Shown here piece after piece: positions 1-54,669 of a DNA stretch of 54,669 nt. The stretch's first letter is position 1; each line of letters opens with the position of its first letter. The DNA is from Rhodospirillales bacterium (GTDB lineage Bacteria > Pseudomonadota > Alphaproteobacteria > Rhodospirillales > Casp-alpha2), in contig JAPKAX010000002.1 of NCBI GenBank assembly GCA_028825025.1, positions 1 through 54,669 of the forward strand, written 5' to 3'. The notes beneath the pieces are model-generated. The model did not search any database. It had not been told where the DNA came from and saw only the letters and a program-made list of their open reading frames with translations. A program made the translations under genes and the position numbers.

Positions 1-186
1 GAAGACGATAGCCCGCAAACGTTTGGGCAAAAGCTTTTTTTTATTTTCCACACCTTAAGTCGGGCTGAGTTTTGTTTTATTATCCTCATTCTTTCAGCTT
101 TTGATGTGGCTTGGGTTCTGCTGCCCTTTGGTGCCATTGGCGCACAAGCGTTTTGGCTTGGTGATTTATTCCGTAAACGTGATTAA
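1..186 (+). CDS. C-terminal fragment of a hydrophobic, probably membrane protein, truncated by window edge
   Basis: Frame 1 is open from base 1 to TAA at 184-186 (EDDSPQTFGQKLFFIFHTLSRAEFCFIILILSAFDVAWVLLPFGAIGAQAFWLGDLFRKRD*). Confidence 0.5.
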   Translation, partial: EDDSPQTFGQKLFFIFHTLSRAEFCFIILILSAFDVAWVLLPFGAIGAQAFWLGDLFRKRD

Positions 187-215
187 TTCGACATTTCGTT
201 AATAAGGATAAAAAC

Positions 216-1259
216 ATGGAATCCGGTTTTAAAAAACAATTAGGCCAAACAGAGGTAATGCTTCCGCGTTTAGGGTTTGGCGGTGGGACCATGGGGGACC
301 CAACTGAAATCACAACTGAAGAACAAGCAACCGCAACAATGGGTGCAGCCTATGATAGGGGTATTGATTATTTTGATACGGCCCCGTGGTATGGGAATAC
401 AAAAAGTGAGCACCGGGTCGGCGGTTTTTTGCGAACCAAGCCCCGTGAGAATTTTATTTTATCAACAAAAGTTGGCCGCATTTATAGCCGCCCCAATGAC
501 ATTGAAAGTTTTAAAAAGAACTCTCCTTTCGCCAAGCGTTGGTTGGGTGGGTACCCGTTCGAATTACGTTTTGATTATACCTATGACGGCATTATGCGGG
601 CTTATGAAGATAGCCTTAACCGGCTTGGGGTGCCGAACGTTGATTGTTTGACCATCCATGATTTGGATATCCGCCACCATAAAACCGAAGAAAGCGTTGC
701 GGCCAGCATAAAACAGCTTGATACGGGCCGGGGTTTTGAGGCTCTTCAAGAGCTTAAAGATCAGGGTCAAATCAAAGCGATAGGCGCTGGTATTAATTTT
801 GTTGGATCAGTTCCCAGCTTTGTTAAAAATTTTGATATGGACTATTTTCTTTACGCAGGGCCATACACACTTTTGAACCAACCGGGTTTGGATGGAGAAT
901 TGGAGCTGTGTGAAAATAATAATATTAGCATTATTTTAGGCGGCGTTTTCGCATCTGGTATTTTGGCAACCGGAGCGGTTGATGGGGCTTTGTATCAATA
1001 TGTCGGTGCGGACCCAGAAATCATGGAAAGAGTTAAAAATATAACGGAAATTTGTACTTCGCATGGGGTCGAATTATCGGCGGCAGCGTTGCAGTTTCCG
1101 ATGCATCATCCGGCTGTGGTTAGCGTGATTCCTGGGGCCAACCACCCGGACCAAGTTATTTCTAACTGCGATCAGGTGGCGGCTGATATTCCGGATGGTA
1201 TGTGGTCTGAACTTAAGTCTGAGGGTCATTTGCGCGAAGATGCGCCAACGCCGGGGTAA
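216..1259 (+). CDS. Aldo/keto reductase (D-threo-aldose 1-dehydrogenase / pyridoxal dehydrogenase-like)
   Basis: 347-aa ORF, AKR N-term LGFGGGTMGD, YFDTAPWYG, ILSTKVGR, C-term VVSVIPGANHPDQV. Confidence 0.9.
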   Translation: MESGFKKQLGQTEVMLPRLGFGGGTMGDPTEITTEEQATATMGAAYDRGIDYFDTAPWYGNTKSEHRVGGFLRTKPRENFILSTKVGRIYSRPNDIESFKKNSPFAKRWLGGYPFELRFDYTYDGIMRAYEDSLNRLGVPNVDCLTIHDLDIRHHKTEESVAASIKQLDTGRGFEALQELKDQGQIKAIGAGINFVGSVPSFVKNFDMDYFLYAGPYTLLNQPGLDGELELCENNNISIILGGVFASGILATGAVDGALYQYVGADPEIMERVKNITEICTSHGVELSAAALQFPMHHPAVVSVIPGANHPDQVISNCDQVAADIPDGMWSELKSEGHLREDAPTPG

Positions 1260-1260
1260 C

Positions 1261-1587
1261 TTACTTTATCGAAGAAAAGGATGTGGGCTGAAGAATTGAG
1301 TTGGTAATTGTTGTTACCAATGGGCCGTTCTTTTCAGTCACAGCGCGTTTCTCTAGCCACTCAGGATCGACTTGAAACGCGTTCCATTTTTCTTCACGTT
1401 CGGCTAAGGATTCCCATTCGATCAAATAAATAAGATCGTGGTTGTTTTCGCCAATTGCAACCGTCCAGAAACCCGCTTGGCGAATACCATGGCGTTCCCA
1501 TATTTTAAGAGTGATTGTCTCGAAGCGATTAAGCAATTCTGGTAATTTACCAGAGGCCGTGTGGTAGACGCGAAGTTCGTGGATCAT
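1261..1587 (-). CDS. NIPSNAP family protein
   Basis: 108 aa, MIHELRVYHTASGKLPELLNRF...YLIEWESLAEREEKWNAF typical of NIPSNAP ferredoxin-like domain. Confidence 0.85.
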   Translation of the reverse strand: MIHELRVYHTASGKLPELLNRFETITLKIWERHGIRQAGFWTVAIGENNHDLIYLIEWESLAEREEKWNAFQVDPEWLEKRAVTEKNGPLVTTITNSILQPTSFSSIK

Positions 1588-1599
1588 AAGTATATCCTT

Positions 1600-2520
1600 T
1601 TAAGTTTTGTTTTTACTTAAGGTGGGTAATACAAGCACAGCCGCAAGAGCTGCGCAAATTAAGATCAATGATGCAAACTCTCGGTAACCAAGATGCTCGT
1701 CCAAGATCAGAGCGCTTGAAAAAGCACCAACAACAGGAATACCCAATGTGCTAATAGCGGCTATGCTGGCTGGAAATGTTCGTACTGATTTAAAATAAGC
1801 CCATTGGCAAAATATCATCGAGAATGCCAAAACATATCCCAATGAATAATAGGCTTGGAAACTGATTTCATGGGGATCGAAGGGTTGTTCGAATAGAACG
1901 GCACCCATCGCAATTGGAATGCCGCCAATTGTTAATTGCCACCCCGCTAAGGCAGATGTTGACGCACGCCATTGTGTTTTTTTAAAAATAACTGTCCCGC
2001 AAGCCCACGTAATCGCCGCCCCCAACATGCATAAAGCGCCAATGGGGGACGATTGTACGGATATTAAGTCAGGGCCGATTAAGACGCCAAGACCAGACAT
2101 GCCCAATACAAGGGCTGTGATTTTGGCTTTGGTCAATGGCTCGTTTAAAAATATACTGCCCAAAATGGATGCCCAAATCGGCATGGTAAAAGCAATTATA
2201 ACGGCCCGGCCTGCGGGCAATAATGTAACGCCATAGGCAGAAAATAAATGCCAACCCAAAATATTGAATATAATGCAAAAGAAGAGTGGTCTGATTTCAG
2301 CCTTTGTCGGGATAACCACTTGTCTAGATAGGGCCGCAATCAACAATAAGCTTGAGCCACCAACAAACAAACAGATCGTTCGGAACCACCAAACGGGTAT
2401 TTCATTGAGGGCAGTCTTCATAAATGGCCAATTGAGCCCCCACAAAAGCGTTAGCGCCGTAAGCAGCATTAAGCCTTTAAGGGGGATCGTATCGGAAGCT
2501 GAATTCGTCGACGCGGTCAC
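1600..2520 (-). CDS. EamA/DMT family transporter
   Basis: 306 aa, ~10 TM helices, tandem EamA repeats. Confidence 0.85.
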   Translation of the reverse strand: MTASTNSASDTIPLKGLMLLTALTLLWGLNWPFMKTALNEIPVWWFRTICLFVGGSSLLLIAALSRQVVIPTKAEIRPLFFCIIFNILGWHLFSAYGVTLLPAGRAVIIAFTMPIWASILGSIFLNEPLTKAKITALVLGMSGLGVLIGPDLISVQSSPIGALCMLGAAITWACGTVIFKKTQWRASTSALAGWQLTIGGIPIAMGAVLFEQPFDPHEISFQAYYSLGYVLAFSMIFCQWAYFKSVRTFPASIAAISTLGIPVVGAFSSALILDEHLGYREFASLILICAALAAVLVLPTLSKNKT

Positions 2521-2555
2521 GATATAGACATTCTACTCTTAGATTAGACGCTGGC

Positions 2556-2906
2556 TTACATTACTTTCCGTAGAACATGGCGGCGGTTTTTAGTGTAGGG
2601 GCGCACGTGCTCAGCCCAACGCCCTTCTTCGATTGCATCGCCCCATGCATCGCTGGTTAAAACGTCTGGGCTTTCGATCCAGTAATAGGCTGCAAAATTT
2701 GGCTCGCCTTCTACAACGATCTCTTGAATCTTACCGGCCATGCTTAATTTTAAAGGCTCTAATGACAAGCGGTAAATATCAATAACGCCAGGGACTTTTT
2801 TAAGCATTGGTACGTGCTCGGTATCATAAACGTCGTTAAAAACTTCAAGCTTCTCAGGCTCGACATCCATGCTTGCGATGAATAAGTATTTTGCTGGGGC
2901 TGTCAT
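2556..2906 (-). CDS. Small dimeric alpha/beta-barrel-type protein (EthD/DUF-like)
   Basis: 116 aa, YLFIASMDVEPEKLEVFNDVYDTEHVPMLKKVPGV pattern. Confidence 0.6.
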   Translation of the reverse strand: MTAPAKYLFIASMDVEPEKLEVFNDVYDTEHVPMLKKVPGVIDIYRLSLEPLKLSMAGKIQEIVVEGEPNFAAYYWIESPDVLTSDAWGDAIEEGRWAEHVRPYTKNRRHVLRKVM

Positions 2907-3033
2907 TAAATTCTCCGATTAATAAGTGGGTAAAAGCTCGGCTAAGAGCTCTAAATTTACAAGGCAGAGTGAAGGTATCTACCCTCTGTAGCAAGTGCGA
3001 ATTGATGTTGATATATATAACCACTAACGGACG

Positions 3034-3798
3034 TTAGTTCATGCAGGCTCCGCCATCGACGGGAAGAATTTGCCCTGTGACCCAACCGGAATCTGCACAG
3101 GCAAAAAACAGTGCGACTGGGGCCACTTGATTGGGTTCACCCATGCCCAATAAATGACGTTCAGCCATTTTTTGGTCGGGCCCGGAATCGTTGCCGTCCG
3201 CCATCAACTTTTTAACCCGCTCCGTCAAGACAGCCCCCGGTGCAATGGCATTAACACGAATGTTTTTAGCCGCACATTGAACGGCAAGTGCGCGTGTTAG
3301 GGCCACAATTCCGCCTTTTGCTGATGTATACCCGTCGGCCCCTGAAGTGCCGATCATAGCGCGAATGGAGGCGGTGTTGATTATCGACCCACCACCTCGT
3401 TTATCCATGTGTGGAATTGCGAATTTACAAGCTGCGAAAGGGCCAAATAAATTTAAGCCAATGGAGTGATCAAATTCATCAAGCGGCATTTTGAGCAAAT
3501 GGTCGTCGCGCGGAGTGGCTCCGCCCGCGTTGTTATAAAGAATGTCGATGCCACCAAATTCATCTGCAAAGGCTTCGATTGCGGCTTCTAGCTGATCGGC
3601 GTTCGAGACGTCTGCTTTGATGAAAGTTGCTTTGCCGCCTGAGCTTCGAATTTCTTGGGCAACTTGCTCCCCATCGGTTTCATTAATATCAATAATCCCG
3701 ACGGTACAGCCTTCTTTCGCAAACAAAAACGCGCTGGCCTCTCCAATTCCGGCTGATCCGCCTGTAATGACAGCAACTTTATTAGACAACTTACCCAT
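3034..3798 (-). CDS. SDR family oxidoreductase
   Basis: 254 aa, TGGSAGIG, NNAGG, YTSAKGG, C-term GWVTGQILPVDGGACMN. Confidence 0.92.
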   Translation of the reverse strand: MGKLSNKVAVITGGSAGIGEASAFLFAKEGCTVGIIDINETDGEQVAQEIRSSGGKATFIKADVSNADQLEAAIEAFADEFGGIDILYNNAGGATPRDDHLLKMPLDEFDHSIGLNLFGPFAACKFAIPHMDKRGGGSIINTASIRAMIGTSGADGYTSAKGGIVALTRALAVQCAAKNIRVNAIAPGAVLTERVKKLMADGNDSGPDQKMAERHLLGMGEPNQVAPVALFFACADSGWVTGQILPVDGGACMN

Positions 3799-3872
3799 TT
3801 ATGAATCCTTTGTGTTTATAGCTTGAAGGGGCCTAAATATTTTATATAAAATGTGTCTATATACAAGTTTGA

Positions 3873-5231
3873 TTGGTGAAACGAATGAATTACGAAGCGT
3901 TATTTAAGTCACACGAACGACGGGTTGTTCGAGTTGGATTAGTAAGTGCCGGTGATTTTGGAACTAGCTTGTTGGCACAAGTCCAGTGTATTTCTAATCT
4001 TGAAACTGTTGTGGTGTGCGATACCAATTTAGCGCAAATTGATGCTGCAATTGCATCGGCCGGTGTCGATTGAAATGCGATTGCTGTGGTTACCAGTATG
4101 AAGGATTCCACTGATGTCGAGTTTGATGTATTGGTTGAAGGAACAGGCAATCCCATAGTCGCGGCAGAAAATGCGGTGTTAGCTATATCGCGTGGCCAAC
4201 ATGTTGTTTTGATATCAAAAGAAGGGGCTATCTTTGTCGGTCCCATTTTGTACCGGATGGCCCAAGAAAAGGGTCTGGTTTATACCGAAGTCGATGGCGA
4301 TCAACCGAGTTTATTAATTGGCCTAATGAGCTGGGCTAAAACGTTAGGGCTTGAAATACGTGCTGCGGGCAAAGCCAGTGAATATGGTTAATGTGCTTGA
4401 AGATGACGACACCTTAAGTTGGCAGGGCCAGAAATTCCTAAATATTGGATTGCAAGATTTGTGGGTGCCGGATGGGTTGAGTTGGTCTGAATTGATCGAA
4501 CAGCGGAATCAGACTGTTTTGAAAGCAGACGTTCCAACTAAAACGGTTCCTGATTGCTGTGAAATGGGTGTTGTTATGAATGCTACCGGGTTTAAGCTTG
4601 ATTTGCCAGCGCTTCATGCCTCTATTTTGCGAACCACAGAGCTTACCGATGCGTTACAATTGGTTGTTGAGGGTGGCTTGATGTTGGGTAAGGGGCGGAT
4701 TGATGTTTTTAATTGCTTACGTCGGCCCGATGAAGCTAGCTTTGCATGAGGGATCTTTATTATTGTCAGCTGCAATGATGAAAACACATGGGAGCTTTTG
4801 CGCGGCAAAGGTCATGTGGTGGCGTTAAGTACCAAAACGGCCATGTTGTATAACCCCCAGCATTTATTAGTAATTGAAGCCCCAATTACAATTTTGTGTG
4901 TAGCATTGCTCGGATTGCCAATAGGGGTGGTTGACCCGCACCCCCCATGTTGATTTGGTTGCCCGAACGTTTCAAGATTTCAAAAAAAGGGGATGTTTTA
5001 GCAATCACCAATGCTCACCACCATGAAGTGGACGGGCTATCGCCAGAGCTGATGCCAGCCATCGCGATTGGTGAGGGCAGCCCGTGCCCTTATTATCTAG
5101 CGGTTGGGCAACAATTGGTTGAAAATGTTGGTGTTGGCACTGTACTAATAGGATCTATGTTGGTGTTGGATAAAACCAGCCTTTTGTATCAATTGCGCGA
5201 AACTCAAGATGACGTGTTTGGGATTAAATAA
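3873..5231 (+). pseudogene. Decayed NAD(P)-binding/SAF-domain oxidoreductase (homoserine dehydrogenase-like)
   Basis: Four ORF pieces (3873-4073, 4086-4391, 4351-4749, 4947-5231) form one protein. In-frame TGA at 4071-4073 and 4747-4749; frame changes near 4370-4391 and 4930-4950; C-term KKGDVLAITNAHHHEVDGLSPELMPA. Confidence 0.8.
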
Positions 5232-5236
5232 ATGGA

Positions 5237-6202
5237 ATGGTTTTTATGATTGACGTGTATTCGACACCAACAAACCTTCCTGATTTCTCAGACTTAGATT
5301 TGAATTTTGATATTATCGACAGTCATCATCATTTGTTTGATTTGGACGCGGTCTATTATCCTTGGTTAACGGATGATCCAGAATCACATTTTTTGTTAGG
5401 TAATTACGACGGAATTAAAAAGAATTATTTACCGAAAGATTATTTAAAAGACACAGGTGAATTGCGGGTTGTTAAAACGGTTCATGTGGAAGCTGAAGCG
5501 GATCATGATAATCCCGTTGCTGAAACCCGCTGGTTATCGGGTGTTATCGATGGTGATAATTTACATCAAGCGATTGTTGCGCATTCTTGGCTGCATTTAC
5601 CAGAATCAGAATCTGTATTAGAAGCTCAATCAGAATTTAAAGCGGTTCGGGGCATTCGTAGCAAACCCATTACATCACCCTTATCCTCAACCCGTGATCA
5701 GGTGCAGGGTAAGCCTTGCAGTATGCAAGATCCAAATTGGCGAGCAGGTTTGGGATTGTTACGGAAATATAATTTAACATGGGATCTACGAGTTCCTTTT
5801 TGGCATTTAGTGCAAGCGGCAGAGGTGTGTGGACTTTATCCAGACTTGCCAATTGTTGTCGAGCACGCGGGTCTTTCATGGGATCGAAGCGAAGAGGGGT
5901 TGGCTGAATGGCGCCGGGGAATGAAGGCTTTAGCAGCTCATGAGCATGTGGTGCTTAAGGTTTCTGAATTGGGCCTAGCGGGTGCCCCTTGGGATTACCC
6001 AGATAACAAGCAAGTTGTTTTAGATGCGATTGAAATGTTTGGTTTTAATCGCTGTATGTTCGCATCGAACTTCCCCGTATCAAAACTTAGAATTAGCTAT
6101 GTGGATCAAGTTAAGGCGATTGCCCACATGATAAAAGACTGCTCAACAACAGAGCGTTCTTCCCTGTTCTATGAGACGGCAAACAGGTTTTATCGGCTTT
6201 AA
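5237..6202 (+). CDS. Amidohydrolase family protein (2-pyrone-4,6-dicarboxylate lactonase-like)
   Basis: 321 aa, FDIIDSHHHLFDLD, VKTVHVEAEAD, NRCMFASNFPVSKL. Confidence 0.88.
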   Translation: MVFMIDVYSTPTNLPDFSDLDLNFDIIDSHHHLFDLDAVYYPWLTDDPESHFLLGNYDGIKKNYLPKDYLKDTGELRVVKTVHVEAEADHDNPVAETRWLSGVIDGDNLHQAIVAHSWLHLPESESVLEAQSEFKAVRGIRSKPITSPLSSTRDQVQGKPCSMQDPNWRAGLGLLRKYNLTWDLRVPFWHLVQAAEVCGLYPDLPIVVEHAGLSWDRSEEGLAEWRRGMKALAAHEHVVLKVSELGLAGAPWDYPDNKQVVLDAIEMFGFNRCMFASNFPVSKLRISYVDQVKAIAHMIKDCSTTERSSLFYETANRFYRL

Positions 6203-6285
6203 AAAATAGCTCTATTTATTGGATGGTAAATGGATTAAATTCCAGATACTTATAATTAGACCTATTTATTTTCATTCAAATTTGT

Positions 6286-7584
6286 ATGTGTTTAGGACGT
6301 TCCATGGCCCTTGCTGACATCAGGATATCGCTGTTTAAACGGATTAGTAAGAAGTTTTTTTATGGCTGGGTCATGTTGGGGATAGGTGCATTGGGCATGT
6401 TCGCAAGTGGCCCTGGCCAATCACATACCTTTAGCGTATTCGTTGGCCCGATTGGCAAAGAGCTGGGCTTAACGGGGACGACTATTGCGTCGGCATATGG
6501 CTTTGCAACGTTGATTGCTGCTTTTTGCCTGCCCTTGATGGGACGTATGGTCGATCGCCATGGTGCCCGCAATATGATGACGATCATTGCCATATTGCTG
6601 GGGTGCGCTTGCTTTGCATTTGGCGCTGCGACGGGAATTGTTTGGTTGGCTATTGGTTTTGCATCGCTGCGCTTCATGGCCCAAGGTTCATTAATGATGA
6701 GCTGCGTTACTGTTGTATCACAATGGTTTGTAAAAAAACGTGGATTTGCAATGAGCCTGATGGGGCTTGGGTTTGCCTTGTCTATGGCTATTCATCCTCC
6801 TTTAGCTCAATGGTTGATCGATACCGTTGGGTGGCGTCAATCATGGGTTATTTTAGGTGTTGTTTCATGGGTTATTTTGATCGTCCCTATTTTGTTTTTA
6901 GTTATTAACAGACCAGAAGACGCTGGGTTATTGCCTGATGGCGATACGCCACAAGCTTCTGATGTTAAGGAAAATGCTAAGCCCGCAAATACGATTACGG
7001 GTTTAACTATTAAAGAGGCACTTAGGACACCTGCATTCTACATCGTATCAGTTGGTATGTTCATGCTTTCAATGTTGGTGACATCCCTACACTTCTTTCA
7101 AGTCTCTATCTTCTCGAACCAAGGACTTGATGCGCAAATTGCGTCCATGGCTTTCCCTATATCTGCGTTGACGATGGTTATATGTATGCCGATGATCGGG
7201 AAAATGCTGGATCGGTTCCCGACTCAATGGATTTTCTCAGGCGGTTTGCTTGTTATGGCAAGCTCGTTGGTCAGTATAACTTTCGTTCATGACCTGCCAA
7301 CGGCGCTTGCGTACGCAATAATTTTTGGCATAAACAACGCCATCACAATGACCTTCTTCTCCTACATGTATGCGAATTATTTTGGCCGCAAACATTTAGG
7401 TAGTGTTCAGGGGACGGGGCAGATGATTGGTGTCATTGGTGCCTCTTTGGGGCCACTCCCGTTGGGCATTGCCTTAGATATCTTTGGAAGCTTTCAGCCG
7501 ATGCTTTTGGGATTATCGTGTTTTCCTATAGTTATGGCAGTGGTTGTGCTGTTTTTACGGGCGCCGAAAATACCGGAAAATTAA
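6286..7584 (+). CDS. MFS transporter (OFA/monocarboxylate-like)
   Basis: 432 aa, 12 TM, FYGWVMLGIGALGMFASGPGQSHTFSVF N-terminus. Confidence 0.88.
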   Translation: MCLGRSMALADIRISLFKRISKKFFYGWVMLGIGALGMFASGPGQSHTFSVFVGPIGKELGLTGTTIASAYGFATLIAAFCLPLMGRMVDRHGARNMMTIIAILLGCACFAFGAATGIVWLAIGFASLRFMAQGSLMMSCVTVVSQWFVKKRGFAMSLMGLGFALSMAIHPPLAQWLIDTVGWRQSWVILGVVSWVILIVPILFLVINRPEDAGLLPDGDTPQASDVKENAKPANTITGLTIKEALRTPAFYIVSVGMFMLSMLVTSLHFFQVSIFSNQGLDAQIASMAFPISALTMVICMPMIGKMLDRFPTQWIFSGGLLVMASSLVSITFVHDLPTALAYAIIFGINNAITMTFFSYMYANYFGRKHLGSVQGTGQMIGVIGASLGPLPLGIALDIFGSFQPMLLGLSCFPIVMAVVVLFLRAPKIPEN

Positions 7585-7589
7585 GCCCT

Positions 7590-8183
7590 TTAAATTCCGG
7601 ACGAATAAAGTGCCAAGGCGACCACTGATAGCATGGCCAATGCCATGCAAATATTAATGATCCGCATTGCCTGGCCACTAAGTCCCAGCTTTTTTAAGCT
7701 GGCCCCGGCATAAAGCCAGACGAAATGAATGGGGACAGAAATGCTGGCAAATATAATAATTTTAACCATTGCTTCTACAGCAGGATTATCGGGCAGGACT
7801 GGAAACCCACTAAAAATGGTGGTTGATACCGCGTATGCTTTTGGGTTGATAACAGATAACGTTAAGCCGCTCATGAAACCAAGGGGTTTATCTGTTTCGA
7901 CAAATGCAATACGCGCCCCAGAGGTCGCAATGCGAAAAGCTAGATACAATAAATACGAAAGTGACGCAAACAGAAGGATGTAACGAATAAAGGGAACGGA
8001 AAAAACGATTGCTGCTAATCCAGATGCAACAACTGACATGACGATTAAAGAGCCGAAAACAAGTCCGAACATAAAAGCCAAGCCCGCTCGAAAGCCGTAC
8101 GCGGACCCAACACCTGCCGTTGTTAAAACGCCAGGGCCCGGTGTGATGATCAAGAAAATGATTGCAACAATATAGGTTGTCAT
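7590..8183 (-). CDS. LysE family translocator
   Basis: 197 aa, IIFLIITPGPGVLTTAGVGSAYGFRAGL LysE/RhtB motif. Confidence 0.88.
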   Translation of the reverse strand: MTTYIVAIIFLIITPGPGVLTTAGVGSAYGFRAGLAFMFGLVFGSLIVMSVVASGLAAIVFSVPFIRYILLFASLSYLLYLAFRIATSGARIAFVETDKPLGFMSGLTLSVINPKAYAVSTTIFSGFPVLPDNPAVEAMVKIIIFASISVPIHFVWLYAGASLKKLGLSGQAMRIINICMALAMLSVVALALYSSGI

Positions 8184-8225
8184 TAAAGAACGCGCACCAA
8201 TTTAGTAAAAACTATGAATTAAGGG

Positions 8226-9419
8226 TTATTTAGTTAGAGTGTTTGGCAGCGTGTATTTTGGCGTCAAATATTTATCTTGTAACTTCATTGCCGTTGACAC
8301 AATCCCAGACCATAAATCTTTTATTTTCCGTTCTCGCCTTGTGTCGATCGATACGGTGACCGTCATTCCAGCACGCAAAGATGGCATGCCTTCTGTTTGG
8401 GTTACAGAAAAACGAACAGGTAAGCGTTGGACAACTTTAACCCAGTTCCCACTGGCATTTTGAGCTGGTAGTAAGGCAAATTCAGCACCGGTAGCGGGGC
8501 TAATGGTCTCTACTTGCGACGGCCATTTGACGTCTGGATAAGAATCCGCAACAAATTCAGCTTCTTGTCCTTCTAAGATGTACGTCAGTTGTGTTTCTTT
8601 CAGATTTGCTTCAATCCATAAATTTGACGACTCAATAAGGCTGAATACAGCGGAACCGGCTTTCACATACTCGCCAGTACGCAAGCTAATGTTGCTGATA
8701 ACTCCATCTGCTGGAGCAACGATTTGAGTGTTGGACAAATCTTTTGCAGCTCGATCCCGCAATGCTGTTTTTAATTGAACAGATGGGTGGTTCTCAATAG
8801 GTAAATCTGGATCTCCGCGTAGACTGATAAGTGCCTTTCTGCGGTTTTCACGGATTTCACTTTCGTGTTGACGGGCTGCTGCTAGGCTATATTGAGCCTC
8901 TTCCATTAAAACTTTGCGGCCAAATTTTTTCGATTCTAATGTTTTTTGGCGCTGAAGTTTCCGTTCGTGTAGGCGGATACGTTCGTTGGCTTCTTTTAGT
9001 TCACCACCGTATTGGCGGTAGTCTGATTTAAGACCATCAACTTCAATCCGGGCTGCGGAAAGTTCGGCTTCGGCGGCCTCAAGGGCGAAAGTAAAGCGGT
9101 CTTGATCAATCAAAAACAGCACTTCACCGGTTTTTACGTGTTGGTGCTCTTGGGCTGCAACAATGGTTACTTTACCTGCAACGTTGGATGTGATGAGCGT
9201 AATATTGGCTTTAACATATGCATTTTCAGTTGATATAATACGTCCTGTATTTTCATAAAACCATGCACCTGCCATGCTTAAAAGTGGGATAAGTGGCATA
9301 AATAAAACCCGACGGACCCATTTGTGAACATTGGATTTAGGATCTGAACCCGAGGTTTGTGGTGATGCCGCTTCGCTTGGTTCTGCGCGCATGGTTTTTT
9401 TAGGGGAAACTTCATTCAT
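8226..9419 (-). CDS. HlyD/EmrA family membrane fusion protein
   Basis: 397 aa, one TM, biotinyl-lipoyl-like and coiled-coil regions, IVAPADGVISNISLRTGEYVKAG. Confidence 0.88.
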   Translation of the reverse strand: MNEVSPKKTMRAEPSEAASPQTSGSDPKSNVHKWVRRVLFMPLIPLLSMAGAWFYENTGRIISTENAYVKANITLITSNVAGKVTIVAAQEHQHVKTGEVLFLIDQDRFTFALEAAEAELSAARIEVDGLKSDYRQYGGELKEANERIRLHERKLQRQKTLESKKFGRKVLMEEAQYSLAAARQHESEIRENRRKALISLRGDPDLPIENHPSVQLKTALRDRAAKDLSNTQIVAPADGVISNISLRTGEYVKAGSAVFSLIESSNLWIEANLKETQLTYILEGQEAEFVADSYPDVKWPSQVETISPATGAEFALLPAQNASGNWVKVVQRLPVRFSVTQTEGMPSLRAGMTVTVSIDTRRERKIKDLWSGIVSTAMKLQDKYLTPKYTLPNTLTK

Positions 9420-9888
9420 GATCTAATACTCCTGCGCCGATTATATCTATGCCTTGAAATTCGATTAAGTTTGATTTCATATGCAATAAAGTATCGACAA
9501 ATTTTTCGCGTTCTTGTTCTGGTATTCCGTCCATAGCTGCAGCACGAAGTTCGCTGGCTATTGTCCGCATGGTTGCAATTAATGGCTCTACTTCTTTAGA
9601 AAGATGCACGCGGCGAATGCGGCGGTCTTCTGAATCAGCGCGTCGCTCGATCCATTCTTTATCCGCTAAACGATCCAACATGCGCCCAAGTGCAGCCTTT
9701 TGAACTTCTAATGTATCTGCCAGTTCTGACTGTGTTACGCCAGGTGTTCGGTAAACCCACATTAAAACACGCCACTGAGCACGGGTAATGCCCAACGCGC
9801 GGACGCGCCGATCAAAGTCATTTTGCATCAGGCGCGCAACATCATGCGTCAAAAAGCCAAAATTACGATCTAGGTTTTCTTCTTCCAT
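9412..9888 (-). CDS. MarR family transcriptional regulator
   Basis: 158 aa, wHTH GVTQSELADTLEVQKAALGRMLDRLADKEWIERRADSEDRR; overlaps downstream emrA-like gene. Confidence 0.92.
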   Translation of the reverse strand: MEEENLDRNFGFLTHDVARLMQNDFDRRVRALGITRAQWRVLMWVYRTPGVTQSELADTLEVQKAALGRMLDRLADKEWIERRADSEDRRIRRVHLSKEVEPLIATMRTIASELRAAAMDGIPEQEREKFVDTLLHMKSNLIEFQGIDIIGAGVLDHE

Positions 9889-9982
9889 GACCGAAATTTA
9901 GTTTCCATGTATACTATATGCAAGGCAATTTTTTGTATGAATCTTAGAACTTTAAAAATTTTATTGAAAAACCCCAGAAACA

Positions 9983-10705
9983 CTAGGCTCCTGCTAGTCC
10001 TACCGTTAGCCCACCGCAGACATAAAGCACTTGCCCGGTAACGAATCCGCTACGTTCATCCATAAAATAGCTAGTTGCATGGGCGATATCGTCTGGATTT
10101 CCCATGCGTTTCATAGGAACATTTGCAATAATTGCCTTTGCCTGATCCGATTCGGGTGGGTTGTTTTTCCAAAATGCGGTGGTCGCTATGGGACCGGGGG
10201 CAATGCAATTAACTGTAATGCCATGCTTTGCCATCTCTAAAGCCCAAGTGCGGCTCATGGATAAAATAGCTCCTTTCGATGCACAATAGCTGGTTCGTAG
10301 CTCTTTACCCAAAACAACCCGGCTGGCGGTGGATACAATACGGCCATATTTTTCTTCGCGCATGGTCGGCAACAGAGCTTGCGTACATAACATTGCGGCA
10401 CGGGCATTGGTGTTGAGGACACGTTCAAAATCATCCAGCGTTACATCTTCTAGTGCTGCTGGGGTAACGATACCAACATTATTCACCAAGCCAGTTATCG
10501 TATACTTTGCTGTTAATTCAGCTAAACAAGACTTAGCCGCATCTGCATCAGATAAATCCACCTTATAGAATTTACTAAAATGTTCATGTGATGGATCGGT
10601 AATATCCAAAATGAGAACTCGAAACCCGTCTTCAGTTAGGCGTTTGCTAACTGCTTTGCCAATGTTGTGGGAACCACCGGTTACCAGCACATAGTTATCT
10701 GTCAT
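9983..10705 (-). CDS. SDR family oxidoreductase
   Basis: 240 aa, TGGSHNIG, NNVGIV, YCASKGA, GQVLYVCGG. Confidence 0.9.
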   Translation of the reverse strand: MTDNYVLVTGGSHNIGKAVSKRLTEDGFRVLILDITDPSHEHFSKFYKVDLSDADAAKSCLAELTAKYTITGLVNNVGIVTPAALEDVTLDDFERVLNTNARAAMLCTQALLPTMREEKYGRIVSTASRVVLGKELRTSYCASKGAILSMSRTWALEMAKHGITVNCIAPGPIATTAFWKNNPPESDQAKAIIANVPMKRMGNPDDIAHATSYFMDERSGFVTGQVLYVCGGLTVGLAGA

Positions 10706-10708
10706 TAA

Positions 10709-11170
10709 TTATCCCTCTGCTGAATTATTCATATTGGTACAATTGCGCCAAATCCTGTTCCAATCGTTGCCCAATAAATCTTGTTCAGCACCGTCTCTGT
10801 GAAATTTATTAGGGACCTGAAAAATGGCTAAAAAGAGGCCGCCTTCTGGGGCCCAAGCCTTATGCCGGCTACCCGCTGGTCGCCAAACAAAGTCACCTTT
10901 TTTACATTCCCCTTCGCCACACACCAAGCGCCCCTCAAGAACAAATGTTTGTTCGATTTGCATGTGGGAATGATCGGGAAGGGCGACACCGGGGGCCATT
11001 CGCATGATCACCGTTAACAGCCCTGATGACTTTTCGAAGACTAACGTTTTGGTTTCAACCCCTTCAACGTCGGTTGGCTCCCAAGGCAAATCATCAACGC
11101 CAACAAACCGCGATTGCAAACCGCTCAAATTTTTATGGTTTCCTGCATTTGGTGTGATTGCGGTGGTCAT
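10709..11170 (-). CDS. Cupin domain-containing protein
   Basis: 153 aa, PDHSHMQIEQTFVLEGRLVCGEGECKKGDFVWRPAGSRH. Confidence 0.88.
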   Translation of the reverse strand: MTTAITPNAGNHKNLSGLQSRFVGVDDLPWEPTDVEGVETKTLVFEKSSGLLTVIMRMAPGVALPDHSHMQIEQTFVLEGRLVCGEGECKKGDFVWRPAGSRHKAWAPEGGLFLAIFQVPNKFHRDGAEQDLLGNDWNRIWRNCTNMNNSAEG

Positions 11171-11182
11171 AATTCGAACTCC

Positions 11183-11625
11183 TTATTTTCCCATATACAA
11201 TTTTTCTAAAGCGGTTAAGGCATCATCTGTTAAGGGGCTCATGCCACGAGCCGCAACGGCTTGATCTAAATGGGATAGTTCAGTCATGCCGACGATGCAT
11301 TAGGCTAATTGTATGTTAGAGAAGGCAAAAACTGGATCGCAGTTTGAGACCTGGAGCCATAGGGGGGCAATTGATCGGCGTTCATAACGAGCGTTTGAAG
11401 CACCCGCTGTGCTAACTCTTCCTCCAATTTGACGTTTAAATCTGTGATTTGTATTTCACGTCCGTGTCGAGTTTCGGTGACCAGAACGCCAAAGGCAATC
11501 GTGCGGCGTAAAGCCTCACGTTTCGTCTCGTCATTGGGATCAATTAAAATGCCGCCAACACATCCACCACCAAATACGACTTCTGATACCTCTAAACCGG
11601 TTTTCCTAAACGCACGGTACTTCAT
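11183..11625 (-). pseudogene. Internally deleted aldo/keto reductase remnant
   Basis: N-term MKYRAFRKTGLEVSEVVFGGGCVGG...EALRRTIAFGV is followed after a short junction by C-terminal AKR sequence in another frame (AFSNIQLA*CIVGMTELSHLDQAVAARGMSPLTDDALTALEKLYMGK*), with an internal stop. Confidence 0.75.
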
Positions 11626-11643
11626 AAGTTCCCCCTTTAATGA

Positions 11644-12744
11644 TCAGGCGTCTTTTACGCGGTAGTCCTTTATTACGTCAGCATCAGGCTCCATGCCTAA
11701 ACCGGGGCCGTTGGGGACAGTATACCGACCGTTCACAGGCTTGATGGCATCTCCGTACAAACACGCCTCACGGTCCAAATAGAACCATTCAACGTACCCT
11801 GGATTGGCTTCAGCAGCTGTTAAATGGAGTGTCGCTAAAAAGCCTGGTCCAAAATAAGGTGAATGCGGCATTAATTGTACCCCGTTTAAGGCAGCTAAGG
11901 CAGAAATTTTCCGGAATTCTGTAATACCACCAACCTTGGTAACACTCGGTTGCGCATAGGTGACAGCGCCTGCTTTTATCATTTCGCGGAATTGAAACGC
12001 CGTACACGCGTTCTCCCCAGCGGCAATGGCAACACCACTATCGGCACGTAACTTAGCTAAACTGCTAAAATCTTCTGGTGGGAAAATAGGTTCTTCAAGC
12101 CATAATAAATCATAAGGTTTGAACTTCATTGCCATGTCGTAAGCTTCTGTTGGTGTCCATGGGCAATTGGTATCTACCATAATAGGAACATTTGGGCCAG
12201 CAGATTTTCGGGCCGCTGCGACTTCAGCAACTCCTGTTTCATGGAGCTTTATAAGGCCAAACCCTTCATCAAGAGAAGACTTCACTTTACTTGCAACCAA
12301 ATCTGGGTCGGCATATTTAAACAGGCTGGAATAACCAACCAGATCATCGCGTACGCACCCACCCAGTAAATTAACAACCGGAACCCCTGCGGCTTTACCC
12401 GCTATATCCCACAGCGCTATATCTACACCAGATATGGCATGTATGATCATACCGTACCGACCAAAAAGGTGTAAGTTTTTTTGTAATCGATGAGACAGCC
12501 CCGCAATATCGGTTGCATCTTCACCAATTAACATCGGCACAACCATTTCTTCTAAAATGCCCTGAATGGCGCGCCTTGAATTGTAGGCAAAAGCGTCACC
12601 CCAGCCCACAATACCGGTATCTGTTTCGATCCGGACCAACATCGTATTCAGACTTCGCCAAGCGTGAGATCCGAAACCGTAGGGTTTGCCACCAAACTCG
12701 AAAGGGATCGCTAGGGGTATGATGTCTACTTTCGCGATTTTCAT
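11644..12744 (-). CDS. Mandelate racemase/muconate lactonizing enzyme family protein (enolase superfamily)
   Basis: 366 aa, IMVDTN, LEEPIFPPED, IAAGENACTAFQF, LMPHSPYFGPG. Confidence 0.92.
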   Translation of the reverse strand: MKIAKVDIIPLAIPFEFGGKPYGFGSHAWRSLNTMLVRIETDTGIVGWGDAFAYNSRRAIQGILEEMVVPMLIGEDATDIAGLSHRLQKNLHLFGRYGMIIHAISGVDIALWDIAGKAAGVPVVNLLGGCVRDDLVGYSSLFKYADPDLVASKVKSSLDEGFGLIKLHETGVAEVAAARKSAGPNVPIMVDTNCPWTPTEAYDMAMKFKPYDLLWLEEPIFPPEDFSSLAKLRADSGVAIAAGENACTAFQFREMIKAGAVTYAQPSVTKVGGITEFRKISALAALNGVQLMPHSPYFGPGFLATLHLTAAEANPGYVEWFYLDREACLYGDAIKPVNGRYTVPNGPGLGMEPDADVIKDYRVKDA

Positions 12745-12784
12745 TTGGAGCTCCAGTTTTATTGTTCAAGTAGTTGTATGTGGG

Positions 12785-13060
12785 TCACTTCTTTTTTTGG
12801 GTGTTCTTATCACCTTCTAAGTCATAAGCTTCCCCATAGGTGGTTCTGGATACCTGTTTGCGAATAGCTTCAACTTGCGATAAATCTAGTGCGTTATCAG
12901 CTATTTTATTTGATCGCTCTTCAACCCAAGCATCGTCGATATCAATGGTCCGCATGACCATGATATGCAGCGTAAAAAGAACGGACCAGATTAATAAGGG
13001 CCAGAAAAACCACCATGTGGTCGGCCATATGATTTGGCTGATGATAATAAGGATCATCAC
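12785..13060 (-). CDS. Small 2-TM membrane protein in TRAP operon
   Basis: ~91 aa from GTG at 13060; two hydrophobic helices then charged tail DIDDAWVEERSNKIADNALDLSQVEAIRKQV; start uncertain (frame stays open upstream). Confidence 0.65.
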   Translation of the reverse strand: MMILIIISQIIWPTTWWFFWPLLIWSVLFTLHIMVMRTIDIDDAWVEERSNKIADNALDLSQVEAIRKQVSRTTYGEAYDLEGDKNTQKKK

Positions 13061-13155
13061 GGTGGTGTATATGCGTTTGTGAATAGGAAGGGTTTGGCGG
13101 GCGAAATTTAAAAGTCGCGCGCTCGGTGTTACTGAATTATGATCGTTTTCAGAAA

Positions 13156-13638
13156 TTACAGACCACCACTATTATCACGGAATATATCTTCAACGCGAAC
13201 TGGAAATGACGGGTAGGCTTTCGCTATAGCCACGATGCGTAATGAATAACGCAACATCAGTAATAAAACGACGGTAACGATAAGGGTATCTACGTTCTCG
13301 CGCTCAGCACCAAAGCCGTAAAAGAATAGATATGCCAGCGAGAGAAGAGGAGTGGCACTTAAATAAAGGGCTGCGTAATAGTTTTTCAAGAAGCCGAAAA
13401 TTACGGCAGCACAAACAACAGTAAAGCCATAAAAGCCAACGCCAGATCCATATTGTTCTGCGCCTTTACCCATTGAAAATAAAGATATAACTGCAAAAAG
13501 AACGCCAAGGATAAGTGAGTACGAGATGATTTCACTTTTACCTTGGCGTTGATTTAGCTCAGGAACTGCAGTGAAGTATGGAGTGGTTTGTTCATTCCAA
13601 ATGTATTTCTTGAAAAGGCTGTCCCAATCCATACCCAT
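13156..13638 (-). CDS. Multi-TM membrane protein in TRAP operon
   Basis: 160 aa with about four hydrophobic helices, between dctQ and the 2-TM ORF on the same strand. Confidence 0.7.
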   Translation of the reverse strand: MGMDWDSLFKKYIWNEQTTPYFTAVPELNQRQGKSEIISYSLILGVLFAVISLFSMGKGAEQYGSGVGFYGFTVVCAAVIFGFLKNYYAALYLSATPLLSLAYLFFYGFGAERENVDTLIVTVVLLLMLRYSLRIVAIAKAYPSFPVRVEDIFRDNSGGL

Positions 13639-13665
13639 ATTACTGTTTCCCTGTTGTCTTCGTTC

Positions 13666-14436
13666 TTATTTGTTTTTAGCCAATTTTTCAGCCTCAACGC
13701 GGGCTTTGACTTCAGCTGCCCTTTTCTTCAACACATCCTCTGTTTTAGAGTAATCAAGGCGTTCTTTACCTTCGACCATTCCGCCTTCTTGTTCTGGCCA
13801 CTCTACGGTCATCATTGGGAACCGAACATTTTTCGGGCCAAACATTGCGTAGGTAATTTGTAGCCACACAGAGAGACCAGCCACAATTGCGACAAAGATG
13901 CCTGCAACCAAGAATGATTTAATGATCCAACGATGCGTTAGCCCCACCATAGAAGAGGAAATTTCACCAATCATGAATGAATCATAGGCATAGATGGTCG
14001 CGAAGTAGAGCAGGATGCAAAGATATGGAATGAAGAAGAAGGTTAAGCCAACCCACTCGCACCATAATTTCTTACTAAATGCCAAGTTTTCACGAACCAA
14101 GTCAACCCGAACGTGAGTGTTCCAGATGTATCCATATCCAAGAACCAAAGTAAACAGAACGGTATGGGAATGCCATTCCAATTCCTGTAACAAAGTTGAG
14201 CCAAAAATGCCACTGACGTTTTCAACCAAAAATAATTGAAACTCGCCCGTTTTACGCAAACCCAAATCAAAAATCGTGATTAGGACCAACGGCATTATAA
14301 ACCAAGAACCGAAGCGACCGAACACGTCTACGAATTTGCGTAGTTTTTCACAAAGCTGCAGCATCATTGGCATATCGTCATCGGTATAATGATGAAATTC
14401 CGCGGTTGCTGTATCGTTAGTTGATGTATTACTCAT
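13666..14436 (-). CDS. dctQ: TRAP transporter small permease subunit
   Basis: 256 aa, ~4 TM, DctQ position and pattern (LLQELEWHSHTVLFTLVLGYGYIWNTHVRVDLV). Confidence 0.85.
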   Translation of the reverse strand: MSNTSTNDTATAEFHHYTDDDMPMMLQLCEKLRKFVDVFGRFGSWFIMPLVLITIFDLGLRKTGEFQLFLVENVSGIFGSTLLQELEWHSHTVLFTLVLGYGYIWNTHVRVDLVRENLAFSKKLWCEWVGLTFFFIPYLCILLYFATIYAYDSFMIGEISSSMVGLTHRWIIKSFLVAGIFVAIVAGLSVWLQITYAMFGPKNVRFPMMTVEWPEQEGGMVEGKERLDYSKTEDVLKKRAAEVKARVEAEKLAKNK

Positions 14437-14493
14437 ATTTCATTTCCTCATAGATTTTAACTTGAGAAGTCTTTTGTTCAGTTATCTTATTGA

Positions 14494-16002
14494 TCAGTCG
14501 TATACAGAAAGCATAAGCGACAGAGCAATATCCGGCTGCCACATAACCATTCCAAGGCCTATCAATTGAAGGATAACGAAGGGAATAATACCCTTGTAAA
14601 TGCTTTGTATTTTGATCTCTTTTGGGGCAATACCCTTCAAGTAAAATAAAGCAAATCCGAACGGCGGCGTTAAGAACGACGTTTGCAGATTGATTGCCAT
14701 CAAAATAATGAACCAAAAAATGATATTCTTTGCTGCAATATGATCACCAAATTCCATGCTTGCCACCAACGGTGCAAACACAGGAAGAACAATCAACGTG
14801 ATCTCGATCCAATCAAGGAAGAAGCCCAACATAAATGTTAAACCCATAATCAAGAAAAGGAGGCCCCAAGACGTTAATCCAGCATTCAAAATAGCATGCT
14901 CAACAATATCATCACCACCCAAAGAGCGGTAGACGTAAGCGAAGCAAGTCGCACTGACAATGATGAAGAAGATCATTGAAACGGTCCGAGCTGATGTATG
15001 GCAAACATCTTGAACAAGTTTGAAGGTCAAACGCTTGTTAAAGAAGGCCAAAACCATAACACCAAAACCACCAACAGCTCCCGCCTCGCTTGGCGTTGCG
15101 ATCCCCATCAAAATCGAGCCTTTGATCATTGAGATCAAGAATACTGGTGGCAAGAAACTTTTAAAGATCATGCCTGGGTAATCTTTTCTTGGGATATCTA
15201 ACAATTCAGGTGGTAACGGAGGAGCCACTTCAGGCCTTAAGCGCGCATAAAGGGCAACATATAAGAGGTATAAAGTGGCTAAAAATAGGCCAGGAACAAT
15301 CGCAGCCATAAAGACGTTACCTACAGATACCGCCAACAAGTCGGCCATAATAATCAGCATGATGCTCGGTGGAATTAGAATGCCCAGCGTACCAGACGCT
15401 GCAATTGTTCCACAAGAAAGCGAGTGGCTGTAACCTTGGCGCATCATTGTAGGAAGTGCCAATGCAGTCATCATAGTAACAGAAGCACCAATAATTCCGG
15501 TCATAGCAGCCAAAACTGTTCCCATAATGGTCACTGCTAAAGCCAATGATCCCGGCACACGCTTTAAAAGCACCTGAACACAATACAACAGATCGTTCGC
15601 AACACCGGACCGTTCCATCATAACGCCCATGAAGACGAAGGCTGGAATTGAGACAAGAACAAGGTTTTCAGCCGCTGTACCCCAAATACGAGGTAAGAAG
15701 TTAAAGAACTCGATCAGTGAAAAGTTATCGAGAAAATAGCCGAGGAGACCAAATGCCAAGGACAGTCCACCTAGAATGAAGGCAACTGGAAAGCCCGTGA
15801 ACAGAAGGAACGCAAGCATTCCAAACATTACAAATGGCAGATAATCTTGGACGAAGTACAGCAGCTCTTCCTGTCCTTCAGGATTTAAATTCAAAACGGC
15901 CGCGTAAGCGAGCCCGATTACCGCGAGAATAATAACGACAGCAATAAGCGGTCCGTTACGTTTCGCGTCTTTTGCGATAGCTTCCATTAAATGGCCCCAC
16001 AA
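14494..16002 (-). CDS. dctM: TRAP transporter large permease subunit
   Basis: 502 aa, FTGFPVAFILGG, LVSIPAFVFMGVMMERSGVANDLL, GTLGILIPPSIMLIIMADL, TPSEAGAVG. Confidence 0.93.
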   Translation of the reverse strand: MWGHLMEAIAKDAKRNGPLIAVVIILAVIGLAYAAVLNLNPEGQEELLYFVQDYLPFVMFGMLAFLLFTGFPVAFILGGLSLAFGLLGYFLDNFSLIEFFNFLPRIWGTAAENLVLVSIPAFVFMGVMMERSGVANDLLYCVQVLLKRVPGSLALAVTIMGTVLAAMTGIIGASVTMMTALALPTMMRQGYSHSLSCGTIAASGTLGILIPPSIMLIIMADLLAVSVGNVFMAAIVPGLFLATLYLLYVALYARLRPEVAPPLPPELLDIPRKDYPGMIFKSFLPPVFLISMIKGSILMGIATPSEAGAVGGFGVMVLAFFNKRLTFKLVQDVCHTSARTVSMIFFIIVSATCFAYVYRSLGGDDIVEHAILNAGLTSWGLLFLIMGLTFMLGFFLDWIEITLIVLPVFAPLVASMEFGDHIAAKNIIFWFIILMAINLQTSFLTPPFGFALFYLKGIAPKEIKIQSIYKGIIPFVILQLIGLGMVMWQPDIALSLMLSVYD

Positions 16003-16038
16003 TTTTTATAGGTATGATACAAATTCAGAAGATGAATA

Positions 16039-16072
16039 TAAAAAAACCGGGACCCAGTCTCCAGGGCCCCGG
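16039..16072 (-). terminator. Rho-independent terminator between dctP and dctM
   Basis: Minus-strand CCGGGGCCC-TGGAGACT-GGGTCCCGG followed by TTTTTTTA; 9-bp stem with one G-U pair. Confidence 0.85.
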
Positions 16073-16101
16073 CTGTTTTATCGAGATCTTTGGCTTACCG
16101 A

Positions 16102-17178
16102 TTACTTCAGGTAAGTCGCATTAAGAGACTGAGCATCGCCCCATTTCTTGTAAGATTTACGGAACGAAGCATAGCTGTCGTTCACTTCTTTGAACAATGG
16201 GTCTTTTGCTGAATCTTCAGCAATAACTTCATTCCAAGACTTTTCAAACACACCTAGCTGTTCATCAGTCCAGCGGCGAGTTTTAACGCCATATTTGGTA
16301 CCCATTTCAACCATAGCGAATGGGTTGACGTACTCGGTCTCAGCAAACGTGTTCACGATGCTGTCACCACAAGCTGTCTCAACCATAGCTTGGCGCTGAT
16401 CGGAAAGACCATCAAACTTAGCCTTGTTGACCAAAAGTTGGCTAACAGAAGTCTGCTGGTGCCAACCAGGGAAGTAGTTGTTCTTGGCGATTTGGTAGAA
16501 GCCATACTTGATGTCCATAGCTGGCATCGAGAATTCAGTCGCATCGATAACGCCTTTTTCAAGCGCTGGGAAGATATCGCCACCAGCTAGAAGCTGAGTG
16601 GAAACACCAATCTTCTGCATGACGCGAGCGCCAAGACCGAAGAAACGCATTTTCATGCCGCGAAGTTGCTTAAGGTCTTTGATTTCTTCTTTAAACCAAC
16701 CAGAAGTTTCTGGTCCAATAGCAAAGCAATCCATCTGCGTGATGCCGTGCTTAGCATAGATACGCTTTTGGATAACGTCACCGCCACCAAATTTCTTCCA
16801 TGCAAAGTACTCGCCCATGGATGGACCAAAAGGCACAGCAGTGAAGAATGCCAATGCTGGGTATTTACCAACATCATAACCAGCTGTAGTCCAAGCTGCT
16901 TCAACAGAACCTTTAGAAGTCGCATCAAAACCTTCGTTACCTGGGATCAAAGCGCCCGGCTCGAAGAATTTCATTGTGAAACTACCGCCGGAAAGGCGTT
17001 TGATTACTTTGGAGAAGCGAACGCCTGAAGAACCCAAGTGAGGAACAGCTGCGCCCCATGCACTATGCATTTTCCATTTTACGCGCTTTTCAGCAGCGTC
17101 AGCAGAGCCTGAAACTCCAACTACGCCCATGGCAACAGCCGCAGCTGCTGCAATGCTTACAAAAATTTTCTTACTCAT
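16102..17178 (-). CDS. dctP: TRAP transporter substrate-binding protein (TakP-like)
   Basis: 358 aa with signal peptide, GGDIFPALEKGVIDATEFSMPAMDIKYGFYQIAKNNYFPGWHQQTS. Confidence 0.93.
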   Translation of the reverse strand: MSKKIFVSIAAAAAVAMGVVGVSGSADAAEKRVKWKMHSAWGAAVPHLGSSGVRFSKVIKRLSGGSFTMKFFEPGALIPGNEGFDATSKGSVEAAWTTAGYDVGKYPALAFFTAVPFGPSMGEYFAWKKFGGGDVIQKRIYAKHGITQMDCFAIGPETSGWFKEEIKDLKQLRGMKMRFFGLGARVMQKIGVSTQLLAGGDIFPALEKGVIDATEFSMPAMDIKYGFYQIAKNNYFPGWHQQTSVSQLLVNKAKFDGLSDQRQAMVETACGDSIVNTFAETEYVNPFAMVEMGTKYGVKTRRWTDEQLGVFEKSWNEVIAEDSAKDPLFKEVNDSYASFRKSYKKWGDAQSLNATYLK

Positions 17179-17548
17179 ATTAGTCGTCTCCCTATTCGGA
17201 TTAATAACCTGTCGTAATGATTGCGGAACCTAAGTTCGAGATAACCGTTTATTTTGGCTTACATCTCTTCGCATACGTTATTGTATACATTAATCAGTCC
17301 GAGATGTGAACATCTTAATTTTTTAAAGTGTGACCAAACATAAATAATTAAATCACCTCCTAGGCATGGTAGCAATAAATCAACAGTCTCAGTTACACGT
17401 TTTTGACAAAATAAATCAAAAATTTATAATTTATTTTATACTAATAATCTTAGATACCTTATTACGGGGATGCAACCTCTTAAGAGTATCCATTATCAAT
17501 AGTATTAATATTTGCTCACAATATATATGCAGTTCTAATCGGCTGAAT

Positions 17549-18097
17549 TTAGCTCAATTCGGCTGAAGCACCGTTAGATTCAGGTACCTCAAAGACATTA
17601 ATCGTCATAGAAATAAGGGTGTAATAGCCAAGAATTCCAGTTAGGTCGACTACTCCCGCTTCACCTAAAGCATCAACGGCGCGCGCATACAGCTCGTCAT
17701 TTATATATCGATCCGTGTGCAGTGTTTTCGAAAACGCATGAACCACAGCCTCGTCTTCGTGTTCAAATATAGGGTTCTGGTGGGTGCGAATAGCTTCAAT
17801 GACATCTGGTGATAGGCCCGCTTCAAGGGCAATCGGTTTATGGGCGGACCATTCAAACTCTGAACTCCATACACGCGCCGTTGTTAATATTGCTAATTCA
17901 GATAAGCGCGGCTCCAATGATGTATCGAAACGACAATAGCGGCCAAGCGCTTGTGCTGCGCTGGCAAGTTCTGGGCGGTTTAACCAAACGGCTAGCGGCC
18001 CGCGAACGGCACCGCGCGGCCCAGAAACGATAGTGTCGTGCACTTGGCGTTGGTCGTCGGTCATGTTTTCAGGCAATAAGATGGGGATACGTGTCAT
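17549..18097 (-). CDS. Carboxymuconolactone decarboxylase family protein
   Basis: 182 aa, LEPRLSELAILTTARVWSSEFEWSAHKPIALEAGLSPDVIEAI. Confidence 0.9.
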   Translation of the reverse strand: MTRIPILLPENMTDDQRQVHDTIVSGPRGAVRGPLAVWLNRPELASAAQALGRYCRFDTSLEPRLSELAILTTARVWSSEFEWSAHKPIALEAGLSPDVIEAIRTHQNPIFEHEDEAVVHAFSKTLHTDRYINDELYARAVDALGEAGVVDLTGILGYYTLISMTINVFEVPESNGASAELS

Positions 18098-18214
18098 GTC
18101 GGATTCCTGTGGGATATATGAATGAATGAATAAACGTGTGTGAGTTCAATAATACCGTATTATATAATCAATATAAAATAGATTTATTTTTGTAAAAATT
18201 AAACGGAGGTTGAT

Positions 18215-18997
18215 GTGGACGTACGTATGGATGGGCGCAATGCTATTATTACGGGCGGCAGTAAAGGGCTTGGAAAGGCCATGGCTATAGAATTTTCTAA
18301 ATCTGGGGCCAGTGTTGCACTTGTATCGCGGGGGCAGGAGGCATTAGACGCTGCAAAAGCCGAAGTTGCTGAGGTGAGCGACGGTAAAGTGATCACCGTC
18401 GCGGCTGATATTCGCCAGGCTGATGAATGCATACGCGCCGTGGCTGAGGCGGAAGCGGCACTTGGTGGCATTGATATTTTGGTCAATAACGCCGGTACAT
18501 CTCAGCGCGGACCGTTTTTGGAAGTTAGCGACGAATTATGGCAAGACGATCTGGATTTAAAATTGTTTGCCTCGATTCGATTAAGTCGTTTGGTCATCCC
18601 CGGCATGCGTGACCGACGCTGGGGCCGGATTATTAACGTGCTTAATGTGGGGGCTAAAATGCCGAGCGCTGAAGGCGCTCCGACAGCCGTTAGCCGGGCG
18701 GCGGGAATGGCATTAATGAAGGTACTAGCCAATGAAGGCGCACCACATAACGTTTTGGTCAACGGAATGCTGGTCGGAAAAATCCGCAGCGATCAATGGG
18801 AACAGCGTCACGCCAAAGACCCCGACGGTTTATCGCTAGAAGACTGGTACACCGAAACTGGCAAAGAACAACCCATGGGCCGTTTGGGCTTGGCCCAAGA
18901 ATTCGCCAACATGGCCTGCTTTTTAGCCTCCGATGCTGGGTCATATATTAATGGGGCCGCCATCAACGTTGATGGCGGTTTATGTAAGGTCGTCTAA
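18215..18997 (+). CDS. SDR family oxidoreductase
   Basis: 260 aa, TGGSKGLG, NNAGTSQRG, C-term SYINGAAINVDGGLCKVV; usual YxxxK region is atypical. Confidence 0.88.
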   Translation: MDVRMDGRNAIITGGSKGLGKAMAIEFSKSGASVALVSRGQEALDAAKAEVAEVSDGKVITVAADIRQADECIRAVAEAEAALGGIDILVNNAGTSQRGPFLEVSDELWQDDLDLKLFASIRLSRLVIPGMRDRRWGRIINVLNVGAKMPSAEGAPTAVSRAAGMALMKVLANEGAPHNVLVNGMLVGKIRSDQWEQRHAKDPDGLSLEDWYTETGKEQPMGRLGLAQEFANMACFLASDAGSYINGAAINVDGGLCKVV

Positions 18998-19000
18998 AGG

Positions 19001-20596
19001 CTACTTTGTATCCTCAATAATCATGGCGGCACCTTTTTCTGCAACCATCATCACCGGTGCGTTAATATTGCCAGATGGCATTGTTGGCATGATCGACGCA
19101 TCGATGACCCGGACCCCTTCAAGACCTCGAACCTTTAAGCGCTCATCAACCACTGCCATAGGGTCGGTGTCTGTTCCCATTTTACACGTCCCCATTACAT
19201 GATAAACGCTAGCACCTGTCTTTCTTACGTAGGTCAGCATGTCCTCATCGTCTTGGCAATCGGGGCCGGGTTTAAGTTCGCGGGTTCGATACGGAGCCAA
19301 AGCTTCAGCTTCGCCAATATCACGCGCGATATGCATTCCGGCAACCAACGCGTCTTGATCAGCTTTTTCAGCTAAAAAGTTAGGCCGGATCAGCGGTGCT
19401 GTCATGGGGTCGGGTGATCCAATATGGATAGTGCCTTGGCTTTCGGGGCGCATTTGTGACACGCCAATGGTCATGCCGGGGGTTTTATCCAATATGCGAG
19501 TGGCTGGATCGAAGCTTGCCGGGGCGAATAAAAATTGAATGTCGGGCGTTGCTAATTCAGGCCGGGTTTTAACAAAACCATGGCCAACTCCTGCCGTATA
19601 GGTCAAAAGTCCACGTCTTTTGAATGCATATTTAATAACTTCGCCAACAAGCTTTAAGCCTCTGGATTGTTCGTTGAAGGTTATCTTTTGCGATACTTGC
19701 CAACAGACGCGGGCGGCAAAGTGGTCACGATAATTCTCACCAACACCGGGCAATTCATGGGTGACTTCAATACCGTTAGATTTAAGAAGCTCCGGCTGTC
19801 CAATTCCTGAAAGCTCTAGTAGATGCGGCGATTGTACCGCACCAGCGCTTAAAATGACTTCGCGAGAGGCATGGGCTGTGTATTCAGACCCAAATATATC
19901 ATAAACCACGCCGGTAACCCGTTTGCCATCCATAATAAGGCGCTTGGCTCTTGCGTTTGTTATGGTCGTTAGGTTCTTTCGATTGGCAATAGGGTGCAAA
20001 AAAGCATTGGCGGCGCTAACCCGTTGGCCATTTTTTTGCGTGACTTGGTAATACCCAAAACCATCTTGTTGAGCTCCATTATAATCAATGGTGCGGTCAT
20101 GCCCGCGCTCGACACCTGCGTCAACAAAGGCATCAATAATGGGGTGATGTTCGCGCATATCGACAACATTTAAAGGGCCATCGCCGTTTCTGAATTCGTC
20201 ACTGCCGCGCTCAAATCTTTCAGATTTTTTGAAATATGGCAAAACATCTGAAAACGACCAACCCCGATTACCAAGCTGTGCCCATGTGTTATAATCTAAT
20301 TCTTGGCCACGAATATAGATCATACCATTTATTGATGAAGACCCACCGAGTCCCTTGCCACGGGGGATGGGGAGCGATCGTCCGGCTACATTATCTTCTG
20401 GTTCTGCCTGAAAGCACCAATTGTATTTTGGGTTACTGAGCAGCTTTTGAAACCCAGCCGGGATTGTGATCCAAATGCTGTCATCTTTACCGCCCGCTTC
20501 CAGCAATAAAACCTGTTTTGACGGGTCAGCACTTAATCGGTTAGCAAGAATGCACCCGGCTGTGCCTGCACCAATGATAATGAAGTCGTAGGTCAT
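19001..20596 (-). CDS. GMC family oxidoreductase (choline dehydrogenase-like)
   Basis: 531 aa, DFIIIGAGTAGCILANRLS, PRGKGLGGSSSINGMIYIRG, YHVMGTCKMG. Confidence 0.95.
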   Translation of the reverse strand: MTYDFIIIGAGTAGCILANRLSADPSKQVLLLEAGGKDDSIWITIPAGFQKLLSNPKYNWCFQAEPEDNVAGRSLPIPRGKGLGGSSSINGMIYIRGQELDYNTWAQLGNRGWSFSDVLPYFKKSERFERGSDEFRNGDGPLNVVDMREHHPIIDAFVDAGVERGHDRTIDYNGAQQDGFGYYQVTQKNGQRVSAANAFLHPIANRKNLTTITNARAKRLIMDGKRVTGVVYDIFGSEYTAHASREVILSAGAVQSPHLLELSGIGQPELLKSNGIEVTHELPGVGENYRDHFAARVCWQVSQKITFNEQSRGLKLVGEVIKYAFKRRGLLTYTAGVGHGFVKTRPELATPDIQFLFAPASFDPATRILDKTPGMTIGVSQMRPESQGTIHIGSPDPMTAPLIRPNFLAEKADQDALVAGMHIARDIGEAEALAPYRTRELKPGPDCQDDEDMLTYVRKTGASVYHVMGTCKMGTDTDPMAVVDERLKVRGLEGVRVIDASIMPTMPSGNINAPVMMVAEKGAAMIIEDTK

Positions 20597-20603
20597 GTGA
20601 AGT

Positions 20604-21377
20604 TTAGTCTTTTGATTTCATACTGTGAATTCCGGTTGCAACTTGTTTGGCTCCGGACAGCATGTAAGCTTGTTCTGATGCAACGAAAAAGGTTGTGATG
20701 CCCAATTTGTTTAAGTCAGGCCCACTTTCCGTATTAGGTGCAAACGTCATATACGCTTTGCCATGCTTTTTCGTGGCAACACCAACTGTCTTCATGGCAT
20801 CACGCACTTCAGGTGCAGCCATATTGGTCAAACCATAACAAACGGCTAAATCAGCAGGGCCAACGAACAAACCATCAACGCCCTTGGTTGCCGCAATGGC
20901 ATCAACAGCGTCAACGCCTTCTGGCTCTTCAATTTGTACGATGACAATGGTTTCTTCTTCACTTTGGGCCAAAACATCAGCCATTTTTCGGGTTGCGTAT
21001 CCTGCCCAGCGATGAGACCCGGCATAACCCCGCCCACCATGTCCAAAGCGCGACCATCTAGCAACATCTGCTGCTTTTTCAGGAGTTGCCACGTGGGGCA
21101 CAACAACACCGGTGGCACCACTGTCCAAAGCTTTTAAGATTTCAGCCTGACTGCCGTCCGGTACGCGGACTAGGATTGGGAATTTAAGGGCGCGGGCAAC
21201 AGCCATGCAGGCATCCAAGCGGCCCCGATCAAACGGTGCGTGCTCTGCATCAAGGCAAACAAAATCCAGTCCAGACATCGCCAGAATTTCGATCAGCTCA
21301 TAAGCTGGCGTTTTCATGAACGTCCCGGCCAAAATATCGCCGCGGACCATGCGTGTACGTAAATTATCTGTCGTCAT
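20604..21377 (-). CDS. HpcH/HpaI aldolase/citrate lyase family protein
   Basis: 257 aa, DFVCLDAEHAPFDRG, VQIEEPEGVDAVDAIAATKGVDGLFVGPADLA. Confidence 0.93.
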   Translation of the reverse strand: MTTDNLRTRMVRGDILAGTFMKTPAYELIEILAMSGLDFVCLDAEHAPFDRGRLDACMAVARALKFPILVRVPDGSQAEILKALDSGATGVVVPHVATPEKAADVARWSRFGHGGRGYAGSHRWAGYATRKMADVLAQSEEETIVIVQIEEPEGVDAVDAIAATKGVDGLFVGPADLAVCYGLTNMAAPEVRDAMKTVGVATKKHGKAYMTFAPNTESGPDLNKLGITTFFVASEQAYMLSGAKQVATGIHSMKSKD

Positions 21378-21405
21378 TTTATTTGTTCCCTATTCGTATG
21401 TGTTT

Positions 21406-22320
21406 TTATTTAGGCCAACGGTTATGGAGCCATAACCATTGTTCCGGGTGTTGTTGTACCCAAATTTCGATGCGTGCATTAATTTGGCGCATGATAGTTT
21501 CGACATCAGCGTTTTTGTTACCTGTTTTTTCTATCAGCAAAGGTTCTTCAACACGGACTTGAAAGTTTGCCCCTTTTGTTCGAACAACGTGGGCTGGAAT
21601 GACCGGGCAATCGAAGCGCAAGGCCAATTCCGCTATTGCCGGTGCGGTCATGGCGTCGCGCCCAAAAAATGGGATCGCAATGCCATCATTCATTTTTTGA
21701 TCAACCAAAATGCCTAGCGTTTTCCCTTCTTTTAGGGCTCTTAACAATGCCCGCGCCCCCTGAGCGCCTTTCGGTGCTATCGATGCATCGGAATGCGCCG
21801 TCCGGCTACGAAACAGCCAATCGACCATCGGGTTGTTGGCAGCCCGGTAAACTAAAACGGTTACTAAGCCGCGCTGCGCCGCCGATGCAGGCAACAATTC
21901 CCAATTGGCGAAATGACCGGAAAAGATAATACACGGGCCGCCCGCAGCCTGAACAGACTCAAATATATCGCCCCGGATGACTTCAACCGGGCCAGATGAT
22001 TTTGTTGTATCGATGTTTGAGACATGAGGGTATTCGGCGGCGGTTCTGCCTAAGTTATCCCACATGCCAATTATAATGGCTTGGATTTCGGCGGCTGATT
22101 TTTCAGGAAATACGGTGGTTAAGTTCCGCCGAGCCCTGTTCGTTACCGATAGCCTTGGGCCAATCGTACGCCCGATTAAAGACCCAATAGCCGATGCTAC
22201 TGATACGGGTAACAGACGAAAGAACCCATAAATAAGGGCGACAAAAACCGCTTGCAAAGGATAGGTGATGTAAGATTTAAGGGCGCGTCTGGATTTCGAC
22301 ATTTGGTTTATCTGCATCAA
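21406..22320 (-). CDS. Lysophospholipid/lipid A acyltransferase family (LpxL/HtrB)
   Basis: 304 aa, SGHFANWELLP, LVDQKMNDGIAIPFFGRDAMTAPAIAELALR, in lipid A operon. Confidence 0.9.
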   Translation of the reverse strand: MMQINQMSKSRRALKSYITYPLQAVFVALIYGFFRLLPVSVASAIGSLIGRTIGPRLSVTNRARRNLTTVFPEKSAAEIQAIIIGMWDNLGRTAAEYPHVSNIDTTKSSGPVEVIRGDIFESVQAAGGPCIIFSGHFANWELLPASAAQRGLVTVLVYRAANNPMVDWLFRSRTAHSDASIAPKGAQGARALLRALKEGKTLGILVDQKMNDGIAIPFFGRDAMTAPAIAELALRFDCPVIPAHVVRTKGANFQVRVEEPLLIEKTGNKNADVETIMRQINARIEIWVQQHPEQWLWLHNRWPK

Positions 22321-23309
22321 CTCGCAAAACGTATGATTGGCTCAAGAAGGGCTGTTAATAAGGCTTCATCTTCCCATTCCAACCGAATGCCAAGGGGCTT
22401 AACAGCGCTTTGCCATTTTGTATCCAAGCGAACATAATCTTTTTCTGTCGTTAGCAACAAGGCTTTATCCGCCTGTGCGGCTTCAATGAGTTCAGATACT
22501 TCCGCATCCGTATACGCATGATGATCAGTAAACGCGGTTGTTCTTGCAAGCGTACAGCCCAGTTCATTTAAAGTGGTGAAAAACTTTTCGGGTTGAGCAA
22601 TGCCGGCGAAGGCATGGACGGGCTGGTTTGTGAAATTTAAATCAGTGGGTTCGGCTTTGATTTGGGCTTTTATAATAATCATATCTGGGGTGATGCGCTT
22701 AATGTGTTCCGCTATTCCGGCCTGATCTAATCCCAGTATCACCACGGCATTTGATTTTTGTAACGAATGCTCAAATTCTTCACGCAAGGGACCGGCGGGC
22801 ATTACGCGCCCATTGCCAATGCCATAGGTGCCATCGATAACGCACAAGCTTACGTCTTTATGCAACGACGGGTTTTGTAAACCGTCGTCCATTATGATCG
22901 TTTTTGCCCCGGCTTCGACCATAGCGATGGCCCCTTTAACCCGGTTCTTGGCAATCCAAGTGAGGGCAACACGGGCTAACAAAAGTGGTTCATCGCCGAC
23001 CCGTATGGCAGAATCCAAAGCAACATCAACCGGGTGAGGCCCGCGTTCGGAGCCGCCATATCCCCGGCTTAAATAATGTGCATTTACGCCCGCGCTCAAA
23101 AGCCGCTTACCAATATCAAGGGCAACGGGGGTTTTTCCAGCACCCCCTGCTACTGCATTGCCAATGCATATGACCGGGGCCGGGGCCTGAATGGGAGTGG
23201 CGGCGGATTGGTTCATTTGCGCCCCAACGCCATACAACCAGCCAATGGGGCTCAATAGATTTGAGATTAACCCGCCTTGGTCCCGCTTCCAATATGTCGG
23301 GGCTTTCAT
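22317..23309 (-). CDS. lpxK: Tetraacyldisaccharide 4'-kinase
   Basis: 330 aa, GNAVAGGAGKTPVALDIG Walker A, SRGYGG, IIMDDGLQNPSL. Confidence 0.95.
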   Translation of the reverse strand: MKAPTYWKRDQGGLISNLLSPIGWLYGVGAQMNQSAATPIQAPAPVICIGNAVAGGAGKTPVALDIGKRLLSAGVNAHYLSRGYGGSERGPHPVDVALDSAIRVGDEPLLLARVALTWIAKNRVKGAIAMVEAGAKTIIMDDGLQNPSLHKDVSLCVIDGTYGIGNGRVMPAGPLREEFEHSLQKSNAVVILGLDQAGIAEHIKRITPDMIIIKAQIKAEPTDLNFTNQPVHAFAGIAQPEKFFTTLNELGCTLARTTAFTDHHAYTDAEVSELIEAAQADKALLLTTEKDYVRLDTKWQSAVKPLGIRLEWEDEALLTALLEPIIRFAS

Positions 23310-24583
23310 TTATCCCCTCCAACCGATTTTAAGAAGGGTGAAAGCTTGATAATAAGCGCATCCAATACGCGGGCTTCCGATTGGGCATAGTCATGGGCTT
23401 TGGTTGCAATTTCAGATGCGGCGTATGGGTTTTTTAAAAAATCAGATAACGTGTTCGATAAAGTTGCTCCATCCGCAACCTCAACAGCGCCGCCGCACTG
23501 GGCTAACTGTTCCTTCATTTTCTGAAAGTTCCACATATATGGCCCATGCAGGATCGTGCATTTTAATTTTGCCGCTTCTAACGGGTTTTGCCCCCCTTTG
23601 TCAACGAAAGATTTACCCATGAACACCAATTTGCAAAGCCTGAAAAATAGCCCCATCTCGCCCATGGTATCGGCTAAATAAATCTGAGTGTCCGTTGTGA
23701 TAGGCTCGTTTTTGCTGCGTTGGGCAACGATTGCGCCTAAGCTTCGCAAATGGCTGGCAATTTGATCGCCGCGTATTGGATGGCGGGGCGCTATTACGGT
23801 CAGCAAATCGGGACGGCTTGATTGTAAGCGTTGATGGACATCCCACAAAATATCTTCTTCCCCGGGGTGAGTGCTGGCGGCAAACCAATTGGGGCGGGGG
23901 TTAATTGTTTTTGCAAGAGCCGCCAAATCTGCCTTTTTCACCGGCAAAGATTCAACTGCGAACTTCAAGTTACCAACGCAATCTGTTATTGGTGCGCCCA
24001 ATTTTTGTAAGCGTTGGGTGTCCGTGTCTGTTTGCCCCAAACACAGTGTGAAGCTTTTTAAAATACTTTTGATAAAGCCGGGAAAGTACTGCCATCCAGC
24101 AAAGGATTTGGGCGATATACGCCCGTTTATCAAGATTAAGGGAATGTTGCGGCGCGCGGTTTCCGTAACAAAGTTTGGCCAAAAATCAGATTCTGACCAC
24201 AACACCAAATTGGGCTTCCAATGATTTAAAAACCTGCGAACACAAACCATGCGATCAATAGGCATGTATTGATGAATAACCCCAGCTGGCAGCCGTTCAG
24301 CCATAAGAGCGGCGGACGTAACTGTTCCGGTGGTTAATAAAAGCGTCGTCATCGGGTGATCCGCTTTCAAGCGCCCAATAAGTGGCAACAAAGACAACGA
24401 TTCGCCAACGCTGGCGGCATGAAGCCAGATTAAAGGGCTGCTTGGTCGGGGGTGTGCAGCGTGGCCTAAGCGTTCAGAAAAGCGTTCTAAATCTTCTTTC
24501 CCCCGGGCACGGCGTCGGGCCAAATAAAAGGCAATAAGGGGTGCGCCAACCACATCGAAACAACGGTACAGAGTTAAAATCAA
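23306..24583 (-). CDS. waaA: 3-deoxy-D-manno-octulosonic acid transferase
   Basis: 425 aa, LIWLHAASVGESLSLLPLI, LVLWSESDFWPN, ASTHPGEEDI, GGQNPLEAA. Confidence 0.95.
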   Translation of the reverse strand: MILTLYRCFDVVGAPLIAFYLARRRARGKEDLERFSERLGHAAHPRPSSPLIWLHAASVGESLSLLPLIGRLKADHPMTTLLLTTGTVTSAALMAERLPAGVIHQYMPIDRMVCVRRFLNHWKPNLVLWSESDFWPNFVTETARRNIPLILINGRISPKSFAGWQYFPGFIKSILKSFTLCLGQTDTDTQRLQKLGAPITDCVGNLKFAVESLPVKKADLAALAKTINPRPNWFAASTHPGEEDILWDVHQRLQSSRPDLLTVIAPRHPIRGDQIASHLRSLGAIVAQRSKNEPITTDTQIYLADTMGEMGLFFRLCKLVFMGKSFVDKGGQNPLEAAKLKCTILHGPYMWNFQKMKEQLAQCGGAVEVADGATLSNTLSDFLKNPYAASEIATKAHDYAQSEARVLDALIIKLSPFLKSVGGDK

Positions 24584-25293
24584 TTCTCGCCCCCAGCTAT
24601 GGGGGCTGCTTCAATGGGCGTGCGCCCAACAAAGGCATCAGCCTCGTTGGTCACATGGTTTATGGCTGCTTCCAAATCAAGGCGCTGTTGTTCTTGGGCT
24701 GGGGCATCGGATTCCCGGGGGATGTAAACCGGGTCGCCCCAAACAACGACATTCCGGCTGAACGGCCATGCGACTAAAAACCGATCCCAATTGTTTAAAT
24801 GTTTGCCGTTTGTTGTTGAATAGGCAACCGGGATAATCGGCACACCTGATAGTTTGGCAATACTAATGACGCCATCTGTTGCGCGCATTCGGGGGCCGCG
24901 GGGACCGTCTGGTGTGATGCCCACGTAATCCCCGGCTGCCAATATTTTAAGGATCGCCCGAAACGCTTTAGCGCCGCCTTTTGAAGATGACCCTACCGTT
25001 GTCTTAATACCCAAATGCCCCACGGTGCGGGCTATGATTTGCCCGTCGCGATGGTGTGAAATCAGCATGTGAATTTGTTTTTTTGACTCCCAACACAGCG
25101 GCATCATAAGCAGGCGACCATGCCAAAAGCTCAATATAAATGGTTGATCCGCCTTCCAAAACTGTTCCGGAATCCCGCCACGCACAACTTGCCACCGTCC
25201 GGTAAACCTTACAAATCGGACGTAGCCAGCCCCCAACCAACACAAAGACCGACGCAGGGCATCGGATCGTATAAAGCGTTTGAAAATGCTCAC
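24580..25293 (-). CDS. Lysophospholipid acyltransferase family protein (DUF374)
   Basis: 237 aa, LISHHRDGQIIART, GSSSKGGAKAFRAIL, GITPDGPRGPR. Confidence 0.92.
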   Translation of the reverse strand: MSIFKRFIRSDALRRSLCWLGAGYVRFVRFTGRWQVVRGGIPEQFWKADQPFILSFWHGRLLMMPLCWESKKQIHMLISHHRDGQIIARTVGHLGIKTTVGSSSKGGAKAFRAILKILAAGDYVGITPDGPRGPRMRATDGVISIAKLSGVPIIPVAYSTTNGKHLNNWDRFLVAWPFSRNVVVWGDPVYIPRESDAPAQEQQRLDLEAAINHVTNEADAFVGRTPIEAAPIAGGEN

Positions 25294-27161
25294 CCGGCCT
25301 CCGTTGTTTGCGGTGTGACCGCTCGGTCTTTGTCGGTAAATTGCAAGTCGTAAAGGTTTTTATAAGTCCCGCTTCTGGCTAGCAATTGGGCGTGCGTTCC
25401 GTGTTCGATAACCTGACCTTTATGGATGACACAAATTTTGTCAGCATCAACAATTGTTGATAAGCGGTGCGCTATGACCAAAGTTGTTCGGCCTTTCATC
25501 AGTGCCGCAAGGGCGGATTGAACGTGGCGTTCGGATTGGGTGTCTAGGGCGGATGTGGCTTCATCTAACAATAAGATCGGCGCATTTTTAAGCATCGCAC
25601 GGGCAATCGCTAAACGCTGACGCTGGCCACCGGATAAGCGAATGCCTTGTTCGCCGACCCTGGTTTGGTACCCATCGGGTAAATCTTGAATAAAGCCATC
25701 AGCAGCGGCATTCCGCGCGGCCTCTTCAATTTCATTTTGTGAAGCTCCTTGCCGACCGTAGGCAATGTTAGCGGCGACTGTGTCGTCAAACAGGGTGACT
25801 TCTTGGCTAACCAAGGCGATATTCGCATACAAAGATTCAAGCGTTACATCGCGCACATCCATGCCATCGACTGTCACAGCCCCCGCCGTTACATCATAGA
25901 ATCTGGGAATTAGATTTAAGATGGTCGATTTGCCTGCCCCGGATGTTCCAACCAATGCCACCGTTTGCCCCGCAGGAACGTCAATATTTAGTCCTTTAAG
26001 GGCTTGAATGTCAGCACTATAGGAAAAGTGAACGTCTTTGAATTGTAGGTGTCCGTTAATATGTTCAATTGCTTTGGCATCTGGTTTATCAGCAATAACC
26101 GGTGGCTGGTCCATAATGGCAAAGATACGTTGCGCACTGGCTAAGCCTTCTTGGATGCTGACGTTTAAATTCGCCAATCGTTTCATCGGGTCGTACGCCA
26201 TTAAAAGGGCTGTAATGAATGAGAAAAAGGCCCCTGATGTTGTATCTCCGGCAATCACGCGCGATCCGCCATACACAATCACAATAAAAATAGCGAAGCC
26301 GCCCAGCGTTTCCATAATGGGGCGCGACATTTCACGGGTCCGTGCGGCTTTCAAGTTTAATTTGAAAATGCGCTCAACAACTTCGGCAATCCGGGTTCCT
26401 TCATAGTGCGCCATGCCATAGGCTTTAACGACACGAATGCCTTGGAACGTTTGGGTTAGTATGGTTGTGAAAAAACCAATTTCTTCTTGAGTGTTGGCAG
26501 TCACTTTGCGTATCCGCTTGCCGATGCGAACAATGGGGTAGATGGCAATAGGGAAAACAACGAAAGAAACGGCTGCGAGTTCCCAGTCTTGCCAAAACAT
26601 CACAAATACAAAGCCAATTAAGGCCATTAAATCGCGGCCTAACCCGGTTAATCCGGTGCTGACCGCAACCCGCATTTGTTGCACATCGACGGTAAAGCGC
26701 GATATCAGCGTGCCGACGGGGGAGTTATGAAAAAATGCTAAATCCATGGAGGCCAAATGGGCAAACAGTTTGTTTTGCGTATCGGCAATGATCCGCAATC
26801 CGACATAGCTCATTAAAATCGATTGGCCGTAATTGGCTAATCCTTTGACCAGAAAGGTGGTGATGACAGCAAACCCAACAGGCCAAAGCATGTCAGGATC
26901 TTTTGCAACAAAAACTTCATCGACGATAGGTTTCATCATATATGCCGAAAACGCACTGGCCGCTGCCATAATAAACATGCAGATGACGGCAAAACCAATC
27001 CAGCCTAAGTAATGTCGGATGCTTTCATGCCATAGGCGGCGCATCAGGTACGACGTCGACTTCGGTTTTCCCGCCGTCGATTCTATTGACGGCATAGATG
27101 ATGATTCATTAAGTTCAGTCAAAGGCTTACAACCAAATGTTAATACACTGCAACATAACAC
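25290..27161 (-). CDS. msbA: ABC transporter ATP-binding protein/permease (MsbA-like lipid A flippase)
   Basis: 623 aa, TM domain + NBD (GTSGAGKSTILNLI, LSGGQRQRLAIARAML, LLLDEATSALD); true start may be internal (MPSIESTAG). Confidence 0.9.
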   Translation of the reverse strand: MLCCSVLTFGCKPLTELNESSSMPSIESTAGKPKSTSYLMRRLWHESIRHYLGWIGFAVICMFIMAAASAFSAYMMKPIVDEVFVAKDPDMLWPVGFAVITTFLVKGLANYGQSILMSYVGLRIIADTQNKLFAHLASMDLAFFHNSPVGTLISRFTVDVQQMRVAVSTGLTGLGRDLMALIGFVFVMFWQDWELAAVSFVVFPIAIYPIVRIGKRIRKVTANTQEEIGFFTTILTQTFQGIRVVKAYGMAHYEGTRIAEVVERIFKLNLKAARTREMSRPIMETLGGFAIFIVIVYGGSRVIAGDTTSGAFFSFITALLMAYDPMKRLANLNVSIQEGLASAQRIFAIMDQPPVIADKPDAKAIEHINGHLQFKDVHFSYSADIQALKGLNIDVPAGQTVALVGTSGAGKSTILNLIPRFYDVTAGAVTVDGMDVRDVTLESLYANIALVSQEVTLFDDTVAANIAYGRQGASQNEIEEAARNAAADGFIQDLPDGYQTRVGEQGIRLSGGQRQRLAIARAMLKNAPILLLDEATSALDTQSERHVQSALAALMKGRTTLVIAHRLSTIVDADKICVIHKGQVIEHGTHAQLLARSGTYKNLYDLQFTDKDRAVTPQTTEAG

Positions 27162-27186
27162 GGACGTAAGGCAGTTTAAATCCCTA

Positions 27187-27228
27187 CGACAGTCAAACCG
27201 TGTTATATTCCCGCGACAGTCAAACCGT
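27187..27228. repeat. 27-bp-period tandem duplication of the pmbA 3' end
   Basis: cgacagtcaaaccgt at 27187-27201 and 27214-27228; the minus strand encodes GLTVAGI* then GLTVVGI* in the same frame. Confidence 0.8.
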
Positions 27229-28546
27229 CTACACGAACCGTTGGGGCATTTGTTCCAAACCGGAAGACCAAATCATCAGCCGGCGTTAGGTTTTTGAATA
27301 TATCGAGCAACGAGCCGGCTATTGTGACTTCATTGACCGGGAATGTGATTTCACCGTTTTCAATCCAAAACCCACCGGCACCTCGGCTATAATCGCCGGT
27401 AATACCGTTCACGCCCATACCAATCAATTCTGTAATGTAAAAACCAGATTTCACATTTTTGATCAAATCATCGCGCGATACAGTGCCAGCATCCATATAC
27501 AGGTTGGTTGTTGAAGGCGACGGTGGAGACGAGGTCCCGCGCGATGCGCTGCCTGTTGTCTCTAGCCCCAATTGACGGGCTGAGCGCATGTCCATAATCC
27601 ACGTTTGCAACGTACCGTCTTCAATAATATGGCGGGTTTGGGTCGCAACACCTTCTGCGTCAAAGCCTTTGGAGCGCAAGCCCCGTTTACGCAGCGGGTC
27701 GTCAACAATGTTGACGCCTTTGGCAAACAGCTTTTCGCCCATTTTTTCTTTTAAAAATGTGGTTCCTCGGGCAACTGATGATCCATTCACCGCACTGGCT
27801 AAATGTCCAACCAAGGAGCTGGAAACGCGGGGGTCGAAAATTACCGGGACTTGGGCGGTTTCAACTTTACGCGGGTTTAAGCGGGCAACTGCTTTTTCAG
27901 CAGCATTTTTACCCAGTTCACGTGCATCTTGTAAATCTTCGCCATAGACAGCTGTCGAGAAATCATAATCACGTTCCATTTCGGTGCCTTCACCGGCAAC
28001 CACGGAAACACTTAACGAATGACCAGAGCCTTCACGTTTTTGAGCAAAGCCGTTTGTGCCAGCAACGGCTAGGCTTGATCGTCCCCATCCAGCTTCAGCA
28101 CCTTCAGAGTTGGTCACGCCTTTGATCTCAAGTGCTGCTTCTTCGGCTTCGCGGGTAAGCTGCTCTAATTTGTCACCCGACGGTTCAACCGGATCGCAAT
28201 CGTCTAAATCTGGAATTTGGGTTGCTAAAAGCTCCGATGGGGCTAGCCCACAATACGGGTCTTCGGGGACAACTTTAGCCATGGCAACAGCGCGGGTAAC
28301 CAAATCATCTAAGGCTGTGTTCGATAAATCAGACGAAGAGACAATGGCTTGGCGTTTGCCGATAAAAACGCGCAAACCCAAATCATAACCTTCCGAGCGG
28401 GCCAAACTTTCAGGTTCACCTTTGCGGCATGCCGTTGATACAGAAATCCCTTCGACGTAAATCGCATCAGCCGCATCCGCACCGATTGATTTTGCTTTAT
28501 TAACAAGGTCGCTTAAATGCCCCAACGGGTCCGAACTGAAACTCAA
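27203..28546 (-). CDS. pmbA: TldD/PmbA family metallopeptidase-associated protein (PmbA)
   Basis: Long ORF 27203-28597; PmbA pattern (GLRVFIGKRQAIVSSSDL, TGSASRGTSSPPSPSTTNLYMDAG, GVNGITGDYSRGAGGFWIENGEI), no HExxxH. GAGGAG precedes a TTG at 28546, preferred as start. Confidence 0.88.
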   Translation of the reverse strand: MSFSSDPLGHLSDLVNKAKSIGADAADAIYVEGISVSTACRKGEPESLARSEGYDLGLRVFIGKRQAIVSSSDLSNTALDDLVTRAVAMAKVVPEDPYCGLAPSELLATQIPDLDDCDPVEPSGDKLEQLTREAEEAALEIKGVTNSEGAEAGWGRSSLAVAGTNGFAQKREGSGHSLSVSVVAGEGTEMERDYDFSTAVYGEDLQDARELGKNAAEKAVARLNPRKVETAQVPVIFDPRVSSSLVGHLASAVNGSSVARGTTFLKEKMGEKLFAKGVNIVDDPLRKRGLRSKGFDAEGVATQTRHIIEDGTLQTWIMDMRSARQLGLETTGSASRGTSSPPSPSTTNLYMDAGTVSRDDLIKNVKSGFYITELIGMGVNGITGDYSRGAGGFWIENGEITFPVNEVTIAGSLLDIFKNLTPADDLVFRFGTNAPTVRVDGLTVAGI

Positions 28547-28782
28547 ATCTTGGCTCCTCAAAGGATTATAATATTCATTGATAGGGCAATTTGCCAAACC
28601 TTAGCCGACGATGAAACCCGTTAATTCATTTGAAGCGCATTTATCTCAATTTAGCATAAATTAAAAAAATGCATGCAACAGGTTTCAAAACCTGAAAAAC
28701 GGGTTATATATTTAGGAACCTTATAGGGTTACAGTCATCCCTTAGTACCTAATTTCTCTGGCAAATTGGTTGATATAACGAC

Positions 28783-30663
28783 ATGTCCACAAATACCGCA
28801 TTCAAGAATGAAGCCCCAAATGAAGCCCCTAGACAATCTCTAGATTCCGCAGTTGTGCGTTTTGCGGGTGATTCTGGTGATGGAATGCAAGTCACCGGGG
28901 GGCAGTTTACTTTATCTGCAGCCTTGGCTGGTAACAACTTGGCAACGTTCCCAGACTTTCCCGCAGAAATTCGCGCTCCTGTTGGGACCACGTTTGGTGT
29001 ATCGTCCTTCCAAATTAATTTTGGCTCCAGCGTCATTAAAACGTCTGGCGATGATTTTGATTTGTTAGTTGCCATGAACCCGGCAGCCCTATTTGTTGAA
29101 TTGAAGGGCTTAAAGCAGGGCGGCATTATTGTTGTCGATAAGGGCTCGTTTTCTGATCGGAATTTGCGAAAAGCCGGGTATGAAGAGAATCCATTGGAAA
29201 ATGGAACTTTGGATGCGTATCGGCTTATTCAACTAGATATATCACAATTAACTCTCGATGCAGTTAAAGAACACGGCCTAAGCAATAAAGAAGCTTTGCG
29301 CTGTAAAAACTTTTGGACGCTGGGATATGTCTATTGGATGTTCGCGCATAAACGCAAAGAAACAATTGATTTTTTACGTACCAAGTTCGCTAAACGTCCA
29401 GATATTGCAGAAGCCAATATTTCAGCTTTAAACGCCGGGCATTCCCTTGGCGAAACGTCAGAAGCGGCCGATGGCTTCCAAGGTTTTGCTATTCCAAAAT
29501 CTGAAGATGCGGCACCCGGTTTATACAGAACCGTTATGGGCAGTGAAGCTTTGGCGTGGGGGCTGACTGCAGGGGCGCAATTAGCTAATTTGCACATGAC
29601 CTTTTGTTCATACCCAATTACACCTGCATCATCCGTTTTACATCAATTATCGAACATGTCTGAATACAACGTATCAACCTTCCAAGCCGAAGATGAAATT
29701 GCAGCGGTCTGTGCCGCTATTGGCGCATCCTACGCGGGCACTTTGGGTGTTACCTCTTCATCTGGGCCCGGCATTGCCTTGAAGGGCGAAGCCATTGGCT
29801 TGGCGATTGGTATCGAAATTCCGTTGGTTGTTGTGAATACACAACGCGCCGGACCTTCCACAGGGTTGCCGACAAAAACCGAACAATCTGATTTGTATCA
29901 AGCGGTATATGGCCGTAATGCGGATAGCCCGTTGGTGGTCTTAGCGGCGCGGTCTCCGGCCCATTGTTTCGAAGTTGCGGTTGAAGCGGTTCGGTTGGCA
30001 ACTAAATACATGACGCCTGTCATGGTGTTGTCTGATGGATACATTGGCAATGCAGCGGAACCTTGGTTAATTCCAGACATCAACGCGATTGAGCCGTTCC
30101 CTGTCACCTTTAGGGCTGACCCAGAAGGTTTCCACCCTTTTGTCCGTGATGAAGAGACGTTGGCGCGGGCTTGGGCCATTCCTGGAACGCCTGAACTGAT
30201 GCACCGGATTGGTGGGATCGAAAAAGATTACGATACAGGTCATATTTCATATGATCCGTCGAACCATCAAAAAATGACCGATACTCGGGCTGCCAAAATT
30301 AAGGGCATTGCCAACGATATCCCTGCACAAACAATCGCTGCGGGCCCTGATGGCGGCTCTGTTGCTGTTGTTGGATGGGGTTCAACTTATGGCTCGATCA
30401 ACCGAGCAGTCTCGAACTTGCTGGATCAAGGGAAACAAGTTAGCCACATACATTTGACGAATATTTGGCCCTTACCGGCCAATTTGGGCGAATTATTGGC
30501 TGGCTTTGATAAAGTATTGGTACCAGAAATGAATACAGGGCAATTGCTGACCATTCTGCGGTCAGAATATTTAGTTCCGGCGAAGGGGATAAATAAAGTG
30601 AACGGACAACCGTTTAAAATTCGCGAACTTGAACAGGCCATTACGGCCGAGATGGAGGGTTAA
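28783..30663 (+). CDS. korA: 2-oxoacid:acceptor oxidoreductase subunit alpha (gamma-alpha fusion)
   Basis: 626 aa, VRFAGDSGDGMQVTGGQ, SYPITPASSVLHQLS, TSSSGPGIALKGEAIGLA. Confidence 0.94.
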   Translation: MSTNTAFKNEAPNEAPRQSLDSAVVRFAGDSGDGMQVTGGQFTLSAALAGNNLATFPDFPAEIRAPVGTTFGVSSFQINFGSSVIKTSGDDFDLLVAMNPAALFVELKGLKQGGIIVVDKGSFSDRNLRKAGYEENPLENGTLDAYRLIQLDISQLTLDAVKEHGLSNKEALRCKNFWTLGYVYWMFAHKRKETIDFLRTKFAKRPDIAEANISALNAGHSLGETSEAADGFQGFAIPKSEDAAPGLYRTVMGSEALAWGLTAGAQLANLHMTFCSYPITPASSVLHQLSNMSEYNVSTFQAEDEIAAVCAAIGASYAGTLGVTSSSGPGIALKGEAIGLAIGIEIPLVVVNTQRAGPSTGLPTKTEQSDLYQAVYGRNADSPLVVLAARSPAHCFEVAVEAVRLATKYMTPVMVLSDGYIGNAAEPWLIPDINAIEPFPVTFRADPEGFHPFVRDEETLARAWAIPGTPELMHRIGGIEKDYDTGHISYDPSNHQKMTDTRAAKIKGIANDIPAQTIAAGPDGGSVAVVGWGSTYGSINRAVSNLLDQGKQVSHIHLTNIWPLPANLGELLAGFDKVLVPEMNTGQLLTILRSEYLVPAKGINKVNGQPFKIRELEQAITAEMEG

Positions 30664-30667
30664 GATC

Positions 30668-31699
30668 GTGAACTCAGTTACCCCCCCAGCTAAGCTCACA
30701 CCAAAAGATTTTGCCACCGACCAAGAAGTGCGTTGGTGCCCCGGTTGTGGTGATTATGCAATTTTGAAAGGCGTTCAAAAGACCCTTGCCGACATTGGGG
30801 CACGCCCTGAAAAGACGGTCTTCATTTCAGGCATCGGCTGCGCTGCGCGCTTTCCTTATTATATGGCTACGTATGGTTTTCATACCATCCACGGCCGCGC
30901 CCCTACATTTGCTACGGGTGTTAAGCTCGCCAACCCTGATTTAGATGTTTGGGTTGTTTCTGGTGATGGTGATGCCTTATCGATTGGCGGCAACCATTTG
31001 ATTCATATGTTGCGCCGGAACGTTAACCTGCAATTCCTATTGTTTAATAATGAGATTTATGGTCTGACCAAAGGCCAATATTCGCCAACATCTAGGGCTG
31101 GTACGCGGTCCCCATCGACGCCATTGGGTTCTGTTGATAATCCGATTTCTGCAACTCAGCTGGCTTTGGCATCTGGTGCTCGGTTCGTTGCCCGCTCGAT
31201 CGATAATCAAATAAAGCACATGCCCGTTGTTTTGGCCCGTGCTCACGCTCATGCCGGGGCCTCTTTTGTCGAGATTTTCCAAAACTGTATCGTTTATAAC
31301 GATGGCGTGTTTAATGATTTTACGGCTAAGGATAAAGTTGCGAACCAGCAAATTGCAGTTGAAAATGGTCAACCACTGTTGTTTGGCACAAATAAGCAAA
31401 AAGGCTTATACATCCAGCCTGCTGCTTTTGAGATTGAGGTCGTGACCCTTGGTGAAAACGGCATTACCGAAGCTGATGTTTTGGTTCATGATGAAACTAA
31501 TAAAGTTCTGGCAACCTTATTAGCAGGGTTACAAGGGCCTGATTTCCCTGTTGCTATTGGTGTCTTATATTGCGATCCAGCCCCTAGTTACGAAGAAGGG
31601 GTTCAGGTGGTTAAAGACCGAGCCCCGTCGAAAACCGAAGGCGATTTAAACGCTTTATTACGCACTGGACACACATGGCAGGTTGACGCGAAATCTTGA
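30668..31699 (+). CDS. korB: 2-oxoacid:ferredoxin oxidoreductase subunit beta
   Basis: VRWCPGCGDYAIL, GIGCAARFPYYMATYGFHTIHGRAP, GDGDALSIGGNH; GTG at 30668 after GGAGGG preferred to ATG at 30629. Confidence 0.94.
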   Translation: MNSVTPPAKLTPKDFATDQEVRWCPGCGDYAILKGVQKTLADIGARPEKTVFISGIGCAARFPYYMATYGFHTIHGRAPTFATGVKLANPDLDVWVVSGDGDALSIGGNHLIHMLRRNVNLQFLLFNNEIYGLTKGQYSPTSRAGTRSPSTPLGSVDNPISATQLALASGARFVARSIDNQIKHMPVVLARAHAHAGASFVEIFQNCIVYNDGVFNDFTAKDKVANQQIAVENGQPLLFGTNKQKGLYIQPAAFEIEVVTLGENGITEADVLVHDETNKVLATLLAGLQGPDFPVAIGVLYCDPAPSYEEGVQVVKDRAPSKTEGDLNALLRTGHTWQVDAKS

Positions 31700-31717
31700 A
31701 TACGTAATAGTTGAAAC

Positions 31718-33034
31718 ATGCCGCTTAACATAGCAATAATTGGATCAGGGCCTGCAGGCTTTTATTCAGCCGACGCGCTAATCAAAGCGTGTCCGGATTG
31801 CCGTATTGATTTTATTGAACGATTGCCAACGCCGTTTGGTTTGATTCGAGGCGGTGTGGCCCCCGACCATCAAACGACAAAACGGGTCACTCAAAAATAC
31901 GAAAAAACAGCGATGATGGAACACGTTCATTTTTACGGAAACGTGGAAATTGGCCGCGATGTTTCTTTGGATGAACTTCGCCAAATGTATGATGCAGTTG
32001 TTCTTGCAATCGGTGCGCCAAGCGATAAAAAACTTACCATACCGGGCGCAGATAAAATTGGCGTGCATGGATCGGCTGCGTTTGTCGGTTGGTATAATGG
32101 GCATCCTGATTTTAGAGATTTGGAACCCGATTTAAACACAACAACGGCGGTGGTTATTGGCAATGGAAACGTGGCTGTAGACGTCGCCCGGGTTCTTTTG
32201 CGCTCGCCCAGGGGGATGGCGGAATCTGATTTGCCGGATCATGTTTCTAAAATTATTCATGCGGCCCCGATAACCGATGTCCATATGGTTGGCCGTCGTG
32301 GCCCGGCTGATGCTAAATTTACGAACGTTGAGCTGCGTGAAATGGGCCATTTAAATATGACGGCTCCGCGTGTAAAAGCTTACCAAATGCCAGAAGATTT
32401 AGGCGCGGTTTTAAGTCAATATGATGATCGGGACCGCCGATTGCGCACCCGTAATATTGAAACCTTAAAAGAGTTCGCAGAGTGCGCAGATGAGGATAAA
32501 CCCAAAAACGTTCATTTCGATTTTTTTGCCTCTCCGATTGAAATTTTGGGTGGGGATCGGGTTGAAGCTATTCGGTTTGAGCGGACCACAGTTGAAAATG
32601 GAAAAACCAGCGGCATCGGTGAAATGTTTGATATTGAATGTGGTTTGGTAATTCCATCTATTGGCTACAGGTCTGAACCCATTGAAGGTGCGCCTTTCGA
32701 TCAAAAGAACGGTATTATCCCCAACGATAATGGCCGTATTGATCCCGGTTTGTATGCGGTTGGATGGATCAAACGCGGCCCCAGTGGGGTCATTTCATCA
32801 AACCGACCAGACGGGGTGATTGTTGCTGAATATATTGCTGAAGACATTACTTCCGATTCGAATAAATTGGGGCGTGATGACTTAGAAGTAATGCTTAAAG
32901 ATCGGCACGTTCGTTGGACCGGATATTCAGACTGGAAAAAGCTGGAAGCCATGGAAGTTGCGGCGGCGGATGGTTCGGCCCCCCGGAAGAAATTTGTAAC
33001 GGTTGATGATATGATAAACGCCCTTGATGGATAA
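31718..33034 (+). CDS. FAD-dependent ferredoxin--NADP reductase (adrenodoxin reductase/FprA type)
   Basis: 438 aa, IAIIGSGPAGFYSADAL, TPFGLIRGGVAPDHQ, VVIGNGNVAVDVAR, GWIKRGPSGVISSNR. Confidence 0.93.
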   Translation: MPLNIAIIGSGPAGFYSADALIKACPDCRIDFIERLPTPFGLIRGGVAPDHQTTKRVTQKYEKTAMMEHVHFYGNVEIGRDVSLDELRQMYDAVVLAIGAPSDKKLTIPGADKIGVHGSAAFVGWYNGHPDFRDLEPDLNTTTAVVIGNGNVAVDVARVLLRSPRGMAESDLPDHVSKIIHAAPITDVHMVGRRGPADAKFTNVELREMGHLNMTAPRVKAYQMPEDLGAVLSQYDDRDRRLRTRNIETLKEFAECADEDKPKNVHFDFFASPIEILGGDRVEAIRFERTTVENGKTSGIGEMFDIECGLVIPSIGYRSEPIEGAPFDQKNGIIPNDNGRIDPGLYAVGWIKRGPSGVISSNRPDGVIVAEYIAEDITSDSNKLGRDDLEVMLKDRHVRWTGYSDWKKLEAMEVAAADGSAPRKKFVTVDDMINALDG

Positions 33035-33059
33035 CCCAAATTAATAAATAGAGAGACCA

Positions 33060-33485
33060 ATGACAACTGATACTTACGCAGGCGATTTGTCGCCACAAGA
33101 ATCTTGGAATGTTCTTGTAACTGAAAATAATTCCTTATTGATCGATGTGCGCACCGACGCTGAATATTCGTTTGTTGGCGTTGCCGATTTATCGAGTTTG
33201 AATAAAAAAACGATCTATTCCAATTGGCTATTCTTCCCAAGTTCAGACTTGAATCCTGAGTTTGTTGCTGAATTGGAAAGCAAAAATTTTGATAAAGACC
33301 AGCCTTTATTGTTTTTATGCCGGTCCGGTGTCCGCTCAAAACACGCAGCCAATGCCATGACAGCGCTGGGGTATTCGAAGTGCTATAATGTTGTGGGAGG
33401 GTTTGAAGGTGATAAAGATGAAACCTTTCACCGGGGATCTGAAAACGGTTGGAAACATGCCGGGTTGCCGTGGGTTCAAGAGTAA
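33060..33485 (+). CDS. Rhodanese-like domain protein
   Basis: 141 aa, LIDVRTDAEYSFVGV, LLFLCRSGVRSKHAANAM. Confidence 0.92.
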   Translation: MTTDTYAGDLSPQESWNVLVTENNSLLIDVRTDAEYSFVGVADLSSLNKKTIYSNWLFFPSSDLNPEFVAELESKNFDKDQPLLFLCRSGVRSKHAANAMTALGYSKCYNVVGGFEGDKDETFHRGSENGWKHAGLPWVQE

Positions 33486-33523
33486 GGCTTTAAATTTTTT
33501 CTAGATAAGTAGGGCATAGATAA

Positions 33524-34195
33524 ATGAGCACGCTTCCTTTGGTATTGCTTCATACAACGGCTGGAAATATTGATGCATTTGAAGAGTTGTTAAATGAAAT
33601 TGCTCCTGAAATCCCAACGCGATACGTGTTGCGCGATGATTTGTTGACGGCTGCATTTGCGGCGGGCGAATTGACGGATGATATCCGCACTCAAACAACA
33701 GACGCGCTTAAAGAGATTGCTTCGGAAAATGCTGGGCTTGTGATGTGTACGTGTTCAACCATTGGCCCGGGGGCTGATTATGCAAACTTAGATGCCGCCG
33801 TTCCCGTTTTGCGGGTTGATCGGCCAATGATGGAAGAAGCTTTGAAAACGGGCGAGCGGATTGCCGTTTGTGCAACATTTTCAACAACCATGACACCAAC
33901 GCTTGATCTGCTTCGTAGATGCGCAAGGCAAGCAGGTAAAACCCCAGAGATACAAGAGCACTTGTTTGAAGATGCTTTGCCTGCATTTAAAGCAGGCGAC
34001 ATGAGCGCGTATATGGATATTATTGCTGAAGGTTTAAAACAAGCTGCTCAAAATGCCGATGTGATCGTATTAGCGCAAGCGTCAATGGTTCCGGCGTTAT
34101 TACGCGTTGATACATTGCCTGTTTCCGTTTTAAGCAGCCCACGCTCAGGCCTCAATCAAGCCATTGCCACGTGGCAGGCATTGCAAGCTCAGTAG
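33524..34195 (+). CDS. Aspartate/glutamate racemase superfamily protein
   Basis: 223 aa, GLVMCTCSTIGPGADYA; IVLAQASMVPAL at the second half-site. Confidence 0.8.
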   Translation: MSTLPLVLLHTTAGNIDAFEELLNEIAPEIPTRYVLRDDLLTAAFAAGELTDDIRTQTTDALKEIASENAGLVMCTCSTIGPGADYANLDAAVPVLRVDRPMMEEALKTGERIAVCATFSTTMTPTLDLLRRCARQAGKTPEIQEHLFEDALPAFKAGDMSAYMDIIAEGLKQAAQNADVIVLAQASMVPALLRVDTLPVSVLSSPRSGLNQAIATWQALQAQ

Positions 34196-35398
34196 TTAAA
34201 CTGCTGCCAAAGCTTGATATAAATCTTCTTTAATGTCTTCAACGTCTTCTAAGCCAACACTAACCCGCACTAACCCAGGCGTGATGCCAAGCGCTAAGCG
34301 TTCGTCTTCGCTTATACGTTGGTGGGTTGTTGTTGTTGGGTGCGTTGTTAAACTTTTCGTGTCGCCTAAATTATTTGAGATATCGATTAAATTTAGAGCT
34401 TTTAAAAACTTAAATGCGCCTTTTTTTCCATCCCCGACTTCAAACGACACTACAGTCCCGCCACGACTCATTTGTTTCATGGCTAATTGATGTTGAGGAT
34501 GGCTATCCATTCCCGGATATAAAACTTTATTGATTTTTGAATGAGTGCTCAAAAAGGCAGCAATATCTTCCGCATTGTCACAATGCTTCTGAACACGAAG
34601 ATCCAAAGTCTCTAATCCTTTCAGCATTACCCACGCATTAAACGGGCTCATGGACGGGCCGGTGTGGCGGAAAAAGGGCTCTAGGTGATCTTTTAAATAG
34701 TTTTCGTCGTTGAACAAGATTGCGCCGCCCAGGGTTCGGCCTTGCCCGTCAATGTGTTTGGTTGCCGAATACATAACGATATCGGCCCCTAATTGAAGTG
34801 GGCTTTGCAAAACGGCCGTTGCGAACACGTTATCAACAATAACCCGCGCGCCCGCTGCATGGGCCAGATCGCTAACCGCTGCTATATCGATGACTTCTAG
34901 GGTTGGGTTCGATGGAGTTTCCATAAACACGCATACAGTTGGTTTTGATAGAGCATCGCGCCATTGATCCAAATCGGTGCCATCAACCAATATTGTTTCG
35001 ACTCCAAATTTTGGCAGTTGTTCGGTCAGAATATAATTGCACGATCCAAAAAGCGCACGTGATGCAACTACCCGCTCACCCGCTTTCACTTGTGATGCAA
35101 TAGCTGCAAACATGGCGGACATGCCACTTGATGTGCCAACACAAAATTCAGCACCCTCTAATAAAGCAAGGCGTTTTTCGAACATCGAGACGGTTGGGTT
35201 GGCGTAGCGTGAATAGATATAGCGTTTGGTCTCACCTTTAAAAGCGGCTTCAGCTTCCTCGGGGGACCCATACACATAACCAGATGTTAAGTATAAAGCT
35301 TCGCTGGTTTCTTTGAACGGGGACCGTGTCATGCCGCCCCGAACAAGCTGAGTTGCTTTGCGCCAATTGAGCCCTAATTCATTCGCATCGTTGGTCAT
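34196..35398 (-). CDS. metZ: O-succinylhomoserine sulfhydrylase
   Basis: 400 aa PLP Cys/Met metabolism enzyme, SATKHIDGQGRTLGGAIL; SAM-II riboswitch in leader. Confidence 0.94.
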   Translation of the reverse strand: MTNDANELGLNWRKATQLVRGGMTRSPFKETSEALYLTSGYVYGSPEEAEAAFKGETKRYIYSRYANPTVSMFEKRLALLEGAEFCVGTSSGMSAMFAAIASQVKAGERVVASRALFGSCNYILTEQLPKFGVETILVDGTDLDQWRDALSKPTVCVFMETPSNPTLEVIDIAAVSDLAHAAGARVIVDNVFATAVLQSPLQLGADIVMYSATKHIDGQGRTLGGAILFNDENYLKDHLEPFFRHTGPSMSPFNAWVMLKGLETLDLRVQKHCDNAEDIAAFLSTHSKINKVLYPGMDSHPQHQLAMKQMSRGGTVVSFEVGDGKKGAFKFLKALNLIDISNNLGDTKSLTTHPTTTTHQRISEDERLALGITPGLVRVSVGLEDVEDIKEDLYQALAAV

Positions 35399-35436
35399 TT
35401 TGCGTCTCCTTGCCTATTAATATGTGGGGTTGCCCA

Positions 35437-35469
35437 CAAAAAAAGCCCTCATCGACTACGATCAGGGCT
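35437..35469 (-). terminator. Intrinsic terminator between SAM-II aptamer and metZ
   Basis: Minus-strand AGCCCTGATCG-TAGT-CGATGAGGGCT followed by TTTTTTTG; 10 paired positions with one G-G mismatch. Confidence 0.88.
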
Positions 35470-35477
35470 TGATAGGC

Positions 35478-35540
35478 TCCGACCTTTTAGCCGGTTATTT
35501 TACGTGGCCGCAAGCTGGTCAGCCAAATCACCACGATGAA
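35478..35540 (-). promoter_or_regulatory. SAM-II (SAM-alpha) riboswitch
   Basis: Minus-strand CGTGGTGATTTGGCTGACCAGCTTGCGGCCACGTAAAATAACCGGCTAAAAGG: CGUGG/CCACG stem plus conserved UGAUUU, GCUUGCGGCCACGU and GCUAAAA elements, upstream of metZ. Confidence 0.9.
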
Positions 35541-35694
35541 CGCATCATAATAATTTAAGCCCATAGGTCAACTGAGAAACTTTTGTTCGCATTTAGCCGG
35601 CCTGAAATGACATGTTTTTTAGAGAAGCGCCACAGCTGCTGCGCAACAGGTGGCAATGCCAATCAACCGTCCCAAGTGAGGATTCCAAGTATGT

Positions 35695-36146
35695 TTGAAT
35701 TGCCCGTTTGTTGCTGAGATGGTGATGTTTGTGGAGTTTCATTCGTTTAATCTTTTATTGGCGTTGGTTTTTTGGATTGGGGTCTTTTTGAAACTGTTTC
35801 ATTTTTTGGTGTTTGAGGCCGATTTGCCCAAAAATATAGCCCCGAGGGTTGTCATTTTGATTGCTCCGCCTGCAACGATTTTTATTACGTATTATGAGCT
35901 GACAAGCGTCAAAGTTGATGTGTTGTTGCGGTCGATGATTTATTACGCTTTGTTTCTATTCATCCTTCTTTTGCCCCATGCCAAAAGCTCTCAACGACGC
36001 CAGCACCTTTGGCGCTTTAGTCGCTAACGTTTCCCTTAGATGCGCTAACGATTACAACGTTCAAGCTCAGTGCTTCATCACAGCTTCCAGCGTTTGAAAT
36101 TGCGCCTCATGTGATTTGGGCGATAACGAATATATCCGTTTCGTGA
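35695..36146 (+). pseudogene. C-terminal remnant of a SLAC1/TDT family transporter
   Basis: ORF 35695-36027 (LLALVFWIGVFLKLFHFLVFEADLPKNIAPRVVILIAPPATIFITYYELT) continues in another frame from 36030 (FPLDALTITTFKLSASSQLPAFEIAPHVIWAITNISVS*); N-terminal half absent. Confidence 0.65.
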
Positions 36147-36207
36147 ATGATGTATTGATCGTTAGTACCTTTGTATAACCGGATACAGCAAAACTAAGGG
36201 TTTAAAC

Positions 36208-37848
36208 TCAAGTCGTGTAGCCTTCAAAAAGATCATCTGAAATATCAGATTTGCTTCGGTCTTTAGGGTTTCCATGCCCGCCGCCGCCTGCGGTTTCAAG
36301 CCGGATTATGTCACCGGTTTTCATGTTCAATCCAGCGACTTTTGAGGCTAGAATTTCTTCTGTATCAGAACCAGACCGGCGCATAATTAATTGTCCGACA
36401 CGCCCAGGTTCCCCACCCTCCAAACCATAAGGCGCTATTTTAAAGCGATCTAAGTTTGCGGCAAAAGTGCCTTCCGGGGCATCTAATCTAAATTCCCGAA
36501 CAAGACCTAATCCGCCTCTCGATTTTCCTTCACCACCGGAATTGGGGACCAGCCCGTATCGCAAAAAGGTCAGGGGATAATCGTTTTCGATCATCTCAAT
36601 CGGTGTGTTCGATATGTTATGAAAGCCACATGAAAATCCGTTGGCACCATCGCCATCCGGGTGACCACCCCAACCACCGCATTCCAGATCGAAATAAACT
36701 TGACGCGATCCGTCTGCGTTGTTGGCACTTAAGGCATAGGCATAACTTACCCCATAATAGCTGGCTGGAACGCGCTCTGGTACGGCTTGGGCAAAGGCTC
36801 CCATGACCGCATTCACAATGCGGTGCCCAACCGCCATCCGGTTGGCAACCGGCGCCGGGTGGCGGGCATTGACCACTGAACCCAGCGGCGCAATGACTGA
36901 AATTGGGCGGTAGCACCCGGCATTGGCCGGAACTTCACGACCAATCGCCATCAACGCGCCACATATGACGGCGGATCGGGTCATGTTAAAGGTGCAATTG
37001 ACCGGACCTTTAGCTTGGCTGCTGGATTGCGATAAATCAACTTCAACCGAATCATCGTCGACGATCAAGCGGGCATTGATCCTGAGCTTTCTGTCGAGCT
37101 CGATCCCATCGTCATCGACAAAGTCTTCGAACTCGTAAACGCCATTTGGAATTTCAGCAAACACGGCGCGGGTTTGGGTTTCCGATGCGGCTTGAATGCG
37201 CTCGCATGCATTTGCTAACCGCTCTGCTCCGTAGCGCTTTCCGATCCGCTGTAGGGTCAGCGCCCCTGTTTCCAATGCGGCTAATTGCGATGAGAAATCA
37301 CCGCCAACGTTGACGGGCTCGCGGGTGTTGGCCAGAAGCATTTTAACAACGGCTTCGTTGCGCTTTCCGCCTTCAACGATTTTTAAGGGTGGAATGCATA
37401 ATCCTTCTTGGTAGATTTCTGTCGCTTCGGCGTAATAGCTTCCGGGGGCGCCGCCGCCAACGTCCAGATGGTGAACCAGAATCCCCGCAATCGCGATCCG
37501 TCGGCCTTCATGAAAGACTGGGCGGAAGGTTTGAATGTCAGGTAAATGCTGGCCACCGCTGTAGGGGTCGTTGGTAATAATTACATCACCATCATGCCAT
37601 TCTGTAATGGGAATGTGATGATTGATCAAATCCTCCAAACAAGCCGCCATGGAATTTAGATGCACCGGCATGCGGGCGGCCTGAGCAACGCTTTGACCAT
37701 TGGCATCGAAAACGCAGGTAGAATAATCCAAAATTTCACGGACCACGGACGATCGGCTTGTGCGCCAAATGGTGACGCTCATTTCTTCAGCGGCTGAAAC
37801 CAAAGCGTTGCGGATGATCTCAATTTGGACGGCGTTTAAAGAACTCAT
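36208..37848 (-). CDS. hyuB: Hydantoinase B/oxoprolinase family protein
   Basis: 546 aa, MSVTIWRTSRSSVVREILDYSTCVFD, NDPYSGGQHLPDI, TAGGGGHGNP. Confidence 0.95.
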   Translation of the reverse strand: MSSLNAVQIEIIRNALVSAAEEMSVTIWRTSRSSVVREILDYSTCVFDANGQSVAQAARMPVHLNSMAACLEDLINHHIPITEWHDGDVIITNDPYSGGQHLPDIQTFRPVFHEGRRIAIAGILVHHLDVGGGAPGSYYAEATEIYQEGLCIPPLKIVEGGKRNEAVVKMLLANTREPVNVGGDFSSQLAALETGALTLQRIGKRYGAERLANACERIQAASETQTRAVFAEIPNGVYEFEDFVDDDGIELDRKLRINARLIVDDDSVEVDLSQSSSQAKGPVNCTFNMTRSAVICGALMAIGREVPANAGCYRPISVIAPLGSVVNARHPAPVANRMAVGHRIVNAVMGAFAQAVPERVPASYYGVSYAYALSANNADGSRQVYFDLECGGWGGHPDGDGANGFSCGFHNISNTPIEMIENDYPLTFLRYGLVPNSGGEGKSRGGLGLVREFRLDAPEGTFAANLDRFKIAPYGLEGGEPGRVGQLIMRRSGSDTEEILASKVAGLNMKTGDIIRLETAGGGGHGNPKDRSKSDISDDLFEGYTT

Positions 37849-39941
37849 GTGTCATCTCCGATACAAACGTTGGCTATTAATTCACCCGTTGCTTCGGGGG
37901 TCAAAGACCAGTCATGGGGAACCAAAATTGTTGAATGGGCTTCTTCAATGATCAGGGGGCCATATAAAAGAGTTCCCGTTTCAAGGGATGCGCGCTCAAT
38001 AATGGGGACATCATGCCAACGGCTTTGGCTGTAAATTCGGCGATGACCGCGGGGCTTTCCATCCCCTGATGCAATGTTGTTGGTTTTTGGTTTAGCCAAA
38101 GTGCCAATCGCACTCATCCGCAAATTAATGATCTCGGGTGTGGCAGACGTGTCGGAATGGGCGAACTGGGCTTGGTGTAGTTCGTGAAAAGTAGCGACGG
38201 CGCTTTCCAAATCATCGGTATTGATGAACGGGGTTGCGATCTCGTAAGCTTGACCTCTGTAGCGTAAATCGAGGGTGTAGGCGAGTTTTTGGTCTTTCTC
38301 CGCAATGCCGTCGGCGCTTAAGCGTTTAAGTCCTTCGGCACTTAATATGGCGATGGTTTTGGCGAGCTCTTCCTTCGCTCCCGCATCGGCGTTCATCAGC
38401 TGGGCACTAGTTAAATCGTGAGCAATATCGGCATATAACATTCCCCATGCGCTTAACGTTCCGGGATCACTTGGGAAGATCACCTGTTTCATATCAAGTT
38501 CTTTCGCTGTATCGCAGGCATGTAACCCGCCGGCTCCACCGAACGAAATTAAAGCAAAATCTTCTGGGTCGAGACCCTTTTCAAATAACGATAATCGGAT
38601 CGCGCTGGCCATATGTGCGACAGCAATCTGGGCAATGCCTTCCGCTGTTTCTTCAAGGTCTAGTTTTAAGGGCACAGCCACATCTGTGGTAACCGCTTGC
38701 TGTGCCGCTGTAGCATTTAAGCGCATGGCACCGCCTAGAAAATGGAGCGGGTCAATGCGCCCCAAAGTGACGTTGGCATCGGTTACAGTGGGGCGTTTGC
38801 CGCCCCGGTCATAACATGCTGGGCCGGGGGCAGCGCCCGCACTTTCTGGGCCTACGTATAACCCGCCCGCCGTATCTGTTCCGGCGATCGATCCGCCACC
38901 AGCACCAATGGTGCGCATTTCAACCATCGGCAAACGAACGGGGCATCCGTCGACCTCACCTTGGTTGACCTGATGAACGCGACCGTCTTCAACCAACGAT
39001 ACATCATAACTGGTGCCGCCCATATCGACGGCAACTAAGTTCAAACTGCCCAGCCTGTGAGCAATGGTTTCAGCCGCTTTTGCGCCGCCGCTTGGGCCTG
39101 ATAATAAAAGCCGGGCTGGATGACGTGCCGCCATTTTGGGTGTAGCAACACCGCCATTTGATTGCACCAAATAAACCGGAGCTGTCAGCCCATGATCGGT
39201 CAAGCGGGCTTCTAAGCGTTTCAAGTAATCGCCGACAACAGGCATTAATAAGGCGTTTAGAACGGTTGTTGATGTGCGCTCAAATTCACGAAATTCGGGG
39301 CTGATGTCTGATGAAATTGAGATCCGCATTTGGGGTAAGCATTGTTCAATGATTTGAGCGACACGGCGTTCATGTTCTGGGTTGGCATAAGAATGCAAAA
39401 GCGATACGGCTACCGTCTCAGCCCCACAATCGGTTAGCTGTTGGGCCAAGGCTTTAATATAGTCATCATTAAGCGCGCATTCGATGCTTCCATCGGCTTT
39501 TGTTCGTTCTTTCAAGCCAAACCGTCGTGATCGTGGAATTAATAAAGTGCGCTCTTCGGCTTTGTTGGCATAAACGTGAGTACGCAAATGGCGGCCTATT
39601 TCCAAAACATCTTCAAACCCGGCTGTGGTAATCAGTGCCCCGGTTGGTAATTTGCGCTCTAGAACTGCATTGGTGGCGATGGTTGTACCATGGATTAAGA
39701 TTGATATTTGATCGAAGCTGAAGCTAAACAGCTCGGCAGCTTCTTGTAAGCCGGTCAGCAACCCTTCTGATGGGTCACTTGGCGTTGTGGGCGTTTTGTG
39801 AGCATAATTGATGCCTGTCGCCTCGTTAAGAATTTGTAAGTCGGTGAAGGTACCACCGATATCAACGGCAATTCGGACGCTAGAACTTTGGCTTGTTGTT
39901 GGTTTGGTACTCATAACGGAAATGCGCTCCTGTTTATGCAA
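37845..39941 (-). CDS. hyuA: Hydantoinase A/oxoprolinase family protein
   Basis: 698 aa, VRIAVDIGGTFTDLQIL, HGTTIATNAVLERK, AVDMGGTSYDVSLV, SFGGAGGLHACD. Confidence 0.95.
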   Translation of the reverse strand: MHKQERISVMSTKPTTSQSSSVRIAVDIGGTFTDLQILNEATGINYAHKTPTTPSDPSEGLLTGLQEAAELFSFSFDQISILIHGTTIATNAVLERKLPTGALITTAGFEDVLEIGRHLRTHVYANKAEERTLLIPRSRRFGLKERTKADGSIECALNDDYIKALAQQLTDCGAETVAVSLLHSYANPEHERRVAQIIEQCLPQMRISISSDISPEFREFERTSTTVLNALLMPVVGDYLKRLEARLTDHGLTAPVYLVQSNGGVATPKMAARHPARLLLSGPSGGAKAAETIAHRLGSLNLVAVDMGGTSYDVSLVEDGRVHQVNQGEVDGCPVRLPMVEMRTIGAGGGSIAGTDTAGGLYVGPESAGAAPGPACYDRGGKRPTVTDANVTLGRIDPLHFLGGAMRLNATAAQQAVTTDVAVPLKLDLEETAEGIAQIAVAHMASAIRLSLFEKGLDPEDFALISFGGAGGLHACDTAKELDMKQVIFPSDPGTLSAWGMLYADIAHDLTSAQLMNADAGAKEELAKTIAILSAEGLKRLSADGIAEKDQKLAYTLDLRYRGQAYEIATPFINTDDLESAVATFHELHQAQFAHSDTSATPEIINLRMSAIGTLAKPKTNNIASGDGKPRGHRRIYSQSRWHDVPIIERASLETGTLLYGPLIIEEAHSTILVPHDWSLTPEATGELIANVCIGDDT

Positions 39942-40072
39942 CGTTAATCAACTTCAATGTTATTAGAACACCAAGCCTTGGTAAAGCGTATCAGGGCATT
40001 CGGCTTCTGGCGCAGAGCGTATTTCTATGATATCGAAGGGGTCACTATTCCTTTTTATCTATCGGAACCCAA

Positions 40073-40309
40073 ATGAAACTAATTGTTCTTAATCTACCGC
40101 GCGACTTTAGCCAAACGGACTTGGCCGCATTATTCGAAGCGTATGGAGACGTTAAAGTCTGTAATTTAGTTATGGATGAAGGAACTGCTGGATCAAAAGG
40201 CTTCGGTTTCGTAAATATGGCTCAACAACAAGATGCTGAAATTGCCATCGAAAAGTTGCACGGCAGTAAAGTTGGGAAAAACAAAATCCGTGTCAAAGTG
40301 GCTGATTAA
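40073..40309 (+). CDS. Single-RRM RNA-binding protein
   Basis: 78 aa, RNP2 LIVLNL and RNP1 KGFGFVNM. Confidence 0.92.
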   Translation: MKLIVLNLPRDFSQTDLAALFEAYGDVKVCNLVMDEGTAGSKGFGFVNMAQQQDAEIAIEKLHGSKVGKNKIRVKVAD

Positions 40310-40440
40310 CAGCCCCCTCCCTGACGCTGGTATCATTGCGTTTAAGCCGCAGCTTACTAAAATTCCAATCTACCACTATGTACATGCAAGTTAATCGCAC
40401 CTCACCAACAGAAACGGATAAGCTTTAAAGGAAATGATAA

Positions 40441-40578
40441 ATGAAGACGCGGTTCAGCAAATTAGATCGGCCTATTTTTGTGGACGTGGCTTCCAAATTG
40501 ACTAAGTTTCTCTGTTTAAATTGTGCTGATGGAAGAGAACTGGGTTTTTCGAACGGCACGACGCTCGCTTTCTATTGA
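40441..40578 (+). CDS. Putative 45-aa small protein
   Basis: ATG at 40441 preceded by AAAGGAAATGATAA; MKTRFSKLDRPIFVDVASKLTKFLCLNCADGRELGFSNGTTLAFY*; below the supplied ORF length cutoff. Confidence 0.35.
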   Translation: MKTRFSKLDRPIFVDVASKLTKFLCLNCADGRELGFSNGTTLAFY

Positions 40579-40690
40579 ACAGCATTTGCAATCTAGACGA
40601 CTAAGCTGTACTGACATAGAAGTTTGAGTTTAATAAAGAGCTTTTTTTGCCGCATCTTGTCAGGTCGCCGGCTTTTTGTGGTAGTTTTGT

Positions 40691-41563
40691 ATGTTTAAAA
40701 ATAATGCGATCTTCGGTATTTTACTCATGGTTCTAGCAACGGCTGCCTTAGCGAGCAAGGATGGGATTGTTAAGACCGTACTGGATCAAGTTGATCCGGT
40801 TCAAACGCTTTGGCTTCAATTCATTGGAACATTCGCGGTTATGGCTTTGATCTCAATGCCAAAGCATGGTTTGGCGGCAATTCTTCCGACGTCGCCGGTT
40901 AAGCAGTTTGTGCGGGGGGCGCTTAATGTCACAGCTATTTCAGCATTTTTTATGGCCCTGAAATATATTCCAATAGCTGATGCAACCGCGATGCTTTTGT
41001 TTGCTCCCATTGTAGTGACAATCTTGTCGCCATTTCTTTTAGGTGAGAAAATCGGCCCGTTACGGATCATCGCCGCCGCCTTCGGTTTTTGTGGCGTACT
41101 TACCATTCTTCGGCCCGGGTTTTCGGACGACCTGACTGGTTATTATTTTGGCCTTACAGCGGGTATTTTTTTGGGGCTCTTTTTTATTGCAAACAGGCGG
41201 CTGGCTGGGGCACAACATTATTTGTTGGATATTACGCATAATGCTATGATGGGTGCATTGGCTTTAACACCATTTATGTTCCTGATTTGGGAGCCGGTAC
41301 CGGCATCGCTAAACGTGAAAATGACGCTCATCGTTGCACTTGCCGTTATCGGGCAGGGGTTCATGATATCGTCGTTTAAATTTGCCCCCGCAGCCGTCAT
41401 ATCGCCGTACTCATACACGATGCTGATTTTCTCTGCGTTAATCGGGTATTTTGTATTCGACACGCTACCTGATGCTGTTAGCTGGATTGGAATGACGCTG
41501 ATTGTCGGGTCGGGTCTGTATATCGCGTACCGTGAACAGCGGCTTATGAAAAACCATAAATGA
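40691..41563 (+). CDS. EamA/DMT family transporter
   Basis: 290 aa, ~10 TM, two EamA repeats. Confidence 0.9.
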   Translation: MFKNNAIFGILLMVLATAALASKDGIVKTVLDQVDPVQTLWLQFIGTFAVMALISMPKHGLAAILPTSPVKQFVRGALNVTAISAFFMALKYIPIADATAMLLFAPIVVTILSPFLLGEKIGPLRIIAAAFGFCGVLTILRPGFSDDLTGYYFGLTAGIFLGLFFIANRRLAGAQHYLLDITHNAMMGALALTPFMFLIWEPVPASLNVKMTLIVALAVIGQGFMISSFKFAPAAVISPYSYTMLIFSALIGYFVFDTLPDAVSWIGMTLIVGSGLYIAYREQRLMKNHK

Positions 41564-41800
41564 GCCCCTCCTTAACAACACCCTTTGTCAACAAATAAAC
41601 ATAAAAGCGAGCTTTTCTCACACTTTTAATATTGGAGACGTCTTAAAGAATTATTTAGTCTTTGCAACTTCAATAGATTAAAGCATACATAGACTTCAAT
41701 TCTAAAAGTAATTTTTTTTGATCACAAACACGTATTCAATTGCTCAATTTCAAGAAATGCAGGCGGCCTTGCAACCAGTATGTATAAAGAAGAAAACTAG

Positions 41801-43993
41801 ATGAATAAAATGAAAGTGTCGGAAGTTATTAAAGGTGTTTACTGGTTGGAAATACCTGAAGCAGACCTTTTTATTCTTTGTGGATGTCCAGAGGATGTGA
41901 CCAAACATTTAATGCGCCTTAGCCTAATTGTTCCAACTGAACGGGACGGTGTCACTTTCGAGACGGGCCCGAATGCAATACTGCTTTCAGATGTCGCGTT
42001 GCAAAACGGAAAATTTTGTAACCTTGCGGAATTCCCTGTTCTTCAAATGCTTTATAACCAGGGAATGATAATTCCCAACCATCCCAACAATTCTGGAATT
42101 AAGCCTCTCCTTATCGGGGCTAAAGATCAAATTGATTCGCAGATGGAGTACATTTATAGAGGAAATTATGGCATGGTCTCGGAAGAGGAGATCATCGCCA
42201 CAGGCGAAACTCCCGAGCGCGCTAAAATGATCATGCGTATGAAGCTTAAATTCGCATTTGGGAAAATTCTTTCGTCTGATGAGTTATTAGATCACACAGT
42301 TGTGGGTGAGGAAACTGTTGAAGTTCGCAACGGCGTTTTTGTTGCCCGGACCAGAACCAACGTATTTGAATTTAGCTATGAGAATGAAAAAGTTACGATA
42401 GACCTTACAATAAAACGAGGCCGAAATGATCGATCGGCCTATCCATTAGGATTTCAAAGCATTCCCAGAGACTATTTCTCGGTCATCCATTCGGGCCAAG
42501 GCGATGGTTGGGACATCAATCGTCCATGCATGGCAAGTATTGTTATGTATCAGGGTAAAATCTACTTAATAGATGCTGGGCCAAATATAGCTTATAGCCT
42601 TACCGTTTTGGGTATCAGTATAAATGAAATCGAAGGTATTTTTCATACTCATTGCCATGACGATCACTTCGCTGGAATTACCAGCCTCATTCGCACAGAC
42701 AAGCGAATTAAGTATTACGCAACTCCATTGGTCCGCGCTTCTGTTTTCAAGAAACTTTCCGCATTACTGTCTATGGACGAAGATCGAATCTCCAATTTTT
42801 TTGAGATTATAGATCTGGAATTTGATACCTGGAACGACATTGGAGGTCTGGAAGTACGACCGTTTTTATCGCCTCATCCTGTAGAAACAAGCGCATTTAT
42901 TTTCAGGGTATTCTGGGAAAGCCGATATTTAACCTATGCGCACATGGCAGACATTGTTTCTCTCTCTGTTCTTGAGAACATGATTACCAGCGATGATGAT
43001 GCGCCCGGTATATCTCAGGAAGTTTTTGACAGTACAAAGGAACAATATTTAATCGAGGTTGATCTAAAGAAAATCGACATTGGCGGCGGCATGATACATG
43101 GAGAAATTGAGGATTTTGAAGACGATCAATCCGGCAAAATCGTTCTCGCTCACCGCTCGGTCCCGCTAACAAATAAACAAAAGGAAATCGGATCAAGTGC
43201 CCCTTTTGGGGTCGTTGACACGTTGGTTCCGGATGATTCAGGAAATCTCCGACGTTTCGCTTTTGCGTTTCTGAATATGTATTTTCAAAACCTAGATCGT
43301 CACTATCTAAGAACACTTCTCAACAATCCTATTGTCGAGTTTTCCCCTGGATCAATTATTCTACGCAAAGGCCGTACTCCTGAGAATATCTATCTAATCA
43401 TAACTGGTACCGTAGAAAAAATTAGATCTGACGACAATGTTTACAATATTATTTCAGCGGGCGGTTTGATTGGCGAATACACGGGAATTCACGGGCTTCC
43501 GTCCAAATCAGCCTATCGGACGATCAATTATGCGCGCGCACTACGTATTACGGCCCCCGCATACAAGGCGTTGATCGAGAAAAATAATCTAAGTGCATTA
43601 ATCAATGAACGGGCAAAAAACAGAGAAATATTAGAGCGTTCTTGGTTGTTTGGGGAATCAGTTTCTCCGCCGGTCTTAAACAAGATTGCCGATGTCATGA
43701 CTTTGCGCTCTTATGGTAAAAACAAGGATCTTAACGATTTATCAACGGACGCTATTTTTATCGTCGGTTCGGGTAGCTTAGAGCAAATACAGGGTCACCA
43801 CGTATCTGCCACAATTAGCCAACGCAACTTCTTTGGTGAGGAACAGGTATTATTTGGAGAAACCAACAAGTTCAAATATAGGACTGCCGAGCCCTGCCAG
43901 ATCTACGAAATTCCCAAAGAAGTGATCAATGAAGTACCAATCATTATGTGGAAAATGCTTGAATCATACGAATTCAGAAACCTAGAAAAGTGA
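41801..43993 (+). CDS. Metallo-beta-lactamase-fold protein with C-terminal cyclic-nucleotide-binding-like domains
   Basis: 730 aa; HTHCHDDHFAGI (HxHxDH), SPHPVETSAFIF, YAHMAD, IVLAHRS metal-ligand pattern; CNB-like stretches VEFSPGSIILRKGRTPENIYLIITGTVEKI...GGLIGEYTGI and RNFFGEEQVLFG. Confidence 0.8.
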   Translation: MNKMKVSEVIKGVYWLEIPEADLFILCGCPEDVTKHLMRLSLIVPTERDGVTFETGPNAILLSDVALQNGKFCNLAEFPVLQMLYNQGMIIPNHPNNSGIKPLLIGAKDQIDSQMEYIYRGNYGMVSEEEIIATGETPERAKMIMRMKLKFAFGKILSSDELLDHTVVGEETVEVRNGVFVARTRTNVFEFSYENEKVTIDLTIKRGRNDRSAYPLGFQSIPRDYFSVIHSGQGDGWDINRPCMASIVMYQGKIYLIDAGPNIAYSLTVLGISINEIEGIFHTHCHDDHFAGITSLIRTDKRIKYYATPLVRASVFKKLSALLSMDEDRISNFFEIIDLEFDTWNDIGGLEVRPFLSPHPVETSAFIFRVFWESRYLTYAHMADIVSLSVLENMITSDDDAPGISQEVFDSTKEQYLIEVDLKKIDIGGGMIHGEIEDFEDDQSGKIVLAHRSVPLTNKQKEIGSSAPFGVVDTLVPDDSGNLRRFAFAFLNMYFQNLDRHYLRTLLNNPIVEFSPGSIILRKGRTPENIYLIITGTVEKIRSDDNVYNIISAGGLIGEYTGIHGLPSKSAYRTINYARALRITAPAYKALIEKNNLSALINERAKNREILERSWLFGESVSPPVLNKIADVMTLRSYGKNKDLNDLSTDAIFIVGSGSLEQIQGHHVSATISQRNFFGEEQVLFGETNKFKYRTAEPCQIYEIPKEVINEVPIIMWKMLESYEFRNLEK

Positions 43994-44623
43994 ACATAAG
44001 ACAGAGTCTGAAAGATTGATTCACATTGTTAGTTTGAATAAACCTTGCCATGCCTGAAGCCGTCTAGGGGACGGATTAATGTAATATTGGTAAATGAGAA
44101 AACGTCCGCTTTGGGCTGCCATCTCAACTGTTCCTGATCAAGCTCGCATGTACAATATCATTTCAAAAATTGTGTTATGGGGTGCTAATCTTGATTTTTG
44201 TGTCGTCATAAATGGCTACTTCATACCGTGGTCAACAGGCAGGGCTATCGATATATATGAGCTGTTTACCTTCGAAGCATATACGGACGGTAAAACACGT
44301 TAATCCTAGCTAACACCCGTGGTTACCGGAATGCCGTCAACGATGGGTGGAATGAGCAACATGTTTAATCAGGGCTATCTGCATGACAGTGGTATGGTGA
44401 AAGCGATGTTAATCATTAGCAGAGTGTGGATTAGGGACAAGATTATGAGGGTATGAACTGTTAATAATATCAATCGCGACAATACTAAAAACGAATGTTA
44501 CAACTTAAAACTACATACCCTAAACCTTCTCAAACATTCTTACCGAACACACCTTTACATGGTAAATTTGACTGATTACGATTGTATGTGGAGTTAGCTA
44601 TCGGCAATACCGAGGAGGACGAA

Positions 44624-44837
44624 ATAAATATATTAGGAAGATTGAAGAAATCGACAGAGGTCTCTTTAGGTTTCAGCATAGTAGTTGTTCTTTTGCTACT
44701 TATCGCGATAGTAGGTTGTGCTCAAATCAACATGTAAATGATAAGACAATTTGCAAAAAAAACCATCAAAATAGTTTCTGAGGCACGAAACGTTCTTGTG
44801 CTCGATCACATGAATGTTATTGGTTCCAGATGCTAAG
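44624..44837 (+). pseudogene. N-terminal remnant of a methyl-accepting chemotaxis protein
   Basis: GGAGG then ATA at start position, INILGRLKKSTEVSLGFSIVVVLLLLIAIVGCAQINM*, then frame-shifted TIKIVSEARNVLVLDHMN...; typical MCP first TM and early sensor helix. Confidence 0.5.
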
Positions 44838-45009
44838 GGCTATACGGTCTATCCAAGTTTGGGTGTGTAAGCTCATTTAGTCTAAGTTTGCAGTTATATC
44901 TGTCCTCAATATTTGGGGGCGGATATAATCGGACTGCCAGATTTAACCTGCTTGACCATAATGATGTACATCAGATTTTCATACTGTCGCAAGTCAGATT
45001 TAAGCAGAG

Positions 45010-46353
45010 TCAAATCGAGGAAAGCATTTGCCCTAACGCAATCAGTTTTCCATCGGAAAAGGCGTTACCGACTAATTGTATGGAAACGGGTAGCCCGTGA
45101 TCAAGCGCTGGGATTGGGAAGGCGAGAGCGGGAAGACCCGCGGCGTTGGCGAGAGCCGTGAAGTCAGCTTGAGAGGCTGGTGCCGGTGAAACATGGGGGA
45201 AGGCGCGCTGCGGTGTGGTTGGCAAAATAATCGCGTCTAGACCCTGAAGTTCACGACAGACGCCCGATCGAACTTCACTCAGGCAACGATAAGCGGCAGC
45301 AACTTTAGAGCCGGGGGCTGTCCGACCATATGAAATCATATCTCGAAAACTATCAGAAAACCCGTCAGCATCCTTATCCAATGCGGCTCCGAGCAGATGC
45401 CCGGCCTCCGCTTCAGATATCAATAGACCCGCGCGCCGCAGTCGCGTCGGCTGCCATTCCGATAGATCCACCGACAAAGTTTGAATTCCAACGGCTTGGA
45501 TTGCAGAAAGCAAGTGATTGAAAGCAGCTTTTACTTCAGGCTCACAGTCGGCCAACAAGGTATCGTTCGGAACACCCAAAACGATGTCGCTCAAATTAGT
45601 GCTTGGTTGATGTGCTGTCCAACCGTCCGGAGCCCGACAGCTATCTATACAATCAGGATCGTATTTTGCAAGAACGCTTAAGGCCAGTGTAAGGTCAGTG
45701 CTGTTTGTAGCGATCGGTCCAATAGTGTCCAGGGTCCACGACAAATGAAACAACCCACGATTACTGATCAGCCCCGCGGTCGGCTTCAAACCCCACAAGC
45801 CACAATAGGCTGCAGGTATGCGAACGGAGCCCATGGTATCCGAACCAAGCGTAATCGGAACGATCCCGGCAGCTACAGTTGCGGCTGATCCGCCGCTTGA
45901 CCCCCCGGGTGTAAAGCCCGGTGCTAATGGGTTCTGGCATTGTCCCCAAAACGGATTGTCTGTGGTCCCACCAAGTGCACCTTCATGCATATTCAGGGTG
46001 CCCAGGATAATCGCTCCAGCTGATTGAAGGAGCTTTACAACAAAGGCGTCCTCAGTCGCAATACGATTTGAAAATGCGCGAATACCAGCCGTTGTCGCGA
46101 TGCCGTATCGTGCTATATTTCCCTTGATCGCAACTGGAATTCCATCCAGCGGGCCTAGGCTGTTGTCTCCCAATCGCCGTGCATCACTGGCTATCGCATC
46201 GGCACGGGCGGTCTCAGGTGTCGTCTCAATAAAAGCCTTTAACTGGGGATCTTTCTGGGCAATCTCATCGAACGCAGCATCAATCAACGCCAAGGCAGTT
46301 GTCCGGCCAGAGCAAAGTGCGTTGCTCAGGGTTATAGCAGTCGTTTCACTCAT
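45010..46353 (-). CDS. Amidase (amidase signature family)
   Basis: 447 aa, GIPVAIKGN, GFTPGGSSGGSAATVAAG, LGSDTMGSVRIPAAYCGLWGLKPT. Confidence 0.92.
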   Translation of the reverse strand: MSETTAITLSNALCSGRTTALALIDAAFDEIAQKDPQLKAFIETTPETARADAIASDARRLGDNSLGPLDGIPVAIKGNIARYGIATTAGIRAFSNRIATEDAFVVKLLQSAGAIILGTLNMHEGALGGTTDNPFWGQCQNPLAPGFTPGGSSGGSAATVAAGIVPITLGSDTMGSVRIPAAYCGLWGLKPTAGLISNRGLFHLSWTLDTIGPIATNSTDLTLALSVLAKYDPDCIDSCRAPDGWTAHQPSTNLSDIVLGVPNDTLLADCEPEVKAAFNHLLSAIQAVGIQTLSVDLSEWQPTRLRRAGLLISEAEAGHLLGAALDKDADGFSDSFRDMISYGRTAPGSKVAAAYRCLSEVRSGVCRELQGLDAIILPTTPQRAFPHVSPAPASQADFTALANAAGLPALAFPIPALDHGLPVSIQLVGNAFSDGKLIALGQMLSSI

Positions 46354-47798
46354 TTAACATGCGTCCGTTGATCAATCAGCCGGATCGGCTTTTGCCTACT
46401 TTCAATCTGAGTCAAGTCTGCAAGAGCCCCGGGGTCAGCCAATTTTACAGTGATATCAACGCCCAATCGAGTTCGCAACAGTGCTTCAAACGCCTCGACT
46501 GAGGCAGAGGTATCACCGCGTGTTTCTATCATTACGGTCAGGTCCTCCCGACCTTCTTTTCGTTTCAGCATACAAATGTATTCGCTGCTTAACTCAGCAT
46601 GGTTTTCGGTCAGAATGGCTCCGATACCAGTCGGAAAGATATTAATCCCCCGCAGCTTCACCATATTGTCGCTTCGCCCCTGAAACCCAGCTATTCGACG
46701 CAGGTTAATATCAAGCGGCGAACCATCCAATCGAAAGGCCGAGACGTCATGTGTATTAAAACGGATGATTGGAAAAATATCGTCTTTATAAAGGCACGTA
46801 CATACCATATTGCCACTCATGCCGTCATCGACCGGTCGACCACTATCAATATCAAGAATTTCAATGAATTGAGCATCTTCTTGGACATAAAGGCCCGCAT
46901 GGTCTGGACCCTCACCAGCAATCGCTCCAGTATCACCGACCCCATACCAGTCAAAGACCTCAGCGCCGCCCCAAGCTTCGGACATAGCGCTATGGCTTTC
47001 GGCACCAATATGACCGGAAATCGTGCCAATTTTAATATCGTGACCGGGCTCTAATCCGGCCGCTCGGGCGACTTCGGAAAGGTGCTTGATATAATCTCCA
47101 AAGCCCAAAAGAACGTTTGTTCCAAAGGCTTTCATAAGATCAACTTGATTGGCAGAACGCGTTTCCACCCCCGTACCTGCCGAAAGAAAGTGCGCCCCAA
47201 TCCAGTGCAATATGGTTTCGCGAACATAATGACCACCATTGACCAACCCATGTCCGTAGACAGAATGCACAACATCGTCGCGGTTAATTCCCTGCAACGC
47301 ATATAATCGTGCCAAAAGAAGGTTTTGAATTTCCCTGCTTTTCGGCCCGTACAAAAGCGGTTGTGGCCGACCGGTTGTTCCGGTGGTTGTTTGAAATATC
47401 AGTGGTGGGCGCATTTCCGGGGTATAAGCTTCAAGGCCATGAAAATCGCCCATTGGTGGGTGTAACTCGACTGAAATCATCAAATCACTTTTCGAATAGA
47501 CCGGCAAACGCGTGATATCGTCAAGCGAGCGGATGTCACCATGCTCAATGCCCTGAGCGCCCCACAGTCGTTGATAAAAAGGTACCTTCCATGCAAAATC
47601 CATAACGTGTTTAAACCGTTTATTCTGGAGCGCCCTCAGCTCATCCCGGCTCAGTCGCTTGAAGCGCTCGACAAAATCTTCAGGGCGGCCATATTCGGCG
47701 ATAAGCGTCGGATAGTCGACGGCATCGAAATAATTTAACTGCGTCATCCGTGAAATTATCCTTGTTTTGCGAAGGTCATGAATTTCTAGTCGGTGCAT
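46350..47798 (-). CDS. Phenylacetate-CoA ligase-like adenylate-forming enzyme
   Basis: 482 aa PaaK-like, FQTTTGTTGRPQPLLYG, FDWYGVGDTGAIAGEG, GRSDNMVKLRGINIFP; start may be 47749 (MTQLNYFD). Confidence 0.88.
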   Translation of the reverse strand: MHRLEIHDLRKTRIISRMTQLNYFDAVDYPTLIAEYGRPEDFVERFKRLSRDELRALQNKRFKHVMDFAWKVPFYQRLWGAQGIEHGDIRSLDDITRLPVYSKSDLMISVELHPPMGDFHGLEAYTPEMRPPLIFQTTTGTTGRPQPLLYGPKSREIQNLLLARLYALQGINRDDVVHSVYGHGLVNGGHYVRETILHWIGAHFLSAGTGVETRSANQVDLMKAFGTNVLLGFGDYIKHLSEVARAAGLEPGHDIKIGTISGHIGAESHSAMSEAWGGAEVFDWYGVGDTGAIAGEGPDHAGLYVQEDAQFIEILDIDSGRPVDDGMSGNMVCTCLYKDDIFPIIRFNTHDVSAFRLDGSPLDINLRRIAGFQGRSDNMVKLRGINIFPTGIGAILTENHAELSSEYICMLKRKEGREDLTVMIETRGDTSASVEAFEALLRTRLGVDITVKLADPGALADLTQIESRQKPIRLIDQRTHVK

Positions 47799-49161
47799 TC
47801 GTTTCGATCAGGCGCATAGCACAAATCAGTGCCTGTGCGGAACCTTTTTTAGCAAGCCCCAAGGTTGCATTAAGAAGTTTATTTTGAGCATCTGCGGGTA
47901 TCTTGGCCCACGTCGACATGGTGCGAAACTTAGCAATTACAGCCTCTTCGCTCATTGGGTTTTCACTGTCGCCCCAAGCGTCTAAAACGTCCGCTTTAAT
48001 CAATTCGCCATCAGCAAGTTCAATCAAAATTTCTGCCCCAAAATGAGCGGGGTATGCATTAGAAAACCCCTCCCCCTCCGTGATATGGATGAGCTGCCTG
48101 AGCTCTGAATAAGTAGTATGTTCTGAAGGCTCGAATGCCTCCAGCTTCGGCGGCCCATCCAAAAGTGCTACAGCTACCGCGTGCTGTAGGCTAAACATGG
48201 CCTCTGCTGTGGTTTGCGGATTGGGCTTGTCGCAAAATATAATTGCATCACCAAAAGTTCGGATTTCGACCCGTTTCGGCACGCCACCACATAGCTGTTG
48301 ACGCAGGATCAAAGCGGCATCGATGGAAGGGTGGGTATGGCGGCAGGCGGGCCAAGGCTTGAAGCTGGTGTCATTGATTTGCCAAGGGCGGTTGGTGTCT
48401 TCAGTTACTGAAGCCGCCGAGCCTCCTTTGGCTATTGCGGTAAAATACCCTTGGGGGCCTTCAAGCACAAACCGCGGCCCCGCCAGCCCAGCTTGCGCAA
48501 ATCGTGCGGCTTGAAACCCGCGTCGTGCTGTCTCTGCAACATGTAAATGCTTGGTCGCAACGGGTTCATGTCGACATTGCCAAAGCCCCCCGGCAAGAGA
48601 CGTTGCGTGGCCAATGGCTGAAGTGGTTTGCTGTTGTGAAAGCCCCAACAGATGCGAAGCGGCAACGGCAGCACCTAATCCACCACAGGTGGCCGTATTA
48701 TGGAAAAATTCATAGTGACCCTTCCCGACAGCGGCACCAAACCGGATCATAGCTTCATATCCTTTAATAATAGCCCCAAGAATCCGTTCTGGCGTCAATT
48801 GATCCCTGTTTGAGCCTAAGACGACCGGCATAATAACCGGGCCGGGATGTAAAAGTGCCGTGCGATGGACGTCGTCCATTTCAAGAATACTCCCCAATCC
48901 CCCCATCGCCAAAATGGCGTCGGGGCGGCCCGATCCCACACCACCGAAGGGATGTGACGTTGAGCCCGCGCCGATGGAGATTAATTTACCGGTTTCTGTC
49001 TCATAGCCTGCCAAGGCGCAGCCCAGCCAATCCAACAGATGCAAAGCAGCTTGATTTCGATCTGCCTGAGTTATTGGGCGCGCTAATATTTTCATCAACG
49101 TTTCGCTGACCGAGACCAAAGGAGGAGCAGAATTCTTTTGCTGGCTCATGGGACCAATCAT
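47776..49161 (-). CDS. MmgE/PrpD family protein
   Basis: 461 aa, LLDWLGCALAGYETE, EMDDVHRTALLHPGPVIMPVVL, WPACRHTHPSIDAAL. Confidence 0.9.
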   Translation of the reverse strand: MIGPMSQQKNSAPPLVSVSETLMKILARPITQADRNQAALHLLDWLGCALAGYETETGKLISIGAGSTSHPFGGVGSGRPDAILAMGGLGSILEMDDVHRTALLHPGPVIMPVVLGSNRDQLTPERILGAIIKGYEAMIRFGAAVGKGHYEFFHNTATCGGLGAAVAASHLLGLSQQQTTSAIGHATSLAGGLWQCRHEPVATKHLHVAETARRGFQAARFAQAGLAGPRFVLEGPQGYFTAIAKGGSAASVTEDTNRPWQINDTSFKPWPACRHTHPSIDAALILRQQLCGGVPKRVEIRTFGDAIIFCDKPNPQTTAEAMFSLQHAVAVALLDGPPKLEAFEPSEHTTYSELRQLIHITEGEGFSNAYPAHFGAEILIELADGELIKADVLDAWGDSENPMSEEAVIAKFRTMSTWAKIPADAQNKLLNATLGLAKKGSAQALICAMRLIETNAPTRNS

Positions 49162-49255
49162 GTTTTATCTAAAGGGTAGGTGATTTAAAATATGCTCAGG
49201 CATCTTTGTCGAACCAACCTATACTGACAAGACAAAACTAGGCAGGTGGTGTTAA

Positions 49256-50487
49256 ATGAAAGTTAAGATTATATCTGCGCGTCAGGCCGCTCTTATCGCC
49301 AGTTCGGCAAATAGTATCTTTCTGGCGGGCTTTACCGGCGAACCATTGGTACTCCTCGACGCGGTCTTATCAGAGCCAGAAATTTGGAAAGATAAAATTC
49401 TTACCGGCGCTTTTATACCGGGAGTAAATGATCGCGATTTCTCGAGCCTAGGTGTTGGGACGACGGTCGAGACACTTTTCAGCACTCAGGGACTGCAACG
49501 CGGTGATGCGGAGCGCCGGGTCGCACATTTACCTATGCACTACAGTGATTTTTGGGCCCGATTGTCACGACCAGGACTTATTGATTGTGTTTTTATGACT
49601 GTCCCAGCTCCAACCAAGGATGGCAGCATCGGCTGTGGACTGACAGCGGACTTTGCCGCTGCCCCGATTGCACAAGACACCCAATAAATTGGTATTATTT
49701 CATCGAACATGCCTGATGTGAAGGAAGGCCCGCGCCTTCCAATAGAACGGTTTGCAGCATTGGTTGAAGATGATACGGCTCTGCCAACCTTCGACCCAGG
49801 GGAACCAGATAAAAACAGCCTGACAATTGCCAACTATATTATAGAACTTTTATCTTCGGGTGATACGCTACAATTTGGCTTGGGGAAAATACCAGCAGCA
49901 GTACTAGAAGGCTTGGCACCAAGCGGTCTGAGCGGACTGGGTTTTCACGCGGGTATGATTTCGCCGGAGATGTTGCCGGCTATCGACGCTAACGTTTTTA
50001 CAAAAGGAGTAATGACTGGCGTGGCTCTGGGAAATCAAAAATTTTATCAAGAAGTATCAAAACGACCCGGTATTCGATTTCCCCCTGTTGGTATGACCCA
50101 TTCTATTTCAATCCTGTATCAAATTCCGAGACTGGTCTCCGTTAATTCGGTTATTAAAGTCGATTTGACCGGGCAAGCAAACTGCGAATATTTGACAGGC
50201 ATGCAAATCAGCGGGCAGGGGGGCTAGTCGATTTCATTAGAGGAACACGAAATTCTGATGGTGGACAGTCTATTCTTGCTCTTCAAACGACAGCGAACCA
50301 GGGGCAAACGAGCCCCGTCGTCTCATCGCTTCTGCCGGGCGCACCTGGTTCTGTGGCGCGTGCCGACGTTGATTTAGTCGTCACTGAATACGGCATTGCC
50401 GACCTTCGTGAAGCAAGTATCGAACAGCGGGCCGAACGACTAATCGCAATAGCCGCACCGCAATTCAGAGATGAGCTTGCGAGATGA
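49256..50487 (+). pseudogene. Acetyl-CoA hydrolase/transferase family (class I CoA-transferase), broken
   Basis: ORFs 49256-49687 and 49709-50227 are in the same frame, separated by TAA at 49685-49687 (DTQ*IGIISSNMPDVKEGPRLP). Frame change at G6 run 50218-50223, then LVDFIRGTRNSDGGQSILALQTTANQGQTSPVVSSLLPGAPGSVARADVDLVVTEYGIADLRE...ELAR*. Confidence 0.88.
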
Positions 50488-50520
50488 AGCTTGGGTCCCT
50501 ACCTAGTTCGATAATTTCCG

Positions 50521-51620
50521 TCAAAACATATTTCCGTGCTCATTGAGTTCAGGCAATGTCAGACTTGGCGATCCGGGTTCATTCTTGAAATTAAGTGGTG
50601 TTCCAATATGAAGATTTCCGGCTTGGTCGCGAAAAAGCATCTCGCGCGAAGCTACTTGCGGCTGGGCCCAGGCCTCTTTCAAATCAAGTACGGGCGCAAA
50701 GCAAATATCTTTGTCTTGGAACCAGTTCTCCCATTCCGCCCGCTTCCGAGTTTGGAATATTTCTGTCAAAAAACCACGAACGGGTTCTTGGGCTGGCCCG
50801 GGCGGGCCAAAGGCCATGAGAATTAAATCTGCCCGTTCCAGCGCATTGAGCAGCGTATGAATAAATTTATCCTCGACGCCCCCCAGTACGATATGCTTGC
50901 GATCGGAGGTCTGGTAGATTGGAAAAAATGCATACCCGCCAAAACTACGCTCTTCTTTAATACGTGGCGAGCGATTTTCGGTGAACACCGGACCAACAAC
51001 GTTTGGCAACCAAACCATGGTCGCATCCTGCATCGAGACATTGATGTAGTCACCTTGCCCGGTCTTTTCACGTCTCAGCAAAGCCATCGAAATTCCCATT
51101 AGCGCAGTCATAGCACCCGTCACATCTGCAACCGGCATGTGCGGATTGGTCGGTTGGCCATCCTGACCTAAGTTTAAACTAACAACACCGGCCATTGCCT
51201 CAATTGCTAAATCATGGCCGGACGGTGAGCTTCAAGGCCGGTTTGTCCAAAGGCTGAAATTGACGCGTTCACCAGACGGGGATTAAGTGCGCGCAGGGCA
51301 TCCGGACCAATGCCTAGCCGCTCAACGACCCCCGGCCGGAACGCTTCGACCAACACGTCAGCAGTTTTGCAAAGCTCTAGGAAAACACCAAGATCATCCT
51401 GGTCCTTTAAATTTAGAACGACACTTTTTTTACCGCGATGGGTTTTGCGGAACCAGACGCTTTGTCCTCCCGAACGATAACCAACATTTCGAACAGGCTT
51501 GCCTGTGCCGGGGGGTTCGATCTTAATCACTTCCGCGCCATGAGCGGCCAACATTTAAGTCAACATTGGGCCAGGTAAGAATAACGAAAGATCGAGGACG
51601 CGATAACCATCCATCTTCAT
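50521..51620 (-). pseudogene. CaiB/BaiF family (class III) CoA-transferase, broken
   Basis: Start [46 protein letters not shown] with TAA at 51555-51557; frame change near 51225-51235 joins ORF 51207-51554 to 50521-51195 (SSPSGHDLAIEAMAGVVSLN). Confidence 0.88.
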
Positions 51621-51698
51621 GGCAGCCTCTTTCTCGATTCAGACAATAAACATCAAATTATGTTTGTCGGGATTGTTGGGTAGGCGTTATTCCGATCT

Positions 51699-53093
51699 TC
51701 AGCCGCTTTGACCCATCGTCAGACTTATCAGATTACTCACATCTGCGAACGAGTCTAGATCGGCAACCGCTGCAATCAAGGCGTCGACCTGATCGCGGGA
51801 AGATGCCTCGCGACCTTGGTCCATACAGCGCCTGAACTTTTCTTCATTCTCATCTGGGCTCAGCGGATTATCTGGGTGACCGTACACACAAGGCAGGGTC
51901 ACGTTATAAACGGCCCCTGATTTCAAGCGAACTGAAACGGTCTGAGGATTGAGCGCATTTTGGTCTGGGTTATCATCCAGCACTACATCAACAAGAGACG
52001 CATAGAGATGAATATCCTCGTCTTCCAGCGCTGACATGCCGCGAAAATCAGGAACATCAACGGTACCCTTTTTCAGGAAAACCCCAGCGACAAATCTCAG
52101 ACACAGTTTGGCATAATTTGCTTCTGGTGATGGCACGTCTTCTCGCCCGACCAGGCGGTGCACCAGCGGAGGAACGCGACACTCAATTTTTTCAATATCG
52201 TCGGATAGGAAGCCGTAAGTATCCATTAATTGACCTAACCCATCCACCACTCCGTGCGTCAGGCGTCCGCTCGGGTAAGGCTTGTGTGCTAGGTTCAATA
52301 CTTGCCAATCCTTCCCAAGGTTTTCCAAGAAGGACCAGATGTCGTGGTCGTTTTGTTCGAATAATGTGAGGTAACCATATGGCCCGGTCAAAATGTCATG
52401 TGGTCCCCTAAAGCCAGCGACGGCCAAGTCAACGGCACCGATTGCTGCTCGCGCATTAAAACCGACCTGCAAGCCAAGCATGGGAGAGCCTTCAACGTGA
52501 GGCTGCAAAGTTCCGCTGGTTTGAGCGTACTGCGCACCTAAGGCATTCTTAAGTGATACCGCGTCGAGCCCAGCAAGCTTTCCGATTGCCGCAGCCGCCC
52601 CAAAACCACCCGCCGTTGCGGGTCTAAAAAAAGTTAAGGGTGCATCAGTAACAACACCCAACATCGTAGAGACGTCGACGCCAATAGCCAGTGCCGTGAT
52701 CAGATCACGCCCACTAATGATCCGCCCACGCAGAGCTTCACGTTCTGTCCATGCAAAAACAGCAGATAAAATTGTTGCCATTGGATGAAGAACGGCACCT
52801 TCATGAACGCAATCGAATTCCAAGCAATGGATCTGATAAGCATTTACAATTGCTGCCGATTGCGCCGACATGCGTTCCCCGGTCAGCCAAACCGATGCTT
52901 CCGGTGCGTCGCCCCACGATTTGGCCAGAGCGATTAGCTCTGCGACCTGGGCCCCAGATGTGCCCGCTGTCCCAACCCCGATCGTATCAAGCAAAAAGGT
53001 TTTTACTTTTTCGACAACGCGTGGCGGTAGATCTTCAAAACTAGTATTTATAACGTGATCAGCAACAGCATCGAGCGGGTTTTGATCTTTCAT
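51699..53093 (-). CDS. MmgE/PrpD family protein
   Basis: 464 aa, LLDTIGVGTAGTSGAQVAEL, EFDCVHEGAVLHPMATILSAVFA, KPYPSGRLTHGVVDGL. Confidence 0.92.
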   Translation of the reverse strand: MKDQNPLDAVADHVINTSFEDLPPRVVEKVKTFLLDTIGVGTAGTSGAQVAELIALAKSWGDAPEASVWLTGERMSAQSAAIVNAYQIHCLEFDCVHEGAVLHPMATILSAVFAWTEREALRGRIISGRDLITALAIGVDVSTMLGVVTDAPLTFFRPATAGGFGAAAAIGKLAGLDAVSLKNALGAQYAQTSGTLQPHVEGSPMLGLQVGFNARAAIGAVDLAVAGFRGPHDILTGPYGYLTLFEQNDHDIWSFLENLGKDWQVLNLAHKPYPSGRLTHGVVDGLGQLMDTYGFLSDDIEKIECRVPPLVHRLVGREDVPSPEANYAKLCLRFVAGVFLKKGTVDVPDFRGMSALEDEDIHLYASLVDVVLDDNPDQNALNPQTVSVRLKSGAVYNVTLPCVYGHPDNPLSPDENEEKFRRCMDQGREASSRDQVDALIAAVADLDSFADVSNLISLTMGQSG

Positions 53094-53095
53094 TT

Positions 53096-54025
53096 TTAAG
53101 GTCCTTTGGGGGCAGGAACGCTATTAGCAAAATGTTGTGCAATTTGCAACCGAGTAGCGCACCAAACATCTTTTTTACTTTCAACGTAATAAATAAATTT
53201 CGCCAGCGCGGCAATTCGCCCCGGCCGTCCGATAATGCGGAGATGAAGACCCAGCGACATCATTCGTGGCTGCTCGGCTCCTTCAGCATAAAGTTGATCA
53301 AAGGTTGCAATTGCATAATCAAGCCATTGGTCTGGGGTGTAACCGGGGGCAGTCCAGAATTTCATATCATTTGTATCTAACGCATAAGGGACAATGACTA
53401 TTGGCTTGGTTCCAGTCGATGTTTCAACTAAGTCCCAGCGCGGCACATCGTCAGAAAAATCGTCCATATGGTAAAGAAATCCAGCTTCGGCGAGCAGGCG
53501 GCGGGTGCGGTCGGTGTGCAAATAGCGTGACAGCCAGCCATAGGGTCTGGTCCCCGTGGTCTTGGAAATACTACTGACGGCCTTGTCGATAAACTCTTTT
53601 TCGCGCGTCTCATCATAGGAAAATTGATGCACCCAGCGCCAACCATGGCTACAGGCTTCATGTCCACCATCAACAATCATACGCGCTACATGTGGTGCAG
53701 ATTCCAACGATTGAGCCGCCGCCGTGACCGTTGCGGTGACCCCATGGTCGGCAAACAAACCAAACACCCGCGGTGCCCCGGCTCGCAATCCGTATTCATA
53801 ATTGCTTTCATTGGCGTAGTTACGAATCGGTATTTTTAACACAACACCCAGTTCGTCAACCGGCTCAGGCCCCTTGTCACCACGCCCAATTGACATTTCC
53901 GAGCCTTCTTCAACATTGACGACAAAGGACATGGCTAGGCGTGCTTTATTTGGCCAGTGAAACGATGACATTAACAATTCTCCTGGTGACTCAAGAATTC
54001 GGATCGCAATATAAATTTTAAGCAA
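53096..54025 (-). CDS. Polysaccharide deacetylase family protein (PuuE/allantoinase-like)
   Basis: 309 aa, NVEEGSEMSIGRGDKGPE, YGLRAGAPRVFGLFADHGVTATVT, DGGHEACSHGWRWVHQ; probable start MSSFHWPNKARL at ~53971. Confidence 0.9.
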   Translation of the reverse strand: MLKIYIAIRILESPGELLMSSFHWPNKARLAMSFVVNVEEGSEMSIGRGDKGPEPVDELGVVLKIPIRNYANESNYEYGLRAGAPRVFGLFADHGVTATVTAAAQSLESAPHVARMIVDGGHEACSHGWRWVHQFSYDETREKEFIDKAVSSISKTTGTRPYGWLSRYLHTDRTRRLLAEAGFLYHMDDFSDDVPRWDLVETSTGTKPIVIVPYALDTNDMKFWTAPGYTPDQWLDYAIATFDQLYAEGAEQPRMMSLGLHLRIIGRPGRIAALAKFIYYVESKKDVWCATRLQIAQHFANSVPAPKGP

Positions 54026-54315
54026 AATAGAGCCATGAATTGTATAAACTCTTTTACCTCTGATCCAGCGGCCCGATTTTATGATATTCTAATGGCAAAT
54101 ATTTATCTGAATAAATTTGACATTTATCGGGAGGCTGTCAATCCCTTTCACCACATGGTGTTGTCAGATAGATGCGAGCTGGTTTCAATTAAGCATGATA
54201 TTGCAGCTATTATGCATTATAAAGTTGCTGCCAATCGGCAAGAGCAGCGTCAAGTCGAACTTTAAATGTATTTCTTGAATTTAGATGTTGTCCCTTATTT
54301 AGGTGGTTAAAAACT

Positions 54316-54505
54316 GATGAGTGAGTATAGGCGGATCTAACGAGCGAACATTGGGCGAACCGATTTATCTAATGACGCACAGTTTCATGACAGACATTGA
54401 TGCCCCGTTCATGGAGTAAGTCTTTAACATTGCGTAATAAAAGTGGAAATCTGATGGACATCGTCACATCAAGCTGGATGATTTAAGGTGACGTTTTAAA
54501 TAGCG
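54316..54505 (-). mobile_element. Decayed IS6-family transposase fragment
   Basis: Minus strand reads FKTSP*IIQLDVTMSIRFPLLLRNVKDLLHERGINVCHETVRH*INRF then frame-shifted PMFAR*IRLYS: IS6-type N-terminal pattern with stops and a frameshift. Confidence 0.75.
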
Positions 54506-54669
54506 GAATAGATTATGATTTTTTATCCCGTAACTTAATAAAAATATCGAGATGTCATTAAATTTGAATTTAATCTGACAGTGCTGTGCACACTTTGCAA
54601 CTTCGGTTTAAAGCTATCTCATTTCTTAAAACTCAGTGTCCTTGTGTGTTAAGTTTTACATTAGTTTCA

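Follow-up and report, generated by a model that had tools for sequence, protein, structure and literature searches.

The window analysed here, a 54,669 nucleotide stretch of a Rhodospirillales genome, encodes a 730-residue protein (41801..43993, + strand) with four domains predicted in the order pseudo-metallo-beta-lactamase (pseudo-MBL), active-type MBL and two cyclic nucleotide-binding (CNB) domains, the fold of the N-terminal one being probable. The protein belongs to what is apparently a genuine, widespread and undescribed bacterial family, and the best explanation of it, with about an even chance of being right, is that it is a candidate regulated metallo-phosphodiesterase of class II (RNase Z/Apyc1-like) acting in the nucleotide signalling of chemotactic bacteria. 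It would then be a cytoplasmic signalling enzyme with the second MBL domain as its output, a putative phosphodiesterase with a dinuclear metal site, of the class II, RNase Z or Apyc1 type, whose substrate is probably a signal derived from a nucleotide. As in long tRNase Z, the N-terminal MBL domain, which lacks metal, would serve as a partner for structure or for substrate binding, and the tandem CNB domains would gate activity through a non-canonical small molecule, for example a nucleoside as in the trypanosome PKA regulatory subunit (PKA-R), or alternatively might be pure structural transmitters. An effector-gated hydrolase or signalling protein had been suggested in the original prediction, and that suggestion is consistent with the predicted structure, with what is conserved across the family and with the gene contexts of relatives.

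The gene, its metallo-beta-lactamase domain and the N-terminal module

The frame starts with ATG, aligns at full length across 62 sequences and was modelled with AlphaFold2 from those sequences at a pLDDT of 91.3 and a pTM of 0.91. Comparison with the 95% identical homologue of the nearest relative (L001) gave a dN/dS of 0.10 and the frame is therefore a gene under purifying selection; by part, the ratio was ~0.09-0.10 in the N-terminal and MBL domains, 0.06 in CNB1 and 0.24 in CNB2. The flanks are, as predicted, apparently non-coding, with no long coding frame and only short chance ORFs in the 237 bp upstream and 1016 bp downstream. A membrane-helix-like frame of ~37 residues, terminated by a stop (44624-44737), resembles by eye the start of a chemoreceptor (MCP), and the spacer that holds it recurs in L001 at 86% identity and is missing in two further genomes of the genus. 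The flanks carry little weight, as does the chemoreceptor remnant because it is common to the nearest relative only.

The active-type MBL domain occupies residues 223-478 (42467..43234, + strand) and was assigned from Pfam (Lactamase_B at residues 245-360, E 7e-8), from its invariant ligands and from PDB and NCBIfam profile matches. All seven metal ligands are identical in 62/62 aligned relatives, so that the full ligand set read from the window holds throughout the family. They comprise the four of the HxHxDH motif, H284-C-H286-D-D288-H289 (42650..42667), in which C285 varies, together with H359, the third site-1 His (42875..42877), D384, the bridging Asp (42950..42952), and H451, the site-2 His (43151..43153), all on the + strand. 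The best-scoring PDB sequence was the phosphodiesterase Apyc1 (2e-8), with ELAC1/RNase Z among others, and RNase_Z was the top NCBIfam profile, matching 48/48 members tested at scores far below its cut-off. A weak match of the family to a cyclic-nucleotide-degrading phosphodiesterase profile was also seen. From the sequence, the most economical reading is that the domain is a candidate Zn-type phosphodiesterase. The caveat to be applied to this reading is that every curated NCBIfam MBL family has a cut-off far above the score of the domain, which reached 44 against 293 bits for RNase Z, and that the curated Apyc1 cut-off (PF23023) was likewise missed, at 22.8 against 50 bits. MBL-fold proteins carry out many chemistries, lactonase, thioesterase and redox among them, and this variety counts against the explanation preferred here, as do the low scores. 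Apyc1, RNase Z and other class II MBL phosphodiesterases share the HxHxDH...H...D...H pattern and are among the best matches of the domain (PMC9117128); they differ in having no CNB domains.

The original prediction had noted an extended N-terminal module. Such a module is present at residues 1-222 (41801..42466, + strand), but the models suggest that it is itself probably a degenerate, metal-less MBL domain. Residues 1-222 matched no family in Pfam and no sequence in the PDB. Modelled alone with AlphaFold2 they gave a pLDDT of 88 and a pTM of 0.84, and Foldseek matches in the PDB were almost all of MBL fold (arylsulfatase, RNase J, PNGM-1, PqsE, RNase Z, ELAC1, B3 lactamases and ELAC2), singly weak but consistent, with a best E of 7e-3 (prob 0.99) and TM by query of 0.3-0.43. 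By eye the strand ILLSD at residues 60-64 stands where FHTHCHDDH would be, and the metal ligands of this domain are therefore gone; its invariant residues in the 62-sequence alignment are C27, P30, D32, K35, E77, H94, R120 and R183. Internal duplication found no support, a profile comparison of the N-terminal and MBL domains having given no signal, so the argument for a pseudo-MBL is one of fold.

Long-form tRNase Z (ELAC2) joins a degenerate N-terminal MBL domain to an active C-terminal one, a layout that the window protein may share, and the fold matches of its own N-terminal domain (TM ~0.4) include ELAC2. ELAC2 differs in having neither CNB nor hemerythrin domains, and the two halves of the window protein show no mutual sequence signal. 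Such a tandem fold, with the first rank of RNase_Z in all 48 members, would suit an RNA-processing enzyme of tRNase Z type under CNB control, a reading that is nevertheless very improbable, as the RNase Z score lies far under the cut-off and a signalling architecture spread patchily through chemotactic genomes is unlike that of a housekeeping RNase.

CNB domains and the phosphate-cassette arginine

Pfam, AlphaFold2 and Foldseek agree on the two C-terminal CNB-like domains of the original prediction, and structure prediction gave a CNB fold in the C-terminal part. CNB1 comprises residues 479-618 (43235..43654, + strand; Pfam, AlphaFold2 and Foldseek) and CNB2 residues 619-730 (43655..43990, + strand; AlphaFold2 and Foldseek). 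Two stretches matched Pfam cNMP_binding, the best at 512-595 with a family E of 4e-16 and above the gathering score; the CNB superfamily (PF00027) scored 59 against a gathering score of 27.5 bits and the CNB fold was recovered too. In Foldseek the C-terminal part aligned with regulatory subunits of PKA, trypanosome PKA-R included, at a TM of ~0.45 by target.

The CNB1 equivalent of the phosphate-binding cassette (PBC) is GEYTGIHGLPSKSAYRT (43472..43522, + strand), located by alignment, residue counts and a control search, in which P-S stands in place of P-R and the spacing GE-x7-P-x-x-x-T-Y-R fits a canonical PBC. Its CNB2 counterpart (43835..43885, + strand), located by alignment and residue counts, has no Arg at position 689. 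At position 568, the Arg site of CNB1, Ser was found in 34, Ala in 11, Val in 5 and Leu in 4 of the 62 sequences, and the eight commonest residues (S/A/V/L/T/P/M/C), R not among them, account for 60/62; at position 689, the Arg site of CNB2, R occurs in 5/62 only. The missing PRxA Arg noted for the window protein is thus a property of the family. A control search was seeded with a canonical CNB-EAL protein encoded beside one family gene (L123), which keeps a PRSAT cassette unlike the family CNBs; the Arg cassette pattern fitted 3/131 family CNB domains against 4/6 other domains, the latter four including the seed and its own copy. With the Arg lost from both CNBs across the family, cAMP or cGMP is on sequence grounds an unlikely ligand, which is consistent with the doubt first expressed about these nucleotides.

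Trypanosomatid PKA-R has lost the same PBC Arg, is cAMP-independent and binds nucleosides (PMC10959531); its likeness to the family lies in the tandem CNBs, the replacement of the Arg by a polar residue and the Foldseek match. It differs in that the Glu which trypanosome PKA-R uses, at the A202-equivalent position, is not conserved in the MBL-CNB family, for which no partner kinase is known. Because that Glu is not conserved, a nucleoside ligand is, by this analogy, a lead only.

The closest working precedent, compared by published description, would be Dictyostelium GbpA (PdeD) and GbpB (PdeE), MBL phosphodiesterases of class IIb that cyclic nucleotides switch on through two downstream CNBs (PMC11988041, PMC3188802). 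In these intracellular proteins of chemotaxis cyclic-nucleotide circuits an MBL domain with HCHxDH is likewise followed by two CNBs, and the precedent lowers the novelty of the layout. No paper on the family itself was found in the literature searched. The shared layout and motif, and the weak match of the cyclic-nucleotide-degrading profile, favour an alternative in which the family is a bacterial cNMP-activated cNMP phosphodiesterase, its CNBs binding cAMP and its MBL domain destroying it in feedback with an adenylate cyclase. This is an unlikely alternative: the CNBs of GbpA/GbpB bind and respond to cGMP/cAMP, whereas the phosphate-binding Arg, a sequence proxy for such binding, is missing in the two CNBs of almost every family member. 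No hemerythrin has been described in GbpA/GbpB, unlike in most family members. What is new is the bacterial family, with its degenerate CNBs, probable pseudo-MBL, hemerythrin and magnetotactic link.

Extent of the family and its variable inputs

Homologues with the full layout were found in 43/150 genomes of the order, 56/399 from a phylum sample, 5/289 from a class sample and a single SAR324 MAG; none was found in the plasmid or phage records searched. A search with the N-terminal domain only led back to those 43 genomes of the order, without any stand-alone copy, the sole short matches being two fragments in two of them. The domain occurs solely in the full protein, which makes the four-domain core an indivisible family with sharp boundaries. 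Outside its own clade, identity to the window protein in the full-length alignment is ~45-53%, and conservation is highest in the N-terminal and MBL domains and lowest in CNB2.

A C-terminal hemerythrin domain with a near-invariant diiron ligand set is carried by 41/62 members and by none of the five in the window's clade; one further member (L082) has an N-terminal receiver (REC) domain besides hemerythrin. The hemerythrin label, which missed three divergent hemerythrins, took ~10 changes on the tree against 19 in shuffles. As read from the sequences, an unvarying core combined with changing inputs (Hr, REC) is what one expects of a constant output module. By comparison with bacterial hemerythrin sensors (DcrH etc.), the C-terminal hemerythrin is a likely second input for O2 or redox in most relatives (PMC13401364), with the receiver a further one in a single case; the hemerythrin differs from those sensors in that its partner is an MBL/CNB core and not an MCP. 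The copy in the window, without hemerythrin, may have lost it or never had it and would rely on CNB input alone. No published description of an MBL, CNB and hemerythrin architecture was found in the literature searched.

Two members were irregular. The L119 homologue has ~400 extra N-terminal residues with no Pfam family match, and that of L096 (G787) is broken by an in-frame TAG, likely a pseudogene or sequencing error.

Genomic contexts, chemotaxis and magnetotaxis

The neighbours of the window gene are by eye metabolic, an EamA-like transporter upstream and an amidase with further catabolic genes downstream, and no signalling neighbour was found within 5 kb, which counts against the phosphodiesterase explanation. 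The region 37845-49161 resembles by eye a catabolic cluster of hydantoinase-like, EamA-like transporter, amidase, ligase-like and MmgE/PrpD-like genes. A clean operon partner was sought for the window's clade and none was found; neighbours differ even among near relatives. In L002 and L004 a conserved ORF of ~83-88 aa, absent from the window, lies just upstream of the homologue.

Elsewhere the neighbours include histidine kinases, GGDEF/EAL proteins and MCPs. A signalling gene lies within 500 bp of 17/59 family genes against 26/166 random genes of the same genomes (OR ~2, p 0.02), and a cyclase within 4 kb of 6/59 against 4/166 background genes (p 0.02), p values that come from several comparisons and are uncorrected. 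Strong enrichment was rejected, the OR being only ~2, and this weakness too counts against the preferred explanation. A survey of homologues and their neighbours had been proposed, and it placed hemerythrin within the protein itself and MCPs and cyclases beside some relatives. A divergent class III cyclase lies beside the family gene in L008 and L010 and close by in L073, others belong to the cluster described below, and the window genome has several class III cyclases of its own; all of these, with the cyclase counts, would suit the cAMP feedback alternative. In L101, L113 and L123 a histidine kinase follows the family gene and CNB-EAL genes with a canonical PRSAT lie upstream, as do GGDEF genes in L101 and L123. 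An anti-phage defence reading was dropped, PADLOC having given weak CNB-level matches only.

ODP has an MBL fold, and flavo-diiron proteins carry Glu at the second ligand (HxExDH). The ODP of T. denticola is an oxygen sensor for chemotaxis and is genetically coupled to an MCP (PMC7666581), a precedent for reading the MBL domain as an O2/iron-binding diiron site, a sensor feeding chemoreceptors rather than a hydrolase. The hemerythrin of most relatives and the MCPs that adjoin the family gene in L070, L087 and L126 fit such a sensor. It is nonetheless quite improbable, given that the second ligand is His in 62/62 sequences rather than the Glu of the flavo-diiron and ODP motif, that the best PDB match is a phosphodiesterase and that the window copy has neither hemerythrin nor an intact MCP neighbour.

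Within the order MCPs were found in 43/43 family-positive and 84/107 family-negative genomes (p 2.7e-4), and the positive genomes had more MCP candidates apiece; phylogeny and genome size are confounders of such genome-level associations. The same order yielded MtxA, proposed for magnetotaxis from an operon with signalling genes (PMC4439547), in 10/43 family-positive against 0/107 family-negative genomes (p 1.6e-6), lineage being a confounder. By coordinates a family member lies 6-8 kb from MtxA in 8/10 of these genomes, and by position the gene cluster described next is present in 8/10. Outside the class MtxA was present in 41/54 family-positive genomes and magnetochrome (PF18509) in 29/31 tested, and within the order magnetochrome was found in 18/35 family-positive against 1/14 family-negative genomes. 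In magnetospirillum-like genomes the cluster runs mtxA, CHASE2-adenylate cyclase, TPR-CHAT and, last, the MBL-CNB family gene; Pfam names were checked in L112, and the order is the same, judged by cyclase match and spacing, in L102, L109, L114 and L124. The TPR-CHAT protein is of ~1220-1370 aa, and its gene overlaps or nearly touches the family gene in L102, L112, L114 and L124, with L109 similar. Neither MtxA nor magnetochrome was found in the window genome, and magnetotaxis is therefore not the window protein's own role.

The presence of Arg-less CNBs on a metallohydrolase that is still intact suggests an enzyme gated by a ligand, and the family is a possible bacterial counterpart of GbpA/GbpB that may serve motility or energy taxis. 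A bolder proposal, which is unlikely, is of an output module made of a metal-less MBL, an active MBL phosphodiesterase and a pair of CNBs whose ligand is now non-cyclic, mostly with hemerythrin, by which magnetotactic and other microaerophilic chemotactic bacteria would turn their O2/redox and nucleotide status into a second-messenger change. Given how commonly the family occurs in magnetotactic lineages, and its tie to mtxA in some of them, it is a candidate O2/redox-nucleotide link in magneto-aerotaxis, and if the proposal is true this unnamed enzyme family would be a missing link in that behaviour.
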